From Paenibacillus sp. FSL K6-3182 (GTDB taxonomy: Bacteria > Bacillota > Bacilli > Paenibacillales > Paenibacillaceae), in contig NZ_CP150265.1 of assembly GCF_037976325.1 (NCBI RefSeq), forward strand, positions 1,607,501-1,671,500: DNA of 64,000 nt. Direction: 5' to 3'. Each line of letters begins with the position of its first letter. The stretch's first letter is position 1. Shown piece by piece: positions 1 to 64,000 of the stretch. The notes beneath the pieces were generated by a model. That model saw only the letters and a list, made by a program, of their open reading frames with translations. It was not told the DNA's origin and searched no databases. The position numbers and the translations under genes were made by a program.

Positions 1-1174
<1,174 letters not shown>

Positions 1175-1288
1175 TAAACACGTTTACTGTGACCCATACA
1201 TCCAGTAGACAGCAGCTAAAAAGGCTTCAGCAAGCCTAATCTTTCGTATCCAGTTTTCAGAGCGCAATTTGCTTTGAATGCTTAATAT
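1175..1288 (+). other. 23S-tRNA spacer with no 5S rRNA gene
   Basis: These 114 bases join the 23S 3' end directly to tRNA-Asn. No 5S rRNA core (for example the CCGAAC loop and its pairing strand) is present, and the stretch is too short for a 5S gene plus spacers. The 5S gene of this operon must lie elsewhere, or this operon lacks one. Confidence 0.7.
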
Positions 1289-1364
1289 TCCCTGATAGCT
1301 CAGTTGGTAGAGCACTCGACTGTTAATCGAGTTGTCACAGGTTCGAGTCCTGTTCGGGGAGCCA
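1289..1364 (+). tRNA. tRNA-Asn (GTT)
   Basis: Complete cloverleaf of 76 nt with a 7-bp acceptor stem (TCCCTGA with TCGGGGA, one G-U pair), anticodon GTT and an encoded CCA. First gene of the 16-tRNA array behind the rRNA operon. Confidence 0.97.
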
Positions 1365-1368
1365 TTGT

Positions 1369-1459
1369 AGAGAGGTGTCCGAGTGGTCGAAGGAGCACGA
1401 TTGGAAATCGTGTAGGCTCTAACCGGGTCTCGAGGGTTCGAATCCCTTCCTCTCTGCCA
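1369..1459 (+). tRNA. tRNA-Ser (GGA)
   Basis: 91-nt class II tRNA with a long variable arm, acceptor AGAGAGG/CCTCTCT, anticodon loop TTGGAAA (GGA) and encoded CCA. Only four bases separate it from tRNA-Asn. Confidence 0.97.
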
Positions 1460-1463
1460 GCAA

Positions 1464-1538
1464 GGCCCGTTGGTCAAGTGGTTAAGACACCTCCCTTTCA
1501 CGGAGGTAACAGGGGTTCGAGTCCCCTACGGGTCACCA
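1464..1538 (+). tRNA. tRNA-Glu (TTC)
   Basis: 75-nt cloverleaf, acceptor GGCCCGT/ACGGGTC, anticodon loop CTTTCAC (TTC), encoded CCA. Confidence 0.97.
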
Positions 1539-1558
1539 ACTTTTCTTTTAAAAAAAGA

Positions 1559-1588
1559 TTGACAAAAAAGAATGACCTATGATAAGAT
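1559..1588 (+). promoter_or_regulatory. Internal promoter of the tRNA array
   Basis: TTGACA at 1559-1564, an 18-base spacer and TAAGAT at 1583-1588, in an A-rich gap between tRNA-Glu and tRNA-Val. This looks like a SigA promoter that could transcribe the remaining 13 tRNAs independently of the rRNA operon. Confidence 0.6.
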
Positions 1589-1606
1589 ATAAAGGTCGCT
1601 CAACAT

Positions 1607-1682
1607 GGAGGATTAGCTCAGCTGGGAGAGCATCTGCCTTACAAGCAGAGGGTCGGCGGTTCGATCCCGTCATCCTCCACCA
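1607..1682 (+). tRNA. tRNA-Val (TAC)
   Basis: 76-nt cloverleaf, perfect acceptor GGAGGAT/ATCCTCC, anticodon loop CTTACAA (TAC), encoded CCA. First tRNA after the internal promoter at 1559-1588. Confidence 0.97.
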
Positions 1683-1700
1683 ATTAATCTATAATAATGA

Positions 1701-1777
<77 letters not shown>

Positions 1778-1815
1778 AATTCTTTACCTTTCGGAACTTT
1801 CCGAGAACATGATGT

Positions 1816-1892
1816 GGAGCTGTGGTGTAGTGGCCCAACATGCCTGCCTGTCACGCAGGAGACCGCGGGTTCGAATCCCGTCAGCTCCGCCA
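1816..1892 (+). tRNA. tRNA-Asp (GTC)
   Basis: 77-nt cloverleaf, acceptor GGAGCTG/CAGCTCC, anticodon loop CTGTCAC (GTC), encoded CCA. Confidence 0.97.
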
Positions 1893-1910
1893 CTTAAAAA
1901 AACAACATCA

Positions 1911-1986
<76 letters not shown>

Positions 1987-2017
1987 TTGATGCAGTACAA
2001 GCAACACAAGTGAATAT

Positions 2018-2093
<76 letters not shown>

Positions 2094-2096
2094 CAT

Positions 2097-2181
2097 GGAG
2101 GATTAGTGAAGTGGCTAAACACGGCAGACTGTAAATCTGCTCTCTCTGAGTTCGGTGGTTCGAATCCATCATCCTCCACCA
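2097..2181 (+). tRNA. tRNA-Tyr (GTA)
   Basis: 85-nt class II tRNA with a long variable arm, acceptor GGAGGAT/ATCCTCC, anticodon GTA, encoded CCA. Only three bases separate it from tRNA-Thr. Confidence 0.97.
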
Positions 2182-2193
2182 TTTTTTTACCTT

Positions 2194-2267
2194 AGGGGCA
2201 TAGTTTAAAGGTAGAACAAAGGTCTCCAAAACCTTTGGTGTGGGTTCAATTCCTGCTGCCCCTGCCA
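2194..2267 (+). tRNA. tRNA-Trp (CCA)
   Basis: 74-nt cloverleaf, acceptor AGGGGCA/TGCCCCT, anticodon loop CTCCAAA (CCA), encoded 3' CCA. Confidence 0.97.
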
Positions 2268-2284
2268 ATAAAACATTTGAATAT

Positions 2285-2361
2285 GGCGGTCGTGGCGAAG
2301 TGGTTAACGCATCGGTTTGTGGATCCGACACTCGGGGGTTCAATTCCCCTCGATCGCCCCA
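2285..2361 (+). tRNA. tRNA-His (GTG)
   Basis: 77 nt with the histidine-specific extra G at position -1 paired to C73, giving an 8-bp acceptor stem. Anticodon GTG, encoded CCA. Confidence 0.97.
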
Positions 2362-2392
2362 TTAATTCAAAAATTAGCATCACGTATTTTGT

Positions 2393-2467
2393 TGGGGATT
2401 AGCCAAGCGGTAAGGCAACGGACTTTGACTCCGTCATTCTCAGGTTCGATCCCTGAATCCCCAGCCA
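2393..2467 (+). tRNA. tRNA-Gln (TTG)
   Basis: 75-nt cloverleaf, acceptor TGGGGAT/ATCCCCA, anticodon loop CTTTGAC (TTG), encoded CCA. Confidence 0.97.
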
Positions 2468-2474
2468 TTTATAT

Positions 2475-2549
2475 GCGGAAGTGGCTCAGCGGTAGAGCAT
2501 CGCCTTGCCAAGGCGAGGGTCGCGGGTTCGATTCCCGTCTTCCGCTCCA
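2475..2549 (+). tRNA. tRNA-Gly (GCC)
   Basis: 75-nt cloverleaf, acceptor GCGGAAG/CTTCCGC, anticodon GCC, encoded CCA. Confidence 0.97.
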
Positions 2550-2556
2550 TTTATTT

Positions 2557-2630
2557 GGCGCCATAGCCAAGTGGTAAGGCAGAGCTCTGCAAAAGCTCTA
2601 CCCCCAGTTCGAGTCTGGGTGGCGCCTCCA
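2557..2630 (+). tRNA. tRNA-Cys (GCA)
   Basis: 74-nt cloverleaf, acceptor GGCGCCA/TGGCGCC, anticodon GCA, encoded CCA. Confidence 0.97.
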
Positions 2631-2654
2631 CAGATTTCTCTTTGCAACAAATAT

Positions 2655-2731
2655 GTGCCCTTAGCTCAGCTGGATAGAGCGTTTGACTACGAATCAAAAG
2701 GCCAGGAGTTCGAATCTCTTAGGGCACGCCA
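2655..2731 (+). tRNA. tRNA-Arg (ACG)
   Basis: 77-nt cloverleaf, acceptor GTGCCCT/AGGGCAC, anticodon loop CTACGAA (ACG, expected to be edited to ICG), encoded CCA. Confidence 0.97.
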
Positions 2732-2744
2732 TCTTTACTGAAAT

Positions 2745-2826
2745 GCCGATGTGGCGGAATGGCAGACGCGCGCGACTCAAAATCGTGAGGGAAACCGTGG
2801 AGGTTCGAGTCCTCTCATCGGCACCA
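2745..2826 (+). tRNA. tRNA-Leu (CAA)
   Basis: 82-nt class II tRNA, acceptor GCCGATG/CATCGGC, anticodon loop CTCAAAA (CAA), encoded CCA. Last gene of the array. Confidence 0.97.
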
Positions 2827-2840
2827 ACTTTACTAACACA

Positions 2841-2876
2841 AACTCTTAAGATCATTATGATCTTAAGAGTTTTTTT
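2841..2876 (+). terminator. Terminator of the rRNA-tRNA array
   Basis: Perfect 14-bp inverted repeat (2841-2854 with 2858-2871) around a three-base TTA loop, followed by seven T. The stem is AT-rich but very long. Confidence 0.9.
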
Positions 2877-2920
2877 GTGTTTAATTTCATAATAGGTAAA
2901 ATCGACCTAAAAATTGCCCC

Positions 2921-2949
2921 TTTACATCTGCTTAGACCTAGTGTACTAT
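2921..2949 (+). promoter_or_regulatory. Promoter of the ABC transporter operon
   Basis: TTTACA at 2921-2926 and TACTAT at 2944-2949 with an ideal 17-base spacer, 35 bases before the first gene of the operon. Confidence 0.6.
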
Positions 2950-2983
2950 TTAACTAGAACACTAAGACGATGGAGGTAAGGAA

Positions 2984-3940
2984 ATGATGAAATCATCTTC
3001 TGAAATAAAGGGAACAATCCCCGTACTTTCTTTAAAAAATGTATCCAAACGTATTGGAGGCAAAGCAATCGTAGATCGAATGTCATTTGATATTCACAAG
3101 GGAGAAATCGTAGGGTTGCTTGGGCCAAATGGTGCAGGCAAAACAACGACAATCCGAATGATTGTTGGTTTGATTCAAATGTCCGAGGGTGATGTGCTTA
3201 TTCAAGGAAAAAGCATACGTAATGATTTTACAGGAGCCATTAGGCATATCGGAGCTATTATAGAAAATCCCGAGTTTTATCCATATATGACGGGGTATGA
3301 TAATCTAAAGCAATATCAGAGAATGTCATCAGACATTACGGAAGAACGGATAAAAGCAGTTACGGAGCTGGTAGGTTTAGAGGCAGCAATGAACAAGAAA
3401 GTAAAAGCGTACTCTCTAGGAATGAGGCAGCGTCTAGGCATTGCACAAGCACTGTTAGACAATCCATCGTTATTAATACTGGATGAACCAACTAATGGCT
3501 TAGATCCAGCAGGCATTCGTGAAATGAGACAATATTTGCAAAGAATAGCAGTCCAAGAAGGGATATCGATTCTTGTATCGAGTCATCTGCTCTCAGAAAT
3601 GGAGCTCATGTGCAGCAGAGTCGTTGTTATTCAAGAAGGTAAATATGTGACTCATCGTTCACTAAGTGATAAGGAAGAGCAATTCAAGCAATTATCCGTT
3701 GTTGTTCGTGTAGATGATATTGAGCGAGCAGGCAAGATTTCTACAAGTATAGATGGGGTTGAGGTTATTCAGCTTTTAAAAGATAGCAGCGAGCTTGTAC
3801 TAGCGCTTCAGAATGAACTTATTCCTCAGGTTGTAAACAAGCTAGGGGAAGAAAATATTAAAATTTATCGAATCACTGAAACGAAGATATCACTGGAAGA
3901 CGAGTTTTTGAAATGGACTGGGGGTAGTCGCATTGCTTAA
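2984..3940 (+). CDS. ABC exporter ATPase, BcrA/NatA type
   Basis: ATP-hydrolysing subunit of a probable multidrug or peptide-antibiotic exporter. A single nucleotide-binding domain is visible: Walker A GPNGAGKTT at residues 47-55, a variant signature SLGMR at 144-148 and Walker B LLILDE at 163-168 followed by PTNGLDP. The last ~90 residues form the C-terminal extension usual in BcrA-like ATPases. The ATG is preceded by GGAGG at 2972-2976. It overlaps the downstream permease gene by 8 bases, so the two are co-translated. The substrate cannot be read from sequence; bacitracin-type resistance is only a family association. Confidence 0.9.
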   Translation: MMKSSSEIKGTIPVLSLKNVSKRIGGKAIVDRMSFDIHKGEIVGLLGPNGAGKTTTIRMIVGLIQMSEGDVLIQGKSIRNDFTGAIRHIGAIIENPEFYPYMTGYDNLKQYQRMSSDITEERIKAVTELVGLEAAMNKKVKAYSLGMRQRLGIAQALLDNPSLLILDEPTNGLDPAGIREMRQYLQRIAVQEGISILVSSHLLSEMELMCSRVVVIQEGKYVTHRSLSDKEEQFKQLSVVVRVDDIERAGKISTSIDGVEVIQLLKDSSELVLALQNELIPQVVNKLGEENIKIYRITETKISLEDEFLKWTGGSRIA

Positions 3941-4688
3941 TTTTAACGGACTAGTATTAAACGAATGGTTGAAAATGTCAAAGAAACGCAGCTTCTTCAT
4001 TGCATACGCAGTAATGCTCCTTACGATTGTAGGTTTCACCTATTTAATCTGGAAAATGTCTGGCGATCAATATCCAACTATGCTAGAATTTGCTGGATCG
4101 ATTATGACAACAAATGGAGTCGGACAGATTGTAACGATTGTAGCAATTATTTTCACAGCTGGTATCGTTGCAAAGGAACATCAATTAGGAACCGTTAAGT
4201 TTTTGCTCATACGAGCTCATGGTAGAAGCAAAATTTTAGCATCAAAATATACAGCCGTTATATTGTTTGTTTGTTCGCTCATTATTTTCACAGTAGCTGC
4301 TGCTCTCGCGGCAGGAGGAATCGCATTTGGATTTGAAGCGACAGGGGAAGTATCCTGGTTGGATGTTGCGAAATCAATGTTATTTCAAACGGTTTATACA
4401 ACCATCTATGTAACTTTAACGTTTATGTTCGGCATTTTAACTAGATCATCTGGAGCGACAATAGGCATAGGCATGACTGCTGTCTTATTGGAAGGCTTAA
4501 TGAAAATGTTATTATCAAGCTACGATTTCTCTAAATATCTACTATTTATGAATACAGATCTATCGTTATTTACAGGTAATGAATCGTCATCTGGCGGAAT
4601 GATATTCCCGAGTGTTGTGTGTGCAGCATATGTGTGTTTGTTTTTGGTCATTAGCTTTGTTACGTTTAAAAAACGGGATATTGCCTAA
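3933..4688 (+). CDS. ABC-2 type permease
   Basis: Integral membrane partner of the preceding ATPase. The 251-residue product has about six hydrophobic segments (roughly residues 20-40, 62-80, 102-125, 145-165, 170-192 and 225-245) and the layout of ABC-2/BcrB-type permeases. It starts at TTG 3933 inside the end of the ATPase gene, with GGGGGT at 3920 as ribosome binding site. It probably forms a homodimeric channel with the ATPase dimer. Confidence 0.85.
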   Translation: MLNFNGLVLNEWLKMSKKRSFFIAYAVMLLTIVGFTYLIWKMSGDQYPTMLEFAGSIMTTNGVGQIVTIVAIIFTAGIVAKEHQLGTVKFLLIRAHGRSKILASKYTAVILFVCSLIIFTVAAALAAGGIAFGFEATGEVSWLDVAKSMLFQTVYTTIYVTLTFMFGILTRSSGATIGIGMTAVLLEGLMKMLLSSYDFSKYLLFMNTDLSLFTGNESSSGGMIFPSVVCAAYVCLFLVISFVTFKKRDIA

Positions 4689-4733
4689 CATGCAACGTTT
4701 TCGAGTGGGCAGTTGAGGGGAGAAGGACATATT

Positions 4734-5114
4734 GTGAGCATAGAATTTGATAATAATTTGCCAATCTACTTGCAGATCATGAATTATATTAAGAAAGAAA
4801 TTGTCATTGGCAAGTTGAAGGCTGGGGATAAAATACCGGCGGTACGAGAACTTGCATTAGAACTACAAATCAACCCGAATACGATACAACGAACCTTTCA
4901 GGAGCTTGAGCGAGAACAAATCGTCGAAACGAAGCGTGGGCTTGGCCGATATGTCACTAGTGAGGAGTCGAAAATAATGGATATCAAAAAAGAAATGGCA
5001 GGAGATTTGCTCGGTCGCTTTATTCAAGGGATGCAGGAGCTGGGCTTTGCAAATAACGATATCGTAACGATCGTTTCACAAGCGGTAAAAGAAGAAGATA
5101 AAGAAAAGGAGTGA
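4734..5114 (+). CDS. GntR-family repressor, YtrA subfamily
   Basis: Short regulator of 126 residues: an N-terminal winged helix (around residues 10-75, with AGDKIPAVRELA and NPNTIQRTFQELE as helix-turn-helix) and a short C-terminal helical dimerisation tail, as in the YtrA subclass that controls ABC exporters. GTG at 4734 was chosen because GGGGAGAAGG lies at 4717-4726; the in-frame TTG at 4713 has no binding site. It lies between two ABC pairs, which suggests that it represses this operon and responds to cell-wall stress. No operator was identified. Confidence 0.85.
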   Translation: MSIEFDNNLPIYLQIMNYIKKEIVIGKLKAGDKIPAVRELALELQINPNTIQRTFQELEREQIVETKRGLGRYVTSEESKIMDIKKEMAGDLLGRFIQGMQELGFANNDIVTIVSQAVKEEDKEKE

Positions 5115-5121
5115 TAGGACT

Positions 5122-5820
5122 GTGGAAAGCATTTTGAAGCTGACTGAGGTATCAAAGTCATTCGCCGGCAAGAAGGCGCTAGACCAAGTATCACTCACGT
5201 TGGCGCATGGCAAGATTGTTGGTCTGTTAGGCAGCAATGGCAGTGGCAAAAGCACATTGATGAAAATAGCTGCAGGACTCATTCATCCAGGTTCGGGCAC
5301 GGTAACGGTTAACGGGCATCTTGTAAGCAACGAGACAAAAGCAATTACATCTTTTATGCCAGATCAACCTCTCACAGAGAGCTGGATGCGCGTAGAGGAT
5401 GCAATAGATTTTTATAAGGATTTTTATGCCGATTTTGATCATAAGAAAGCCAATGAAATGCTTGCTTTCATGAATCTGAATAAACGGGATCGGGTAAGCG
5501 CGTTATCTAAAGGGATGAATGAACGTCTTCAGCTTACACTCGTATTATCACGAAATGCGAGGTTGTATTTGCTTGATGAGCCAATCGGAGGCGTAGATCC
5601 AGTAGCAAGAACGAAAATTTTGGATGCGATTGTTAACTACTATAACGAAGAAAGCAGCTTAATCATTTCAACCCATCTTGTACGCGATATTGAGCGGATC
5701 TTCGATGAAGTTGTTTTCATACGCGAGGGTAAGATTGTATTGCAGGATGAGGTAGAAAATATAAGACTGGCTCACGGTAAAAGCGTTGATGAAATGTTTA
5801 AGGCGGTGTTTGGGGAATGA
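5122..5820 (+). CDS. ABC transporter ATPase, YtrB-like
   Basis: 232-residue nucleotide-binding subunit. Walker A is GSNGSGKST at residues 37-45, Walker B RLYLLDEP near 147-154, and the signature is the divergent LSKGM at 128-132 instead of LSGGQ. This divergent signature is common in YtrB-like ATPases that partner with GntR/YtrA regulators. GTG start with AAGGAG about ten bases upstream, seven bases after the regulator stop. The end overlaps the next gene as ATGA. Confidence 0.88.
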   Translation: MESILKLTEVSKSFAGKKALDQVSLTLAHGKIVGLLGSNGSGKSTLMKIAAGLIHPGSGTVTVNGHLVSNETKAITSFMPDQPLTESWMRVEDAIDFYKDFYADFDHKKANEMLAFMNLNKRDRVSALSKGMNERLQLTLVLSRNARLYLLDEPIGGVDPVARTKILDAIVNYYNEESSLIISTHLVRDIERIFDEVVFIREGKIVLQDEVENIRLAHGKSVDEMFKAVFGE

Positions 5821-6572
5821 TTAAGCTGTTGAAATACGATTGGAAGCGAAGCAACGATGGTATCCTCAGCACGCTTGCAATCTTTATCATACTAGAAGCA
5901 GCGTTCAGTATTACGGGATTGACGCGCAACTGGAATGAAGGTCTAATTACTGCGTTTAGTATTTTCGGCTATGTAATGGTCTTTATCTTGTTGTTCATCC
6001 ATTGCTGCCGGACGTTTGAACGAAACATTAAATCCTACAGCCGGCGCTTACTGCCGCTGCACCCCATCAATGGAATAGGTGCTGCTATCCTTTTAGGCTG
6101 GATCATCATGCTGCTCGTTTTGATTATTGCAGCTATTCATATCTCGATCTTCATAGCTTTTTCGGATATGGATATTCAATATTTCAAAGAACATGTTTCT
6201 TTAGAGAACGGCGCTTTATTCGGAATGGTAATAAGCTATATTTGGATGTACACATCCTTTATGCTCTCGATTCTATGTTCGATTACAGTGGCTCGCAGCT
6301 TCCGAATGAAGCATTCTACATGGATCGGGATTGTCTTTTTCTTTGGAGTACAAAGCATTGCTTACTGGTTAACGAGTCAGTTGTTTGACGAAAGAGAAGG
6401 TATGATGGGTATAATTTCAATCAATGTACCTCAAGCGAATAGCGGATCAGTAACCTTTGGTTCATCATTTAATGTGGATTTTTTATTCGGACCATTTTTA
6501 CTGGAGTTAGCGTTTACTTTAGGTTACTTGTTTCTAATGATTTATTTGTTAAAAAAGAAAGTCGAGATTTAA
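5817..6572 (+). CDS. ABC transporter membrane subunit, YtrC-like
   Basis: 251-residue membrane protein with about six hydrophobic segments and basic loops. The ATG overlaps the stop of the YtrB-like ATPase (ATGA at 5817-5820), so coupled translation is expected. By position it is the permease partner of that ATPase. The sequence itself is poorly diagnostic, as is usual for this family. A terminator follows at 6588. Confidence 0.78.
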   Translation: MIKLLKYDWKRSNDGILSTLAIFIILEAAFSITGLTRNWNEGLITAFSIFGYVMVFILLFIHCCRTFERNIKSYSRRLLPLHPINGIGAAILLGWIIMLLVLIIAAIHISIFIAFSDMDIQYFKEHVSLENGALFGMVISYIWMYTSFMLSILCSITVARSFRMKHSTWIGIVFFFGVQSIAYWLTSQLFDEREGMMGIISINVPQANSGSVTFGSSFNVDFLFGPFLLELAFTLGYLFLMIYLLKKKVEI

Positions 6573-6587
6573 AAAAGAATGACGTTG

Positions 6588-6623
6588 GCGCATGTGGGGT
6601 GAAAATCCTATATGCGCTTTTTT
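6588..6623 (+). terminator. Terminator of the ABC/GntR operon
   Basis: Stem GCGCATGTGGG with CCTATATGCGC (two G-U pairs) around a short loop, followed by six T. Confidence 0.8.
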
Positions 6624-6677
6624 ATGCTTTAAATAGATTTGAAAAAAGGATCAGCATATCTTTTTTAAGTGATTTCA

Positions 6678-6701
6678 AGAAAACGCTTTAAATGGTAATA
6701 T
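6678..6701 (+). promoter_or_regulatory. Extended -10 promoter with cre-like site before yesM
   Basis: TGGTAATAT gives an extended -10 element (hexamer 6696-6701). Just upstream, AGAAAACGCTTTAA at 6678-6691 differs at two positions from a catabolite-responsive element and would cover the -35 region, so CcpA-type repression of this sugar locus is plausible. No good -35 hexamer was found. Confidence 0.4.
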
Positions 6702-6737
6702 GATTATGATTCAATCGATATTAGGGGGAAGCGGAGC

Positions 6738-8489
6738 GTGAGGTTCGGTAAATCGATTAGAACTCGTCTTATTATTGGGTTTATGGCAGTTATGCTGCCG
6801 GTAGTTATTTATATGCTCATTAACAACAGTTACTCACGTGAGATCATTCGAGAGAAAGTATCTGAGACCTATCGAAACACACTCGATATTTACGTGGGTC
6901 AAACGGATCAAAATCTATTGCAGATTAATGATTATCTTTATAAAATGTCTGTGCTTGATACCGACGTAGGTTTGCTGATGTCCTTTCCGATGGATAGTGA
7001 CGGTTATACGTTAACGAAAATAAGAATTGATGGGAAGCTAAATCGCGACGTTGGTGTTTATAATCTGATTGATGCTGTATTTCTATATCACGATAAAGAT
7101 ATTATTTTTGGAACAAAAAGCGTATATAACGATACAAAAAAAATAATAAAAACGCATATGGATTCAATGACAAAGGAAGAAAATCTGCTTATGAATGATC
7201 AACATTTATGGGAGGTCAGAGCAGATGAGCGGATGCCAGGGAAGTTTTTTTTGATCAATTTCATTAAGGTGTCAGATGATTTATACGTCGGCGCAATCAT
7301 TAAAGTGCAGGATATAAATAGAATGTTATCGATTCAATGGAGTGACGGTGATATCGGCCATAACGGCATTTATTTACGCGCTGGCGATCAACTTGTTCAG
7401 TCATTGACGGAAAACTTAGCGCCGCTGGAACTCAGCTATAAAATATCGAAGAAACCGTATGAATCGCTGACTGATCGAAATACAGGCGAAACCTATCTTG
7501 TTATGAACAGAATGAGTGAAATGGTGGATATTGCTTATCGAGTCGTTATACCAGAGCGGACGCTGCTGCGTAATTTATTATTTTTTAGAAATGCGACGTT
7601 ATTTGCTCCGATTGGGTTTCTAGCGATTTTGCTTATTTATTTGTTCTTTATGAGGAATATGCTGTTTAAGCCGCTGCATGAGCTTATTCTAGGAATGAAG
7701 AAAATCTCTTTAGGAATGCTGGATGTTAGATTGAAGAAAAACAAATCGCTTGAATTTGAGTTTCTAGGAAACACCTTCAACATCATGGCTGAACAAATTA
7801 AAACCTTGAAAATCGATGTTTACGAGGAGCAGCTCCGTGTGAAGCAAGGAGAGCTTAAGCAGCTCCAAGCGCAAATTAATCCGCATTTCTATATGAACAG
7901 CTTAAATATTATTTATAATTTAGCAGCATTAGGCGATACGGAATCGGTGAAAAAGATGTCGCTGCATCTCGCTGATTATTTCCGATTTATTATGAAAGCC
8001 AATCGCGACACGATCACACTTAAGGAAGAACTAATGCATATCGAGAACTATATGACGATTCAAAAGATCAGGTTCCCTGAGAAGCTGCAATGTACCTATG
8101 AGGGAATCGATGACATTTTGCATTATCCAATTGCTGCATTAACCATTCAGCCTTTTGTAGAAAACTCCATCATTCATGGGTTCAAAAACAGGAGGCAGCT
8201 TTTCCAAATCAAAATATGTGCGGAAATGGACTCCGAGCATGGATTTACGTTATCGATCAGCGACAATGGTACGGGCTTTAGTCCTGAGGTGCTGGAGAAG
8301 CTGCAAAACAAAGAACCGCTGCAGGAAGGTGAATCGAGCAGCTTAGGCATCATGAATGTCATTCATAGACTACAGCTGCTGTATGGCGAGCGGACATCAA
8401 TTACTTTCCGCAATCAAGCGGAGGGCACCGGAGCAATTGTCGTTATCGTATTTCCTAAGCTTACGGAGGGAGTGAAAGCAGTTGTATAA
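6738..8489 (+). CDS. Sensor histidine kinase, YesM family
   Basis: Membrane-bound sensor of a two-component system that typically switches on an oligosaccharide importer. The 583 residues show a transmembrane segment at about 12-28, an extracellular sensor of about 260 residues, a second membrane segment near 291-309, HAMP, a His_kinase box with NPHFYMN (His383) and a HATPase domain with PFVENSIIHG, DNGTGF and LGIMN. GTG start with GGGGGAAG upstream. The last bases overlap the response regulator start. Its neighbours (permeases and binding proteins) point to carbohydrate sensing; the ligand is unknown. Confidence 0.92.
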   Translation: MRFGKSIRTRLIIGFMAVMLPVVIYMLINNSYSREIIREKVSETYRNTLDIYVGQTDQNLLQINDYLYKMSVLDTDVGLLMSFPMDSDGYTLTKIRIDGKLNRDVGVYNLIDAVFLYHDKDIIFGTKSVYNDTKKIIKTHMDSMTKEENLLMNDQHLWEVRADERMPGKFFLINFIKVSDDLYVGAIIKVQDINRMLSIQWSDGDIGHNGIYLRAGDQLVQSLTENLAPLELSYKISKKPYESLTDRNTGETYLVMNRMSEMVDIAYRVVIPERTLLRNLLFFRNATLFAPIGFLAILLIYLFFMRNMLFKPLHELILGMKKISLGMLDVRLKKNKSLEFEFLGNTFNIMAEQIKTLKIDVYEEQLRVKQGELKQLQAQINPHFYMNSLNIIYNLAALGDTESVKKMSLHLADYFRFIMKANRDTITLKEELMHIENYMTIQKIRFPEKLQCTYEGIDDILHYPIAALTIQPFVENSIIHGFKNRRQLFQIKICAEMDSEHGFTLSISDNGTGFSPEVLEKLQNKEPLQEGESSSLGIMNVIHRLQLLYGERTSITFRNQAEGTGAIVVIVFPKLTEGVKAVV

Positions 8490-10095
8490 CTTATTGGTTG
8501 TAGATGATGAGGAGATAGCAATTCGAGGCATCGTGAATGGCATAGACTGGTCAACGCTGCCGATTGCGAGCATTTATACGGCTATAGATGCGGAAGAGGC
8601 CCAGGCGTTGCTGACTGCGCATACGATTCACATTATGATATCTGATATTGATATGCCAAATCAAAGCGGTATCGAATTGCTAGAGTGGGCGAATGAGCAT
8701 TCCCCTTCAAGTGTAACAATCTTTCTGACCGGTCATGCGGATTTTAAATATGCGCAGCAGGCGGTTCAGCTTGACTGCTTCGATTATTTGCTCAAGCCGA
8801 TTGATCATAACGCTCTAAAAGCATGTGTGAATGAGGCGCTGGAAAAAGCTCGTGATTTGGAGCAGCTGGCAAAAATTCGCGGGACGTACAACTTATTTTA
8901 TGAGCAGTGGAGCAAGCAGCAGCCTATATTAATTGAGCGGTTCTGGCAGGATATCATTCATTACCGTTTATCAGCGGCATCGCAGCAGCTCAATTTCTCA
9001 TTGCAAACCTATGGGTTACCGCTTGAATCGGACAGCTTGATTCGTGTCGTGCTTATTAGCATCGAGCAGTGGCGGGAGGAATGGTCGGCCCGTGATGAGG
9101 AGATCATGACATACGGTATTAAGAATGCAGCTGGAGAGATCGTGCTTCAAGGTGAATCTGGCCATATTGTTCAAGATGGCAGCGGGATTTTATATGCAAT
9201 ATTTTATAGTGGAGCGTTTGGTGACAAGCAAGGCAATAATGATCTGCATGACAGATGCAAAACATTTATTGATCAATGCAAAACGATGCTGAATTGCTCG
9301 TTATCCTGTTATATAAGCGAAGCAGCGGAAGTGAAGCAGCTCCGTACTACAATACAAACGCTGCTTACCTTAGAGAGAAGCAACGTCAGCAATACTTGTG
9401 CGATTATAATGGAGCGTGATCATACACAGAAGCAAGGACTGAATACACTTCAGCAAGCCCCCTTCGCTGACTGGGCACTATTGCTGGAATCCGGCAAGCA
9501 GACGGAGTTGTCCTTGCGAATAGATGAATGCTTCGACCAGATGTTAGAGTTGAAAGTTGATTATACCCATATGGCATCGTTTTATTATGGATATATGAAT
9601 ATGGTGTTCCAATGGTTGAATAAAAAGTCGGTTCAAATGACGGACGTGTTTGTACATAGAGAATGGGAGGTAGGCGAGAACATTCTCAAATCATTGCCGC
9701 GCATGCGAACATGGACACAGCAATTGAGCCAGCAGATAACGGACTATGCCAACCAAAACGGCAAGGACGTGTCACAAGTTGTGGAGAAGGTTCAGCGTTA
9801 CATGGAAGAGCATATGGGAGAGGAATTCAGCCGTGAGCAAGCGGCAGAGTCTGTTTATTTGAATCCAGCTTATTTATCTCGTTTGTTCCGAAGGGAAACG
9901 GGTTACTCGTTAACGGATTATTTGGTTCGAATGCGTATAGCTAAGGCGAGAATCGAGCTTGAAAAAACAAATAACCGAATAAGCGATGTTGCCATAAACG
10001 TAGGATATAGTAATTTCTCGCACTTTTCTAAGCTGTTTAAGAAAACGACCGGGCTTACACCGCAAGAGTATCGTAAAAAATTTCAGGATGTATGA
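8482..10095 (+). CDS. Response regulator, YesN/AraC family
   Basis: 537-residue regulator: receiver domain at 1-120 with phospho-acceptor Asp55 (ISDIDMP) and conserved Lys in LLKPID, a long central linker, and a C-terminal AraC double helix-turn-helix (about 430-535, ending GYSNFSHFSKLFKKTTGLTPQEYR). TTG start overlapping the kinase stop, with GGAGGGAGTG as binding site. It should be phosphorylated by the preceding YesM kinase and activate the transporter genes that follow. Confidence 0.92.
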   Translation: MYNLLVVDDEEIAIRGIVNGIDWSTLPIASIYTAIDAEEAQALLTAHTIHIMISDIDMPNQSGIELLEWANEHSPSSVTIFLTGHADFKYAQQAVQLDCFDYLLKPIDHNALKACVNEALEKARDLEQLAKIRGTYNLFYEQWSKQQPILIERFWQDIIHYRLSAASQQLNFSLQTYGLPLESDSLIRVVLISIEQWREEWSARDEEIMTYGIKNAAGEIVLQGESGHIVQDGSGILYAIFYSGAFGDKQGNNDLHDRCKTFIDQCKTMLNCSLSCYISEAAEVKQLRTTIQTLLTLERSNVSNTCAIIMERDHTQKQGLNTLQQAPFADWALLLESGKQTELSLRIDECFDQMLELKVDYTHMASFYYGYMNMVFQWLNKKSVQMTDVFVHREWEVGENILKSLPRMRTWTQQLSQQITDYANQNGKDVSQVVEKVQRYMEEHMGEEFSREQAAESVYLNPAYLSRLFRRETGYSLTDYLVRMRIAKARIELEKTNNRISDVAINVGYSNFSHFSKLFKKTTGLTPQEYRKKFQDV

Positions 10096-10129
10096 TTGAA
10101 AAGTCACTGTACCGTTAATATGGTCACGG

Positions 10130-10158
10130 CGCCGACAGATGTCGGCGTCTTTTTTTTA
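10130..10158 (+). terminator. Terminator after the YesM/YesN pair
   Basis: Stem CGCCGAC / GTCGGCG with an AGAT loop, then a T-rich tract (TCTTTTTTTT). It separates the two-component genes from the transporter genes. Confidence 0.85.
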
Positions 10159-10212
10159 TACAATTATACCTAGATGGAACACAAGAGTTTTAGAAAGAGG
10201 AGGGGGAAGGCG

Positions 10213-11193
10213 TTGGCGAAACATACGTCGGAAGCGATAACAACAGCTGCCTATATTCCGAAGAGTTCAATGAAAAAAATGTCTCAACTCCGTATTTTTC
10301 GCAAGTATTGGATGTTCTACCTAATGATGCTGCCAGCCATCGTATTGCTGCTGCTGAACAATTACATTCCGATGTTCGGAATCATAATTGCTTTCAAAAA
10401 CATTAATTACGCAGATGGAATATTTGGAAGCGCCTGGAGCGGGTTGAGAAATTTTGAGTATTTGTTCAAAACGTCAGACGCTTGGATCATTACAAGGAAT
10501 ACGCTGCTGTACAACTCAGGTTTTATCGTATTGAACTTGGTATTCCCGCTCTCTTTTGCAATCATGCTTAATGAAATCAGAAGCCGTTTTCTCGCTAAGC
10601 TTCATCAAACGATTATGTTCCTGCCCTACTTTTTATCGATGGTCGTCATTAGTTATTTGGTCTATGGCTTCTTGAGCGATCAGCATGGGTATCTGAACAC
10701 TTCGCTGCTGCCGGCGCTTGGACTTGAACAGGTTCAATGGTATTTCACGCAGGAGGTATGGCCTTACATTTTGCCTATCGTTAACACCTGGAAAAGCATG
10801 GGGTATTTTACCGTCATTTATATGGCAGCCATCATTGGCATAGATGATGAGTATTATGAAGCCGCAACTATAGACGGAGCAAGCAAGTGGAAGCAAATGA
10901 CGAGTATTACGATCCCGCTCATCATGCCGATCATTACGATTATGACGCTGCTGCAGATCGGAAAAATATTTAACGCGGATTTCGGCTTGTTTTTCCAAGT
11001 GCCAAGAGAATCGGGTGTGTTATTCCCGGTAACAAATGTTATCGACACCTATGTTTATCGCACATTCCTAACGGTTGGTGATATTGGCTTATCCTCAGCG
11101 GCAGGATTGCTGCAATCTGTAATCGGCTTCGCATTAGTATTTTTCTCGAATTGGGTGGTCCGCCGAATTAACAAAGATAATGCGTTATTTTAG
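10213..11193 (+). CDS. Sugar ABC transporter permease, LplB type
   Basis: First membrane subunit of a carbohydrate importer (binding-protein-dependent permease family). About six hydrophobic segments and the EAA loop YYEAATIDGASKWKQM that contacts the ATPase are visible. TTG 10213 is preferred because GAGGAGGGGGAAGG lies directly upstream; an in-frame ATG at 10174 has no binding site and would add 13 residues. Together with the next gene and the lipoprotein it forms an importer whose ATPase is not encoded here, so it probably uses a shared MsmX-type ATPase encoded elsewhere. Confidence 0.9.
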   Translation: MAKHTSEAITTAAYIPKSSMKKMSQLRIFRKYWMFYLMMLPAIVLLLLNNYIPMFGIIIAFKNINYADGIFGSAWSGLRNFEYLFKTSDAWIITRNTLLYNSGFIVLNLVFPLSFAIMLNEIRSRFLAKLHQTIMFLPYFLSMVVISYLVYGFLSDQHGYLNTSLLPALGLEQVQWYFTQEVWPYILPIVNTWKSMGYFTVIYMAAIIGIDDEYYEAATIDGASKWKQMTSITIPLIMPIITIMTLLQIGKIFNADFGLFFQVPRESGVLFPVTNVIDTYVYRTFLTVGDIGLSSAAGLLQSVIGFALVFFSNWVVRRINKDNALF

Positions 11194-11243
11194 AGTCTTG
11201 CAATCGAAGTGTATTTACGAAAATTTTGTTTGGAGGTGATCCT

Positions 11244-12182
11244 ATGGAAGCAGCTGAGATTGAGAAAATACCTTCCGGATCTAATATCAAAAACCAATTA
11301 TCACTTCCGGCTTCTCTAGGCATCAATATATTTTTTATAGTGTATTCGTTGCTTTGTATCGTACCGCTCATTTTAATTATTATGGTTTCGATCTCCGATG
11401 AAAGTACAGTTGTCAGGGAAGGGTATCAATTTATTCCATCAAAGTTTGATTTGGCAGCGTACCAGTTCCTATTTAAGGATGCGACCCAAATTTTTCGATC
11501 CTATGGTATCTCTATCTTTGTAACGATTGTCGGAACATCACTTAGCTTAATGATCATGGCGCTGTACGCTTATCCAATATCCAGATCAGATTTTCCTCAT
11601 GCCAAGTTTTTTACCTTCTTCGTGTTTTTTACGATGCTATTCTCAGGGGGCTTAGTTCCTTGGTATCTCGTATATGTTCAAATGCTCGATTTGAAGGATA
11701 CGATAATGGCTCTTATTGTACCGCTTTTAGTTGCTGCGTTTTTTGTTCTAATCATTCGAACGTTTTTCCAAACGACCATTCCTGTTGCCATTCTGGAATC
11801 TGCAAAAATTGATGGAGCGGGAGAGCTGACGATCTTTTTCAAAATCGTTTTGCCGTTATCGCTTCCGGTACTTGCCACAGTAGCACTCTTCCAGACGTTA
11901 ACGTATTGGAATGATTGGTTTCTCAGCCTTGTGTTCATAACGAAGGAATCGAACATTACTGTTCAATACCTCATGTATAAGACGATGCTGAACATTCAGT
12001 TTTTAGCTAATAACAGTACGGCGGCGGCAGCTATTATTGCGGCTGGAGGCACCTTTAAGTTTCCGAGCGAGACGGTTCGTATGGCAATGGTTGTTGTTGG
12101 AATCGGTCCTATCATTTTTGCATACCCGTTCTTTCAAAAATATTTTGTAAAAGGGCTGACTGTCGGCGCTGTAAAAGGTTGA
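11244..12182 (+). CDS. Sugar ABC transporter permease, YtcP/LplC type
   Basis: Second permease of the importer, 312 residues with about six membrane helices and the EAA loop ESAKIDGAGELTIFFKIVLP. The ATG at 11244 follows GGAGGTGATCCT, an almost perfect complement of the 16S rRNA tail. It lies 50 bases behind the LplB-type gene and ends with the typical C-terminal YFVKGLTVGAVKG. Confidence 0.92.
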   Translation: MEAAEIEKIPSGSNIKNQLSLPASLGINIFFIVYSLLCIVPLILIIMVSISDESTVVREGYQFIPSKFDLAAYQFLFKDATQIFRSYGISIFVTIVGTSLSLMIMALYAYPISRSDFPHAKFFTFFVFFTMLFSGGLVPWYLVYVQMLDLKDTIMALIVPLLVAAFFVLIIRTFFQTTIPVAILESAKIDGAGELTIFFKIVLPLSLPVLATVALFQTLTYWNDWFLSLVFITKESNITVQYLMYKTMLNIQFLANNSTAAAAIIAAGGTFKFPSETVRMAMVVVGIGPIIFAYPFFQKYFVKGLTVGAVKG

Positions 12183-12268
12183 GTTCATGACTATCAGCAA
12201 TCATACGGCTGTAATCGGCAACGCCGATTTAGCATATAATCCAAATTTTTGAGGGAGGTCCACCCGCT

Positions 12269-13816
12269 ATGAAGCAAGTTAAACAAAAAACATCGATGCT
12301 TCTTCTCATGCTGATGTCCATCGTACTGATTGTGTCCGCATGTTCAGGAAACAACGGGAAAAACAACGCAGAGCCAACAAAAGCGCCAGCTGCCGAAACG
12401 GATAAACCAGTCACTAAGGATGAAGAGCCGCCAGCATCAGATTTGAAGCCATATCAGATTTCTCTCGTATATCCTGGCACACCGCAAACGGATGAGAAAA
12501 AAGTAGAAGAAGCACTCAATAAGCTGCTTACTGAAAAAATCAACGCAACGATTGATCTCAGGCCGATTGATTGGGGTGCATGGGATGATAAAATCAATTT
12601 GATGGTTGCTTCGAGGGAAGAAGTGGACATCGTGTTCACGGCGCAATGGAATGGTCATGCTAAATATGTAGCCAAAGGCGCATTTCTGGATCTTGGTGAC
12701 CTAATTGATAAATACGGTCAAGGCATTAAAGATTCATTAGATCCTGCGTTTCTGGAAGGGGCGAAAATTAGCGGCAAAAACTACGGTGTTCCAACGAACA
12801 AGGAACTAGCGGCTGCTGGTGGTATCGTCTACCGCAAAGATGTTACCGATGAGCTCGGCATTGATATGAGCAATGTGAAAACACCAGAAGATCTTGATGC
12901 TGTATATGCAGTCGTTAAGGAGAAAAAGCCGGAATTAATTCCGCTGTATACAACGGCAGGCGCTTTCAACTCGCACTTCTTCGCCAATTACGACTTCTTG
13001 GGCGATTCAACGATTCCTGGCGCCATTCTTAAAGATAAAGACGATACTAAAGTGATGCCTATGGAGCAGCTTGACCGCTACAAGCAATATTTAAATCTGA
13101 CTCGTGACTATTTCAAGAAAGGCTACATTAACGCAGATGCTGCGACTACACAAGTTGCTTCAGCAGACGCTTGGAAGGCAGGCAATGTATTCTCTACGAT
13201 TGAGCCAATGAAACCAGGCAAGGACGCAGAGATTGCAAGCGCTTCTAACCTGACTGGGAAGCTTGCTCAAATCATGATGACAGAAAAAACAGTCGCCACA
13301 TCTGAAACTGCTGGTTCAATGCTAGGGATCTCTTCCACTTCTAAGGACCCAGACCGTGCGATGATGCTGATTAATTTGCTTCATACTGATAAGGAAATTA
13401 ATAACTTGCTTAACTTCGGTATTGAAGGCGACCATTATACACGCAGTGGAGAAATCATAACAGCTACAGGAAATACAGCTAACTATAACCCAGGCTCGGC
13501 TTGGATGTTCGGCAGTCAGTTCTTGAACTATGTTTGGAATACAGAGGACCCAGATAAGTGGGCCAAATTTAAAGAGTTCAACCAAAATGCGAAGGTTTCT
13601 CCTGGCCTTGGTTTCGTATTCGACAGCGAACCAGTGAAATCAGAAGTTGGAGCATTGGCAAACGTAATCCGTCAATATCAAAGAGCGCTTGAAACAGGCT
13701 CGGTAGACGTCGATAAAACATTAGCTGAATATGATAAGAAATTGAAGGAAGCAGGCGTGGATAAAGTAGTTGCGGAGAAACAAAAGCAATTTGATGCGTT
13801 CCTAGCCAGCAAGTAA
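12269..13816 (+). CDS. Extracellular sugar-binding lipoprotein (LplA-like), copy 1
   Basis: 515-residue solute-binding protein for the preceding permeases. Signal peptide with lipobox VSAC (Cys25), then a linker rich in Ala, Pro and charged residues, then a large two-lobed family 1-type binding domain. GGGAGG precedes the ATG. The mature protein is probably lipid-anchored outside the membrane and captures an oligosaccharide. Closely related to the next gene over its whole length. A terminator follows at 13841. Confidence 0.92.
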   Translation: MKQVKQKTSMLLLMLMSIVLIVSACSGNNGKNNAEPTKAPAAETDKPVTKDEEPPASDLKPYQISLVYPGTPQTDEKKVEEALNKLLTEKINATIDLRPIDWGAWDDKINLMVASREEVDIVFTAQWNGHAKYVAKGAFLDLGDLIDKYGQGIKDSLDPAFLEGAKISGKNYGVPTNKELAAAGGIVYRKDVTDELGIDMSNVKTPEDLDAVYAVVKEKKPELIPLYTTAGAFNSHFFANYDFLGDSTIPGAILKDKDDTKVMPMEQLDRYKQYLNLTRDYFKKGYINADAATTQVASADAWKAGNVFSTIEPMKPGKDAEIASASNLTGKLAQIMMTEKTVATSETAGSMLGISSTSKDPDRAMMLINLLHTDKEINNLLNFGIEGDHYTRSGEIITATGNTANYNPGSAWMFGSQFLNYVWNTEDPDKWAKFKEFNQNAKVSPGLGFVFDSEPVKSEVGALANVIRQYQRALETGSVDVDKTLAEYDKKLKEAGVDKVVAEKQKQFDAFLASK

Positions 13817-13840
13817 ACAGCCTGTTGTTACGATCAATGA

Positions 13841-13872
13841 AACCCGCGCCTTCTAAAGGCGCGGGTTTTTCT
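13841..13872 (+). terminator. Terminator between the two binding-protein genes
   Basis: Stem AACCCGCGCCTT with AAGGCGCGGGTT around a three-base CTA loop, followed by a T run. It ends the permease/binding-protein unit. Confidence 0.92.
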
Positions 13873-13875
13873 TGC

Positions 13876-13903
13876 TTGCAATTTTTTGTGTATTCCTTAC
13901 AAT
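13876..13903 (+). promoter_or_regulatory. Promoter of the second binding-protein gene
   Basis: TTGCAA at 13876-13881 and TACAAT at 13898-13903 with a 16-base spacer, directly after the terminator. It would make the second copy a separate transcription unit. Confidence 0.55.
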
Positions 13904-13950
13904 TAAGCTAACAAATGCAATTCATCCATGCAGTAGGGGGCTATACGGGT

Positions 13951-15534
13951 ATGACTCGATCGATGTACCATTTGATGCGTGCAAGGATGCTCCTGCTGAC
14001 CTGCTTCTTTCTAGTCATAGCTTGTTCAAATGAGTCAGGCACAGAACCGGCATGGAGCAACAGTGAAGCCAAGAGCCAACTTGAAATCAATAATGAAAGC
14101 GTTTCAATGATTTCAGGAGAAATGGATGAAGCTGATAACTCTGACATTCATCAACTAAAAGCGTATACGCTTAAGTTTGTATATACAGGTGCACCGCAGA
14201 AAGATGAAGAAGAAATAGAAACGGCCATGAATGACTACTTATTAACAAAAATAAATGCAAAAATAGATCTTATTCCAATTGACTGGGGACCATGGGACGA
14301 TAAAGTCAATTTGATGATCGCATCACGTGAAAAGATTGATATTTTATTTACAGCGCAATGGAATAAACATGCGATTAATGTGTCAAAAGGTGCTTTTTTA
14401 GCCGTTGATGAGCTTCTAGATCAGTATGGCCAAGGCATTTTGCAATCGCTTGATCCTGTATTTCTGGCAGGCGCCAAGATTGAGGGACATAATTATGCCG
14501 TTCCAACAAACAAGGAGCTTGCTGCGCAGGGAGGCATTATCTATCGCGCGGATATAGCCGAAGAGCTTGGAATAGATATGACTAAAGTGAAAAGTATAGA
14601 AGACTTAGATGAGGTTTATCAGATTGTTCGAGAGAAAAAGCCGGAGATCACACCCCTTTATCTGAAGATGGGGGAATCGTTTAATACACATTATATTGGA
14701 AATTTTGATGCATTAGGAGATACATCCATTCCTGGGGTTATTTTAAAGGATGAAGAAAGCACTAAGGTTTTGCCTGCCTATGAAGTGGGACGCTATATAG
14801 ATACACTGCACATTACACGCAAGTTTTTTCAAAAAGGGTACATTAATAAAGATGCGGCTACGAATCAGACGATGAACAGCGAGGCGCTGAGATCCGGCGA
14901 TGTTTTTTCAATAACTGGTGCATTGAAGCCTGGCAAAAGTGAAGAGCTGGCAATTCAGACGGGGATGATTGGAAAGCTTGCACAGCTGCCGTTAAATGTG
15001 AAGACGATAGCAACGTCAGAGACCGCGGGCTCCATGCTGGCCATATCCTCGACCTCACAAGATCCAGCGCGAGCAATGATGTTTATTAATCTGCTGCATA
15101 CAGATGTTTATTTAAACAATTTATTGAATTACGGGATTGAAGGCAAACATTATGTAAAGGTTAGTGCGAATGTGATCAGGCCGACGGAATATACGCAAAA
15201 TTATAATCCAGGAACCACTTGGATGTTCGGCAATCAGTTTTTAAATTATGTATGGGAAAGTGAAGACCCAATGAAGTGGAATAGCTTCAAGCAATTTAAC
15301 CAAGAGGCAAAAATTTCACCAGGTCTTGGCTTTGTATTTAATGGAGATACGGTAAGGGCTGAAGTAGCTGCGGTCGGCAATGTGGATAGGCAGTACCAAA
15401 CTGCGCTTGAAACAGGATCTGTAGATGTTGATAAAGTACTGCCTGAGTATATCGAGAGGCTGAAAGCGGCAGGTATCGAGAAAATAATAGCGGAGAAGCA
15501 AAAGCAATTCGATCAATTTCTTGCAAGCAAATAA
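13951..15534 (+). CDS. Extracellular sugar-binding lipoprotein (LplA-like), copy 2
   Basis: 527-residue paralogue of the preceding lipoprotein. The two align almost without gaps from residue ~60 to the end (shared stretches such as ASRE, FTAQWN, YGQGI, VPTNKELAA, NLLHTD and a common KQKQFD-FLASK end), while signal peptide and linker differ. Lipobox VIAC (Cys25). ATG 13951 is chosen because AGGGGG lies ten bases upstream; the ATG at 13915 has no binding site. A tandem duplication with separate control may broaden the ligand range of the same permeases. Confidence 0.9.
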   Translation: MTRSMYHLMRARMLLLTCFFLVIACSNESGTEPAWSNSEAKSQLEINNESVSMISGEMDEADNSDIHQLKAYTLKFVYTGAPQKDEEEIETAMNDYLLTKINAKIDLIPIDWGPWDDKVNLMIASREKIDILFTAQWNKHAINVSKGAFLAVDELLDQYGQGILQSLDPVFLAGAKIEGHNYAVPTNKELAAQGGIIYRADIAEELGIDMTKVKSIEDLDEVYQIVREKKPEITPLYLKMGESFNTHYIGNFDALGDTSIPGVILKDEESTKVLPAYEVGRYIDTLHITRKFFQKGYINKDAATNQTMNSEALRSGDVFSITGALKPGKSEELAIQTGMIGKLAQLPLNVKTIATSETAGSMLAISSTSQDPARAMMFINLLHTDVYLNNLLNYGIEGKHYVKVSANVIRPTEYTQNYNPGTTWMFGNQFLNYVWESEDPMKWNSFKQFNQEAKISPGLGFVFNGDTVRAEVAAVGNVDRQYQTALETGSVDVDKVLPEYIERLKAAGIEKIIAEKQKQFDQFLASK

Positions 15535-15553
15535 GCCTCAAAGCTTATAAGTT

Positions 15554-15594
15554 GTGCCGGCCATGCGCTTTCGTTGCTGGACCGGCACTTTTTA
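15554..15594 (+). terminator. Terminator after binding-protein copy 2
   Basis: Stem GTGCCGGCCA with TGG-A-CCGGCAC (one bulge), followed by five T. The following gene is on the other strand and converges on it. Confidence 0.75.
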
Positions 15595-15609
15595 ATGATA
15601 AGAAAACGG

Positions 15610-16158
15610 CTAGAGCGCGCTTCCGCCAAAAACAAAACGGTACTCCCAATGCGTATTGTCGATGTTGTCGATTCGTACGCCGCCGCTTTCCTTCGAATAA
15701 GTATCGAGCATTTTTCCATTGCCTAAATAAACGCCTACATGAGTGATCGTTTGTTTTGACTTTGTTAAACGCGAATAACCTGCCGTACTGCTGCCGTGAT
15801 AGGACATAAAGAACATGAGGTCACCGCGCTTTAGGTTTTTCCAGTCAGTTTGAATCGCTGAATTTTTCTTAATATAAGCTGCTTGCAGAGCAGAGGTAGA
15901 AGGAAGCGTTACGCCCGCTGCTTTTTCAAATATGTGTTTGGTGAAATCTGAACAATCAAATGTTTTCGTTGTGCTTCGATTAGAGCCGAACTCATAGGGT
16001 GTCCCTAAGTATTTCATTCCTGTTGCAATTATTTTCTCCACCGATGATGATGCTGCATAGACATGTCCATTTGTTTGGAAAGGAATGGTCCCAGTATTTA
16101 ATAATACGGTAGTCAAAAAGCCAGCTACAATGAGTTTCTTAATGGAATAGTTTTTCAT
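15610..16158 (-). CDS. NlpC/P60 family cell-wall hydrolase
   Basis: Secreted cysteine peptidase that would cut peptide stems of peptidoglycan. The 182-residue product has a signal peptide (about residues 1-35) and one NlpC/P60 domain: catalytic Cys69 in FDCSDFT, His140 in THVGVYLGNG, and the RGDLMFF motif between them. ATG at 16158 was chosen because GGAGGTG precedes it; an upstream in-frame GTG is part of that binding site. No cell-wall binding repeats are attached, so targeting must come from the catalytic domain or a partner. Confidence 0.92.
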   Translation of the reverse strand: MKNYSIKKLIVAGFLTTVLLNTGTIPFQTNGHVYAASSSVEKIIATGMKYLGTPYEFGSNRSTTKTFDCSDFTKHIFEKAAGVTLPSTSALQAAYIKKNSAIQTDWKNLKRGDLMFFMSYHGSSTAGYSRLTKSKQTITHVGVYLGNGKMLDTYSKESGGVRIDNIDNTHWEYRFVFGGSAL

Positions 16159-16308
16159 TGGCAGCGTATACACCTCCTGTGTGATAATAACGTAACACAG
16201 GGATATTAGTAGTTTAAGCTGTAAAATATGGGTATTAACCCGTATTTGACCCTAGAGGCGGGCTGCCCACTCGACCTAAGTCTAGTGAGAAAACCGCCGA
16301 AAGTCCGT

Positions 16309-16336
16309 TTTATAAAAGGAGAAATTGATCTAAACT
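16309..16336 (+). promoter_or_regulatory. Candidate promoter of the Lia/Psp operon
   Basis: TTTATA at 16309-16314 and TAAACT at 16331-16336 with a 16-base spacer. Upstream, 16270-16307 carries two AAGTC motifs (CTAAGTCTAG and CGAAAGTCCG), which is where a LiaR-type activator would be expected to bind. This is inference from position; the operator consensus was not confirmed. Confidence 0.35.
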
Positions 16337-16414
16337 AAGTACATAAGCAAGAGCAACACACGTAAGGCAAGAAAAGAAAAATGAATAAATTCTAATAGTC
16401 GAAAGGAGTTGGAA

Positions 16415-16717
16415 ATGGAGATGAATGGAAAAAGCGCTTTGGGCGTGTTGCTTGTCATCGTCGGCAGTATCGCGGTACTTAATTTTGTCGGAGTTCATTT
16501 CGGTGCAATATTCGGATTTTTGCTCCCGTTCATACTAATCGGATTGGGGGTTGTCGGTTGGTCGAACAATAAGAAATGGATTGGCGGAATACTTATTGCA
16601 ATCGGCGGCATGATGATTTTCGGTAAACTCGGCGGTATCATCTTACTGCTTCTAGCAATCGGCTTAATCGTTGCTGGTGTGAGCCTCTTTAAGAAAGACA
16701 AACGCAGAGCATTCTAG
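16415..16717 (+). CDS. LiaI-like small membrane protein
   Basis: 100-residue, very hydrophobic protein with three to four membrane helices rich in Gly, Ile and Leu and a basic C-terminal tail. This matches LiaI and LiaF-type transmembrane domains that anchor PspA/LiaH at the membrane. ATG 16415 lies six bases after AAGGAG; TTG 16409 and ATG 16421 are alternatives. It heads the envelope-stress cluster that continues to 20474. Confidence 0.72.
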   Translation: MEMNGKSALGVLLVIVGSIAVLNFVGVHFGAIFGFLLPFILIGLGVVGWSNNKKWIGGILIAIGGMMIFGKLGGIILLLLAIGLIVAGVSLFKKDKRRAF

Positions 16718-16792
16718 TTGCTGCGAATCATTATAAAATGTAAAGATAGATGAAGCTGGTTTTGCACCGCAAAACGTTAAGGAGGACATTGA

Positions 16793-17479
16793 ATGAGCAT
16801 TATGAAGCGAGTTCGCGACATTACTGTCGCTACATTAAATGAACGGCTTGAGAAATCAGAGGATCCAGTACGGTTGATTGATCAATTCCTCTGGTCGACA
16901 AGAGAAGATATTATCCAAGCTGAGAAGTTGTATCAGCAGTATGCAGGACATAGCAATCACCTGAAAGCACAATGGCTGCAAGCTGAAGAGCAAAAGGAAC
17001 GCCGTGAGAATCAAGCGTTGACAGCTCTGAAGGCTGGCGAGGAGCAAATGGCAAGAATCGCATTGCATGAGAAAGCTAGCTGCGAAGAGCGTTCAATTCA
17101 ATATCGTGAGCTGTTCGAGCAAAGCCGTCAAAACACGCTTGATCTTGAAGAACAACTGCGCGAGATGCGCAGTGAATACCAATCGGTATATGACAAGCGT
17201 GAATATTATGCAGCACGTATGGAATCACTAAGGCTTCAACAAAGAATGAACGCTAGATATACGAGCGGCTTCGGTGATCAAGGCATTCAATCGGGTTCTG
17301 TGTTTAGAAAGCTGGAGGATCGTATAAGCGGTATGGAGCATGAAGCAAAGAGTCTTCGCGACATTCGCAAAATGGGTCAAGAATTCGTATCCGAAGCGGG
17401 CAACACATTGCAATCGGTTATTGAACGAGAGCTTGAGCAGCTGAAACGTAAGCTTGAGAAAGAGGGATGGTCGTCTTGA
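16793..17479 (+). CDS. PspA/IM30 family protein (LiaH-like), copy 1
   Basis: 228-residue, almost wholly helical, charged coiled-coil protein with the PspA start MKRVRDITVATLNERLEKSEDPVRLIDQ-type pattern (amphipathic N-terminal helix, then ED-P-LIDQ). PspA/LiaH proteins form large ring- or rod-shaped assemblies on stressed membranes. GGAGG precedes the ATG. It overlaps the pspC-like gene, so the two are co-translated. Confidence 0.92.
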   Translation: MSIMKRVRDITVATLNERLEKSEDPVRLIDQFLWSTREDIIQAEKLYQQYAGHSNHLKAQWLQAEEQKERRENQALTALKAGEEQMARIALHEKASCEERSIQYRELFEQSRQNTLDLEEQLREMRSEYQSVYDKREYYAARMESLRLQQRMNARYTSGFGDQGIQSGSVFRKLEDRISGMEHEAKSLRDIRKMGQEFVSEAGNTLQSVIERELEQLKRKLEKEGWSS

Positions 17480-17946
17480 AAAAACTGTATCGATCTTCTC
17501 GAGACAAAAAATTATTCGGTCTTTGCGGTGGATTAGCAGAAATGTTAAATGTTGATGCGACGCTGCTGCGGATTCTACTTGTAGTCGTTACGATCTTCAC
17601 AAGCGGAGCTGTTATTCTGATCTATATTATTGCAGGCTTGGTTGTTCCTAAAGAACCGCCGGTCTACTCCGGCTTTGGTCCAAACGGCTTTGGTAACGGA
17701 AACGTGAACGGTTATGGCGGAGGTTATAACCCTGGATTCGATCAACATACAAATTCGCCTTTCGGCGGTCCTTACAAAAACCCGCCGCAAGCGCCAGGCT
17801 CTTGGAGTGCACCGGCACCTTCATCCCAGCCTACAACATCGTCACAGTTCGATAGCATGATGGACGATTTGGAGAAAAAAGCACTACGTCGTGAAATTGA
17901 AGAATTGAAAGCCAAAATTGCTAAATACGAGAAGGGGGATTTTTAA
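17476..17946 (+). CDS. PspC-domain membrane protein
   Basis: 156-residue protein. Residues 1-60 are a PspC domain ([20 protein letters not shown], then a membrane helix with [15 protein letters not shown]). The middle is a Gly/Asn/Pro-rich low-complexity linker, and the last ~35 residues form a charged helix ([20 protein letters not shown]) that could pair with PspA coiled coils. TTG 17476 overlaps the pspA stop and has AGAGGG upstream; the ATG at 17467 lies inside that binding site and is less likely. Confidence 0.88.
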
Positions 17947-17947
17947 T

Positions 17948-18655
17948 ATGGGAATTTTCAAACGCATGAAAGACATGACTAAGGCATCGGTAAATGAGGC
18001 ATTGGACAAAATTGAAGATCCGATTATTATGTTAAATCAATACTTGCGTGACATGGAATCTGAAATTCATCAAGCTGAGGTTACAGTAGCTAAACAAATG
18101 GCGAATGAGCGCCGGATGAAGCAGCGCTTGGAAGAAACAGTACGCAGCGCGGCAGATCGTGAATCAAAAGCAGAAGCGGCTCTAAGAGCTGGACAAGAAG
18201 AACATACGCGCAAGCTGCTTGAAGAGAAGCTTTATTTTGATCAAAAGGTAACAGAATATACTGATTTGCACGCACAATCGAAGACTCAGGCTGAGGAATT
18301 GATGCAACAGCTGCACGCAATGAAAGAAGAGTTCTACCAGCTTCGCAACAAGCGCAATGAGCTTGCTTCCCGTGCACAAGTAGCAAAAGCTCAAAAGCAA
18401 ATGGCGCAATTGACTACAAACAACACGATTGATAGCGGTTCGGCATCACGCGGCTTCTACCGGATGGAAGAGAAAATTATGCAGCTAGAGGCTGAAGCAG
18501 ATGTTTTGCGCACGCCTTACTCCTATAACAGCTCTTCGAACAGCTTTAATGCAGCAGATGCTGAGAAAAAAAATAAAGTGGATGAGCAGCTGCAAGCACT
18601 TAAAAACAAACTAAACCCAACAACTTCATTAACAAAGGCTCCGACTGAAGAATAA
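17948..18655 (+). CDS. PspA/IM30 family protein, copy 2
   Basis: 235-residue PspA-type coiled-coil protein starting [20 protein letters not shown], followed by [16 protein letters not shown]. It is clearly paralogous to copy 1 but has an extra Ser/Asn-rich stretch near residue 195 and a longer tail. The ATG follows GAAGGGGGAT. Two PspA copies around one PspC gene is the notable arrangement here. Confidence 0.92.
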
Positions 18656-18674
18656 GACTATAGGCTATGAAGGA

Positions 18675-18703
18675 AGCGGACCGTTTTGCGGTCTGCTCTT
18701 TCA
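18675..18703 (+). terminator. Weak terminator or attenuator before liaS
   Basis: Stem AGCGGACCG with CGGTCTGCT (one G-U), but the following tract CTTTCAT is a poor U-tract. It could reduce read-through from the high-level psp genes into the regulatory pair. Confidence 0.45.
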
Positions 18704-18756
18704 TATGTTTTTTGCTTCATCGTGGTTAAAATAGCGAAGAGAAGGAAGTGAGCCGT

Positions 18757-19743
18757 ATGGAGCAAGGCAATAAGAGCGACCATTCGAATCATGCGGCCCG
18801 CAAGCGTCTGGTAACGGAAACGATATTGTGGCTGCTGATCATTGTCAGCTTGGTTGTTATCATATTGCAAGGAATCGGTTATGTTGATCTCTTCACGCTT
18901 CAAGGGAAATGGGCAATTATCGGACTAGCTTTCGTTGGCGCAGGTTTAGCGGCTGCTACATTAAACGGTTATTTGCAAAACTCCAAGCTAAAGGAATCGC
19001 TGAAGCGGCTGACCGAGCAGCAAAAGAAACGTCGATTTACGGTTACGCTAAGCAATGGGGAGACGACGGAAAACGAAATTTCAGAACAAGAGCAGGTTGA
19101 TCCTAACTGGGCGAAGAAGGTTAAGTTCACCGCAGTAATCGAAGAGCGCCAACGGCTTGCGCGCGAGCTGCATGATGCAGTAAGCCAGCAGTTATTCGCC
19201 ATATCGATGACAGCGACTGCTGTTAGTCGAACGATTGAGCGAGATTGGGAGCGAGCCAAACGTCAGGTTCAGCTTATTGAGGAAATGGCTGCCGTTGCTC
19301 AATCAGAAATGCGTGCGTTGCTGCTACATCTTCGGCCCGTCCACTTGGACGGAAAAAATCTGGGGCAGGCGCTTACTGTTCTAGTGGATGAGCTGAAGCA
19401 GAAAGTACCGATGAAGATTACACTTGAGGTTGATGATACGATCCTGCTTCCTCCTAATGCTGAGGATCATTTATTCCGCATCGCTCAGGAGGCATTATCG
19501 AATACGCTCAGGCATTCGAAAGCGGAAAGCATGGATATCAAATTGCTTCAATTCGGCAATCAAGTACACATGAGTCTAAAGGACAGCGGCGTTGGATTCG
19601 ATCTTGAGGCGAAGAAGCAAACGTCCTATGGCTTACTGACTATGGAAGAGCGGGTAATTGAAATTGGCGGCTCCTTGCAGATGATTTCGAGACCTGGCGA
19701 GGGAACTGTTATTGAAATTTGGGTGCCCACTGATGTTTCATAA
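18757..19743 (+). CDS. liaS: Sensor histidine kinase, LiaS-like
   Basis: 328-residue kinase: two N-terminal membrane helices (about residues 22-45 and 53-72) with almost no extracellular loop, the intramembrane-sensing layout typical of envelope-stress kinases. The HisKA_3 box is RQRLARELHDAVSQQ with His139, and the HATPase domain shows EALSNTLRHS, DSGVGFD and GLLTMEER. ATG 18757 has GGAAG about eight bases upstream. It lies between the psp genes and a LuxR-type regulator, as in LiaS/LiaR systems. Confidence 0.88.
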   Translation: MEQGNKSDHSNHAARKRLVTETILWLLIIVSLVVIILQGIGYVDLFTLQGKWAIIGLAFVGAGLAAATLNGYLQNSKLKESLKRLTEQQKKRRFTVTLSNGETTENEISEQEQVDPNWAKKVKFTAVIEERQRLARELHDAVSQQLFAISMTATAVSRTIERDWERAKRQVQLIEEMAAVAQSEMRALLLHLRPVHLDGKNLGQALTVLVDELKQKVPMKITLEVDDTILLPPNAEDHLFRIAQEALSNTLRHSKAESMDIKLLQFGNQVHMSLKDSGVGFDLEAKKQTSYGLLTMEERVIEIGGSLQMISRPGEGTVIEIWVPTDVS

Positions 19744-19805
19744 GAGAATGTAATATAATTAGAGATAATGATGAGCTTTACGAAAAAATGAGGGCGGTGT
19801 AAGGT

Positions 19806-20474
19806 GTGGAAGCAACCCAGCAATTGAGTCGGCCTATAAAGGTTCTGCTTGTAGATGATCATGAAATGGTGCGCATCGGACTTGCAGCGGTGCTTGATAC
19901 CGAGGATGGAATTGAGGTTGTCGGTGAAGCGAGCAACGGCATGGACGGCATTCGATTAGCACAGGCATACAGACCGGACGTTGTACTTATGGATTTAGTT
20001 ATGGATGGCATGGATGGTGTCGAGACGACAGCAAAACTGCTCGAGCTGTACCCGGAATGCAAGGTAATTGTATTGACGAGCTATTTGGATGATAGCAAGC
20101 TCTACCCTGTTATTGAAGCAGGCGCATTCAGTTATTTGCTGAAGACGTCCCGAGCGACCGAGATCGCGGATGCGATAAGGGCCGCTGCTCGCGGACAATC
20201 GGTACTGGAGTCCCAGGTAGCAGCTAAAATGATGAATCGCTTCCGGCAGCCAAAGCAGCAGGAGCAAGCTCCGCTGCATGATGAGCTGACTGAGCGCGAG
20301 ATGGATGTATTGAAGCGGGTTGCACAGGGACGCTCCAATCAAGAAATTGCCGATGAGCTGTTCATTGGTGTGAAAACAGTAAAATTTCATATTACAAATA
20401 TTTTTAATAAGCTTGATGTGGATGATCGCACGCAAGCAGCCATTTATGCACATAGACAAGGAATTGCCGAATAA
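19806..20474 (+). CDS. liaR: Response regulator, LiaR-like (NarL/LuxR family)
   Basis: 222-residue regulator with receiver domain (DDHEMVRIG; phospho-acceptor Asp63 in LMDLVMDG; conserved Lys in LLKTS) and a C-terminal LuxR-type helix-turn-helix (LTEREMDVLKRVAQGRSNQEIA). GTG start. It is the partner of the preceding kinase and probably activates the LiaI/PspA operon upstream and perhaps itself. Confidence 0.9.
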   Translation: MEATQQLSRPIKVLLVDDHEMVRIGLAAVLDTEDGIEVVGEASNGMDGIRLAQAYRPDVVLMDLVMDGMDGVETTAKLLELYPECKVIVLTSYLDDSKLYPVIEAGAFSYLLKTSRATEIADAIRAAARGQSVLESQVAAKMMNRFRQPKQQEQAPLHDELTEREMDVLKRVAQGRSNQEIADELFIGVKTVKFHITNIFNKLDVDDRTQAAIYAHRQGIAE

Positions 20475-20482
20475 GTGTAGGG

Positions 20483-20983
20483 CTATGGCTTAGCGGATAT
20501 TGATAATACTTTTTGGTATAGCTGCTCGATATCATCTACATCGATTACTGGGATGGACTGGGGAACGATTGTTACAAGGTTGGCATCATTCCAAACCGCG
20601 GCTGCAAGAGGGTTGGGTACGCTGTTGAGCAGCTCGGAATCAACCGCAGTTCGAATCATAATGATTTTTGGGTATGAGGCATCTTTGAAACCTTCGATAA
20701 GAATAACGTCGGCCTCGGTCATTTGTAAAAGTAACAGCTGAAGCGGTTCAGCATGCTGTTTCAAAATTGCTGTGCGCTTTGAGGATGTGATAGCTGTTAT
20801 ATCAGCCCCTGCCTCTTGATGTCTCCATGTATCCGTTCCTGGTGTATCGATCTGAAAATCATGCGCGTCGCGTTTGATTGTCCCAACTTTATATCCTGCT
20901 TGTTTGAAGCGTTCTGTTAGCCGGCAAACCAATGTGGTTTTGCCGGTGTTTTTGTATCCAACGATTTGAACGATTAATGGCAT
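20483..20983 (-). CDS. mobB: MobB, molybdopterin-guanine dinucleotide biosynthesis protein
   Basis: 166-residue GTP-binding protein that assists conversion of molybdopterin cofactor to its guanine dinucleotide form. The P-loop GYKNTGKTT is at residues 9-17, followed by GTIKRDAHDF and DTPGTDTWRHQEAGA, as in MobB. ATG 20983 is chosen because AAGGAG lies six bases upstream; longer in-frame starts extend into that binding site. Divergent from moeA across 120 bases. Confidence 0.92.
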   Translation of the reverse strand: MPLIVQIVGYKNTGKTTLVCRLTERFKQAGYKVGTIKRDAHDFQIDTPGTDTWRHQEAGADITAITSSKRTAILKQHAEPLQLLLLQMTEADVILIEGFKDASYPKIIMIRTAVDSELLNSVPNPLAAAVWNDANLVTIVPQSIPVIDVDDIEQLYQKVLSISAKP

Positions 20984-21102
20984 AGGCTTCTCCTTCATGG
21001 CGCTTGATGACTGTAATTGCCAATAGTTTAACATACATTGTAAAATGGATGCTGAACAAGCTGCCGAATGTTAAAAGGCGGCGAGATGAGCGGAGGGTGA
21101 AT

Positions 21103-22566
21103 ATGACTGAGAGTGGCGAATCGAGCGGGAATATGGATATGGCTAATCGCGGTGAGGCGAGTGAGGGGATAGAGAAGGCTGATCGCGGTGAGGCGAATGA
21201 GGGGATAGAGAAGGCTGATCGCGGTGAAGCAAGCGAGGGCATAGATAAGACTGACCGCGGTGAGGCGAGTGAGAGGAAACAGATGAGCCGGTTCAAACGG
21301 CAGGCTGTGAAGGTGGAAGAAGCGCAGCAGCGGCTGCTTGCTGCTGCGGACGGGCTAGCCCTCGGCAGCGAGCTTGTGCCGCTGCGGGCTATCGGCGGCC
21401 GATGGCTTGCGCAGACGATAGCTGCGACAAGTGACTGGCCGCCCTTCGCGCGCTCGGGCCTCGACGGCTACGCCGTGCGCGCGGCAGATATCGCGTCAGC
21501 GTCGCCAGGTACGCCGGCGACGCTGCGCGTGGTTGATTCGGTTGCAGCGGGCGAGCTCGCCCTTGCGACCGTGCAGAAGGGCACTGCCGTGCGCATCATG
21601 ACTGGCGCGGCTGTGCCTAAGGGGGCTGACGCGGTCGTCATGCTTGAGCAGACCGCGGAAGCAATGCTGGCCGATGGCTCGTCGGCGGTGCTGATTAAGC
21701 ACGCCGCCGCGGCAGGCCAGCACATTGCGCCTCAAGGCGAGGAGTTTCGCCTTGGGGGCGCGTTGGCTTGTCCCGGTACGCTTGTGCGACCGGGACATGT
21801 TGCGCTGCTAGCCACCTTCGGCTATGCCGAGGTGGCGGTTGGCAAGCGCCCGCGCGTAGCGATCTTTGCGACCGGCAGCGAATTGCTGGCGGTCGAGGCT
21901 CCGCTGGCGCCGGGACAGATCCGCGACAGCAACAGCTATATGGTCGCTGCTATGGTGGAGCAGAGCGGCGGAGTAGCAGTTATGTGCGGATCATTGGAAG
22001 ACAAGCCTGATGCCGTTGAGGCTGCTTTGGCGAGTGTATGGGATGATGTTGATTTGATTGTCACAACAGGCGGTGTATCTGTAGGGGACTTTGATGTCAT
22101 GTCAGACATCATTAGGTCGATAAAGAACAATAGTGTATCTGGCAGCGAAGATGCAAACCGGGTGCTCTTTGACAAAGTTGCGATGAGACCGGGCAGTCCA
22201 ACGTCAGCAGTAATGCTTAACGGCAAGCTGCTGCTCGCCTTGTCGGGCAATCCCGGTGCTTGTTTTGTCGGATTTGAATTATTCGTTCGTCCGGTGCTGC
22301 TGCGATTGCAGGGAGCAAGTGAAGCATTGCCTCGTAAAGTAAGAGCAAAACTGCGGACAGCTGTGAATAAGCCAAGTCCCCATGATCGTTTTGTGCGCAC
22401 AACACTCATCAGCACGGAAGATGGAAGCTTGCATGCTGACCCGCTAGCCTACTCCAAATCGAGTATGATGGCTTCCATTGCGGATGCAGAAGGATTAGCA
22501 ATCATTCCGTCAGGCTCGAGAGGAGCGGAAGCGGGTGATATGATTGAGGTCATTATTATCCCTTAA
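21103..22566 (+). CDS. moeA: MoeA, molybdopterin molybdenumtransferase, with N-terminal repeat tail
   Basis: Inserts molybdenum into adenylylated molybdopterin. The core (from about residue 65) shows RSGLDGYAVRA, GAAVPKGADAVVMLE, TGGVSVGDFDVM and RPGSPTSAV followed by ALSGNPGACF. GGAGGGTGAAT immediately precedes ATG 21103. Ahead of the core is a ~60-residue hydrophilic tail of four and a half 12-residue repeats (GEASEGIEKADR type). Bases 21330-21960 are far richer in GC than the rest of the gene (41/60 at 21481-21540 against 23/60 at 22081-22140, hand counts), which suggests a chimera. Confidence 0.93.
   Translation: MTESGESSGNMDMANRGEASEGIEKADRGEANEGIEKADRGEASEGIDKTDRGEASERKQMSRFKRQAVKVEEAQQRLLAAADGLALGSELVPLRAIGGRWLAQTIAATSDWPPFARSGLDGYAVRAADIASASPGTPATLRVVDSVAAGELALATVQKGTAVRIMTGAAVPKGADAVVMLEQTAEAMLADGSSAVLIKHAAAAGQHIAPQGEEFRLGGALACPGTLVRPGHVALLATFGYAEVAVGKRPRVAIFATGSELLAVEAPLAPGQIRDSNSYMVAAMVEQSGGVAVMCGSLEDKPDAVEAALASVWDDVDLIVTTGGVSVGDFDVMSDIIRSIKNNSVSGSEDANRVLFDKVAMRPGSPTSAVMLNGKLLLALSGNPGACFVGFELFVRPVLLRLQGASEALPRKVRAKLRTAVNKPSPHDRFVRTTLISTEDGSLHADPLAYSKSSMMASIADAEGLAIIPSGSRGAEAGDMIEVIIIP
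21115..21270 (+). repeat. 36-bp tandem repeat in the 5' end of moeA
   Basis: Four units of 36 bases (21115-21150, 21151-21186, 21187-21222, 21223-21258) plus a partial fifth. Units 2 and 3 differ by only one base; unit 1 is the most diverged. Each encodes 12 residues (consensus GEASEGIEKADR), so copy-number changes keep the frame. Confidence 0.93.
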
Positions 22567-22701
22567 CATAGAAGTTAGTGAAAATAAAGGTTTTTATTAA
22601 ATAAAATGGGAGGATATAGTCGGTACGGAGCCGAATATATCACTTACATAGAATGGCAAGCAGCAGCTTTGCTAACGTAGCATGCCCTTTCGGATTTAAC
22701 T

Positions 22702-23472
22702 TTAAAGGAATCGATTCAAGACTAATCCAACATATGGAATTGGTGAATAGGTTTGCATAGAACTGTAGTAAGCAGCGTAAGGAAGAGTTGATGTAAGAGG
22801 TGGCTGGAGCAGATCAACGGCCTTGTGCTGCTCGGCATAAGTAAGTGCATATTTTAAGCCAGTAAGCATACCTTCTGATCCAAGCATTAGCCTCTGCATA
22901 CGGCTGGAAGAGTACGACAGCTTTTGTTTTTGCTCCATATGAATGGAAGTTGGCAGCTTGCTGATTTCGTTCTGAACAGAAAAAAGGCTAGCTGTTCGGT
23001 CTCTATTTTCTGAAGAAATGGTATAGGTAGAATCCGCAATCCACTTGCCGTCTGTTGTACTGCGTCGCAGTCCGATCTCCTCCGCTGCGGGATGCCTCAA
23101 AGCCAGCTCAATACTTTCCCACAGCTCTGGTTTCAAATCATCAGCATGTGCTCTGTAATGATCCTCCAACTGATTGAGCATCGTAGTAAGGCGATGCAAA
23201 CTGCCTGCAATTGGCTTGTCCGTGTACAATTCGTTACTTAATTGCTTGTTAATCTGCTCGATGTCGTACTGCGCTTGTTTAGCCTTATTAAGCCAAGAAG
23301 CAGCACTGTTAGCAGCTTGCTGGAAATCACGTGTTAAGCTCTTGTTATATTCTGGGGCTTGCTGAGCTTCGCCATCCCGATAAGGATAATAAGCATAAGG
23401 GCTAATGGCTTGTACGGTGGAGTATGCGTAGGAACGTTCAATGCCTCGAATGGAACGTATCGATGTGCTCAT
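22702..23472 (-). CDS. Unrecognised protein, 256 residues
   Basis: The family is not recognised. The product is hydrophilic with a Tyr/Pro/Ala-rich start and end and a helical middle (about residues 45-200), no signal peptide and no membrane helix. Start ATG 23472 has AAAGGAGTTTTC upstream, a good binding site, and the frame is uninterrupted, so it is very probably a real gene. It sits on the minus strand downstream of another unknown gene (23610-23978). A structural or spore-associated role would be a guess. Confidence 0.65.
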   Translation of the reverse strand: MSTSIRSIRGIERSYAYSTVQAISPYAYYPYRDGEAQQAPEYNKSLTRDFQQAANSAASWLNKAKQAQYDIEQINKQLSNELYTDKPIAGSLHRLTTMLNQLEDHYRAHADDLKPELWESIELALRHPAAEEIGLRRSTTDGKWIADSTYTISSENRDRTASLFSVQNEISKLPTSIHMEQKQKLSYSSSRMQRLMLGSEGMLTGLKYALTYAEQHKAVDLLQPPLTSTLPYAAYYSSMQTYSPIPYVGLVLNRFL

Positions 23473-23554
23473 TAGAAAACTCCTTTCTCACTCCATTGGT
23501 ATGTTGTGTTAGCGTACTATACGGTGATTAAAAAGACTGGCGAAAGCTGTCAGC

Positions 23555-23603
23555 AGCATCAATAAAATAAATAAGCGGCGCATCTCTGCTGAGCTCGCCG
23601 CTT
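23555..23603 (-). terminator. Terminator of the 122-residue unknown gene
   Basis: On the minus strand AAGCGGCG pairs with CGCCGCTT across a 15-base loop and is followed by a T-rich tract (TTATTTATTTTATT). Confidence 0.65.
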
Positions 23604-23609
23604 TGCCAT

Positions 23610-23978
23610 TTACAGCAATAGAAACAAGAATGCGATTGAAGCCAAATCAAGAGCAAGCGCTTCGCCCCATGGATAATAAGGCCGTTCTCCATAATAGTAA
23701 GGATCATAAGGGTAAGCCTGCGTTTGAACTTGCGTTGAAGCGGATTTATGAGCCATCTCTTTTTTACCTTTACCGCCTTTTTTGTTTTTTGAAACTTGCG
23801 GCTTCGCATTTGCAGTCGCGGCTTCCGTTTCGCCGGAGCCTGCGTTTAAATGCAATCTGCCGCTCTCGCAGGAGCTAAGTATGCCAAAGTGGCGCATGCC
23901 GTCATTCATAATCACACATACTGGATACCCGCAAAAACGACTGACGACTTCTTCGTGCAATGGATAAATGCGTTCCAT
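23610..23978 (-). CDS. Unrecognised 122-residue protein with possible Sm-like start
   Basis: No family recognised with confidence. Residues 8-45 (VVSRFCGYPVCVIMNDGMRHFGILSSC...GRLHLN) have the strand spacing of small Sm-like or SH3-like barrels; this is a resemblance by eye only. A Lys-rich linker follows, then a Tyr/Pro-rich stretch (YPYDPYYYGERPYYPW) and a hydrophobic C-terminus, perhaps a membrane anchor. The ATG follows GGAGGTGTCA. Transcribed towards the 256-residue unknown, with a terminator between them. Confidence 0.65.
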   Translation of the reverse strand: MERIYPLHEEVVSRFCGYPVCVIMNDGMRHFGILSSCESGRLHLNAGSGETEAATANAKPQVSKNKKGGKGKKEMAHKSASTQVQTQAYPYDPYYYGERPYYPWGEALALDLASIAFLFLLL

Positions 23979-24159
23979 TTGCTGATGACACCTCCAAAGT
24001 GTAATTGGAATAAAGCGCTTGAGCGTGTTGTATTGGCATTTTGCTATGAGAGGTTAGACTCAAAGCATTTATTCCAGCATTCCTGCAACCAGTGTATTCA
24101 CCTACAGGCAAACGTGTATGGATGTTTACCCATTTGGAAGAGGACAGGAGTGAATAATA

Positions 24160-24999
24160 ATGTATATCCCGAAAAACACACCTCCCGCTCGCCACCGTAT
24201 GTCTGCAAAGCAGCGAGCCAAACAAACGAAGGTTGGGATCATGCTAGCGATGCTCGTGATTTTGATATGTGCAGCATGGGCGATGTGGCAGGCAGACAGG
24301 GAACCAAAGGAATCAACTTCAGCGGAACAGCTTCTTCAGCATGATTTGGGAGAGCTGTGGTTATGGAGCGACGACCAAATGAAAAGCAGCTCTGAGGGAG
24401 CGCAGTGGTCGATTCGATGGAATGTAACGGGCAAGGAAGGAGCCATGGAGGAGCTTACTCAGCAAATGTTCTCAAAGGAACCGGGAAAGGCTAGCAGCAT
24501 ACTGGTGCAGAACCAGAATGAGGGCAAAACAGTCACTGGCGTTATCCCGTCATACGGCGGACAAATTTCAATTAGTCTCACGCAGATAGACAGCAATGGC
24601 GAGCAGCTTATGGTTATATTAGAAACTAAGCCAACAGAAATGACCAAAAAAAATAAGCTGCTGCAAGTGACAGCAGAAGTTTCCGCTCAGATCGCACGTA
24701 TTTCCCCTGCGTTTACGACGAGTATGAAAGTACAAGGTTATACGAAAAATAGTCAAGCCATTGAGCGTTTGGTTAGGCTGACAGATGCCAAAGCAGTGGA
24801 TCATTATGAAGATAAAGGCACGACCAGCGACATGTTTTATACCCGCATGCTGCATTCAGCCATCACTGTTGAAAATGGGAAAACAGCCAATCTTCAAATC
24901 GCTTTGCATAAAGAGACAAATTCAGATCAAACGGCATTGACGATCGGTGTGCCTGTCATTACGGGTGAATACAGTGCCAATGCGACGGAGAGCCCTTAG
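24160..24999 (+). CDS. YwmB-like membrane-anchored protein
   Basis: 279-residue protein with a basic N-terminus, one membrane helix at about residues 27-45 and a large extracytoplasmic domain with alternating strands and helices. The layout and the start of the outer domain resemble the YwmB family (named TATA-box-binding-like for its fold, not for DNA binding). AGGAGTG precedes the ATG. Family identity is tentative; the topology is clear. Confidence 0.6.
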   Translation: MYIPKNTPPARHRMSAKQRAKQTKVGIMLAMLVILICAAWAMWQADREPKESTSAEQLLQHDLGELWLWSDDQMKSSSEGAQWSIRWNVTGKEGAMEELTQQMFSKEPGKASSILVQNQNEGKTVTGVIPSYGGQISISLTQIDSNGEQLMVILETKPTEMTKKNKLLQVTAEVSAQIARISPAFTTSMKVQGYTKNSQAIERLVRLTDAKAVDHYEDKGTTSDMFYTRMLHSAITVENGKTANLQIALHKETNSDQTALTIGVPVITGEYSANATESP

Positions 25000-25130
25000 A
25001 TGGGTATACTCTGATTAGAATTAGTAACGGATCTTATCAGTATTTTTTATGACATGTTGAATAGCGAATTAAAGTTGAATATGCTAAACTACATATCATG
25101 TAAAGTTGTATAAAAATACATAGGGAAAGA

Positions 25131-26696
25131 ATGAGGCAAATGACATATAATAATAATCTTGAATCCGTCTCTGCAGAAGGTGCTGTATATTACCTCTTCG
25201 GAGCAACGGGCGATTTGGCTCGGCGCAAGCTGTTTCCAGCCCTTTTCAGTTTATATAAAGAAGGCAAGCTCACGGAAAACTTTGCCGTCGTTGGTCTAGC
25301 AAGACGTCCTCGTACGAATGAACAATTTCGTGCTGACCTTTATGAATCTATTGTAGAGTTTTGTCGTTACAAAGCGGACGATGCTGAGCTTTGGAATCGT
25401 TTTGCAGAACATTTCGTATATATGTCACTCGATATTAACGATGTAGAAGGCTTCCGAGAGCTTAGCAAATTGTCTGAGCAGCTTGATGTGAAGTTCAACA
25501 TTCCCGGCAACCGTCTTTTTTACTTGGCCCTTGCGCCTTCACTTTTCGGTCCGGTATCATTCAATTTGCGCGACGGCGGATTGCTTGAATCAAATGGCTG
25601 GCATCGCGTCGTAATCGAGAAGCCATTTGGCTACGATCTTCCATCGGCTCAGAAGCTGAATGAACAGATTAACCAAGTGTTTAAGGAAGAAGAAATATAC
25701 CGTATCGATCACTATCTAGGCAAGGAAATGGTTCAAAACATTCAAGTTATTCGTTTTGCTAATGCTTTTTTTGAGCCTTTGTGGAATAATAACCATATTG
25801 CCAATGTTCAAATTACATTATCCGAAACGGTTGGCGTTGAGGATCGCGGAGGCTATTACGACAAATCGGGAGCTTTGCGCGACATGGGTCAGAACCATAT
25901 GCTGCAAATGCTTACGATGATTGCTATGGAGCCGCCAAGCCGCTTGCACGGAGAAGATATTCGTGACGAGAAGGTAAAGGTGCTTCGTTCACTGCGTAAT
26001 TATACGTCCAGTGATGAGGTTCGCTCGCACGTCGTACGCGGTCAATACAGCGAAGGCAGCCATCATGGCAAAGAGCTTACGGGCTACCGCCAAGAGGATT
26101 CTGTTGGCGAGGACTCCACGACTGAAACTTATTTTGCTGCCAAAGTATTAGTGGACAACTTCCGCTGGGCTGGCGTGCCTTTCTATATTAGAACGGGCAA
26201 ACGTCTACCTGTAAAAACAACGGAGGTCGTCATCGAGTTCAAATCGATGCCGCAAAATGTTCTATTTGCGCAGCGTCATGATTTGGCGCCGAATTTGCTC
26301 GTTATTCGCGTAAACCCGCTTGAGGGCATATATATTAAAGTAAACGCAAAGACACCTGGTCAAAACAATTCGGTACAGCCAGTTGCCATGGAGTTCTGCC
26401 AAAGCTGCCAAATCGGCTTAAATACGCCTGAAGCGTACGAACGCCTCATTCATGATGCGGCACGCGGCGACTCCACTTACTTCACGCGCTGGGATGAAGT
26501 ATCCCAAGCTTGGGCTTTCGTAGATCGTATTGCGCAAGCTTGGCGTGAAGAGAAAAGTGATTTGAAGCTGTATCCAGCGGGATCATGGGGTCCAGAAGCT
26601 GCGGATGAAATGCTAAAAGAAGATGGTTTCCATTGGTGGCCGGTTAACGGACAAGAGGAAGATAACGTCATTTGGGTTTCGAACAGCGGAAAATAA
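25131..26696 (+). CDS. zwf: Glucose-6-phosphate 1-dehydrogenase
   Basis: Catalyses the first step of the oxidative pentose phosphate pathway, making NADPH. The 521-residue product has the NADP-binding GATGDLARRKLFP at residues 24-36, the conserved RIDHYLGKE at 191-199 (substrate binding) and GVEDRGGYYD further on; length is normal for the family. ATG 25131 or ATG 25140 could be the start; AGGGAAAG at 25122 serves either. The gene stands alone ahead of prfC. Confidence 0.96.
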   Translation: MRQMTYNNNLESVSAEGAVYYLFGATGDLARRKLFPALFSLYKEGKLTENFAVVGLARRPRTNEQFRADLYESIVEFCRYKADDAELWNRFAEHFVYMSLDINDVEGFRELSKLSEQLDVKFNIPGNRLFYLALAPSLFGPVSFNLRDGGLLESNGWHRVVIEKPFGYDLPSAQKLNEQINQVFKEEEIYRIDHYLGKEMVQNIQVIRFANAFFEPLWNNNHIANVQITLSETVGVEDRGGYYDKSGALRDMGQNHMLQMLTMIAMEPPSRLHGEDIRDEKVKVLRSLRNYTSSDEVRSHVVRGQYSEGSHHGKELTGYRQEDSVGEDSTTETYFAAKVLVDNFRWAGVPFYIRTGKRLPVKTTEVVIEFKSMPQNVLFAQRHDLAPNLLVIRVNPLEGIYIKVNAKTPGQNNSVQPVAMEFCQSCQIGLNTPEAYERLIHDAARGDSTYFTRWDEVSQAWAFVDRIAQAWREEKSDLKLYPAGSWGPEAADEMLKEDGFHWWPVNGQEEDNVIWVSNSGK

Positions 26697-26735
26697 TCGC
26701 TGCCGCATACCTTACGTAATGAAGGGAAGACAAGC

Positions 26736-28322
26736 ATGAGCCAATCGTTAAGTGAAGAAATTAAACAGGAAGTAGATAAGCGCCGTACATTCGCGATTAT
26801 CTCTCACCCGGATGCAGGAAAAACGACCCTCACTGAGAAGCTCCTCCTATTCGGAGGAGCCATTCGGCTTGCAGGGTCAGTTAAGGCGCGCAAAGCGAGC
26901 CGTCATGCAACATCCGACTGGATGGAAATTGAGAAACAACGTGGTATCTCGGTAACGTCCAGCGTAATGCAGTTCGATTATCTAGGACATCGCGTTAACA
27001 TTCTTGATACGCCTGGTCACCAAGATTTCAGTGAGGACACATATCGTACGCTTACCGCAGCCGACAGCGCCGTCATGCTTATTGACGTTGCCAAAGGTGT
27101 CGAGGCACAAACGATCAAGCTGTTCCAGGTTTGCCGCAAACGCGGCATTCCGATTTTTACTTTTATTAACAAGCTGGACCGTGAAGGGCAAAGTCCATTT
27201 GAATTAATGGAGGAGCTTGAGCGTGTCTTAGGCATTCGCGCTGTTCCAATGAACTGGCCAATCGGCATGGGACGTGAGCTTTGCGGTGTTTATGACCGAA
27301 TGAAAACACAGGTCGAGCTTTTCCAAGGAAATGACCACTCGACAATCGAGGTTCGTCCCGTTAGCGATTATAATGATCCTGTCATTCGTGAGATGGCTGG
27401 AGATTATTTAACAGATCAGCTTATTGGTGATCTTGAGCTGCTGGATGTCGCTGGTGATCAATTTGATTTTGAGAAAGTGCAAGCGGGTGAACTGACGCCT
27501 CTTTTCTTCGGAAGCGCGGTTAATAACTTTGGCGTGCAAACTTTTCTAGAAAACTTCCTTCAGCTGGCTCCTAAGCCGACGTCGCGCAACAGCACGACAG
27601 GTCAGGTTGATCCGACGAATGAGAAATTTACGGGATATGTTTTCAAAATTCAAGCGAATATGAACCCAGCCCATCGTGACCGAATTGCTTTCCTTCGGAT
27701 TTGCTCCGGCAAATTCGAGCGCGGAATGAGCGTTCGTCATGTGCGTAATGGCAAGGACATTAAGCTTGCGCAGCCTCAGCAGTTTCTAGCGCAAGACCGT
27801 GATATCGTGGATACGGCGTATCCGGGCGATATTATTGGTTTGTTTGATCCAGGCATTTTCCGAATCGGCGATTCATTATCACAAGGCGGAGAAGTTGTGT
27901 TCGATGAGCTACCAACGTTCTCGCCTGAAATTTTTGCTAAAGTAACCGTTAAAAATGCGTTGAAGCACAAGCAGTACCAAAAAGGCATTGATCAGCTTAC
28001 GGAGGAAGGCACGATTCAAGTGTTCCACTCCACAGGCAACTTCGACGAGACAATTCTCGGCGTTGTTGGTCATTTGCAATTTGAGGTATTTGAGCATCGA
28101 ATGAAAGCGGAGTACGGCGTAGATATTCAATTACACCGGATGCAGTTCCAATTTGCCCGCTGGATCGTTGATGATAATATTGACCCTAGCAAATTCCGAA
28201 TCAATACGACGCTCGTAAAGGACAAGAAGGGCAACTATGTCGTCTTGTTCGAGAACGAATATGCGATGCGTACGGCAGTAGACAAGAATCCAACGTCTAA
28301 GTTTCTGGAAACTGCGCCTTAA
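26736..28322 (+). CDS. prfC: Peptide chain release factor 3
   Basis: Translational GTPase that recycles class I release factors. The 528-residue product carries G1 HPDAGKTT at residues 24-31, the RGISVTSS switch, G3 DTPGHQDF and G4 NKLD, plus the C-terminal domain typical of RF3 (long EF-G-like, without the elongation-specific domains). GAAGGGAAG precedes the ATG. It follows zwf by 39 bases and ends at a terminator. Confidence 0.96.
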   Translation: MSQSLSEEIKQEVDKRRTFAIISHPDAGKTTLTEKLLLFGGAIRLAGSVKARKASRHATSDWMEIEKQRGISVTSSVMQFDYLGHRVNILDTPGHQDFSEDTYRTLTAADSAVMLIDVAKGVEAQTIKLFQVCRKRGIPIFTFINKLDREGQSPFELMEELERVLGIRAVPMNWPIGMGRELCGVYDRMKTQVELFQGNDHSTIEVRPVSDYNDPVIREMAGDYLTDQLIGDLELLDVAGDQFDFEKVQAGELTPLFFGSAVNNFGVQTFLENFLQLAPKPTSRNSTTGQVDPTNEKFTGYVFKIQANMNPAHRDRIAFLRICSGKFERGMSVRHVRNGKDIKLAQPQQFLAQDRDIVDTAYPGDIIGLFDPGIFRIGDSLSQGGEVVFDELPTFSPEIFAKVTVKNALKHKQYQKGIDQLTEEGTIQVFHSTGNFDETILGVVGHLQFEVFEHRMKAEYGVDIQLHRMQFQFARWIVDDNIDPSKFRINTTLVKDKKGNYVVLFENEYAMRTAVDKNPTSKFLETAP

Positions 28323-28346
28323 GGGTAGGGATATAGGCACGTTTAA

Positions 28347-28396
28347 AGCATCCTCGGCCAATCGCGCAGCAGCGCTTGCGGCTGGGGATGCTTTTT
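28347..28396 (+). terminator. Terminator after prfC
   Basis: AGCATCCTCGGCC pairs with GGCTGGGGATGCT (two G-U pairs), followed by TTTTT. Confidence 0.85.
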
Positions 28397-28481
28397 ATAT
28401 CCATCTCCTTGAATTTCAGTGCTAAAACGAATCTTTACCCGTATAATAAATGGATAAAAAACGATAGGTGGCTAGTCATTC

Positions 28482-29549
28482 ATGAAAACAATCATGTTCA
28501 CCGGGGGAGGCTCAGCCGGACACGTTACCGTTAATATGGCCTTGATCCCGCATTTTTTGGAAGAGGGCTGGTCAGTCCAATATATCGGATCGGAGAGCGG
28601 TATTGAAAGGCAGCTTATCGCAACGATTCCAGAGGTTAAGTATTTTCCGATATCGACGGGAAAGCTGAGAAGGTACATGGATATTCAGAACATAAAGGAC
28701 CCGTTCAAGGTAGTAAAGGGTCTTTATCAAGCTTATCGCCTCATTAAGCAAAATAAACCGAACGTCATCTTCTCCAAAGGCGGATTTGTATCTGTACCTG
28801 TCGTTATTGGCGCATGGCTAAACAAGGTGCCGCTGCTTATTCATGAATCCGATCTGACGCCAGGTCTCGCCAATCGGTTATCGATCCCTTTTGCTACAGG
28901 AGTATGTACGACTTTTCCTGAGACGGGCAGCATGCTGAAGGCTGATAAAAGCAGGCATGTAGGGGCAGTTATACGTGAGGAAGTGAAGCAGGGCAACGCG
29001 GATAGAGGCAGAACTTTTTGCGGATTTACCAAAAACAAGCCTGTCATCTTAATTATGGGTGGAAGCTTAGGTGCACGCAAAATTAATCAGGCAGTCAGAC
29101 AGTCATTAACAAGCCTGACCAAAAGCTATCAAATCGTTCATCTCTGCGGTAAAAATCAAGTTGACCCGTCGCTTGCTATGCCTGGCTATAAGCAATTCGA
29201 ATTTGTGAATGAGCAATTGCCGGATGTTTTGGCGATGACGGACCTTGTGATTTCACGAGCAGGCTCTAATTCCATATTTGAATTTTTATCCTTAAAGAAG
29301 CCGATGCTGCTTATTCCTCTAACACGGGAACAGAGCCGAGGCGATCAAATTTTGAATGCCCAGTCGTTTGAGAAATCGGGTTATGCCGAAGTATTGTATG
29401 AAGAGAAGCTGACGGCAAGCACGCTTGTTGAGAGTGTCGAGCGTTTGTACCAAAACCGTAAATCCTATATCGATAGGATGAACATGAGTGAGGAAGCAAA
29501 TGCGCTGTCCGCTGTTTTTGAATGGATTAATGAAATAGCGAAGAAGTAA
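28482..29549 (+). CDS. murG: MurG-type UDP-GlcNAc:lipid glycosyltransferase
   Basis: GT28-family transferase that adds GlcNAc to lipid I in peptidoglycan synthesis. The 355 residues show the N-terminal glycine-rich loop TGGGSAGHV (8-16), the inter-domain [10 protein letters not shown] and the donor-binding [17 protein letters not shown]...PL. It lies outside the usual division/cell-wall cluster, between prfC and a LacI regulator, and carries its own terminator, so it may be a second, stand-alone MurG. Confidence 0.9.
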
Positions 29550-29573
29550 GTAACTGCAAGAGACAACGAGAAA

Positions 29574-29618
29574 AAACGATCTGGGACGCCGATGCAAGCG
29601 TTCTGGATCGTTTTTTTT
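29574..29618 (+). terminator. Terminator after murG
   Basis: AAACGATC pairs with GATCGTTT, with an inner GACGC/GCGTT extension, followed by a run of eight T. Confidence 0.88.
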
Positions 29619-29657
29619 GTAATGAGGGCAACGATAGAAAAATATGCAAAAAGTTTA

Positions 29658-29699
29658 TTGACGCTAAAACGTTTTCATGCAATAATGTACGCGTGTACA
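29658..29699 (+). promoter_or_regulatory. lacI-type promoter with embedded operators
   Basis: TTGACG at 29658-29663 and AATAAT at 29681-29686 with a 17-base spacer. The spacer is filled by CTAAAACGTTTTCA (29664-29677), which read on the other strand is a near-consensus cre/LacI-family operator (TGAAAACGTTTTAG). Just downstream TGTAC-N4-GTACA (29686-29699) forms a second inverted repeat at the transcription start. Both are well placed for autorepression or CcpA control. Confidence 0.6.
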
Positions 29700-29744
29700 T
29701 TTAAATGAAATGACAACTTAGCATATTAGCTTTTCAGGAGGAAA

Positions 29745-30779
29745 ATGATTATTAGCAGGAAAGAAGTTGCGAAACTAGCTGGTGTTTCAGAGGCGACTGT
29801 TTCGAGAGTGATGAACAGCGTCGGCCCTATCAAAGAGGAAACGCGTGAACGTGTATTACAAGCCGCGGCTGAGCTTGGATACGTACCGAATGCGCTTGCT
29901 CAGCAATTTGCTCGAAGGAAGAGCGGGAATATTGGCGTCATATTGCCATTCGTGCCAAAAGTTCATTTGTTTTCCACTTACTATTTTTCGGAAATATTAA
30001 GTGGAATCGGTGAAACAGCGAAGCGCTGCGGCTATGACCTGCTTCTTATTTTTAGAGAACCAGATGGGGAGAGAGATTACGCTAAACTATTTCGCATGCA
30101 TAAGATTGATGCTTGCATCGTTTTAGGCTCACAAAATGTGCCTGAGGAAAGAGCCGCCCTTGCTGAGCTGAAGGCTGAAAACTTTCCTTTCTGCCTTGTG
30201 AATCAGCGGTTTGATGCGGAGCATTATCGTACTGTCGATGCTGACCATGTTTCAGGCAGCAAGGCGGCCGTATCGCATTTGTTGAGTCAGGGCAGCCGCA
30301 GAATTGCTTTTGTTAACGGTCCGCTGCAATATTCAAATAGTGCCGATAGGCAGGAAGGCTACAAAGCGGCTCTAATGGAAGCGGGACTTGCTTATGAGCT
30401 GAGTCTAATCTATCACGGTAATTACAGCCGAAAGAGCGGGGCGGAGCTCGCGGAGCAATTGGCGGAACAAATTAAAGAAGGCAATATCGATGCGGTATTT
30501 GCGGCTAATGATCGAATGGCAATCGGCCTGATGCAGCGCTTGCGGGAACTGGGAGTTGAAGCTGGCGAGCATTATGCGCTAGTTGGATATGATGACTCAG
30601 ACGGCTCGCGCATCATTAGTCCAAGGCTTTCAACCGTTGCTGTTCCTTTCTATGAAATGGGTAAGCTTGCAGCTGCTAGATTGCTGGACCCGGATCAGAA
30701 AACGAAAACGACAGATTCACAAACAGATGTTTTACCAGTCAGCTTGATCACAAGAGAAACGTCAAGACTCAAGCGTTAA
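29745..30779 (+). CDS. LacI-family transcriptional regulator
   Basis: 344-residue repressor: N-terminal helix-turn-helix (VAKLAGVSEATVSRVMN) with hinge NALAQQFARRKSGNIG, then a periplasmic-binding-protein-like effector domain with the closing ANDRMAIG and GYDDSDGSRIISPRLSTV motifs. CAGGAGG precedes the ATG. It heads the dehydrogenase/ThuA genes that follow by 104 bases and probably controls them; the effector is unknown. Confidence 0.93.
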   Translation: MIISRKEVAKLAGVSEATVSRVMNSVGPIKEETRERVLQAAAELGYVPNALAQQFARRKSGNIGVILPFVPKVHLFSTYYFSEILSGIGETAKRCGYDLLLIFREPDGERDYAKLFRMHKIDACIVLGSQNVPEERAALAELKAENFPFCLVNQRFDAEHYRTVDADHVSGSKAAVSHLLSQGSRRIAFVNGPLQYSNSADRQEGYKAALMEAGLAYELSLIYHGNYSRKSGAELAEQLAEQIKEGNIDAVFAANDRMAIGLMQRLRELGVEAGEHYALVGYDDSDGSRIISPRLSTVAVPFYEMGKLAAARLLDPDQKTKTTDSQTDVLPVSLITRETSRLKR

Positions 30780-30883
30780 ATCCTGAATACGAGTTTTTCT
30801 GCTCCATTCTATTTCAATTGCGGGACGCGATCTTATCGCTAGAGGCAGCATAAGGCGTTTACGCTTAAGAGAGGCGGATTATT

Positions 30884-32047
30884 ATGGATAAAGTAAGAGT
30901 TGGCATGGTTGGTTATAAGTTTATGGGGAAGGCACATAGCAACGCATACCGCGCGCTTCCGATGTTTTTCCCGAATGCGATTAAGCCGGAGATGACGGCC
31001 ATTTGTGGTCGCGATCCAGAAGGCGTTGAACAAGCACGGTCACAATTCGGCTGGGAAAGTGCTGAAACGGATTGGAATGCGCTCGTTAACCGCGAGGATA
31101 TCGACTTAATCGATATTAATGCACCAAGTGATGCACATAAGGCTATCGCTCTAGCAGCAGCGGCAGCTGGCAAACATATCTTTTGTGAGAAGCCGCTGGC
31201 GCTTACGCTTGAAGACTCCCGTGAAATGCTTGATGCTACAGAAAAAGCAGGCGTGAAGCATATGGTAGGTTTTAACTATCGATTTGCACCTGCTGTACAG
31301 CTTGCCAAAAAATTGGTGTCAGATGGCAGGCTCGGTGAAATCTATCATTTCCGTGCTGTGTTTTTGCAAGATTGGATTATCGATCCGAGCTTCCCGCTCG
31401 TATGGCGTCTTCAGAAGGAAATTGCAGGCTCCGGCTCCCATGGTGATTTAGGAGCACATTTGATAGATATGGCGCGTTTTCTCGTTGGAGAATTCAATGA
31501 GGTTATCGGCATGAGCGAAACTTTCGTTAAAGAGCGACCGATTGCTTCAGCTATGACAGGCCTTAGCGCAAAGGGAAGCGAGGGTGGACCGCTCGGAGAA
31601 GTAACAGTGGATGATGCAACCATGTTTATGACACGCTTTGCTAACGGCGCGCTGGGCAGCTTTGAGGCGACTCGCTTCGCAGCCGGCCATCGCTGTACGA
31701 ACGCTTTTGAAATTAACGGCAGTAAAGGAAGCATCAAGTTTGATTTTGAGCGGATGAATGAGCTTCAAGTTTATTTCACCGATGATGCTGAGGATGTTCA
31801 AGGCTTCCGCCGCGTACTTGCAACCGATCCATCGCATGCGTATATGGACGCTTGGTGGCCAGCTGGACATACCATTGGATACGAGCATACGTTTACACAT
31901 GAAATGCATGAGCTGATGCAAGCTTTTGCTGAAGATCGTCAGCCCGTACCGAACTTTGTAGATGGCGTGAAATGCCAAGAGGTTCTGGAGGCGGTAGATC
32001 GTTCGATTGCAGAACGCCGCTGGGTAGCAATTAGCGAATTATCGTAA
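30884..32047 (+). CDS. Gfo/Idh/MocA family oxidoreductase, copy A
   Basis: 387-residue NAD(P)-dependent sugar or inositol dehydrogenase. The Rossmann start VGMVGYKFMGKAHSNAYR has lost the usual last Gly of GxGxxG but keeps the fold pattern; EKPLA (the Lys-containing motif near residue 100) and GSHGDLGAHLID follow. AGAGGCGG precedes the ATG. The GSGSHGDLGxH motif is typical of members acting on sugars with a ThuA partner. Exact substrate unknown. Confidence 0.9.
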   Translation: MDKVRVGMVGYKFMGKAHSNAYRALPMFFPNAIKPEMTAICGRDPEGVEQARSQFGWESAETDWNALVNREDIDLIDINAPSDAHKAIALAAAAAGKHIFCEKPLALTLEDSREMLDATEKAGVKHMVGFNYRFAPAVQLAKKLVSDGRLGEIYHFRAVFLQDWIIDPSFPLVWRLQKEIAGSGSHGDLGAHLIDMARFLVGEFNEVIGMSETFVKERPIASAMTGLSAKGSEGGPLGEVTVDDATMFMTRFANGALGSFEATRFAAGHRCTNAFEINGSKGSIKFDFERMNELQVYFTDDAEDVQGFRRVLATDPSHAYMDAWWPAGHTIGYEHTFTHEMHELMQAFAEDRQPVPNFVDGVKCQEVLEAVDRSIAERRWVAISELS

Positions 32048-32107
32048 GCCATATAGGGTTATTAGTTAGGAGATTACTTAGCGCTTGGAGAGAGGCAGGA
32101 GAAGGTA

Positions 32108-32830
32108 ATGAAAAAAGCACTAATCGTATGGGGCGGCTGGGATGGACATCAGCCGAAAGAAGTAGCAGAAATTTTTCGTGAGGTGCTTGCAGCTGAGGAC
32201 TTTGAGGTTGAGGTGTCCGACACATTGGAAGCATTTGCGGATGCAGAAAAACTGTTGGGACTTGATCTTATCGTACCCGTATGGACGATGGCACGGATCG
32301 AGCAGAAGCTTGTCGATAATGTATCTGCAGCTGTTCAAAGCGGCGTAGGTTTGGCAGGATGCCATGGCGGAATGTGCGATGCGTTTCGTGAAAATGTAGA
32401 CTGGCAGTTTATGACCGGCGGACAATGGGTAGCTCACCCAGGCAATGACGGTGTTGAATATACGGTTAATATTAATAATTCATCCAGTCAGCTGACAGAA
32501 GGCATTGAAGATTTTGTTGTCAGCTCTGAGCAATATTATTTGCATGTGGATCCGGCAGTTGAAGTGCTGGCGACAACACGTTTTCCGCTGACACCGGGAC
32601 CGCATTCACTCAACAAGGCAGTTGATATGCCGGTTGTATGGACGAAGCGCTGGGGTGTTGGACGCGTATATTACAACTCGCTTGGTCATCAAGCTAATAT
32701 TATAGAGATTGAAGCGGTGAAAGAGCTTATGAGACGCGGCTTCTTGTGGTGTGCGGAAGGTAAAGCAAATGCGCTGGCAGCAGGCAAAACAGCTTCTGCT
32801 TATAGCGGTATGGCAGATAATCAGTTGTAA
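32108..32830 (+). CDS. ThuA-like protein
   Basis: 240-residue cytoplasmic protein of the ThuA/class I glutamine-amidotransferase-like fold: GGWDGHQP at the start, VGLAGCHGGMCDAF at residues ~78-91 (the nucleophile-elbow Cys region) and GVGRVYYNSLGHQ near the end, all hallmarks of ThuA domains implicated in trehalose and related sugar use. GAGAAGG precedes the ATG. Sandwiched between two Gfo/Idh/MocA dehydrogenases, so it is probably a co-enzyme of the same pathway. Confidence 0.9.
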   Translation: MKKALIVWGGWDGHQPKEVAEIFREVLAAEDFEVEVSDTLEAFADAEKLLGLDLIVPVWTMARIEQKLVDNVSAAVQSGVGLAGCHGGMCDAFRENVDWQFMTGGQWVAHPGNDGVEYTVNINNSSSQLTEGIEDFVVSSEQYYLHVDPAVEVLATTRFPLTPGPHSLNKAVDMPVVWTKRWGVGRVYYNSLGHQANIIEIEAVKELMRRGFLWCAEGKANALAAGKTASAYSGMADNQL

Positions 32831-32877
32831 ATCGCAATTATAATAATCTTAGGATATGAGAAGAGGGACTAGAGATT

Positions 32878-33978
32878 ATGGAAAAGATCAAAGCAGGCAT
32901 TATAGGAACAGGCAATATTAGCGGCATCTATTTTGAAAACGGCAATCGTTTTGATGCCTTGCAGGTTGTAGCTTGCGCAGATTTAGATGTGGAGAGAGCC
33001 AAAGCAAAAGGCGAGCAGTTTGGCGTTCGCGGTTGTTCGGTTGAGGAGCTGCTTGCTGATCCGGAAGTTCAAATGATAATCAATTTGACGATCCCACAAG
33101 CGCATGCATCGGTATGCTTGCAAGCTCTTGAAGCAGGCAAACATGTTTATGTAGAGAAGCCGTTTGCAGTTACTCGTGAAGAGGCGCAGCAGGTACTTGA
33201 GCTTGCTGAGAAAAAAGGTCTTTACGTTGGAAGCGCGCCGGATACATTCCTTGGCGGCGGCATCCAAACGAGCATTAAGCTGCTTGAGGACGGCTGGATT
33301 GGTACGCCGATTGGCGCGACTGCATTCATGGTGTGCGGTGGGCATGAATCATGGCATCCGGCTCCAGAATTTTATTATCAAAAGGGCGGCGGCCCGATGT
33401 TTGATATGGGGCCATACTATTTAACCGCGCTTGTAGCGCTGCTTGGACCGATCACTCGTGTAACGGGTTCGGCACGTATCTCTTTCCCAGAGAGAACGAT
33501 TACAAGCAAACCGAAATACGGTCAGCAGGTAGAGGTTGAAGTACCAACTCATATCGCTGGAGTGATGGACTTTGCATCTGGCCCAATTGGAACATTGCTC
33601 ACGAGCTTTGATGTGAAAGGTGGCTCAACGCTTCCTCGTATCGAAATATACGGCAGCGCGGGCACACTTCTTGTCCCAGATCCTAACGGGTTTGGCGGAC
33701 AAATTAAGATTTGGCGTGCGGGCTCAAATGAATGGTCAGATATTCCGCTCGCTTACGGATACACAGAGAACGCTCGTGGTGTCGGTGCAGCAGACATGGC
33801 CAAAGCAATTCAAACCGGTCGTAAGCATCGCGCTAATGGCGAGCTTGCTTATCATGTACTCGAAGCTATGCATGGCTTCCATGACGCGTCGGAACAAGGC
33901 GTACATTATGTTATGAAGAGCACTTGTGAGCGCCCAGCGCCATTGCCGCTTGGTTTGCAGCCTTTCTGCTTGGATTAA
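32878..33978 (+). CDS. Gfo/Idh/MocA family oxidoreductase, copy B
   Basis: 366-residue dehydrogenase of the same superfamily as copy A but clearly distinct. N-terminal [17 protein letters not shown] with its conserved Lys near residue 95, and [13 protein letters not shown] in the C-terminal domain. AGAAGAGGGAC precedes the ATG. Last gene of the LacI-headed operon, followed by a terminator. Two dehydrogenases plus ThuA would fit stepwise oxidation/reduction of a disaccharide or keto-sugar. Confidence 0.9.
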
Positions 33979-34036
33979 TAAAGGTTGAAGAGCATTAACG
34001 GCTAGAATGTAAAGACATTAATAAACAACTTTAAAA

Positions 34037-34090
34037 AAGAGCTGTCCCAAAAGTAGATGTATCTACGATTGGAACAGCTCTTGCTTTTTT
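34037..34090 (+). terminator. Terminator of the dehydrogenase/ThuA operon
   Basis: AAGAGCTGTCCCA pairs with TGGAACAGCTCTT across a 20-base loop that itself holds GTAGAT/ATCTAC, followed by a T run. Confidence 0.8.
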
Positions 34091-34137
34091 GATGAAACAT
34101 AGTTCGGACGTTGTCCTCACTTTAACAATCTTATAGC

Positions 34138-34320
34138 TAACGAACCCAGCAGGTCTTATTCAAACTATTCGTAATGGATTTAAATTTTAACGAACTCCAG
34201 AATCGTTATTTTGAGAAAAATAGCTCGGAACACCATGTAAATCATGATATAACGTTTATCAGGTTCGTTAAAATGAAAGAAGAGTCGTTTTCTGCATAAT
34301 AAGCATGATACGGTTCGTTA
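34138..34320. repeat. Four-copy TAACGAAC element in a gene-free stretch
   Basis: The 33979-34487 stretch contains no gene. Besides the terminator it holds four copies of TAACGAAC: two direct (34138, 34188) and two inverted (ending 34270 and 34320). Spacing within each pair is exactly 50 bases. In each copy TAACGAAC is followed after ten bases by TTATT (TTATA in one). The rest of the sequence between copies is not conserved. It looks like an ordered protein-binding or RNA structural element rather than decayed coding sequence. From 34321 to 34487 nothing further was seen. Confidence 0.8.
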
Positions 34321-34487
34321 GAGAAATGATTAAGGTATTATGCAATGCCGGCGAGACCAATAATTGAATCCGCCGGGAATAGCCTTTGATGCGCTATTTT
34401 TTCATGCTCTCCAACATTTTGTCCAAAGTGAGCTATTGATCCATCGATCTGAATCCTTTTGAGACAGCTTCTTTCGAATGTTGGCTA

Positions 34488-35354
34488 TTATTTTATCCAA
34501 GCGGCAACCTTGTCAGGATTTTGCTCAACCCATGCTTTGGCAGCTGCTTCTGGCGTCTCGCCTTCTTGGATTTTGATCATAACGGAAGCCATATCATCTG
34601 GCGTCCAATTAAACTGATCGAGGAATGCATAAGCTTCAGGCAGATCATCCTTTAGTCCTTGACGGGCGATTGTATGAATTTGTTCATCTCCGCCATATAC
34701 ATTTTTAGGATCTGCCAAATATTTCAGCTCCATCTTGGCGAACATCCAGTGCGGTGTCCAGCCTGTCACAACAATCGGCTCTTTGTTAGCATAAGCCTTC
34801 TCAAGCTGCTGAGTCATCGCTGCGGAGGAACTCTCAAGCAGCTTCCATTTATCTCGCAGATTATATTGATCTAATACTTTCTCTGTCGACATCATGAGAC
34901 CAGCACCCGGCTCAATACCGATAATCGTATGATCTACTTCAGCGCCAACGGCATCGTTAAGCTCGTCAATGCTGTTAACATCCATATATTTAGGAACGAC
35001 TAGACCAATTTTTGTTCCTTCCAGATTTGGTCCTAGATCATCAAATTTACCTTTATATTTTTCGATGTACGATGCATGTGTTGTAGGAAGCCATGCAGCT
35101 ACCATCGCATCTGCACTGCCGTCAGAAATACCAGCCCACATAGGCCCTGCATCAACTTGCATCATATCAACTTTGTAATTGAGCTTCTGCTCAAGTACTT
35201 CCTTCACAACATACGTGCTCGCTATCTCAGAATCCCAAGCCACGTAAGCAAGCGTTACTTTTTTCTTTGCGCCTTCATTGTTCGAAGAGCATCCAGCGAC
35301 TAAAGCCATGGTCATAACAGCAGCAACAATTACACTCATTTTATTAAATTTCAA
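34488..35354 (-). CDS. opuAC: Glycine betaine-binding lipoprotein of the OpuA importer
   Basis: 288-residue solute receptor. Signal peptide with lipobox VAGC (Cys22), then an OpuAC-type domain with the Trp/Tyr-containing stretches VAWDSEIAST, GWTPHWMFAKMELKYL and PMWAGISDGSADAMVAAWLP used for quaternary-ammonium binding. TTG 35354 with AAGGAGTGA upstream. Last of three opuA genes on the minus strand, separated from the permease by a 183-base hairpin repeat. Choline or proline betaine are alternative ligands. Confidence 0.92.
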   Translation of the reverse strand: MKFNKMSVIVAAVMTMALVAGCSSNNEGAKKKVTLAYVAWDSEIASTYVVKEVLEQKLNYKVDMMQVDAGPMWAGISDGSADAMVAAWLPTTHASYIEKYKGKFDDLGPNLEGTKIGLVVPKYMDVNSIDELNDAVGAEVDHTIIGIEPGAGLMMSTEKVLDQYNLRDKWKLLESSSAAMTQQLEKAYANKEPIVVTGWTPHWMFAKMELKYLADPKNVYGGDEQIHTIARQGLKDDLPEAYAFLDQFNWTPDDMASVMIKIQEGETPEAAAKAWVEQNPDKVAAWIK

Positions 35355-35365
35355 AAAATCACTCC

Positions 35366-35518
35366 TTAAAGTTTGCGCAGCAAACTAACATCGAAAGCAT
35401 ACGCTTTAATTTTGCGCAGCAAAATACTTCGTAAGCATACGCTTAAAGTTTGCGCAGCAAACTAACATCGAAAGCATACGCTTTAATCTTGCGCAGCAAA
35501 CTAGCATTGAGCATGCGC
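35366..35518. repeat. Tandem hairpin repeat between opuAB and opuAC
   Basis: Four units of 36-40 bases (35366-35405, 35406-35442, 35443-35482, 35483-35518). Each carries two inverted repeats: TTTGC-GCA-GCAAA type and AAGC-ATAC-GCTT type. Units 1 and 3 are identical over about 45 bases at a 77-base offset, so there is a two-level repeat. It lies in the transcribed space between permease and binding-protein genes. Confidence 0.9.
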
Positions 35519-35537
35519 TTAACGTTTATAAATTAGT

Positions 35538-36383
35538 TTAAGTGGTTTTGCTTTTACGAATAATTTGTTGGGTCAGTCGGTCTAAAATAATGGCTAATAT
35601 AACAATAGCAAGACCAGCTTCAAACCCAACGCCGGTATTTCCTTGCGTCACTGCACGATATACATAAGCACCTACACCTTGTGCACCAATCATGGATGCA
35701 ATGACGACCATCGATAGTGACAACATAATGGTCTGGTTAATGCCGGCCATAATGGTTGGCATGGCAATAGGAAGCTGCAGCTTGAACAATTTTTGCGTTG
35801 GCGTAGATCCGAAGGCATCTGCTGCTTCTACTAATTCGGCAGGGACTTGGCGAATGCCAAGATTCGTTAATCGTATCGTTGGCGGGATTGCAAAAATAAT
35901 CGAAGAGATCACGCCAGGAACAACACCCAAGGAGAAGAACGTTACAGCTGGAAGCAAATAAACGAAGGCTGGCATCGTCTGCATAAGATCAAGCAGTGGT
36001 GTAATGATTTTTTGGAAATTGGTGTAGCGAGCACACAAAATTCCAATAGGAACACCAATCAGCACGGATATGAAAGCTGCAGTCAAAACGAGCGCTAGTG
36101 TCTGCATCGTTTGGCTCCATAAGCCGAGATTTTCTATGATTAACAATCCGATAAGTGTGAATATTCCCATTTTCCACTTGCCGATAAGCCAAGCCAAAAT
36201 AGTGAATATCAAAATAAGCACTAGCGCTGGAAACCAATTGAGAGCGACATCCAAGCCATTTACAGTTTCGCCGACAACTGTGCGTATTAATTTGAAAAAA
36301 GGGTCGAAATGAGCTTCAAACCAAGCTTCCAGCCATTCGATCCAGTCAGCTAATGGAATTTTAGGTAGATTCAATACGTTCAC
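35538..36383 (-). CDS. opuAB: Glycine betaine ABC permease of OpuA
   Basis: 281-residue permease with an extended amphipathic N-terminus, about six membrane helices and the EAA loop ELVEAADAFGSTPTQKLFKLQLP. GTG 36383 lies within the end of the ATPase gene (23-base overlap) with AGAGGCTG as binding site, so the subunits are translationally coupled. It delivers compatible solute taken up by the binding lipoprotein. Confidence 0.93.
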   Translation of the reverse strand: MNVLNLPKIPLADWIEWLEAWFEAHFDPFFKLIRTVVGETVNGLDVALNWFPALVLILIFTILAWLIGKWKMGIFTLIGLLIIENLGLWSQTMQTLALVLTAAFISVLIGVPIGILCARYTNFQKIITPLLDLMQTMPAFVYLLPAVTFFSLGVVPGVISSIIFAIPPTIRLTNLGIRQVPAELVEAADAFGSTPTQKLFKLQLPIAMPTIMAGINQTIMLSLSMVVIASMIGAQGVGAYVYRAVTQGNTGVGFEAGLAIVILAIILDRLTQQIIRKSKTT

Positions 36384-37569
36384 CAGCCTCTAATACGGAA
36401 TTTCCAGCTAATGCGGCTAGAACCGCGCCCTTGATGACGATGCCTTTAAGGCGCCCGTTTGCATCAATAATGGAAATGGGGAATTTCGAATTACTCATTA
36501 ATTCAAACAACTCATTAAGCAGCGTATCCGGCTGTGCGAATGGTGCATCTCGCTCCATTGCATCTTCAAGCTTTTGGCCGTTTTTAATTGCATTCGCTGC
36601 TTCTTCTGCCGTTATAACGCCAAGCAGGCGCATACCTTTGTCGACAACGTAAAGGCTCGATACTCCGCGGTCACGCATAAATTGCAAAGCAACACGCGGA
36701 CCTTTCTCGATCGTTATCGTTTCAGGCTTAATCATGACATGTGATGCTGTAAATACTTTGGATAAATCAACGTCCTCGACGAAACGCTCAACATATTTGT
36801 TCGCTGGCTGCATCAATATTTCTTCAGGTGATCCAATTTGGACGATGCTTCCGTCCTTCATCAAAGCGATTTGATCACCGATCCGCAGTGCTTCGTTTAA
36901 GTCATGGGTAATGAAAACAATTGTTTTCTTCATTTTGGATTGAAGCTCAAGCAGTTCATCCTGCATATCCTTCCGAATTAAAGGATCGAGTGCGCCAAAG
37001 GCTTCATCCATAAGCAGAACATCCGGATCGTTAGCAAGTCCTCTTGCGAGCCCAACGCGCTGCTGCATACCGCCGCTTAATTGGTCAGGATAGCTGTCTG
37101 CCCATCCTTTCAATCCAACAAGCTCTAGCGAATGCATCGCCATTTCTCTGCGTTTTTTCTTATCGATGCCCTGAACCTCTAGTCCGTATTCAATGTTTTG
37201 AATAACGGTGCGATGCGGAAACAGTGCGAACTTCTGAAATACCATACCAACATTTTTTCTTCTAAATTGCCGCAGTTGCTCTGGTGACATCTTAAGCACA
37301 TCTGTCCCGTTAAACAGGACTTGACCTAAAGTAGGTTCAATTAATCGATTGAGAAGACGTACAAGTGTCGACTTGCCGCTACCGGACAAGCCCATAATAA
37401 CAAATATTTGTCCCTCTTCAATCGAGAAATTTGCTTGGTTCACCCCAACCGTAAGCTTTGTTTCTGCAAAAATTTTCTCTTTAGACCATCCTTTATCCAG
37501 CAGCGGGATCGCCTTTTTCGGATCTGTTCCGAAAATTTTGGTCAGCCTCTTGGCTTCTATAATCGCCAT
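36361..37569 (-). CDS. opuAA: Glycine betaine ABC ATPase of OpuA, with CBS domains
   Basis: 402-residue ATPase: Walker A GLSGSGKST, Q-loop KFALFPH, signature LSGGMQQR, Walker B VLLMDEAFGALDP, and a C-terminal pair of CBS domains (from about residue 275) that sense ionic strength in OpuA transporters. ATG 37569 has AAAGGGGG upstream. First gene of the opuA operon, divergent from gbsR. Confidence 0.95.
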   Translation of the reverse strand: MAIIEAKRLTKIFGTDPKKAIPLLDKGWSKEKIFAETKLTVGVNQANFSIEEGQIFVIMGLSGSGKSTLVRLLNRLIEPTLGQVLFNGTDVLKMSPEQLRQFRRKNVGMVFQKFALFPHRTVIQNIEYGLEVQGIDKKKRREMAMHSLELVGLKGWADSYPDQLSGGMQQRVGLARGLANDPDVLLMDEAFGALDPLIRKDMQDELLELQSKMKKTIVFITHDLNEALRIGDQIALMKDGSIVQIGSPEEILMQPANKYVERFVEDVDLSKVFTASHVMIKPETITIEKGPRVALQFMRDRGVSSLYVVDKGMRLLGVITAEEAANAIKNGQKLEDAMERDAPFAQPDTLLNELFELMSNSKFPISIIDANGRLKGIVIKGAVLAALAGNSVLEAGERIEST

Positions 37570-37603
37570 GTTGTGCCCCCTTTGGAATATTTCGACTCCC
37601 ATA

Positions 37604-37633
37604 AGTTTAGTTGGTTATGTTTGTTATGGTCAA
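37604..37633 (-). promoter_or_regulatory. opuA promoter
   Basis: On the minus strand TTGACC (37633-37628), an 18-base spacer and TAAACT (37609-37604), 35 bases before the opuAA start. Confidence 0.5.
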
Positions 37634-37646
37634 AAGGCGTGAGACT

Positions 37647-37696
37647 CTGTATACTACGTACAGTTATAACTTTACGAACTTTACATACTGTATACT
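37647..37696. promoter_or_regulatory. Candidate GbsR operator region
   Basis: CTGTATACT occurs twice in the same direction (37647-37655 and 37688-37696), 41 bases (about four helical turns) apart, each with a GTATAC palindrome, upstream of both the opuA and gbsR promoters. CTGTA-N7-TACAG also forms an inverted repeat in the first copy. This is where a regulator of both units would bind. Confidence 0.5.
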
Positions 37697-37730
37697 CTGG
37701 ATAACTCCCTTTTTCGTATCAAACGTGTTC

Positions 37731-37760
37731 TTTACATATGGATGGTCATTTGATTACAAT
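37731..37760 (+). promoter_or_regulatory. gbsR promoter
   Basis: TTTACA at 37731-37736, 18-base spacer, TACAAT at 37755-37760, about 50 bases before the gbsR start. Confidence 0.55.
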
Positions 37761-37809
37761 AATTGATGTAAGAATGATAGGGGGAAAGACACTCCTCAGG
37801 AGGAACGAC

Positions 37810-38367
37810 ATGAATGAGCTTGCAGCATTAACAGATGAGCAGCTAACCAAGCTGCATAAAGCAAGGCGCCGCGTCATTGAATCAATTGGTGAAAACATGG
37901 ATTTGTATGGCATTACGTTATCCATTGGTCATTTGTACGGCAATATGTACTTTAATCGTGAGCCAGTTACACTTGATGAGATGAGCCAGACGATGGGCAT
38001 GAGCAAGACATCAATGAGTACTGGCATGCGTACGCTGCATGATCTGAAGATGATAAATAAAGTATGGGGTAAAGGCTCAAGAAAAGACTTATATGAAGTA
38101 GAGCCGAACTGGCATCAAAACTTTACGGACTACTTCTCCATTAAATGGAGAAAAGCTGTCGAGCAAAATATGAGTGCCCTAAACCGATCAATGAAGGAAA
38201 TCGATGCTCTAAAGCTTCAATACGAAAGCGAACAAGCTTTCCTTGATGTGCTTGATAATGATACACAAAAGATTGATGAGGCTTTAAAATATTACAAATG
38301 GCTGGATCGTTTAATCGATTCTTTTGAAAATGGAGATATTTACAAGCTAATACCTCTTGAAGAATAA
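37810..38367 (+). CDS. gbsR: GbsR-type MarR-family regulator
   Basis: 185-residue winged-helix regulator (YGNMYFNREPVTLDEMSQTMGMSKTSMSTGMRTLHDLKMINKVW) with a helical C-terminal half. This is the GbsR arrangement known from choline/betaine control, where it represses import and synthesis genes. ATG 37810 follows AGGAGG; an upstream in-frame start at 37738 has no binding site. Divergent from opuA, so opuA is the obvious target. Confidence 0.9.
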   Translation: MNELAALTDEQLTKLHKARRRVIESIGENMDLYGITLSIGHLYGNMYFNREPVTLDEMSQTMGMSKTSMSTGMRTLHDLKMINKVWGKGSRKDLYEVEPNWHQNFTDYFSIKWRKAVEQNMSALNRSMKEIDALKLQYESEQAFLDVLDNDTQKIDEALKYYKWLDRLIDSFENGDIYKLIPLEE

Positions 38368-38411
38368 AATGAGAAACGAAAGGCAACGCTTCTTGCCTTT
38401 ATTATGCTTCA

Positions 38412-38443
38412 AAGCCGCGAGGAATTATTCTTGCGGTTTTTTT
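38412..38443 (+). terminator. Terminator after gbsR
   Basis: AAGCCGCGAG pairs with CTTGCGGTTT (two G-U pairs), followed by a T run. Confidence 0.85.
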
Positions 38444-38600
38444 GCTTGTTTCGAGCATAATATAGAAGCTTTGGAACTGTATAAAAGAGGAATTAATGTA
38501 TTTTTTACAAATATCAAGGTTCTAACTCCTAGGTATGTTTTTCTAAGTAAAATATGGTAAAATCATTACAATCATTTTAGAGCGGGGGATGTATATATCG

Positions 38601-39806
38601 ATGGATAATCGCTTAAGAGCTAGCACTGAGCCTATGATTATTACGAACGGAAAGATCGTTTTGCCTGGCCAAATGGCTGACGGGGCAATTGCTATTATCG
38701 ATGGGCGAATAACTGCTGTGCTGCACGATGAATTGGCAATCAGCAATTGGATAAAGCTGCACCCCCAGTCTATAAACATAGATGCGAAGCAGCAATACAT
38801 ACTTCCAGGTCTCATTGACATTCATTGCGATGCGATTGAGAAAGAAGTGCAGCCGCGTCCCAATACATTGTTTCCTTTGGATATGGCATTGCTAGAGTTT
38901 GAACGGAAGCTGCCGGTGCATGGCATAACTACGATGTATCATTCATTATCACTTGGCGTAGGGCTTAGTTTACGAGGAGATCATTTGCTAACGGGGATGA
39001 TTGAGCATATTAACAGCTACCGCAATAAACGATCGATGATTCGCAATCGTATACATTTGCGCTTTGAGGTATCACATTTGGCAGGTATGCCCATTATTGA
39101 AAGGTTTTTGAATGAGAAAGCGATTGATTATTTATCGTTTATGGATCATTCACCCGGGCAAGGCCAATATCGTGAGCCCGGCTCATTTGAGCGTTATGTA
39201 ATGAAGAATCAGGGTGTAGGCGTTGTAGAGGTACGTGCAATTGTTGATAATCTCATTCAGCAAAGGCAACTGGTAAATGGTGATCATTTGAAGAATCTGA
39301 GCAAACTTGCAGCTGAAGCTGGCATAGCTGTTGCCTCACATGACGATGATTCGGTGGAGAAGGTAGATGAGTCGCTTGATTTTGGGGTTTCTGTCTGTGA
39401 GTTTCCAATTAATATGGTTACGGCAAAATATGCTTCTAAGCGAGGGCTTCATGTTTGTGTAGGTGCTCCTAATGTTGTTAGAGGCGCGTCTCATGACAAC
39501 AATTTAAAGGCGGTCGACGCAATTGCTGCTGGTGCTGCCCATATTTTATGCTCAGACTATCATCCATCTTCTATGCTGGCAGCTGTGTTTAAGCTTGCAG
39601 ATGAAGGGATTGCCGCTTTGCCAGCAGCGGTACGGATGGTCTCATTACATCCAGCGCAGGCATTGGGCGTGGATGGTGACATTGGTTCCATAGAGCTTGG
39701 CAAAGCAGCGGATTTAATTATTGTGGATCGTTATGATGGCCTGCCTTGGGTAACAGCTACCATTATCGGAGGCCAAATTGTTTATTCTGCAGCTGTGCGT
39801 TACTGA
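38601..39806 (+). CDS. phnM: PhnM-like phosphonate metabolism hydrolase
   Basis: 401-residue amidohydrolase resembling ribose-1-methylphosphonate 5-triphosphate diphosphatase of the C-P lyase pathway. Metal-site motifs are visible: PGLIDIHCDAIEKE (with the PhnM-specific D-EKE), MDHSPGQGQY, VASHDDD and the C-terminal CSDYHPSSML. ATG 38601 is preferred; ATG 38589 abuts the GGGGG binding site. No other C-P lyase (phn) genes are present in this window. An extended -10 (TGGTAAAAT near 38555) lies upstream. Confidence 0.88.
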   Translation: MDNRLRASTEPMIITNGKIVLPGQMADGAIAIIDGRITAVLHDELAISNWIKLHPQSINIDAKQQYILPGLIDIHCDAIEKEVQPRPNTLFPLDMALLEFERKLPVHGITTMYHSLSLGVGLSLRGDHLLTGMIEHINSYRNKRSMIRNRIHLRFEVSHLAGMPIIERFLNEKAIDYLSFMDHSPGQGQYREPGSFERYVMKNQGVGVVEVRAIVDNLIQQRQLVNGDHLKNLSKLAAEAGIAVASHDDDSVEKVDESLDFGVSVCEFPINMVTAKYASKRGLHVCVGAPNVVRGASHDNNLKAVDAIAAGAAHILCSDYHPSSMLAAVFKLADEGIAALPAAVRMVSLHPAQALGVDGDIGSIELGKAADLIIVDRYDGLPWVTATIIGGQIVYSAAVRY

Positions 39807-40033
39807 GACGGATTAGCATGCTCAGAATGATGAAGATGCCTATATAAGGAATCAACCATTCGCTCTTGCTCTAGCTCAGTGGATTGCTGCCAGATCATCT
39901 CAAACAGTACGCCTAGCCCCGGCAAAGCACGCTCATCCGCGCCAATTGAGTCTTCAATTACTTCCGATAGATCTTTCGCAGAGTTATCCTGCACACGCAT
40001 AACGATTGCTTGACGCAGATCAATTTCTTTCAA
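39800..40033 (-). CDS. sspI: Small acid-soluble spore protein SspI
   Basis: 77-residue spore protein. The core LRQAIVMRVQDNSAKDLSEVIEDSIGADERALPGLGVLFEMIWQQS matches SspI (LPGLGVLFE is diagnostic). TTG 40033 is chosen because AGGAGG lies about nine bases upstream; the longer ATG at 40054 contains that site. The end overlaps the phnM stop by seven bases (converging genes). Shows that the organism forms endospores. Confidence 0.88.
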   Translation of the reverse strand: MKEIDLRQAIVMRVQDNSAKDLSEVIEDSIGADERALPGLGVLFEMIWQQSTELEQERMVDSLYRHLHHSEHANPSQ

Positions 40034-40092
40034 ACTAAACAGCCTCCTGCCCATTGGGATTTACTTATTTACTATGTCCAGTGCATGCTTCT

Positions 40093-40122
40093 TTCATCCG
40101 AATGAGCAAGCTATGGTATACT
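40093..40122 (+). promoter_or_regulatory. Promoter of the KtrA-like gene
   Basis: Extended -10 TGGTATACT (hexamer 40117-40122) with TTCATC at 40093-40098 as a weak -35 (18-base spacer). Confidence 0.5.
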
Positions 40123-40169
40123 GTCTAAATAACTGCAGCAATCATCCGCGTAAGGAGGATTATGTATCG

Positions 40170-40835
40170 ATGGCAAAGAAGCAATACGCAGTAATTGGAA
40201 TGGGGCGTTTTGGCTCCAGCATTGCAAAAGCTTTGACAGATATGGGCTTTGAGGTATTAGCTATTGACTCGAACGAACAGCGAGTACAAGAAGTCGTTAA
40301 TTTTGTAACTCATGCAGTATCCGCTGATTCAACGGATGAGGAAGCGCTTCGAGCGCTCGGTATTCGGAATTTTGATGTTGTCGTCGTTGCGATAGGACAA
40401 GACATTCAGTCCAGCATTTTGACGACGCTCATTTTGAAGGATTTAGGCGTAAAAACGTTAATCGTCAAAGCTCAAAACGAGCTTCATGGTAAAGTTGTAG
40501 GCAAAATTGGTGCCGATAAGGTCGTTTTTCCCGAACGGGATATGGGCCTGCGCGTTGCGCATCATCTTGTGTCGCCTAACATTCTCGATTATATCGAGAT
40601 ATCAGACGATTATAGCATCATTGAAATTAAAGCTCCCGAGCCAATGATTGGACAAAGCTTGAAGAAGCTCGATATAAGGGCGAAGTATAAATGTAATGTT
40701 ATGGCTATCAAAACAGGCTCTACAATGAACATCGCTCCATATGCGGACGATTTAATTGGCAGGGACGATATTCTTGTTATTGTAGGTAAAAACTCAGATC
40801 TAACAAATTTAGAAATTGCATATTCGGAAGGTTAA
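40170..40835 (+). CDS. KtrA-like K+ uptake regulator (RCK protein)
   Basis: 221-residue cytoplasmic gating subunit of a Ktr-type potassium transporter. RCK_N domain with the nucleotide-binding GMGRFGSSIA and later D-E residues (residues 1-140), then an RCK_C domain (~140-221), where c-di-AMP binds in KtrA/KtrC proteins. ATG 40170 follows AAGGAGG at 40153. The membrane subunit (KtrB/D) is not adjacent, as is often the case for KtrC. Confidence 0.9.
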   Translation: MAKKQYAVIGMGRFGSSIAKALTDMGFEVLAIDSNEQRVQEVVNFVTHAVSADSTDEEALRALGIRNFDVVVVAIGQDIQSSILTTLILKDLGVKTLIVKAQNELHGKVVGKIGADKVVFPERDMGLRVAHHLVSPNILDYIEISDDYSIIEIKAPEPMIGQSLKKLDIRAKYKCNVMAIKTGSTMNIAPYADDLIGRDDILVIVGKNSDLTNLEIAYSEG

Positions 40836-40843
40836 ATCAAACT

Positions 40844-41668
40844 ATGAATGAAAATTTTGATTCTTTGCTATCATCTGTACAAAATGACAGAGTCAAGCAG
40901 TGGGCATCGCTGCTAGACAAAAAATACCGTGATCGCAGCGGCCAATTCCTAATTGAAGGCGTTCATCTCGTATTGGAAGCGCTGAGAGGAACAGCAAAAG
41001 TTACGACGATAGTTTATGATGCAGAACGCGGTATTCCCGCAGAGCTTAAGCTGGAGCGAGAAACGAATGATACGGAGGCAACACTCGGTTTAGAGTGGGT
41101 TCAAGCTTCACGATCGGTCATGTCAAAATGCACAGGAACGGATACGCCTCCACCTGTATTTGCTATTTTGTCAAAGCTGTCCGTACATAAAGAGGCATTA
41201 TATCGCAAAAACGGGCTTGTCGTTGTGCTTGACGGCGTACGAGATCCTGGAAATGCGGGAACGATCATCCGCAGCGCGGATGCGGTTGGCGCAGATGCTG
41301 TTATTTTGGGCAAAGGCTGCGTGGACCTCTACAATCCGAAAACCGTAAGATCTACGATGGGTTCTTTATTCCATCTGCCTATTATAGAAGCGGATTTAAA
41401 AGAACTTCTGCCCGAAGCGAAAGAAAAAGGCATGAAGCTTATTGGGACAAGCCTACAAGCAGAGCATACCTGCTATGGCTACGACTGGACACAGTCAACA
41501 TGGCTGCTGATGGGCAGCGAATCAGAAGGACTGTGTCCTGAAGTTCGCGCGCTCGTGGATGAATCGGTCATTATTCCGATGGTTGGACAAGCAGAGTCGT
41601 TAAATGTAGCGATGGCAGCAACGGTTTTGCTGTATGAAAGCTTGCGTCAGCGGGCTTATAACAAATAA
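40844..41668 (+). CDS. TrmH/SpoU-family RNA methyltransferase
   Basis: 274-residue SPOUT-class RNA 2'-O-methyltransferase with an N-terminal L30e-like substrate-binding domain and a C-terminal knotted domain: NPGNAGTIIRSADAVGAD-type motif 1, KTVRSTMGSLFHLP motif 2 and GSESEGL...VIIPMVGQAESLNVAMAATVLLYE motif 3. It follows the KtrA-like gene by nine bases and probably shares its transcript. The modified nucleotide cannot be deduced. Confidence 0.9.
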   Translation: MNENFDSLLSSVQNDRVKQWASLLDKKYRDRSGQFLIEGVHLVLEALRGTAKVTTIVYDAERGIPAELKLERETNDTEATLGLEWVQASRSVMSKCTGTDTPPPVFAILSKLSVHKEALYRKNGLVVVLDGVRDPGNAGTIIRSADAVGADAVILGKGCVDLYNPKTVRSTMGSLFHLPIIEADLKELLPEAKEKGMKLIGTSLQAEHTCYGYDWTQSTWLLMGSESEGLCPEVRALVDESVIIPMVGQAESLNVAMAATVLLYESLRQRAYNK

Positions 41669-41685
41669 ATATCGAAATCAAAAAA

Positions 41686-41727
41686 AGGCTGTTACAAGGT
41701 TATTACCTTGTGACAGCCTCTCGTTTT
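41686..41727 (+). terminator. Terminator after the TrmH gene
   Basis: AGGCTGTTACAAGGT pairs with ACCTTGTGACAGCCT around TAT (one G-U), followed by a short T-rich tract. Confidence 0.85.
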
Positions 41728-41737
41728 TCACGCTAGC

Positions 41738-42274
41738 TTATTGGATAACTCCGCAAGCGATACGATTACCAGAATTTCCGGATGGATCGGTAACATAATC
41801 ATCTTCTTTTTCATGGATGATAATGGATGTGCCGCCGTCCTTTAATAAGGAATTTGGTTTGCCTTTCAAGAGCGTCACATCGCTGCTTACGATATCAGCC
41901 TTCACTTTGCCATCGGCATCTACCGTAATATTGGGGAGGTCACCGTTATGGTAGCCTTTTGGATTGTTAAAGCCATGCTGCTTATTCACTGGATTGAAAT
42001 GAGCTTCAGCCGTTTTGAAATCAGGAGTATCGCATTTGCCCACGCTGTGAAAGTGAATACCATGCTTGCCTGGAGCAAGCTTCTCCGCTTCAATGTGCAA
42101 ATATACTTTGTCAGCTTTTTGGGTGAGCTGAGCTGATCCAATATGTTGGCCTTCGCTGTTAATTATAGTGACAAGTACTCCAGCAGGTTCAGCATTTGGA
42201 TTTGGATGTGCTAATACAATTCCAAATGTTTGGGTCAGGAATAGCAAACAGACTAACATAGATATTTTTCTCAT
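41738..42274 (-). CDS. sodC: Cu/Zn superoxide dismutase, secreted
   Basis: 178-residue SodC-family protein that dismutates superoxide outside the membrane. Signal peptide of ~28 residues without lipobox. Metal and active-site pattern present: GIHFHSVGKCD (copper His pair), AEAHFNP, HGFNNPKGYHNGDLPN (zinc-site His/Asp) and GNSGNRIACGVI with the electrostatic Arg. The usual HNxK-G-H pattern is retained except that HGF reads HGFNN. ATG 42274 follows GGGAG. Convergent with the upstream methyltransferase. Confidence 0.88.
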   Translation of the reverse strand: MRKISMLVCLLFLTQTFGIVLAHPNPNAEPAGVLVTIINSEGQHIGSAQLTQKADKVYLHIEAEKLAPGKHGIHFHSVGKCDTPDFKTAEAHFNPVNKQHGFNNPKGYHNGDLPNITVDADGKVKADIVSSDVTLLKGKPNSLLKDGGTSIIIHEKEDDYVTDPSGNSGNRIACGVIQ

Positions 42275-42386
42275 CGTATTCTCCCATTCATCTTGTTTTT
42301 GTTTTGACCGCATAGAAAACGGCAATATGCTTATAGTGTGCAAAACGATTACTTTTATACATAAAAATCCAGCTGGAGGAATGAGT

Positions 42387-42857
42387 ATGAATATTAGAAG
42401 GTTCCTTGAAGAGGATATTAGTGAGGTTGTTTCCCTATTCTATGAAACGGTGCATGAAGTAAACAAACAACATTATTCAAAAGATCAGCTTAACGCTTGG
42501 GCTCCACAAGATGAGACAGACCAAAAAATCAAAGCTTGGAAGGAATCCATGGTTCGAAATATTACTTTTATCGCTGAGAACAGCGGTCAAATTGTAGGAT
42601 TTGCTGACATGACCTATGGAGGGGAACTGGATCGAATGTATGTCCATAAGGATTATCAGAGAAGAGGCGTAGCTTCAGCCCTATTGAAAAAACTTGAAGC
42701 TGAAGCTGGTCGACTAGGGGTAAATGAGATAAAAACAGATGCGAGCATAACAGCAAAACCATTTTTTGAACGTCATGAGTACCGGGAAGTTGAGTCGCAA
42801 GTCGTGGAACGGAGAGGTGTGAAATTAAACAATTTTAAAATGATCAAAAAGCTTTAA
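42387..42857 (+). CDS. GNAT-family N-acetyltransferase
   Basis: 156-residue acetyltransferase with the acetyl-CoA loop DRMYVHKDYQRRGVASALLKKLE (Q/RxxGxA) near residues 85-107, preceded by the strand FADMTYGGELD. ATG 42387 lies seven bases after GGAGG; ATG 42381 is adjacent to it. Substrate unknown. Confidence 0.88.
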   Translation: MNIRRFLEEDISEVVSLFYETVHEVNKQHYSKDQLNAWAPQDETDQKIKAWKESMVRNITFIAENSGQIVGFADMTYGGELDRMYVHKDYQRRGVASALLKKLEAEAGRLGVNEIKTDASITAKPFFERHEYREVESQVVERRGVKLNNFKMIKKL

Positions 42858-42880
42858 AAATACTCATACGAAGAAGAATA

Positions 42881-43039
42881 CTATGTAGCCGCTGTGTTTG
42901 TCGCTTCCTTCTGAATGCTATGAACACCCATCACAACTGCAATAAGCTCATAGTCTATACTTCCAGCAGAGGCTCCATTTGCATCCATAATCGTTGTTTC
43001 ACCAGCATTAAAGAAGTTGTCTTTAAAATAAAGCTCCAC
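42881..43039 (-). pseudogene. Possible remnant of a LURP-one/YxjI-like gene
   Basis: A 52-codon frame starting GTG 43039 with AAAGGTGG upstream. Its first ~30 residues (VELYFKDNFFNAGETTIMDA) look like the start of small LURP-one-like (phospholipid scramblase-fold) proteins, but the frame ends after ~50 residues where those are usually several times longer. Either a truncated relic or a small gene of unknown function. Confidence 0.35.
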
Positions 43040-43079
43040 TTGAATACCACCTTTCTGTTTAAGAATAAGAAATGTCCGG

Positions 43080-43499
43080 CTAGCCAAATATATTTTTTAC
43101 AAACGGAGTTATGGGCATATCTATTAAATCACACATAGGAATCCACTTTGCGCCTAACGAGTCTTGACCATCGCCATCCGTTCTTAAATTAAATGTATCA
43201 TCTACTAGTTTTACATCATAAATAATGCCGATATGGTGCATCTCTTCTAATTTATCCGCTTTAAATGGCCAGATCAGCGTATATGACATTGTCGTTTTGA
43301 TGGTGCCAGTTAACGCTGTAATTCCTGTCTCTTCTTTAAACTCTCTAATGAGTGTTTGATAAGGCTCCTCTCCAAATTCAATCGACCCTCCTGGGAAATC
43401 CCACTTCCCTGTATGCGGCCCTCTGCCTTTTTTAATGAGCAATACTTTATCGTCTTTCTTCAAGATGCCGTACACCCCAAGATGTGTAAATCTATCCAT
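43080..43499 (-). CDS. NUDIX hydrolase
   Basis: 139-residue pyrophosphohydrolase with a complete NUDIX box GGSIEFGEEPYQTLIREFKEETGI (Gx5Ex7REUxEExGU) near residues 37-59. AAGGAGG precedes ATG 43499. Substrate not predictable; a housekeeping clean-up role is usual. Confidence 0.93.
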   Translation of the reverse strand: MDRFTHLGVYGILKKDDKVLLIKKGRGPHTGKWDFPGGSIEFGEEPYQTLIREFKEETGITALTGTIKTTMSYTLIWPFKADKLEEMHHIGIIYDVKLVDDTFNLRTDGDGQDSLGAKWIPMCDLIDMPITPFVKNIFG

Positions 43500-43637
43500 A
43501 TATAAGCCTCCTTCACAATGTCATCTTCGACATCATGTGCGCTTACTCCTTGTAAATACAAAATTTGGTTTGGCTATTGCAATAACACTTGCCCTTATGT
43601 TATTTTAAAAAGAATGAATGAAAGGGAGGTGAAGTAG
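43500..43637. other. Spacer with the presumed promoter of the ABC-F unit
   Basis: Non-coding. A promoter for the leader ORF must lie here; TTGCAA at 43577 and TTATGTTATTTT near 43595 are possible elements but spacing is not ideal, so no firm call is made. Confidence 0.4.
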
Positions 43638-43781
43638 GTGAATCACGAAATGGTCAATAACCGTATTAGCCAGCTGCCGATTGCTATGGCTGGCATTGTT
43701 CATACATTTTCCGCGAACGGGAGAGGTCTGTCCAATTATGCTCATACGATTAAACCATTCGCGAGAAGACGCCTACTTTAA
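43638..43781 (+). CDS. 47-residue leader ORF upstream of the ABC-F gene
   Basis: GTG 43638 follows GGGAGGTG at 43624-43631 with ideal spacing, and the frame runs 47 codons to TAA 43781. The product is basic at its end (FARRRLL) and not recognised. Between its stop and the ABC-F gene lie a small hairpin and a strong terminator. By position it could be the translated sensor of a ribosome-mediated attenuator, as known for ABC-F antibiotic-resistance genes such as vmlR. It is too short for the usual ORF cut-off. Confidence 0.5.
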   Translation: MNHEMVNNRISQLPIAMAGIVHTFSANGRGLSNYAHTIKPFARRRLL

Positions 43782-43787
43782 CCACTA

Positions 43788-43841
43788 CGGATAGCTTTAC
43801 CATCCGAAGGGTCGCAGGCTTGTTGCTGCGGCTCTTTTTTT
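43788..43841 (+). terminator. Hairpin and intrinsic terminator in the ABC-F leader
   Basis: First hairpin CGGAT/ATCCG (43788-43806), then terminator AAGGGTCGCAG with CTGCGGCTCTT (43807-43817 with 43826-43836) followed by TTTTT. It lies 46 bases before the ABC-F start, so read-through is required to express that gene. Confidence 0.75.
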
Positions 43842-43887
43842 GTTGTGTTTGAGAGTCAGGGTCTTCATCTAACAGGAGGCTCTTCAC

Positions 43888-45804
43888 ATGATTATTGTTA
43901 ATATACAGGAAATAAAGAAATACCACGCTGCAAATCTGATATTTGATGGACTTACGCTGCAAATACAAGCAGGCGAGAAGATCGGGTTGATTGGCCGCAA
44001 CGGAAGCGGAAAATCGACATTGCTTCGCCTAATTTCAGGTCATGATCAGGTAGATGAGGGAATGCTTACAGTACAGAAGGAGCTGGCAATCGGATATTTG
44101 CCGCAGACACCTGCCGAGTTTGATAAGCTGACCGTTTATGAAGTTTTGGCTTATGGCTATCAAGACTTAATGGCGTGCAAGCAACAGATGACGCAGATGG
44201 AAATAGAGATGTCGAGTCCGCAAATGCTTGCTGATTCAGCTGCTTTGGAGCGTTTGTTAAAAACATACTCGCTGGCTCAGGAAAGGTTCGAGAGAAGCGG
44301 CGGTTATGAGATGGATACGGCAATTGAGCAGGTCGCAACGGGCTTGCGTATCGACCGAGCTGTTTATTCACGAAGCTTTGGCAGCCTGTCCGGCGGTGAG
44401 AAAACGCGGATTGCACTTGCATCCCAGCTGATTGTCCGACCGGCTTTGCTGCTGCTTGATGAACCTACGAACCATCTGGATTTGCGGGGGATGGAGTGGC
44501 TGGAGCAATTTATTCAGCAATATGATGGCGCATGTGTCATCGTATCGCATGATCGTTATTTTCTTGATGAGGTGTGCTCCAAAATAATCGAGCTTGAGGA
44601 CGGTACAGCACAAACCTTTCTTACAAACTATAGCGGATATGTGAAGGAGAAAGAGGAGCTTCTCTTGCTGCAGTTTGCGAATTTTCAAGAGCAGCAGAAG
44701 CAGATAAAGAAGATGAAGGAAACGATTAAGCGCTTGGAGGAATGGGGGCGTATCGGCGACAATGAGAAGTTTTTTAAACGCGCCGCTTCCATGCGCAAAG
44801 CTTTGGAAAAGCTGGAAATGATTAAACGACCGGTTCTTGATCCGAAGACCGCTGATTTCGAGCTTACAGCGCTTGATCGCTCTGGACGTAAGGCCATTAC
44901 CTTTGAGAATGTAACTAAACAATTCGGTGATCGGGTTATTTTGGAAAAAGCTGAGGGCAGCTTGTTCTATGGTGAGAAGGTTGTGCTGGTCGGGGACAAT
45001 GGGTCAGGCAAAACGACGCTGTTTAAGATGCTGCTTGGCGAGCTTCAACCAGATGATGGACAGCTAGTCTTAGGAGCCCGTCTTCATATCGGCTATTTGG
45101 CTCAAGAAGAGAAGGTTGACGATAAGCAGCTCAGCGTACTTGAATTTTTTAAAACGGAGGGCGGTTTAGAAGAAGGCGAGGCAAGGAATATACTGGCTAG
45201 CTATTTGTTTTACGGAACGGATGTATTTAAACCACTTCATTTGCTGTCAGGCGGGGAATGGTCACGCCTTCGCCTCGCGCTGCTTATTCGCAAAAAACCG
45301 AATTTATTGCTGTTGGATGAGCCAACGAATCATCTTGATGTCAGCTCCCGCGAGGCGCTGGAGGAAGCTTTGGAAAACTATGATGGAACGGTGCTGGCGA
45401 TCTCGCATGATCGGTATTTTATCAATCGGCTGGCTAAACGAGTTTGGGAGCTTAATGAGGGAGCCATTCACACTTACTTGGGCAATTACGATGACTTTAA
45501 GTCAAAGCGGAAGCCTTATAAAACGAACGAGAACATTGTTACCATTAAAACGGAGCATGTTGTGCGAGATCCGAAGCAATTAGCTAACTATTCAAAGCCG
45601 AAACATGGTGGAAGAGTGGAGCGTACGAAGGAGCAGCTGGAACAAGAGATTGCGAGGCTTGAAGCAAGTCTGCTAGAGGGCAATATGGAAATGGAGCAAA
45701 TCGCGACAATGGGTGATCCAGCTGCGCTTGAATCCATTTGGAATATGCAGGAGGAACGGCAAAAGCAGCTGGATCAGCTAATGGAAGTATGGTTGGAACT
45801 ATAA
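43888..45804 (+). CDS. ABC-F ATPase, probable ribosome protection/antibiotic resistance
   Basis: 638-residue soluble ABC-F protein with two ATPase domains and no membrane part. First domain: GRNGSGKST (~36-44), LSGGEKTR, LLLLDEPTNHLD; second: GDNGSGKTT (~369-377), LSGGEWSR, LLLLDEPTNHLD. The linker between them (~245-325) is a charged helical hairpin that would reach into the ribosome E/P site. The C-terminus has a coiled-coil extension. ABC-F proteins of this shape either regulate translation or confer resistance to lincosamide/pleuromutilin-type drugs; the attenuator-like leader favours the latter. ATG follows CAGGAGG. Confidence 0.9.
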   Translation: MIIVNIQEIKKYHAANLIFDGLTLQIQAGEKIGLIGRNGSGKSTLLRLISGHDQVDEGMLTVQKELAIGYLPQTPAEFDKLTVYEVLAYGYQDLMACKQQMTQMEIEMSSPQMLADSAALERLLKTYSLAQERFERSGGYEMDTAIEQVATGLRIDRAVYSRSFGSLSGGEKTRIALASQLIVRPALLLLDEPTNHLDLRGMEWLEQFIQQYDGACVIVSHDRYFLDEVCSKIIELEDGTAQTFLTNYSGYVKEKEELLLLQFANFQEQQKQIKKMKETIKRLEEWGRIGDNEKFFKRAASMRKALEKLEMIKRPVLDPKTADFELTALDRSGRKAITFENVTKQFGDRVILEKAEGSLFYGEKVVLVGDNGSGKTTLFKMLLGELQPDDGQLVLGARLHIGYLAQEEKVDDKQLSVLEFFKTEGGLEEGEARNILASYLFYGTDVFKPLHLLSGGEWSRLRLALLIRKKPNLLLLDEPTNHLDVSSREALEEALENYDGTVLAISHDRYFINRLAKRVWELNEGAIHTYLGNYDDFKSKRKPYKTNENIVTIKTEHVVRDPKQLANYSKPKHGGRVERTKEQLEQEIARLEASLLEGNMEMEQIATMGDPAALESIWNMQEERQKQLDQLMEVWLEL

Positions 45805-45895
45805 TTCATAAAATGCTGCTCAACTAAAGCGAATACAGATCAATATTTAATGTTTTATGCTGGATTTTAAGATAGCTGTACAGGACTTGATTCTG

Positions 45896-45936
45896 AAAAA
45901 GCCAACGGATTAGTCTTCCTAATCCGTTGGCTTTTT
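45896..45936 (+). terminator. Terminator after the ABC-F gene
   Basis: Perfect 18-bp stem AAAAAGCCAACGGATTAG with its complement around TCTTC, flanked by A and T runs, so it can act in both directions. Confidence 0.95.
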
Positions 45937-46031
45937 CTATATATTCTCATCTTTCTAATTTTAATAGACCCTTCCTAAATAAGATATGGTAAACTAAAAG
46001 TTGGAAACGTCAAGTCCGAGGGAGTGAAGTC

Positions 46032-47048
46032 ATGGAACAGTTGATCGGGAAAAAAATGAAATATGATATTTTGAACGCTTATGGCGTTACGATTGTACCT
46101 GCTGACTCTGTTCTGACTCGTGAATCAATACAAATATTAATAAACCATCGGATAGATTTATCATCGATTGCCCTTGCTTATGAGGATAAGCCGATTCAGC
46201 AATCAAGCATTCAAATTGGTGAGCTTGTTCAGCAAACGGTGAATATCTCAAAAGAGCTCTTTGAATCGATATTAGTATCACGTAAGGTCCCGTTAATGGA
46301 GATTCGCAATGAGGTGCTGCCAGCTATTTTGCAGCTATCCAAAAATCAGGATATTTTCGAATTATTCGAAGCGGTGAAAGCCAAGGATGATTATGTATAT
46401 GAGCATAACGTAGGAGTGGGCGTCATATCGACGCTTATCGGAAGATGGATGAATCTGGACAATTCAGAGCTTTCGATTTTGTCGCTTGCTGCTACCCTGC
46501 ATGATGTTGGCAAAGTAAAGCTTCCGCTAGAGGTTTTAAACAAGCCGGGCAAGCTGAATGAGGTTGAATTCCAATTAATTAAGAAGCACACCATTTACGG
46601 TTATGAGCTGCTCAAGGGTACGACGGGCTTAAGCCTCCGAATCGCTCGTGTTGCGCTTCAGCATCATGAACGCGAGGACGGGAACGGCTATCCACTCGGA
46701 CTGAAAAAGGAAAATATCGATTTATTCAGCTCTATCGTAGCAGTTGCGGATATTTTTCATGCGATGTCCTCCAAGCGTCCTTATCACGAGCCATTATCCT
46801 TTCATGAAATTGTTAATCAGATGACAGATGGGAAGTTTGGCGTTCTTAACCCGCAAATTATCTCGGTATTTATTGAAAACCTGATGAAGCGATTAGTCGG
46901 CAAACAAGTGCTTCTGACGGATGGCCGAGAAGGCGAGGTCGTGTACATCAATCCGCACAATATTGAGACGCCTCTTATCAAGCTGGCAGATTATTTCTTG
47001 GATTTAAGCCAGGAGAGAAATATACATATCAAATCTATTATCGCTTAA
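46032..47048 (+). CDS. HD-GYP domain phosphodiesterase
   Basis: 338-residue protein. The second half is an HD-GYP domain: HDVGK (His157-Asp158) and HHEREDGNGYP about 57 residues later, typical of cyclic-di-GMP phosphodiesterases. The N-terminal 120 residues are a variable region without membrane segments, perhaps for partner binding. GAGGGAGTG precedes the ATG. Likely lowers c-di-GMP and affects motility or biofilm; catalytic activity is inferred. Confidence 0.92.
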   Translation: MEQLIGKKMKYDILNAYGVTIVPADSVLTRESIQILINHRIDLSSIALAYEDKPIQQSSIQIGELVQQTVNISKELFESILVSRKVPLMEIRNEVLPAILQLSKNQDIFELFEAVKAKDDYVYEHNVGVGVISTLIGRWMNLDNSELSILSLAATLHDVGKVKLPLEVLNKPGKLNEVEFQLIKKHTIYGYELLKGTTGLSLRIARVALQHHEREDGNGYPLGLKKENIDLFSSIVAVADIFHAMSSKRPYHEPLSFHEIVNQMTDGKFGVLNPQIISVFIENLMKRLVGKQVLLTDGREGEVVYINPHNIETPLIKLADYFLDLSQERNIHIKSIIA

Positions 47049-47065
47049 AATATACCATCCTAAGT

Positions 47066-47103
47066 GTTGCTAACCAACATCTGTTGACTAGCAGCATTTT
47101 TTT
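47066..47103 (+). terminator. Terminator after the HD-GYP gene
   Basis: GTTGCTA pairs with TAGCAGC, with an inner CAAC/GTTG, followed by seven T. Confidence 0.75.
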
Positions 47104-47175
47104 GTATGAAGTATGTGTATTTCTACGATTTTGCTCCATTGCCCTTTTTGAAAAGGGTAGATCTAGCCACTCTGT

Positions 47176-47203
47176 TTGGCTGTTTTTTTTGCTATAGTAC
47201 AAT
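47176..47203 (+). promoter_or_regulatory. Promoter of the second YesM gene
   Basis: TTGGCT at 47176-47181, 16-base spacer and TACAAT at 47198-47203, about 20 bases before the start codon. Confidence 0.5.
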
Positions 47204-47223
47204 TATTAACCGGAGGTGCCTGC

Positions 47224-49026
47224 ATGCGATCGGGTCTTAGCAATCCTTTGACAAAATTGAACATAAAGCAGCAATTGATACTTTTGTTTCTCGTGATGGT
47301 GAGTCCGATTTTTCTACTGCATTGGTACGGCAATATGAAAGCAGAGCATTTGCTCAAAAACCATGTGACGAGCGCATATGTGGAGCTCATTAAACAAAAC
47401 GATACCGTCATTAATCGTGACATGGATACGATCAGCAAAATAACGACGACGATTATTCAAAATCCAATTACGCAGCAGCTTGTCCCTACTGGGGCTGAGA
47501 CGGTTATTGAGAGAGTACGGAAATACGATAAGGTCGACAAGCTGCTTGCGAGTAATTCGATTCCTCTTAATGGAGGAGAAGCCGTATATTATTCGCTGTA
47601 TATTTATGACCCGAATGATTACTATTTTTTTGCACCGAAGCGTCAGTTGACACAAACCGGGGTTTATTTTTTCTCCGATGCAGAGAAGCCAAGCTGGTAC
47701 GATGATGCGGTCAGTTATAAGAGTAAAGGGTACATGGAAATTATTGATTCAAATGTAGGGTTGTCGCAGATCAGCACGCTTGCTTATATTCGTGCCGTTA
47801 GCAATGTATCTATTGGAAACGGTATCATTGGCGTTTTGGTCGCAACAAAGATGGATATGAAAATTAGCGAATCGCTGAAATCCGTTTCATTGCCAGACGG
47901 CAAGATCATGTTTATGGATTGGTCGAACCGCGTGCTCGCAGCGACTGATTCAAGTCTGATGGGGAAGACGTATGTACTGCCGCCTGCAACAGAGATTAAA
48001 GATGGGATGGAAGCGGTGGGCACTTTTGATGTCATGACCTCTGATTACATCTATGTGGTCAATTATAACCGCAACTTGAACAATAAACTTGTCTATCAAA
48101 TTCCGATCAGCTCGTTATTAAAGCAGCAAAGCGAGCTCAAGCATGTCATTCAGCTCATTTCTATTGCTTATATATTGTTCGGCTGCGTCGTTGTTGTTTA
48201 TTTCTGGCGCTCGCTTATGACGCCGCTTCAGAAGCTGGCGCAATTTGTTCGCACCTATGAGCCAGGCAGGCTAGTACCGGAGACGCCGGGAAAAGGCCGG
48301 AATGACGAGGTCGGCGTACTCTTTGCTGCTTTGTATGACATGGCCCGCAGGCTGAATGTGCTTATTCATTATAAATATCATATGGACATCAAGCAGAAGG
48401 AGTCGCAGCTTCAGCTGCTTTACCAGCAAATTAATCCACATCTACTGTACAACACGCTTGAGAGTATTTACTGGAAGAGCTCGCTTGAAGGCAATACGGA
48501 ATCGGCTGAAATGATTAAGGACTTATCGAAGCTGATGAAAATTGGCCTAAGCAGAGGGAGAGAGCTCATTCCGCTGGACGAGGAGCTTGAGCATGCATCC
48601 GCTTATGTCAGCTTGCAGCAGAAGCGGTACAAATATGAGTTTCAAGTGCATTGGAACATTTCCGATGCAGCAAGAATGATTATGATTCCGAAAATATCGC
48701 TGCAGCCGCTTATCGAAAATGCGATTATCCATGGCGTTAAATTTATGGGCGAGGATGGCGAAATCCAAATTTCGGCCGTAGTTGAGGGCGAGCGGGTTAC
48801 GATCAAGGTGGAGGACAACGGACATAAGGAAGTTGATTATGCCTCAATTGAGCGTTTGTTAAGCAATGACAAGTCGGATCATAGTTTAGGTTATGGGATT
48901 CGTAACATTCAACAACGAATTCAGCTTCATTTTGGCAATGGATATGGAATGAGCTACAAGCGCGGGGACAACGGCGGTACGACGGTGACGATTATTTTGC
49001 CAACGAGCTATGATGAGACAAAGTGA
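47224..49026 (+). CDS. Sensor histidine kinase, YesM family, copy 2
   Basis: 600-residue membrane sensor: first transmembrane segment near residues 15-35, large extracellular sensor, second membrane helix near 300-320, HAMP, a dimerisation/phospho-acceptor box with INPHLLYN (His406) and a HATPase domain with PLIENAIIHG, VEDNG and GYGIRN. ATG 47224 follows GGAGGTGCCTGC. Only distantly similar to the first YesM at 6738. It heads an operon with its regulator and a sugar ABC system. Confidence 0.92.
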   Translation: MRSGLSNPLTKLNIKQQLILLFLVMVSPIFLLHWYGNMKAEHLLKNHVTSAYVELIKQNDTVINRDMDTISKITTTIIQNPITQQLVPTGAETVIERVRKYDKVDKLLASNSIPLNGGEAVYYSLYIYDPNDYYFFAPKRQLTQTGVYFFSDAEKPSWYDDAVSYKSKGYMEIIDSNVGLSQISTLAYIRAVSNVSIGNGIIGVLVATKMDMKISESLKSVSLPDGKIMFMDWSNRVLAATDSSLMGKTYVLPPATEIKDGMEAVGTFDVMTSDYIYVVNYNRNLNNKLVYQIPISSLLKQQSELKHVIQLISIAYILFGCVVVVYFWRSLMTPLQKLAQFVRTYEPGRLVPETPGKGRNDEVGVLFAALYDMARRLNVLIHYKYHMDIKQKESQLQLLYQQINPHLLYNTLESIYWKSSLEGNTESAEMIKDLSKLMKIGLSRGRELIPLDEELEHASAYVSLQQKRYKYEFQVHWNISDAARMIMIPKISLQPLIENAIIHGVKFMGEDGEIQISAVVEGERVTIKVEDNGHKEVDYASIERLLSNDKSDHSLGYGIRNIQQRIQLHFGNGYGMSYKRGDNGGTTVTIILPTSYDETK

Positions 49027-49056
49027 GCATTGGAATGCAGACGGGGAGGAAGATAA

Positions 49057-50394
49057 ATGTACAATATATTGATCGTAGATGACGAGCCTTTAATATGTGA
49101 GGGTTTATGCAGTTTATTGTCTGCTTCCGGCATTAGTTTAGCAAATGTTTATATGGCACACAGCGGATATGAAGCGCTCGATTATTTGAGAATTGAAGAA
49201 ATTGACCTGCTGATCACAGATATTCAAATGGGTTCGATGAATGGAATTGAGCTAATGCATCAGGCTAAGCTGCTGAAGCCTTGGGTTCAGACGATCATCA
49301 TTTCCGCTTATGAAACGTTTCAATATGCTCAAATGGCGATTCGACTCGGTGCAAAGGACTATATGATTAAACCGCTTAATAACGATCAATTTCTGGATTC
49401 CGTCCGAAATGTGCTGCTCAAAATGAATAAGCCTGCGGCAACGGAGGATCAGTTCTTATCCAAGCTGCAAGAGCATTTCCATATGGAGGAGCCGCTCCCG
49501 AAGCGAACGGAGCTGTTTAATCAGCTGCTGTCAAGCTCCGAGGAGACACCCGAGGAAATAGCGAAGAAGCTGTATGAGCGCTACGCAATCAAGCTGAACG
49601 GGCCTTATTATGCGGTCATTAAGCTGCGCCTGAATTTATCGGATAAGGATCGGCAGATCCAAAGTAGGGATGCACTGCTGCTGCAATATGCTGCATTGAA
49701 CATTGCGAACGAGCTGCTTGATAAGGAATGGAATCATGTGGCCTTCTATTCCCCCAATCAGGAGATTAGTGTACTAATTCAATGGGACGAGAACGAGTTT
49801 GGAGAAGCTAGTGTCAACAAAATTAATCAATTGGATATGATCGGGCGCAGCCTCCATTACAACATTCATAAATTTATCGGGCTGCACTGTGTCATAGGCA
49901 TTAGTCAAATTGTGCGGGGCATTGGTTTCGTGGGCATGCTCAGCGAACAAGCGCGCAAAGCGATCTTGTGGAACCATGAGCACCGTGATCATTATGTGTT
50001 TTATTACGGTGATTTTAATTGGAGCACCTATACGCAGGACCCTACTGCCGAAGAGCTAAGCGAACAGAATAGCCTCATTGTAGAGAAGTCGAAGGCATAT
50101 ATCGATCGCAACTTTGCTCAAAAGGGACTGACGCTGCATGAGGTCGCCCAAAAAAATCATGTCAGCCCGAATTACTTAAGCTATTTGTTCAAGAAGGATA
50201 CGGGCTATAACTTATGGGAGTACGTAATAAAGCTTCGAATGGAGGAGAGTCGAAAGCTTATTTTGTTTACCGATTTGCGAAGATACGAGATTTCGGAGCG
50301 CGTCGGCTACGAATCTCCTGAGCATTTTAGCAAAATATTTAAAAAATATTATGGGATGAGCCCAAGCGAGCTTAAGAAGGACGACAAGAAATAA
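49057..50394 (+). CDS. Response regulator, YesN/AraC family, copy 2
   Basis: 445-residue regulator: receiver domain with Asp55 (LITDIQMGS) and Lys in MIKPLN, a middle domain, and a C-terminal AraC helix-turn-helix pair (HEVAQKNHVSPNYLSYLFKK; GYESPEHFSKIFKKYYG). GGGGAGGAAG precedes the ATG. It probably activates the transporter genes directly downstream in response to the preceding kinase. Confidence 0.93.
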   Translation: MYNILIVDDEPLICEGLCSLLSASGISLANVYMAHSGYEALDYLRIEEIDLLITDIQMGSMNGIELMHQAKLLKPWVQTIIISAYETFQYAQMAIRLGAKDYMIKPLNNDQFLDSVRNVLLKMNKPAATEDQFLSKLQEHFHMEEPLPKRTELFNQLLSSSEETPEEIAKKLYERYAIKLNGPYYAVIKLRLNLSDKDRQIQSRDALLLQYAALNIANELLDKEWNHVAFYSPNQEISVLIQWDENEFGEASVNKINQLDMIGRSLHYNIHKFIGLHCVIGISQIVRGIGFVGMLSEQARKAILWNHEHRDHYVFYYGDFNWSTYTQDPTAEELSEQNSLIVEKSKAYIDRNFAQKGLTLHEVAQKNHVSPNYLSYLFKKDTGYNLWEYVIKLRMEESRKLILFTDLRRYEISERVGYESPEHFSKIFKKYYGMSPSELKKDDKK

Positions 50395-50500
50395 GATGAA
50401 GTAAAAATAGCTATCATTGTCTTAGATTTGCACATTACCAGTTAGCCGCCTTGCTTCTAGAATGGTATAGAGCAATAGAAAAGAAATGAGGGAAACTCAG

Positions 50501-51421
50501 ATGGAACAATCCGTTGTAGTAGGCGAGCCGCTCGATAGCAAGGTGCAGAGAAAGGCTGGCAGGTGGAAAAGACATATTTCGGGCTATTTGTTTCTGCTGC
50601 CCGCAGCTATCATTTTTATTTTATTTTTGTGGGTGCCGATAACGAAAGGTATTATTTACAGCTTCTATACGATCGATTTTGTAAAGGGCAATACGTTCGT
50701 GGGGTTTGATAACTACAAGACGATTTTTAACGATCCTGATGTATGGATTGGTGTGAAAAATACGCTGTACTACATGTTTTTATGTATGGTTATCGGCTTT
50801 TGGGTTCCTATTCTGTTTGCAATCGCGATATCAGAGCTGCGTCGCTTTCAAGGCTTCGTTCGCGTGGCGGCATATTTGCCGAACGTCGTGCCTGCTGTTG
50901 TGTTATACGGCTTATGGAGATGGTTCTATGATCCGGTAGGTCCGATTAACGGATTGCTGACGGAAGCGGGGCTAGACCAAATAGCCTTCCTAACGAATAA
51001 AAGCTGGTCGATGATTTCGCTTGTCGTCATGGAAACATGGCAGCAGTTCGGTTCAGGCATGCTCATTTATTTGGCTGCTGTTCTTAGTATCCCGCGGGAC
51101 TGGTATGAGGCAGCAGAAATTGATGGCGCAGGCATATTCCGCCGTATCTGGCATATTACGCTTCCGTCGATTCGCGGCTTGATTCTGCTTCTGTTCCTCT
51201 TGCAGTTGATTGCAACGACGCAAGGTTTCCAATCTCAGCTGGCCTTGCTTGACGGCGGTCCGAACAAAGCAACGCTCACTTACTCGCTGTTTATCGTCAA
51301 ATATGCATTTACGAAGCTTGATTACGGGGTAGCTTCTGCACTGGGTGTACTTATGTTCGTCGTCCTTGGCGGTTTGGCACTTTTACAATTCAGGCTGAAC
51401 AACAGGGGGGCGGGCAAGTGA
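50501..51421 (+). CDS. Sugar ABC permease, UgpA/MalF type
   Basis: 306-residue permease with about six membrane helices and the EAA loop WYEAAEIDGAGIFRRIWHITLPS. ATG 50501 has GAGGG nine bases upstream; an in-frame ATG at 50486 is A-rich upstream and possible. First permease of the importer with the next gene and the lipoprotein at 52405; the ATPase is again not encoded here. Confidence 0.92.
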   Translation: MEQSVVVGEPLDSKVQRKAGRWKRHISGYLFLLPAAIIFILFLWVPITKGIIYSFYTIDFVKGNTFVGFDNYKTIFNDPDVWIGVKNTLYYMFLCMVIGFWVPILFAIAISELRRFQGFVRVAAYLPNVVPAVVLYGLWRWFYDPVGPINGLLTEAGLDQIAFLTNKSWSMISLVVMETWQQFGSGMLIYLAAVLSIPRDWYEAAEIDGAGIFRRIWHITLPSIRGLILLLFLLQLIATTQGFQSQLALLDGGPNKATLTYSLFIVKYAFTKLDYGVASALGVLMFVVLGGLALLQFRLNNRGAGK

Positions 51422-52293
51422 TGAAGAGCTTAGACAGAGGGATATTATCCAGTCACGATTTGCGCAGAAATAAAAACAAGGTAGGGTTTCTGCTTATTAT
51501 CCTTGTCATAATTGCAATGGTTGCCTCGATGCTTTATCCCATTGCTACTGCATTGTTTAACGGTTTGAAAGCAAACACCGAAGTGAACTCGTTTCCGCCG
51601 CACTTTTTGCCATCGGAGTGGCATTTCGACAACTATCGAACAGGCTGGAATTTTATTAATCTGCCGCAGTTTTTGAAAAACACGCTTATGATTTTTGGCG
51701 GCAATATGATTATGACCATCGTCGTGCTCGGTTTAGCAGCCTTTAGCCTCTCCAAACTTAATGTTCCGTATCAGAAGGGAATCTACTTTTTTTTCATGAT
51801 TACACTTTTCATACCGCCGAGCACTTATATCATTCCGAACTTTCTTAATCTGAAGGATCTTGGTTTGCTTAATACGTATGCGGCTTTCTGGCTGCCAGCC
51901 AGTGCGAGTGCATTCTATCTGCTGCTGCTTAAAAATTTCTTCGATGGTATCCATCATGAAATGATTGAAGCGGCTCGAATCGACGGTGCGTCAGACTGGA
52001 AATGCTTCAGCCTTATCGCGATTCCGCTTTCCATTCCTATTTTCTCCACGCTCGCAATATTTGTTTTCTCAACGGCATGGAACGATTGGTTCTGGCCTTC
52101 GCTTGTGATGCACAGCGATAAGAAATATCCGCTTGCGACAGCCGTATATAAATACGTCATCAGTGCGCAAAGGCTCAATCTGAACATTCGTTTCGCGATC
52201 CTTACGATGGTGATGCTGCCGCCGATTCTCGTGTTTCTGGCGTTCCAAAAGTTCATTATGCGCGGACTTCATCTTGGCGGGGTTAAGGGATAA
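51421..52293 (+). CDS. Sugar ABC permease, UgpE/MalG type
   Basis: Second permease, 290 residues, EAA loop MIEAARIDGASDWKCFSLIAIPL, C-terminus ending FIMRGLHLGGVKG as usual. ATG 51421 shares the TGA of the preceding gene (51418-51421 GTGATG overlap); GGGGGGCGGG is upstream. Tightly coupled to the first permease. Confidence 0.92.
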   Translation: MKSLDRGILSSHDLRRNKNKVGFLLIILVIIAMVASMLYPIATALFNGLKANTEVNSFPPHFLPSEWHFDNYRTGWNFINLPQFLKNTLMIFGGNMIMTIVVLGLAAFSLSKLNVPYQKGIYFFFMITLFIPPSTYIIPNFLNLKDLGLLNTYAAFWLPASASAFYLLLLKNFFDGIHHEMIEAARIDGASDWKCFSLIAIPLSIPIFSTLAIFVFSTAWNDWFWPSLVMHSDKKYPLATAVYKYVISAQRLNLNIRFAILTMVMLPPILVFLAFQKFIMRGLHLGGVKG

Positions 52294-52404
52294 GCAGTTC
52301 GTAGACATACACATGATCGGAATAAGAATACACCTCGCCCAAATGAAAACGTCTCCTTTATGATGAGGATGTAGTGAAAATACGAATGGTGAAGGGGAAT
52401 ATCG

Positions 52405-53862
52405 ATGCTAAAGAAAAACGTGGCAGTGTTGATTTGTTTGGTCATGATATGCTCAATTCTTGCGGCTTGCAGCGGTGGCAGCAAGGAGACCAACGATCCA
52501 AAAGAAACCGATAAACCAACGAATGCAGCGACAAACAATGCAGGCAGCAAGGAAACAGATCCTCCGAAGGAAGATATTAAAGACAAGAAAATTACGATCA
52601 GCATTTATTATCCATTGCCAGATCAGGTTGAGAACCGCAAGCTGGAAGATGACAAAATCAAACGTTTTAACGAGGTTTATCCTAACGTGGAAATCGTAAA
52701 AAGCGACTGGCACTACAACCCAAGCGAAATCGGCATCAAAATGGCAGCAAACGAAGCGCCGACATTTTTCAACACTTGGGCAACAGAAGCTAAGTTTTTG
52801 CAGGAGCGCGGCTGGGTAGCCGACATTACGGAGCTGTGGGACAGTTATCCATTCAAGGATCAAATCAACCCTGTGCTGCAAAGCCAATTTATCATTGACG
52901 GCAAGGTGTTCGGGGTATCCCAGAAAGCCTATGTTACAACTACGGTTGTAAACAAGAAGCTGCTTGACGAGAAAGGTGTACCGATTCCATCGTATGACTG
53001 GACATGGGACGATATGTACAACACTGCGAAAGCAGTAGCTGATCCGAAGAAAGGCATTGCGGGTATTGCACCGATGGGCAAAGGTACAGAAGCAGGCTGG
53101 AACTGGACCAACTTCTTGTTTGAGGCAGGCGGCGATGTTCAGACGATCGCTGACGGCAAAGTAACAGCCGCCTTTAATTCTGCGGCAGGCTTGAAGGCGC
53201 TAGAGTTTTACAACAAGCTTAGATGGGAAGCAAATGCAATTCCGCAGGACTGGGCACTTGGATGGGGCGATGCTGTCGGCGCTTTCGGACAAAGCCGTAC
53301 GGCTATGGTTATAGCGGGAGCTGAGGGTGTACTTGAGCAAGCACTCAACCAAGGCGGCTTGAAGCCAGAGGATGTACTGACATTCCCGATGCCGGCAGCA
53401 GAGAAAGGCGGCAAGCATACAGGCGTGCTTGGCGGCGATTACCTCGTGATCAATCCAAATGCAACGAAGGACGAACAAGAAATTGCTTTCCGCTATATTA
53501 CATTCGATTACTTTACCGATAAAGGTCTAGAGTCTCTTGAAACCGATATCCAAAAACGCCAAACAGAAGGCAAATACTATATTCCGCCGCAAATGAACTA
53601 CTACAGCCCTTCATCGGAATACGGTCAAAAAGCACAGGCTATATTTGATAAATACGATAACGTCTACAAATATAACGCTGAATCCGATTCTTTGCTTGAC
53701 GGCAAACCTGAAGCGCAATACAACACGCAGGATTACTACGGCGAAGTAACGAATGTGCTGCAAGAGGTTTTCTCCAAAAAAGGTTCAGATCTTCAAGGCT
53801 TGCTCGACAAGTCTGCCAAGGTCGTGCAAGAGAAGTTTTTTGATTCTATTAAAGTCGAATAG
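52405..53862 (+). CDS. Sugar-binding lipoprotein of the second importer
   Basis: 485-residue extracellular solute-binding protein. Signal peptide with lipobox LAAC (Cys22), Thr/Asn/Lys-rich linker, then a family 1-type binding domain (VPIPSYDWTWDDMYNTAKAV, GGDYLVIN). GAAGGGG precedes the ATG. Not closely similar to the two LplA-like lipoproteins at 12269-15534, so it likely binds a different glycan, perhaps a product of the secreted glucanase at 58100; this link is inference. Confidence 0.92.
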   Translation: MLKKNVAVLICLVMICSILAACSGGSKETNDPKETDKPTNAATNNAGSKETDPPKEDIKDKKITISIYYPLPDQVENRKLEDDKIKRFNEVYPNVEIVKSDWHYNPSEIGIKMAANEAPTFFNTWATEAKFLQERGWVADITELWDSYPFKDQINPVLQSQFIIDGKVFGVSQKAYVTTTVVNKKLLDEKGVPIPSYDWTWDDMYNTAKAVADPKKGIAGIAPMGKGTEAGWNWTNFLFEAGGDVQTIADGKVTAAFNSAAGLKALEFYNKLRWEANAIPQDWALGWGDAVGAFGQSRTAMVIAGAEGVLEQALNQGGLKPEDVLTFPMPAAEKGGKHTGVLGGDYLVINPNATKDEQEIAFRYITFDYFTDKGLESLETDIQKRQTEGKYYIPPQMNYYSPSSEYGQKAQAIFDKYDNVYKYNAESDSLLDGKPEAQYNTQDYYGEVTNVLQEVFSKKGSDLQGLLDKSAKVVQEKFFDSIKVE

Positions 53863-53882
53863 CTAAACGGATTGATCGAAAG

Positions 53883-53921
53883 AAAGCCTCCCCAATTCAT
53901 CTTTAAAGGGGAGGCTTTTTA
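53883..53921 (+). terminator. Terminator after the second sugar-binding gene
   Basis: AAAGCCTCCCC pairs with GGGGAGGCTTT, flanked by a T run on the plus strand (and A on the other side), so it may serve both converging genes. Confidence 0.92.
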
Positions 53922-53928
53922 TTATTTT

Positions 53929-54426
53929 CTAGCTTTCTAAATCTTCTGTTTTTGTATGCACGCTGTCTTCTTCATTATCTCGAATGGTCTTTTGCAAAAC
54001 GAGGCAAGAAACGATTAAGAAAGCACCGGCAATCGCGTAGTAGCCTTTGACATAAAGCGGCTCCTCTAGCGTGTAAATACCTATATATTGAGCGAGAATA
54101 GCAATGATAAAGCCAGCCCAAGCCATGAACGAAAAAGCGGGTGTATTGCGGCTTCTGTAGCCCGGGTTGTAGTCTTTGAGAAACTTATCCTCGTCATTGT
54201 CGCGCGCAACCTTCTGCAGAAGAAATGAAGTGATAATTAAAAGTATGCCGGTTACAGCGTAATACCCTTGCACAGACATTGGCTGTTTAAGCGTGTAAAT
54301 ACCGATGAATTCGAAGCCACATGCTATAAGAAAAGCTGCCCAAGCCATGAAGGTATATGTTGGGGTATTGCGGCGGCGATAAAAATTTGCTGGTTTGCGT
54401 ACTTGCATCGTTTCCATTTTTTCCAT
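53929..54426 (-). CDS. YiaA/YiaB-like membrane protein with internal duplication
   Basis: 165-residue protein made of two homologous halves, each RNTPT/A-xxFMAWAxFxIA...GIYTL followed by KGYYAIxGxxLIxxxxLQK-x-RDNxED. This is the YiaA/B two-helix domain repeated twice, giving four membrane helices. GGAGGC precedes the ATG. Function of the family is unknown. Confidence 0.85.
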   Translation of the reverse strand: MEKMETMQVRKPANFYRRRNTPTYTFMAWAAFLIACGFEFIGIYTLKQPMSVQGYYAVTGILLIITSFLLQKVARDNDEDKFLKDYNPGYRSRNTPAFSFMAWAGFIIAILAQYIGIYTLEEPLYVKGYYAIAGAFLIVSCLVLQKTIRDNEEDSVHTKTEDLES

Positions 54427-54535
54427 TTGAGAAAGCCTCCCGAGTCGATTTGTTGTTCATGTCTTTAGTTTACATCATATTCCAAAACGTAAAAGTACCA
54501 ACTTATTGTAGTACCAGGTACTAGTAAGAAAGGAA

Positions 54536-54564
54536 TTGACAATGAGAATGGTTATCATTAGAAT
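54536..54564 (+). promoter_or_regulatory. Fur-controlled promoter of the AraC gene
   Basis: TTGACA at 54536-54541, a 17-base spacer and TAGAAT at 54559-54564. The spacer holds TGAGAATGGTTATCA (54543-54557), 13 of 15 matches to the Fur 7-1-7 consensus. Confidence 0.75.
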
Positions 54565-54690
54565 GCTTGTTAATATGCTCTGCAAGGAACCATACATAAA
54601 AGGCTGAACCATCATGATCAAGTAGTCGGCTTTTCTTCGGTCGATCTGTGAGCAGCACAAAGTAAACGCTAGAGGAGCTGAACTCGGAAA

Positions 54691-56640
54691 GTGGAGTGGA
54701 ATGATCTTATTAGGCTTTGGAACCACGCCTCAATTAAGGTGTTGGATGTTCGTCACCATAGGATGAAACTTGGCGATAGGCTGCAATCCTACCGTCTTCC
54801 AGCAAGCGGATTCTTATATACGACTATTGGCAGCGCAAATGTATGTTTGGACGGTCATCTATATAAGGCGGAGCGATTTCATGTACTGCATGGGGGCAAA
54901 GGAATGTGCTTGGATATAGACAGGCTGGAGGAGAATTTTGATTATTACTTAATCTTCTATAAAGCACTTATTCCGCATCCTTGCAGGCAAGAGATTTTAT
55001 CACTTATTGAAAATAACAACCCGTTCCATATGCAATATGGCTTCGCCCCGCAATACCCGATCCCACTGTTTCGAATGGTTAACGTAATGGCACAAGAGTG
55101 GCAAATATCGCATTCTTTGGAGAGGTTTCATGTCAATACGTTATTTCATCAATTTGTTTATGAGGTATTCATTCAGCTGCAAAAGCAAGATGTATCTCTA
55201 TCGAAGCCCGACCTAGCAGCACAAGCGCTTCGTTATATTCATGATCATTATATGGAGCCGATTACGCTTGAGCAGTTGGCGCAGGCCTTAAGCTATAGCG
55301 CCAAAAACTTGTCCAAGGTGTTTAAAAAGGAAACAGGGCATAGTCTCATTGATTATGTCATTCAGGTGAGAATTGATCATGCGAAGGAGCTAATGAAAAA
55401 TACGAGCGCGACCATTCAGGAAATTGCGGAAAGCGTTGGTTATTCCGATCGCTTATATTTTACACGGATATTCAAAAAGGTTGCTGGCGTTTCTCCAGGT
55501 AGGTTTAAGGACAGTTTGAAAAATACTAGAAGCGGCGCAGATCGTCTATATAGATCGAGCCGATCGTCCATTGTTCCAGGGAGGCTCCGGCGTTACAATG
55601 TGTATCGTTATGATAATCATTATCAATACAAAGGAGAGAATCAATTGCCCATGTACAAAGGATTGAAATTATCAATGGCAGCAACCCTGTTGTTTTGTTT
55701 TGCTTTATTTATGAGTGCATGTTCTACGGGGACGTTAAATACAAATACGGCAACCGTGGAATCAAAATTAACGACGAAGGGGGAAGCAGCTCCTTCCAAT
55801 AAGCCGCAAACGGAAGCTCAGACTAGAGTAATCACAACGATAAAAGGTGATATCGAAATTCCTTCGCATCCCGAACGGATCGTTGTTGATCTGTACTTGG
55901 GCAGCTTTATTGCACTAAATGTTAAACCAATCGGAACGCCAGAATTGAATTTGAAAAATCCGTATTTTTCAGAGGCGCTTGCAGGTGTGGAGAATATTGG
56001 AGAATACGAGAGTGTATCGCTAGAGAAAATAATAGATTTGCAGCCGGATATGATCGTTACAGGAAATGAAGCAGCTTATGAGCAGTATAGCAAAATTGCT
56101 CCGACGATCGTTGTTCCTTATGGCGAACTAAAAAATACGCATGAAGAATTGACCTATTTCGGCAAATTGTTAGGGAAAGAGGCAGAAGCGGAAGCATGGT
56201 TAGCTGATTACGACCAGCGTATTGCAGCAGCCAAAGCAAAGGTTGAAAGTATTATTCCAAGCGATGCTGTGTTTTCAGTCATGCAGGATTGGGGAGGGAA
56301 TACGGGCGTATTCGGCGATAATTTCGGCAGGGGCGGACAAGCAGTCTATCAAGCACTTGGACTTAAGCCGCCAGCTAAAGTAGCGGAGCAGCTGATGAAG
56401 GAGCAAATTGTTGAGGTTTCTGGAGAGAAGCTGTCTGACTTTGCAGGGGATTATATTATATTAACGTCTGATACGCTAACGCTAGCAGATTTGAAAACCG
56501 AGCCGATCTGGAAGCTGATTGATGCAGTTAAAAATGATCGTGTCTATATTTGGAGTAAGGAACGCTCATGGTATTTTGATCCGATTGCTACGCTATCACA
56601 GACAGAGGAACTAGCTAATTGGCTCGCAGGTGCGAAATAA
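54691..56640 (+). CDS. AraC-family regulator reading in frame into an iron-siderophore-binding lipoprotein
   Basis: A single 649-codon frame with no internal stop. Residues 1-~285 are an AraC regulator (cupin-like N-terminus, helix-turn-helix pair near 180-275: LEQLAQALSYSAKNLSKVFKK, GYSDRLYFTRIFKK). Residues 321-649 are a FhuD/FecB-type binding lipoprotein with its own signal peptide and lipobox (MSAC) and PERIVVDLYLGSF, DLQPDMIVTG. The joining 35 codons contain a complete promoter and a perfect Fur box. The expected reading is two genes whose separating stop codon is missing; the C-terminal part is also started separately (see 55651). AraC-SBP fusions do exist (Btr type) but those lack an internal signal peptide. 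GTG start with GAGGAG upstream. Confidence 0.8.
   Translation: MEWNDLIRLWNHASIKVLDVRHHRMKLGDRLQSYRLPASGFLYTTIGSANVCLDGHLYKAERFHVLHGGKGMCLDIDRLEENFDYYLIFYKALIPHPCRQEILSLIENNNPFHMQYGFAPQYPIPLFRMVNVMAQEWQISHSLERFHVNTLFHQFVYEVFIQLQKQDVSLSKPDLAAQALRYIHDHYMEPITLEQLAQALSYSAKNLSKVFKKETGHSLIDYVIQVRIDHAKELMKNTSATIQEIAESVGYSDRLYFTRIFKKVAGVSPGRFKDSLKNTRSGADRLYRSSRSSIVPGRLRRYNVYRYDNHYQYKGENQLPMYKGLKLSMAATLLFCFALFMSACSTGTLNTNTATVESKLTTKGEAAPSNKPQTEAQTRVITTIKGDIEIPSHPERIVVDLYLGSFIALNVKPIGTPELNLKNPYFSEALAGVENIGEYESVSLEKIIDLQPDMIVTGNEAAYEQYSKIAPTIVVPYGELKNTHEELTYFGKLLGKEAEAEAWLADYDQRIAAAKAKVESIIPSDAVFSVMQDWGGNTGVFGDNFGRGGQAVYQALGLKPPAKVAEQLMKEQIVEVSGEKLSDFAGDYIILTSDTLTLADLKTEPIWKLIDAVKNDRVYIWSKERSWYFDPIATLSQTEELANWLAGAK
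55571..55625 (+). promoter_or_regulatory. Fur-controlled promoter inside the AraC/lipoprotein frame
   Basis: TTGTTC at 55571-55576, 17-base spacer, TACAAT at 55594-55599, and a perfect 15-base Fur box TGATAATCATTATCA at 55611-55625 just after the expected start. The lipoprotein gene should therefore be iron-repressed on its own transcript. Confidence 0.85.
55651..56640 (+). CDS. Iron-siderophore ABC transporter binding lipoprotein (internal start)
   Basis: 330-residue product beginning at ATG 55651 (TTG 55645 is possible) after AAAGGAGAG at 55630-55638. It has a basic signal peptide, lipobox MSAC, and a FhuD/FecB-type helical-backbone binding domain. This frame is nested in-phase inside the longer AraC frame at 54691. 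No matching FecCD-type permease or ATPase genes lie in the window. Confidence 0.85.
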   Translation: MYKGLKLSMAATLLFCFALFMSACSTGTLNTNTATVESKLTTKGEAAPSNKPQTEAQTRVITTIKGDIEIPSHPERIVVDLYLGSFIALNVKPIGTPELNLKNPYFSEALAGVENIGEYESVSLEKIIDLQPDMIVTGNEAAYEQYSKIAPTIVVPYGELKNTHEELTYFGKLLGKEAEAEAWLADYDQRIAAAKAKVESIIPSDAVFSVMQDWGGNTGVFGDNFGRGGQAVYQALGLKPPAKVAEQLMKEQIVEVSGEKLSDFAGDYIILTSDTLTLADLKTEPIWKLIDAVKNDRVYIWSKERSWYFDPIATLSQTEELANWLAGAK

Positions 56641-56711
56641 ACGAATCGTTGAAAGCATTGATAGAGATAACAAAAGTCAGTTTTGTACAAAAAAATGGTG
56701 ACTTTTGTCCA

Positions 56712-56769
56712 TTGTCACAATGTGGATGGTATCCTAAACTTTAATAAGTGATAGTGATAATCAATATCA
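56712..56769 (+). promoter_or_regulatory. Fur-controlled promoter of the FNR gene
   Basis: TTGTCA at 56712-56717, a 17-base spacer, TAAACT at 56735-56740, and Fur box TGATAATCAATATCA (56755-56769), 14 of 15 matches. Confidence 0.8.
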
Positions 56770-56807
56770 AAAATAAATTGATCATGACTGACGTTTGGAG
56801 GCAAACG

Positions 56808-57848
56808 ATGAACGAACAATTGGAACTCTATGATGTAACGATAATTGGTGGTGGCCCAGGTGGGTTATATACCACTTTCTATAGCGGCATGCGCGATTTA
56901 AAAACGAAATTAATTGAAGCGCAGGATCAACTCGGCGGGCGAATGCTCACTTATCCTGAGAAAATTATTTGGGATGTAGGCGGGGTAACACCGATTCGCT
57001 GCGAACAATTAATTGCGCAATTGATCCAACAAGCCAAAACCTTTGATCCGACGATCGTGCTCGGACAGCAAATTACGGACTATGAACGATTGGCTGATGG
57101 AACATTTATGCTGACTTCATTAACCGGCGAGAAGCATCATACAAGAACGGTCATTATGGCAATCGGTTACGGAATAAAAAAATTAGCGAAGCTGGAGATT
57201 GAAGGGGCTGACCGCTATGAGGTAACGAACTTGTACTATACCGTACAGGAGCTGGAAAAATTCCGCGATAAGCGAGTGCTCATTTCCGGCGGCGGCGATT
57301 CCGCAGTAGACTGGGCTAATGAGCTGGAATCCATTGCAGCCAGCGTAACGGTCGTGCATCGCCGCGACAGCTTCGGCGGGCATGAAAGAAATGTTTCCAG
57401 GATGAAACAATCCTCAGTAAATGTTCTTACGCCTTATCAAGTGCTTGCGCTTCATAGCAGTAATGGGGAAAGTATCGAGAAGGTAACGATTGCACATATG
57501 GAAACGGAGGAAAGGAAGCAGATTGAAGTCGATGCTGTCATCGTCAATCATGGAATGAAGAGTGATTTTGGGCCTATCCGTGATTGGGGTCTTGATATGG
57601 GAGTATGGAATGCAAACGTTGGGGAGCGGATGGCTACTAATATTCCGGGCATCTTCGGCGCAGGCGATTTCGCTAGCTTTGGCAGCAAGGTTGGACTTAT
57701 TGCAGGAACGTTCACGGACGGCGTCTTGGCACTCAACAGCGCGAAGCTGTATATGGATCCGGAAGCTCCAGAGATGGCTTATGTTTCTTCTCATAACGAG
57801 CGTTTTAAGGAGAAAAATCGGGAGCTTGGCGTAGTAGAAGAAGAATAG
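56808..57848 (+). CDS. Ferredoxin-NADP reductase type 2 (YumC-like)
   Basis: 346-residue thioredoxin-reductase-like flavoprotein lacking the active-site CxxC. FAD motif [26 protein letters not shown] motif [11 protein letters not shown] and C-terminal [13 protein letters not shown] precedes ATG 56808; an ORF start 60 bases upstream has no binding site. Its Fur box and place next to a siderophore-binding protein suggest a role in reducing ferric siderophore or flavodoxin during iron limitation. Confidence 0.92.
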
Positions 57849-57912
57849 TATACCATTCGATTAGAAGGCGAGTGCTTCACAGCAATCAGCAGATTACCCA
57901 TATAAGTATAGA

Positions 57913-57941
57913 AACCCTCTGTCTAAGACAGGGGGTTTTTG
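57913..57941 (+). terminator. Terminator after the FNR gene
   Basis: AACCCTCTGTC pairs with GACAGGGGGTT around TAA (one G-U), followed by five T. Confidence 0.93.
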
Positions 57942-58099
57942 CATGCCTCTACACTTCGTAATATAACACCTATTATTTCTAGAAATGCACATCGATATGT
58001 AAGCGATTCCAAATTATGATGAAAGAGAATGAAGGATTTACATAAGCGAGTGCTTTCGAGATGCGTTTGCACTTGTATACCTTTGGGGAGGTTTGTGCA

Positions 58100-61000
58100 A
58101 TGAAACGTGCAAGGTCTATATTGGCATTCATGCTGGCGCTGCTGCTTATGCTTATGGCGGTTCCGGTCTATGCGGACGAGACGGCGGTAGTATCGGAAGG
58201 CGGGGGGCAGCCCGAGGCGGCTGTGTCATCCGTAACGGATTCAACCTATGTTCGCATCCAGAACAAATGGCAAAGCAATTATTTGTATGAGGATGAAAAT
58301 GGTATCGTACGGTACGGCTTTCCAAGCTATGAAGATGAGTCCTCGCAATGGCTCATCGAGGAGCATGATGGCAATAAGCGAATTCAAAACCGTGCAACCG
58401 GACATTACATTACGGTTTCAGAGGTTGGGAAGCGGCGCGATGCACTGATCAGCCGCGAGATAACGGAGAGTACGCTTGCAGACCAATGGACCATTCATGC
58501 GTCCAGCCGCGAGGGTTATGTGGTCATTAAAAGTGCAACTGTGCCGGAGAATGCCAATCTCGTTATTCATCAAGAGGATTTGCTCGGCTTTGCGGAAGTA
58601 AGCAATGACATCAATATAACGTTCGAGAGTCCGCAGTGGGCGCTCGAGCCAGTGGAGTCTGCTGCTCCAATTCGTCTTGCAAACAAGTTCCGAGCAGGAC
58701 AATATTTGTACGAGGGAGCCAATGGTTTCGTTGACTTTGGCGAGGTGCCTGCTGCGGATCGCAAATCTCATTGGGTGCTTGTCCCGGGAGCAACGCCGGA
58801 TTCCTATCGGATTAAAAACCGTGCAACCGGTCATTACATTACGCAAGGAATAGACTATGAGCCTATTAAAGCTATCGGACTGGACAACACGAATAAAAGC
58901 GAGTGGCTGGTAGCTGACACAGCGGGTGGAGATTTTATCACCTTCCAGAACGTTGCAGCTTATCAGGCGGTCCCATCGACCATTTACGTATTGAATACGC
59001 AGTTTTCTGATGACAAACATGTACGCTCGAACAGTTGGTCCGTTCTGGATCGAGACAATGCACACTGGCGAATAGAGCTGGCACCGGATACGCAGCCATA
59101 CCGTATCGTGAATTTTACAAATGAGAAGGTAGGTACTGCGTATTTGTATGAAGATGCTGGGCTGGCAAAGGTTGGTGCGCTGACAACACAAGCAGGCCAG
59201 AAATCATTTTATCAGTGGGTAAGGGAAGATTTTAACGGCAAAAAACGGCTGCGCAACTTAGCAACTGGTCATTATGTTACGCGTGCAGGAGTTAATGAGA
59301 TCAGTGATCCGCTTAAGGTATCTTCACTAACGGAAAGCTCTGCAGAGGATCAATGGTCCTTTAGCAAATCAGCCATTTATGATGACTATCAAAGCATTCA
59401 GAGCTATGTTGGTCAAGGCGAACATTTGCATATTCAAGACAATACGGGCGCAGCCCAAGCAAGTGCAATTCAGCCAAATGAGAATGCGGCGCAATGGTTG
59501 TTTGAAGACCCAGCATTTAGCGGGGATGGCTCGCCGCAATATATTCGAATTCAGAATGAATGGCAAAATTTCTTCTTATATGAGGATGCAGCAGGACAGC
59601 TGAAATACGGCAATGTCTCTGAAGGCGATTATAAGGGACAATGGTTAGTTGAACGTTTTAACGGTCGCAAACGCATCCAGAATAGAGCAACAGGCCACTA
59701 CATTAATTTGCAAAATATGAAGGATGGACGCATGGATGTGTCTGAGGTGGCTGATGACTGGACGAGTGCGATTTGGGTCATCGAAGATGCCGGCGGCTCA
59801 AAGCTCATTCACAGCTTGCAGGATGCTAATGATGTTATTGGACAACAAAAGTATATTAGCTTGCAAAATCTGACGAAATACGCGGAATACGGCGTAATTA
59901 ATCCAGGATGGGGAAGCCCTAAATGGAAGTTTATACCTGTGACAGACGCGGCGTTAACGAATGTAAGACTTAAGAACAAGCAAACCGGCAGTTATTTGTA
60001 TGAAATGACCGCTGAGGGTGATGATCAAGGCAAGGTTAAGTATGGTGATCTTCCAGAAACGGATCTTAGCTCAGTTTGGTATTTGGAGCGCACGGGCGAT
60101 GGACCAACCTCGGTGCGGTTGAAAAACCTCAAGACTGGCCACTATGTGTCAATGGAGCACGTAGGCGGGGATGTTGAAAAGGATGCCCCGACACAGCAAA
60201 TTATCGCACAAGGCGGCATTCACGAGAGCTGGGGCAGCGTGAAGTGGAACATGGAACCTGGATCTTCTGATAAATTTGTAGTGCTGCGGAGTGGTTGGGC
60301 TCGTCATTTTCTATATTCAGATGGTGAGGGATATACGAAAGTAAGTAAGCTTGTTACTGATTCGGATAGCGCACAATATGCAGTTGAGCCGCTAGCACTT
60401 CCAGCGAAACCTTTGCCAGAGGCTCCGATTCGTATAAAAAATAAGGCAAACGGCCAATTTTTATATGAAAACAATGGAGGAATTGTTCTATATGGCAACT
60501 TGGCAGAGAACAACGGCTACAGTCATTGGATTATAGAGTCAGAGGGCGGGAAACAAAGGTTGAAAAACCGTGCTACAGGACATTACATGACAATGACCGG
60601 GGATTATGCTTTTATTGAGAGCAAGCAAGCCATTCAAGGCGATGCGTTCTTAGAGTGGGCAGTTGAAAGCACTCCGAGCGGTGCGGAATATATGATTCGC
60701 AGCTTGAATGGGAAATACGATGATGAGCTCATTCATGTTCAAAATAATGCAGGCTACGCAGAGCGTGGATTGTACCCAGCATCATTTGGATCGGTGCAGT
60801 GGACGTTTGAGAATGCGCCGGAGCAATTCGAGACGCCGTCAATGGGCGAGGAGAAGACGAATGACACGGCTACCCCAACATTTGACGACACGAACTATAT
60901 TCGTATTAAAGAAAAGTCAGGCACAGGTTATTTATATGAAAACAGCGGCAAGGTGCTCAGCGGCTCAGTGAGGGCAGATAACGCGAGCTCCCAATGGCTG

Positions 61001-64000
61001 CTTCAGGATTTCAACGGCCGGAGGCTGTTGAAAAACAAAGCTACCGGACATCTATTGACGCTACAAGCAGATGGTCTGGCGGCAATCGCGGGTGAGGCTA
61101 TAGGCATTGATGCGTCACAATGGACGATTGAGGATCGTACTGGCTATAAACGGATGATAAATGCTTCGCAGAAAGACGGATTGCTGCTGCTAACGGCTGG
61201 CAAGCTGCAATACGGTACGCCGAGTCAAGCGGATGAGGCGCTTTGGCAGTTTGAGCCCGTTGCCTCCAATCAGCGATATGAAGCAGAGAACGCTTTTATG
61301 TCTGGCGGCATGAAGGTAAGTAAGGAGTTAACAGGCTTTAAAGGTGCAAGGTATGCTGGGAACTTCACAGAAACGGGAGATAAAATCAGCTTTACTGTTC
61401 ATGCTGGGGCAGCAGGCAGCTATTTAACGGAGCTTCGTTCCTTGAACGTCACCGATGTGCCAAGCCAGCTTAGCCTGTATGTGAATGGCATACGGATCAA
61501 ACAAGTGGCGTTTAATGCAGCTGGAGAAAAACAAAGCTGGTCCGAAGCGGTTATTGAAATGCAGCTGCGCAGCGGAATTAATACGATTACGCTGCAAAAG
61601 GATTCAACGGATTCGGGGCAAGTATGGCTGGATAGCCTTCTAGTCAGACAAAGCATCGGCATTGCTTACCGCGGAGCGACAGTTCCATACATTACCTATG
61701 AAGCGGAACATGGATTAACGAACGGTGAGCTGATTGGACCGTCGCGCAGCTATCGCGAAATCGCTTCTGAGGCATCGGGCAGGCAGGCGGTTAAGCTGGT
61801 AGATGAAGGTGATTATGTACAATTTACATTAGCAAAGGCGGCTAATTCACTTGTGCTGCGTTATGTCATCCCAGACAGCGCAGACGGGGCTGGACGAAAC
61901 GAAACGTTGGGCCTGTACGTAAACGGAGAATTTAAGCAAAATTTAGAGCTTAGCTCGAAGCATGGCTGGGAGTACGGCAGCTATCCATGGTCTAATGATC
62001 CAAAGCAGGGCAATGCACATCGTTTCTTCGATGAAATACATGCTTTGATCGGTGATATACCCGCAGGAGCTACGATCCGTCTGCAGAAGGATGCGGAGAA
62101 TGCGGCAGATTATTATGTCATTGACCTTGTCGATATGGAGCAGGTGGAAGGTCCGTTTGCAAAGCCTGATGGATTCCTGTCAGTTGCCGAATACGGAGCT
62201 GTACCTGGTGATGGCATTGATGATTCGGCAGCGTTCCATTCTGCAATGAATGCAGCCAAAGAACAAGGGAAAGGCGTATGGTTCCCTCAAGGGGTATTTG
62301 AGCTTAAGGCTGATGTGATTGAATTGGATCAAATCACTATTCGCGGCGCAGGGATGTGGTATACGTCACTGATCGGTGCGAGGTTTATTGGCAAAGGCGC
62401 TAATATTGGCGTATATGATCTACTCATCGACGGCGACCTGAATATCCGTGATGATGAAGCGTTGACCCATGCTTTTTATGGCGGCTTCGGCAAAGGCTCG
62501 GTCATTCAGAATGTTTGGGTAGAACATTCAAAAACAGGGCTATGGCTGTCCAAGGTAAGGGGCAGCGACGAAATAACGGATGGCCTGCATATGGTTGGCC
62601 TTCGTTTGCGCAATTTGATGGCCGACGGCATCAACTTCTCCGTGGGCACGAGCAATAGTGTGATGGAGCAATCGGATATCCGATATCCAGGCGACGATGG
62701 TTTGGCGATGTGGTCGGCGGAAGGACGCGCAAGCATCAACAATACGGCGCGTTTTAATACGGTGGCTTTGCCTTGGCTGGCCGATAACTTCGTTATTTTT
62801 GGCGGGCAAGACAATAAGCTTCAAGATAACATCGGTACAGATACAATTACGAACGGAGCGGGCATTGCCGTATCGACACGCTTTAATCCTGTGGCATTCA
62901 GCGGCACAACGGTAGTGGAGCGCAATACACTGGTTCGTACGGGCAGCGCTGACTCTGCGTACAACATTAACTTAGGTGCGATCTGGATTTTTGCTGGCGA
63001 GAAGGATTTGAACGGCGAAGTCATTGTACGGGACAACGTCGCACTGGACAGTACGTATGCCGGTTTAATTGTACACGGCGGCGGATTCAGCATTAATCAT
63101 GTGAAGCTTCATAATATCGTGCTCGACGGAATGGGTACAAACGGAATAGATGTGACAAGCGGGGTGTCGGGCAATATTCAGGTGGATAATGTCATTGTGC
63201 GTGGCGAGCGGATAGCGACACTGGCAAGCTCAAATGATCAATTATCGTTCACCGAGCAAAATGAGGGTTTTGCCAATCGTCCGAAGCCATTCCGCATAGC
63301 TCTAGAGAATGGCGATAGAGGACCGCTGTCGTTGACTGTGGGTGATACAAAAGCCATAAAGGTGTTTGATCAAGCAGGCGTCGATGTCACAGCGGATGCG
63401 ATCATATCGATTGCGCAAGCAGACATTGCGGCTATTAGTGAAGATAGACAGCTTCGCGCACTAAAGATCGGCCAAACGGCACTTACCGTGTCTCATGGCT
63501 CGCAAAGCAGAGTGTATACGGTGGAAGTGAAGGCGGCCGTTTTGCCAGAGGAAGGTAATGAAGGCAGCACTGGCGGTTCAGGCTCAGGTCAAGGTCAAAT
63601 CGGCGGTGCGATTAATACAGCGCAAAATGACAGCAAGCTAAAGACAGATGCCGCAAGCAAGCTTGAGCGGATCATCTTCGCCAAAGGTACGTTAACATCA
63701 AATGGAGAACTCTCCTTCTCCGCACAAGCTCTTCTTGACGCGCTTAAGAGCAGTCCAAATGCGATTGTCGTCATGGAGCAGGGTACAGCTTCGTATGAAT
63801 TCCCGCTGGAGCTTGCAAACGGCGTTCTGGAGGAGGCAAAGCTTGCGAATAACGGTAAGCTAATTGTAACTTTCTCAATCAAGCCGGTTAGTCAACAAGT
63901 GCTTGATAACATTCGGGCGAAAGCCAAAGCAGCAGGTTTTGAGCTTGCAGGTGATCCTGTTGATTTTATTATTTCCGTCTCGGATGGAAGCACATCAGCA
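58100..64000 (+). CDS. Secreted alpha-1,3-glucanase-like GH87 protein, partial (3' end outside)
   Basis: At least 1967 codons without stop from ATG 58100 (GGGGAGG upstream) to the window end. Signal peptide residues 1-25. Seven tandem modules of 128-156 residues begin at about 49, 190, 333, 479, 621, 776 and 932, each with LYE near the start and a [KR]N-ATGHY motif mid-way; they resemble ricin/fascin-type beta-trefoils. Next come two carbohydrate-binding-like beta-sandwiches (~1060-1185, ~1200-1350), then a right-handed beta-helix with VAEYGAVPGDG and the GH87-type acidic residues Asp1509 (ADGIN) and Asp1532-Asp1533 (GDDGL), an Ig-like domain (~1740-1815), a Ser/Gly linker and an unfinished C-terminal module, probably before surface-anchoring SLH repeats. 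Substrate alpha-1,3-glucan is inferred from the catalytic part. Confidence 0.88.
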   Translation, partial: MKRARSILAFMLALLLMLMAVPVYADETAVVSEGGGQPEAAVSSVTDSTYVRIQNKWQSNYLYEDENGIVRYGFPSYEDESSQWLIEEHDGNKRIQNRATGHYITVSEVGKRRDALISREITESTLADQWTIHASSREGYVVIKSATVPENANLVIHQEDLLGFAEVSNDINITFESPQWALEPVESAAPIRLANKFRAGQYLYEGANGFVDFGEVPAADRKSHWVLVPGATPDSYRIKNRATGHYITQGIDYEPIKAIGLDNTNKSEWLVADTAGGDFITFQNVAAYQAVPSTIYVLNTQFSDDKHVRSNSWSVLDRDNAHWRIELAPDTQPYRIVNFTNEKVGTAYLYEDAGLAKVGALTTQAGQKSFYQWVREDFNGKKRLRNLATGHYVTRAGVNEISDPLKVSSLTESSAEDQWSFSKSAIYDDYQSIQSYVGQGEHLHIQDNTGAAQASAIQPNENAAQWLFEDPAFSGDGSPQYIRIQNEWQNFFLYEDAAGQLKYGNVSEGDYKGQWLVERFNGRKRIQNRATGHYINLQNMKDGRMDVSEVADDWTSAIWVIEDAGGSKLIHSLQDANDVIGQQKYISLQNLTKYAEYGVINPGWGSPKWKFIPVTDAALTNVRLKNKQTGSYLYEMTAEGDDQGKVKYGDLPETDLSSVWYLERTGDGPTSVRLKNLKTGHYVSMEHVGGDVEKDAPTQQIIAQGGIHESWGSVKWNMEPGSSDKFVVLRSGWARHFLYSDGEGYTKVSKLVTDSDSAQYAVEPLALPAKPLPEAPIRIKNKANGQFLYENNGGIVLYGNLAENNGYSHWIIESEGGKQRLKNRATGHYMTMTGDYAFIESKQAIQGDAFLEWAVESTPSGAEYMIRSLNGKYDDELIHVQNNAGYAERGLYPASFGSVQWTFENAPEQFETPSMGEEKTNDTATPTFDDTNYIRIKEKSGTGYLYENSGKVLSGSVRADNASSQWLLQDFNGRRLLKNKATGHLLTLQADGLAAIAGEAIGIDASQWTIEDRTGYKRMINASQKDGLLLLTAGKLQYGTPSQADEALWQFEPVASNQRYEAENAFMSGGMKVSKELTGFKGARYAGNFTETGDKISFTVHAGAAGSYLTELRSLNVTDVPSQLSLYVNGIRIKQVAFNAAGEKQSWSEAVIEMQLRSGINTITLQKDSTDSGQVWLDSLLVRQSIGIAYRGATVPYITYEAEHGLTNGELIGPSRSYREIASEASGRQAVKLVDEGDYVQFTLAKAANSLVLRYVIPDSADGAGRNETLGLYVNGEFKQNLELSSKHGWEYGSYPWSNDPKQGNAHRFFDEIHALIGDIPAGATIRLQKDAENAADYYVIDLVDMEQVEGPFAKPDGFLSVAEYGAVPGDGIDDSAAFHSAMNAAKEQGKGVWFPQGVFELKADVIELDQITIRGAGMWYTSLIGARFIGKGANIGVYDLLIDGDLNIRDDEALTHAFYGGFGKGSVIQNVWVEHSKTGLWLSKVRGSDEITDGLHMVGLRLRNLMADGINFSVGTSNSVMEQSDIRYPGDDGLAMWSAEGRASINNTARFNTVALPWLADNFVIFGGQDNKLQDNIGTDTITNGAGIAVSTRFNPVAFSGTTVVERNTLVRTGSADSAYNINLGAIWIFAGEKDLNGEVIVRDNVALDSTYAGLIVHGGGFSINHVKLHNIVLDGMGTNGIDVTSGVSGNIQVDNVIVRGERIATLASSNDQLSFTEQNEGFANRPKPFRIALENGDRGPLSLTVGDTKAIKVFDQAGVDVTADAIISIAQADIAAISEDRQLRALKIGQTALTVSHGSQSRVYTVEVKAAVLPEEGNEGSTGGSGSGQGQIGGAINTAQNDSKLKTDAASKLERIIFAKGTLTSNGELSFSAQALLDALKSSPNAIVVMEQGTASYEFPLELANGVLEEAKLANNGKLIVTFSIKPVSQQVLDNIRAKAKAAGFELAGDPVDFIISVSDGSTSA
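58244..61276 (+). repeat. Seven tandem module-coding repeats in the glucanase gene
   Basis: Degenerate direct repeats of about 385-470 bases starting near 58244, 58667, 59096, 59534, 59960, 60425 and 60893. Recognised at protein level by LYE and [KR]N-ATGHY; DNA identity between copies is limited, so duplication is not recent. Confidence 0.85.

Follow-up and report, generated by a model that had tools for sequence, protein, structure and literature searches.

The frame at 54691-56640 (+) opens with a GTG start codon and runs through 649 codons without a stop, first across an AraC-type regulator and then, beyond a linker, across a signal peptide with lipobox and a siderophore-binding protein (SBP). 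The first-pass annotation left two ways to account for a membrane-targeting signal in mid-chain with promoter-like sequence ahead of it: loss of a stop codon by this strain, or a single DNA sequence that encodes a fused sensor and, in addition, a free-standing lipoprotein. Which of these applies to the frame, and what the arrangement might do, are the questions considered here (the window, below, is the whole stretch of 64,000 nucleotides that was analysed). Judged from its sequence and that of its relatives, the gene probably joins an iron-uptake regulator with a siderophore-catching protein under its control, in a layout that is kept by many related bacteria.

Parts of the reading frame

The predicted protein parts are:

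54691..56640 (+): whole frame, full-length AraC-SBP protein of 649 aa (open frame and domain matches)
54691..55542 (+): AraC regulator part, with a predicted beta-rich N-terminal domain (residues 14-93) and an HTH domain (residues 175-284) (Pfam, AlphaFold2 model)
55651..55719 (+): putative internal start, ATG 55651 (alternative TTG 55645), and signal peptide, residues 321-343 (alignment, in-frame ATG count)
55720..56637 (+): predicted mature siderophore-binding lipoprotein, with lipobox Cys344 (55720-55722) and a FhuD-like fold from residue 378 (Pfam, model, fold matches)

The uninterrupted frame of 649 codons for an AraC regulator and a FhuD-type lipoprotein, as originally described, is confirmed by the open frame and its Pfam domains. 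HTH_18 scores 75.4 bits in the AraC part (cut-off 33.6), which has the two-HTH DNA-binding domain of AraC/XylS proteins, and Peripla_BP_2 scores 97.3 bits in the C-terminal part (cut-off 27.5). The length of the linker, some 35 to 45 codons, varies with the end assigned to the HTH domain (its last helix reaches residue 284); the 35 codons first counted stand as the lower figure. An AlphaFold2 model of the 649-residue protein (mean pLDDT 82, pTM 0.45, 61 sequences) places the beta-rich domain at 14-93 and the end of the HTH domain at 284. Between there and the SBP fold, which begins at 378, confidence is low in the linker and again behind the signal peptide, inside which residues 330-342 form a helix.

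The nearest solved sequence to the SBP part is that of B. subtilis FhuD, and FhuD and FhuD2 are among its best fold matches. The signal peptide is, by motif, of the FhuD-type lipobox kind, with the lipobox MSAC ending in Cys344, which is invariant in 61 aligned proteins; Met321 is retained in at least 90%, and 115 of 123 genes have an ATG in frame between Fur box and signal peptide. By domain, fold and lipobox the SBP part is a predicted FhuD-type siderophore binder, resembling FhuD-type lipoproteins in sequence, fold and lipobox but differing in being fused in frame behind a probable regulator. An internal start with its Shine-Dalgarno stretch, in the same frame as the long product, constitutes, at the level of sequence, a nested gene. 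Homologues that carry a name in their source are labelled simply as AraC regulators or as substrate-binding proteins, and come from a list confined to proteins near the query in length, which biases it toward an all-fused appearance.

Btr (YbbB) of Bacillus likewise combines, in a single chain, an AraC HTH with a FeuA-like siderophore-binding domain behind it. Btr regulators, however, have no signal peptide and a cytoplasmic SBP, whereas the window gene has a lipobox signal peptide and a predicted promoter between its two parts. The NCBIfam Btr model scores 116.9 bits on the window protein, against a cut-off of 900; this, together with the signal peptide, upholds the contrast with Btr-type fusions that had been drawn. 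One study (PMC3896406) places ybbB upstream of feuA, a Fur-regulated uptake gene adjoining the regulator.

Conservation of the fused joint

A search with the AraC part, in which an SBP was not required, matched at least 34 of 118 genomes of the family (E 1e-45), 100 of 246 genomes of the order (1e-40) and 40 of 398 genomes of the class, the last falling into five families by the tool's own labels. The main set consists of 132 distinct AraC genes from 34 genomes (drawn from 30 of the family loci, 100 fetched stretches and loci of the window's own genome, with matches below 110 bits dropped). In this unselected count the joint is read through in 129 of the 132; the others are L034, with an early stop, L136, with AraC alone and an SBP fragment behind it, and L060, which is split at the joint. 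Such an alignment of relatives, in search of a stop between the domains, had been proposed at the outset. A lipobox lies in frame in 125 of the 132, and the fusions L011, L045, L113 and L146 have no signal peptide. The window genome has ten fused genes, nine lipobox fusions and L011, and accounts for 10 AraC-part matches among the matches listed.

The same joint is found in a same-species genome, in an orthologue at 97%, and in others at 89, 79, 73 and 73%. With the joint retained family-wide, in this orthologue and in nine lipobox fusions of the strain's own genome, a stop codon lost in the window strain, or a sequencing error, is scarcely credible and is rejected.

(Several subsets are used below. 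The 123-gene set holds genes chosen for an in-frame lipobox together with a Fur box, and its lack of in-frame stops follows from that choice. Repeat, upstream-promoter and shuffled-linker counts refer to 84 of the 123, left as representatives after thinning by similarity. A second set comprises 23 loci from other genomes of the order; the class-level set is 11 of 13 new loci, two from the window's own family having been left out.)

A 745-residue homologue (P0110) has the joint duplicated in tandem, with Fur-box peptide, signal peptide and lipobox each occurring twice, and at L052 (G114:C1:5046971-5052000) two fused family genes lie close together on the same strand.

Predicted regulatory sequence written in codons

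The joint of the AraC-SBP frame looks like a complete promoter written in codons. Two direct half-sites 22 bp apart are followed by a -35 element, 17 bp, a -10 element, a Fur box, a Shine-Dalgarno stretch and a start:

55537..55548 (+): first putative half-site, GCAGATCGTCTA (direct repeat; conserved in orthologues)
55559..55570 (+): second putative half-site, GCCGATCGTCCA, 22 bp further along and abutting the -35 (direct repeat)
55571..55599 (+): predicted promoter P2, TTGTTC, 17 bp, TACAAT (motif and conservation)
55611..55625 (+): predicted internal Fur box, TGATAATCATTATCA, codons GAT AAT CAT TAT CAA (14/14 match)
55630..55638 (+): predicted Shine-Dalgarno stretch, AAAGGAGAG (motif and conservation)

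The -35 and -10 elements, Fur box (14/14) and Shine-Dalgarno site that the first-pass annotation had placed in the linking codons are all there; the AraC-type direct repeat at 55537-55570 and a second Fur-box promoter at 54536-54564 (see below) are additions to it. Allowing up to two mismatches, the window has 4 Fur-box matches, of which two overlap, where 0.60 would be expected. A Fur box of at least 11/14 occurs at the joint, in a single codon phase, in 123 of the 125 lipobox-bearing homologues (the two without are L130 and L147). The -10 element is also in a single codon phase, in 121 of 123 genes, so that its distance to the Fur box varies by multiples of three; the spacer between -35 and -10 is 17 bp in 111 of 123. 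Open frame, in-phase Fur box and lipobox recur together in 23/23 loci of the second set, and all 11 class-level loci, from other families, have the in-phase Fur box (two of these, L230 and L236, are without a normal signal peptide). The same codon phase in 123/125 homologues and in 23/23 loci of the second set puts the elements of the joint beyond chance.

Constraint on the DNA is seen in synonymous divergence: both bodies, AraC and SBP, stand at 0.73, the -35 at only 0.23 and the centre of the Fur box at 0.011; the operator stretch gives 0.34-0.45, and values climb again to 0.56 in the spacer (230 pairs out of 327 candidates, from 100 genes, the pairs being non-independent). The dip spans codons -25 to +19 around the Fur box. 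Between the window gene and four orthologues (73-89%), synonymous divergence is 0.65 and 0.63 in the two bodies, 0.16 over Fur box and Shine-Dalgarno, and 0.19 over residues 276-293, the stretch that holds the operator. D, N, H and Y codons of the Fur box end in T in 427 of 436 cases, against 304.7 expected. This constraint on -35, -10, Fur box and start, and a repeat at exactly 22 bp, speak against an inactive P2 with the full-length fusion as sole product, which we regard as very improbable.

A second layer of constraint concerns the frame itself. The linker's two other frames contain stops in 97/123 and 123/123 genes, dinucleotide-shuffled linkers would be expected to be open in 15.9 of 84 cases, and 21 different linker lengths occur among the 84 representatives. 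Frame retention and constraint on the internal-promoter DNA support the earlier suggestion that the same DNA may encode a fused sensor as well as a free-standing lipoprotein, and the window joint can be taken as a clear case of regulatory DNA and protein linker in the same bases.

L060 (G092:C10:57700-62724) is a natural split: its frame changes between -10 and Fur box, and AraC ends in a stop that overlaps the start of the lipoprotein; both parts are intact and the promoter elements remain. Judged by this gene, the fusion is not indispensable everywhere. Survival of L060 in this form would also suit a long protein that is a by-product, or of which only the AraC part matters, the frame being open for ribosomes traversing P2 or for translation coupling; so would fast change of the linker at the protein level, with pN/pS about 1 in residues 276-293. 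But read-through in 129/132 genes with so many linker lengths exceeds what coupling needs, and relatives that have no signal peptide still have AraC and SBP fused, making this explanation quite unlikely.

The direct repeat at 55537-55570, just 5' of the P2 -35, looks like an AraC-type operator. At a lag of 22 the mean best match in the 84 representatives is 8.32/13, and 45 of them reach at least 9/13 (39 stay under 9); at other lags the mean lies between 3.2 and 5.4, and no more than 3/84 reach 9/13. In a control region 240 nt upstream, lag 22 reaches 9 in 1/84. Since 22 is not a multiple of three and the control region gives only this one case, origin of the repeat from a peptide repeat is rejected. 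The second set agrees (lag-22 mean 8.3, with 10/23 reaching 9 and other lags 0). Lag 22 is best in 7 of the 11 class-level loci and another lag in 4, and of two Brevibacillus genes that share the layout only L223 has the lag-22 repeat. Half-sites of the same gene match each other at 7.51/13 and those of different genes at 5.99 (76 of the 84 representatives; 0/5000 permutations as high), a difference that would be expected were each regulator to recognise its own operator. In a genome-wide pattern search the only exact match to the window's half-site pair was the pair itself; at two mismatches three places were found, one in a paralogue at 298048, against 1 for a reversed control pattern.

At araBAD, AraC binds a pair of directly repeated half-sites spaced by roughly two turns of the helix, of which the closer lies at the -35. 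The putative operator in the window gene is likewise a direct pair with its nearer half-site at the -35, but differs in its 22-bp period and in lying inside the regulator's own frame, ahead of a predicted promoter for that frame's second half.

A candidate circuit and its alternatives

Ahead of the frame is another predicted promoter:

54536..54564 (+): predicted promoter P1, TTGACA, 17 bp, TAGAAT, with a Fur box at 54543-54557 (12/14) between the hexamers (motif and homologues)

An upstream Fur box of at least 11/14 is found in 97/123 homologues, against 8/123 shuffled (26/123 are without one); among the 84 representatives, 62 have it and 47 of those 62 also have strong hexamers. The 22-bp repeat was not found at this upstream promoter (lag 22 mean 5.1, 2/62 reaching 9). 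A P1 without repeat, and a P2 with weak -35 plus repeat, suggest that P1 would serve the sensor and P2 the lipoprotein, that the sensor would be the activator, and that Fur would switch both.

What the sequences suggest, with reasonable probability, is one gene with two products, forming a self-contained siderophore-uptake circuit inside one reading frame. P1, under Fur control, would yield the full-length AraC-SBP protein, which would sense ferric siderophore through its SBP part; its AraC part would then bind the direct repeat that lies close behind the sequence coding for its HTH, and activate P2. With its Fur box, P2 would fire only when iron is short, giving the SBP alone as an exported lipoprotein, plus permeases where these follow. 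Open frame, predicted promoter, repeat, Fur box, start and lipobox are conserved by comparison; production of both proteins, binding of the repeat by the AraC part with activation of P2, and sensing of the ligand we infer. Counting against the circuit are the 4/11 class-level loci with another best lag, the 39/84 representatives under 9/13, the split in L060, L130 and L147 with no Fur box at the joint, the 26/123 homologues without an upstream one and, as described below, the 21 signal-peptide-less fusions with no SBP nearby and the 16/94 lipobox fusions with a further one. FecCD permease pairs lie directly 3' of 4/10 fused genes of the window genome, and at those four the short product is likely to be the binding protein of the FecCD transporter; the window gene has no permease behind it. 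The genome has 5 Fur-family genes and 1 LspA gene.

The least certain part of the circuit is the location of the full-length protein, for which we lean slightly toward tethering in the membrane, AraC inside and SBP outside. It might instead resemble Btr, the full-length protein being soluble in the cytoplasm and sensing imported siderophore, while the mid-chain signal peptide serves the separate lipoprotein only. The L192-type and Btr-like relatives without signal peptide are AraC-SBP fusions of a similar kind, and a tree puts their SBP domains within the lipobox family, but the hydrophobic helix of the joint and its conserved lipobox should drive membrane insertion; a soluble protein seems rather unlikely, if still a serious contender. 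Alternatively the long chain could be a polyprotein that is inserted, lipidated and cut by LspA at Cys344 into a membrane-bound AraC part and a lipoprotein, to which P2 adds further lipoprotein. The invariance of Cys344 and the single LspA gene accord with such processing, but the P2 product alone fully accounts for a conserved cysteine, and we consider cleavage unlikely, somewhat more so than a soluble sensor.

Relatives without a signal peptide bear on how the parts are shared out, since such a fusion cannot itself supply the lipoprotein. In one set, 11/11 of these genes (in six L192-type genomes, and L113, L146, L237, L238 and L239) have a separate lipoprotein gene nearby, at L237 1804 bases off with another gene between, and at L239 884 bases off, also with another gene between (the L239 frame has only 212 codons). 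No SBP gene was found within 1.5 kb of L198 and 20 Btr-like signal-peptide-less fusions, and the proposition that every such fusion has an adjoining lipoprotein gene is only partly true, with these 21 as exceptions. Among lipobox fusions a further SBP within 2.2 kb downstream is absent in 78/94 and present in 16/94 (94 of the 123 genes, the other 29 having too little downstream sequence to judge). All six L192-type loci have repeat, -35, -10, weak Fur box and Shine-Dalgarno between the fusion and lipoprotein genes; the repeat before the separate lipoprotein has lag 22 in five of them and 23 in L197, is outside the top repeats of L113 and is doubtful in L146. L199-L214, L217, L218, L220 and L221 form a signal-peptide-less AraC-SBP lineage 34-40% identical to the L011 protein, and Btr-like genomes have one match per genome among the matches listed at the cut-off used.

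In the SBP tree (unrooted, with long branches and 11 rows of unusual composition) signal-peptide-less rows stand in three places among lipobox fusions. Six Btr-like rows form one clade beside the lipobox fusions L007 and L049 (97/88), and the L146 fusion is sister to its neighbouring lipoprotein (100/88). That each such fusion is sister to its own neighbouring lipoprotein was considered and rejected, the L192 and L113 lipoproteins branching separately. Because the root of the tree is not known, loss of the signal peptide is only inferred.

A wider reading is offered tentatively, as a possibility below even chances: that a transmembrane siderophore receptor may itself be a DNA-binding regulator, in widespread single-gene circuits that carry a private operator together with the promoter of their main target; that this target would be the outer half of the receptor itself, set free as a lipoprotein through the second promoter and perhaps also by lipoprotein signal peptidase; and that loss of the signal peptide might turn such proteins into cytoplasmic sensors of the Btr-like kind, leaving a separate gene to provide the lipoprotein. 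If so, one genome would have about ten private, self-addressed uptake circuits, regulator-operator specificity could be studied over many natural pairs (each operator being readable from its own gene), and there would be a testable route by which Btr-type sensors may arise.

Membrane regulators of the CadC/ToxR type have a DNA-binding domain, one hydrophobic helix and an extracytoplasmic-type domain. The order of parts in the AlphaFold2 model would fit this type, with the difference that what would be the outer domain of the window protein doubles as a predicted transport protein, for which a promoter and a lipobox of its own are present in the sequence. The short forms of IF2 and ClpB come from in-frame nested genes with internal starts. 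The window gene is comparable in having one frame and two predicted products with a common C-terminus; unlike these, it would make its short form from a separate promoter under Fur and AraC control, the long form being the probable activator. A literature search (titles and abstracts, most subscription papers lying outside its scope) found the arrangement described nowhere.

The next gene, 56748-57848 (+), encodes a flavoprotein resembling thioredoxin reductase (92.3 bits to Pyr_redox_2; TRX_reduct, at 139.2 bits, stays below its cut-off), and two Fur-box matches, at 56749 and 56755, overlap there. In B. pumilus a ferredoxin-NADP reductase, an HTH regulator and a substrate-binding protein, each of them Fur-regulated, have neighbouring locus numbers, according to the study cited above (PMC3896406). 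The divergent neighbour on the other side, 53929-54426 (-), encodes a YiaA/B-type membrane protein (PF05360, 86.9 bits).
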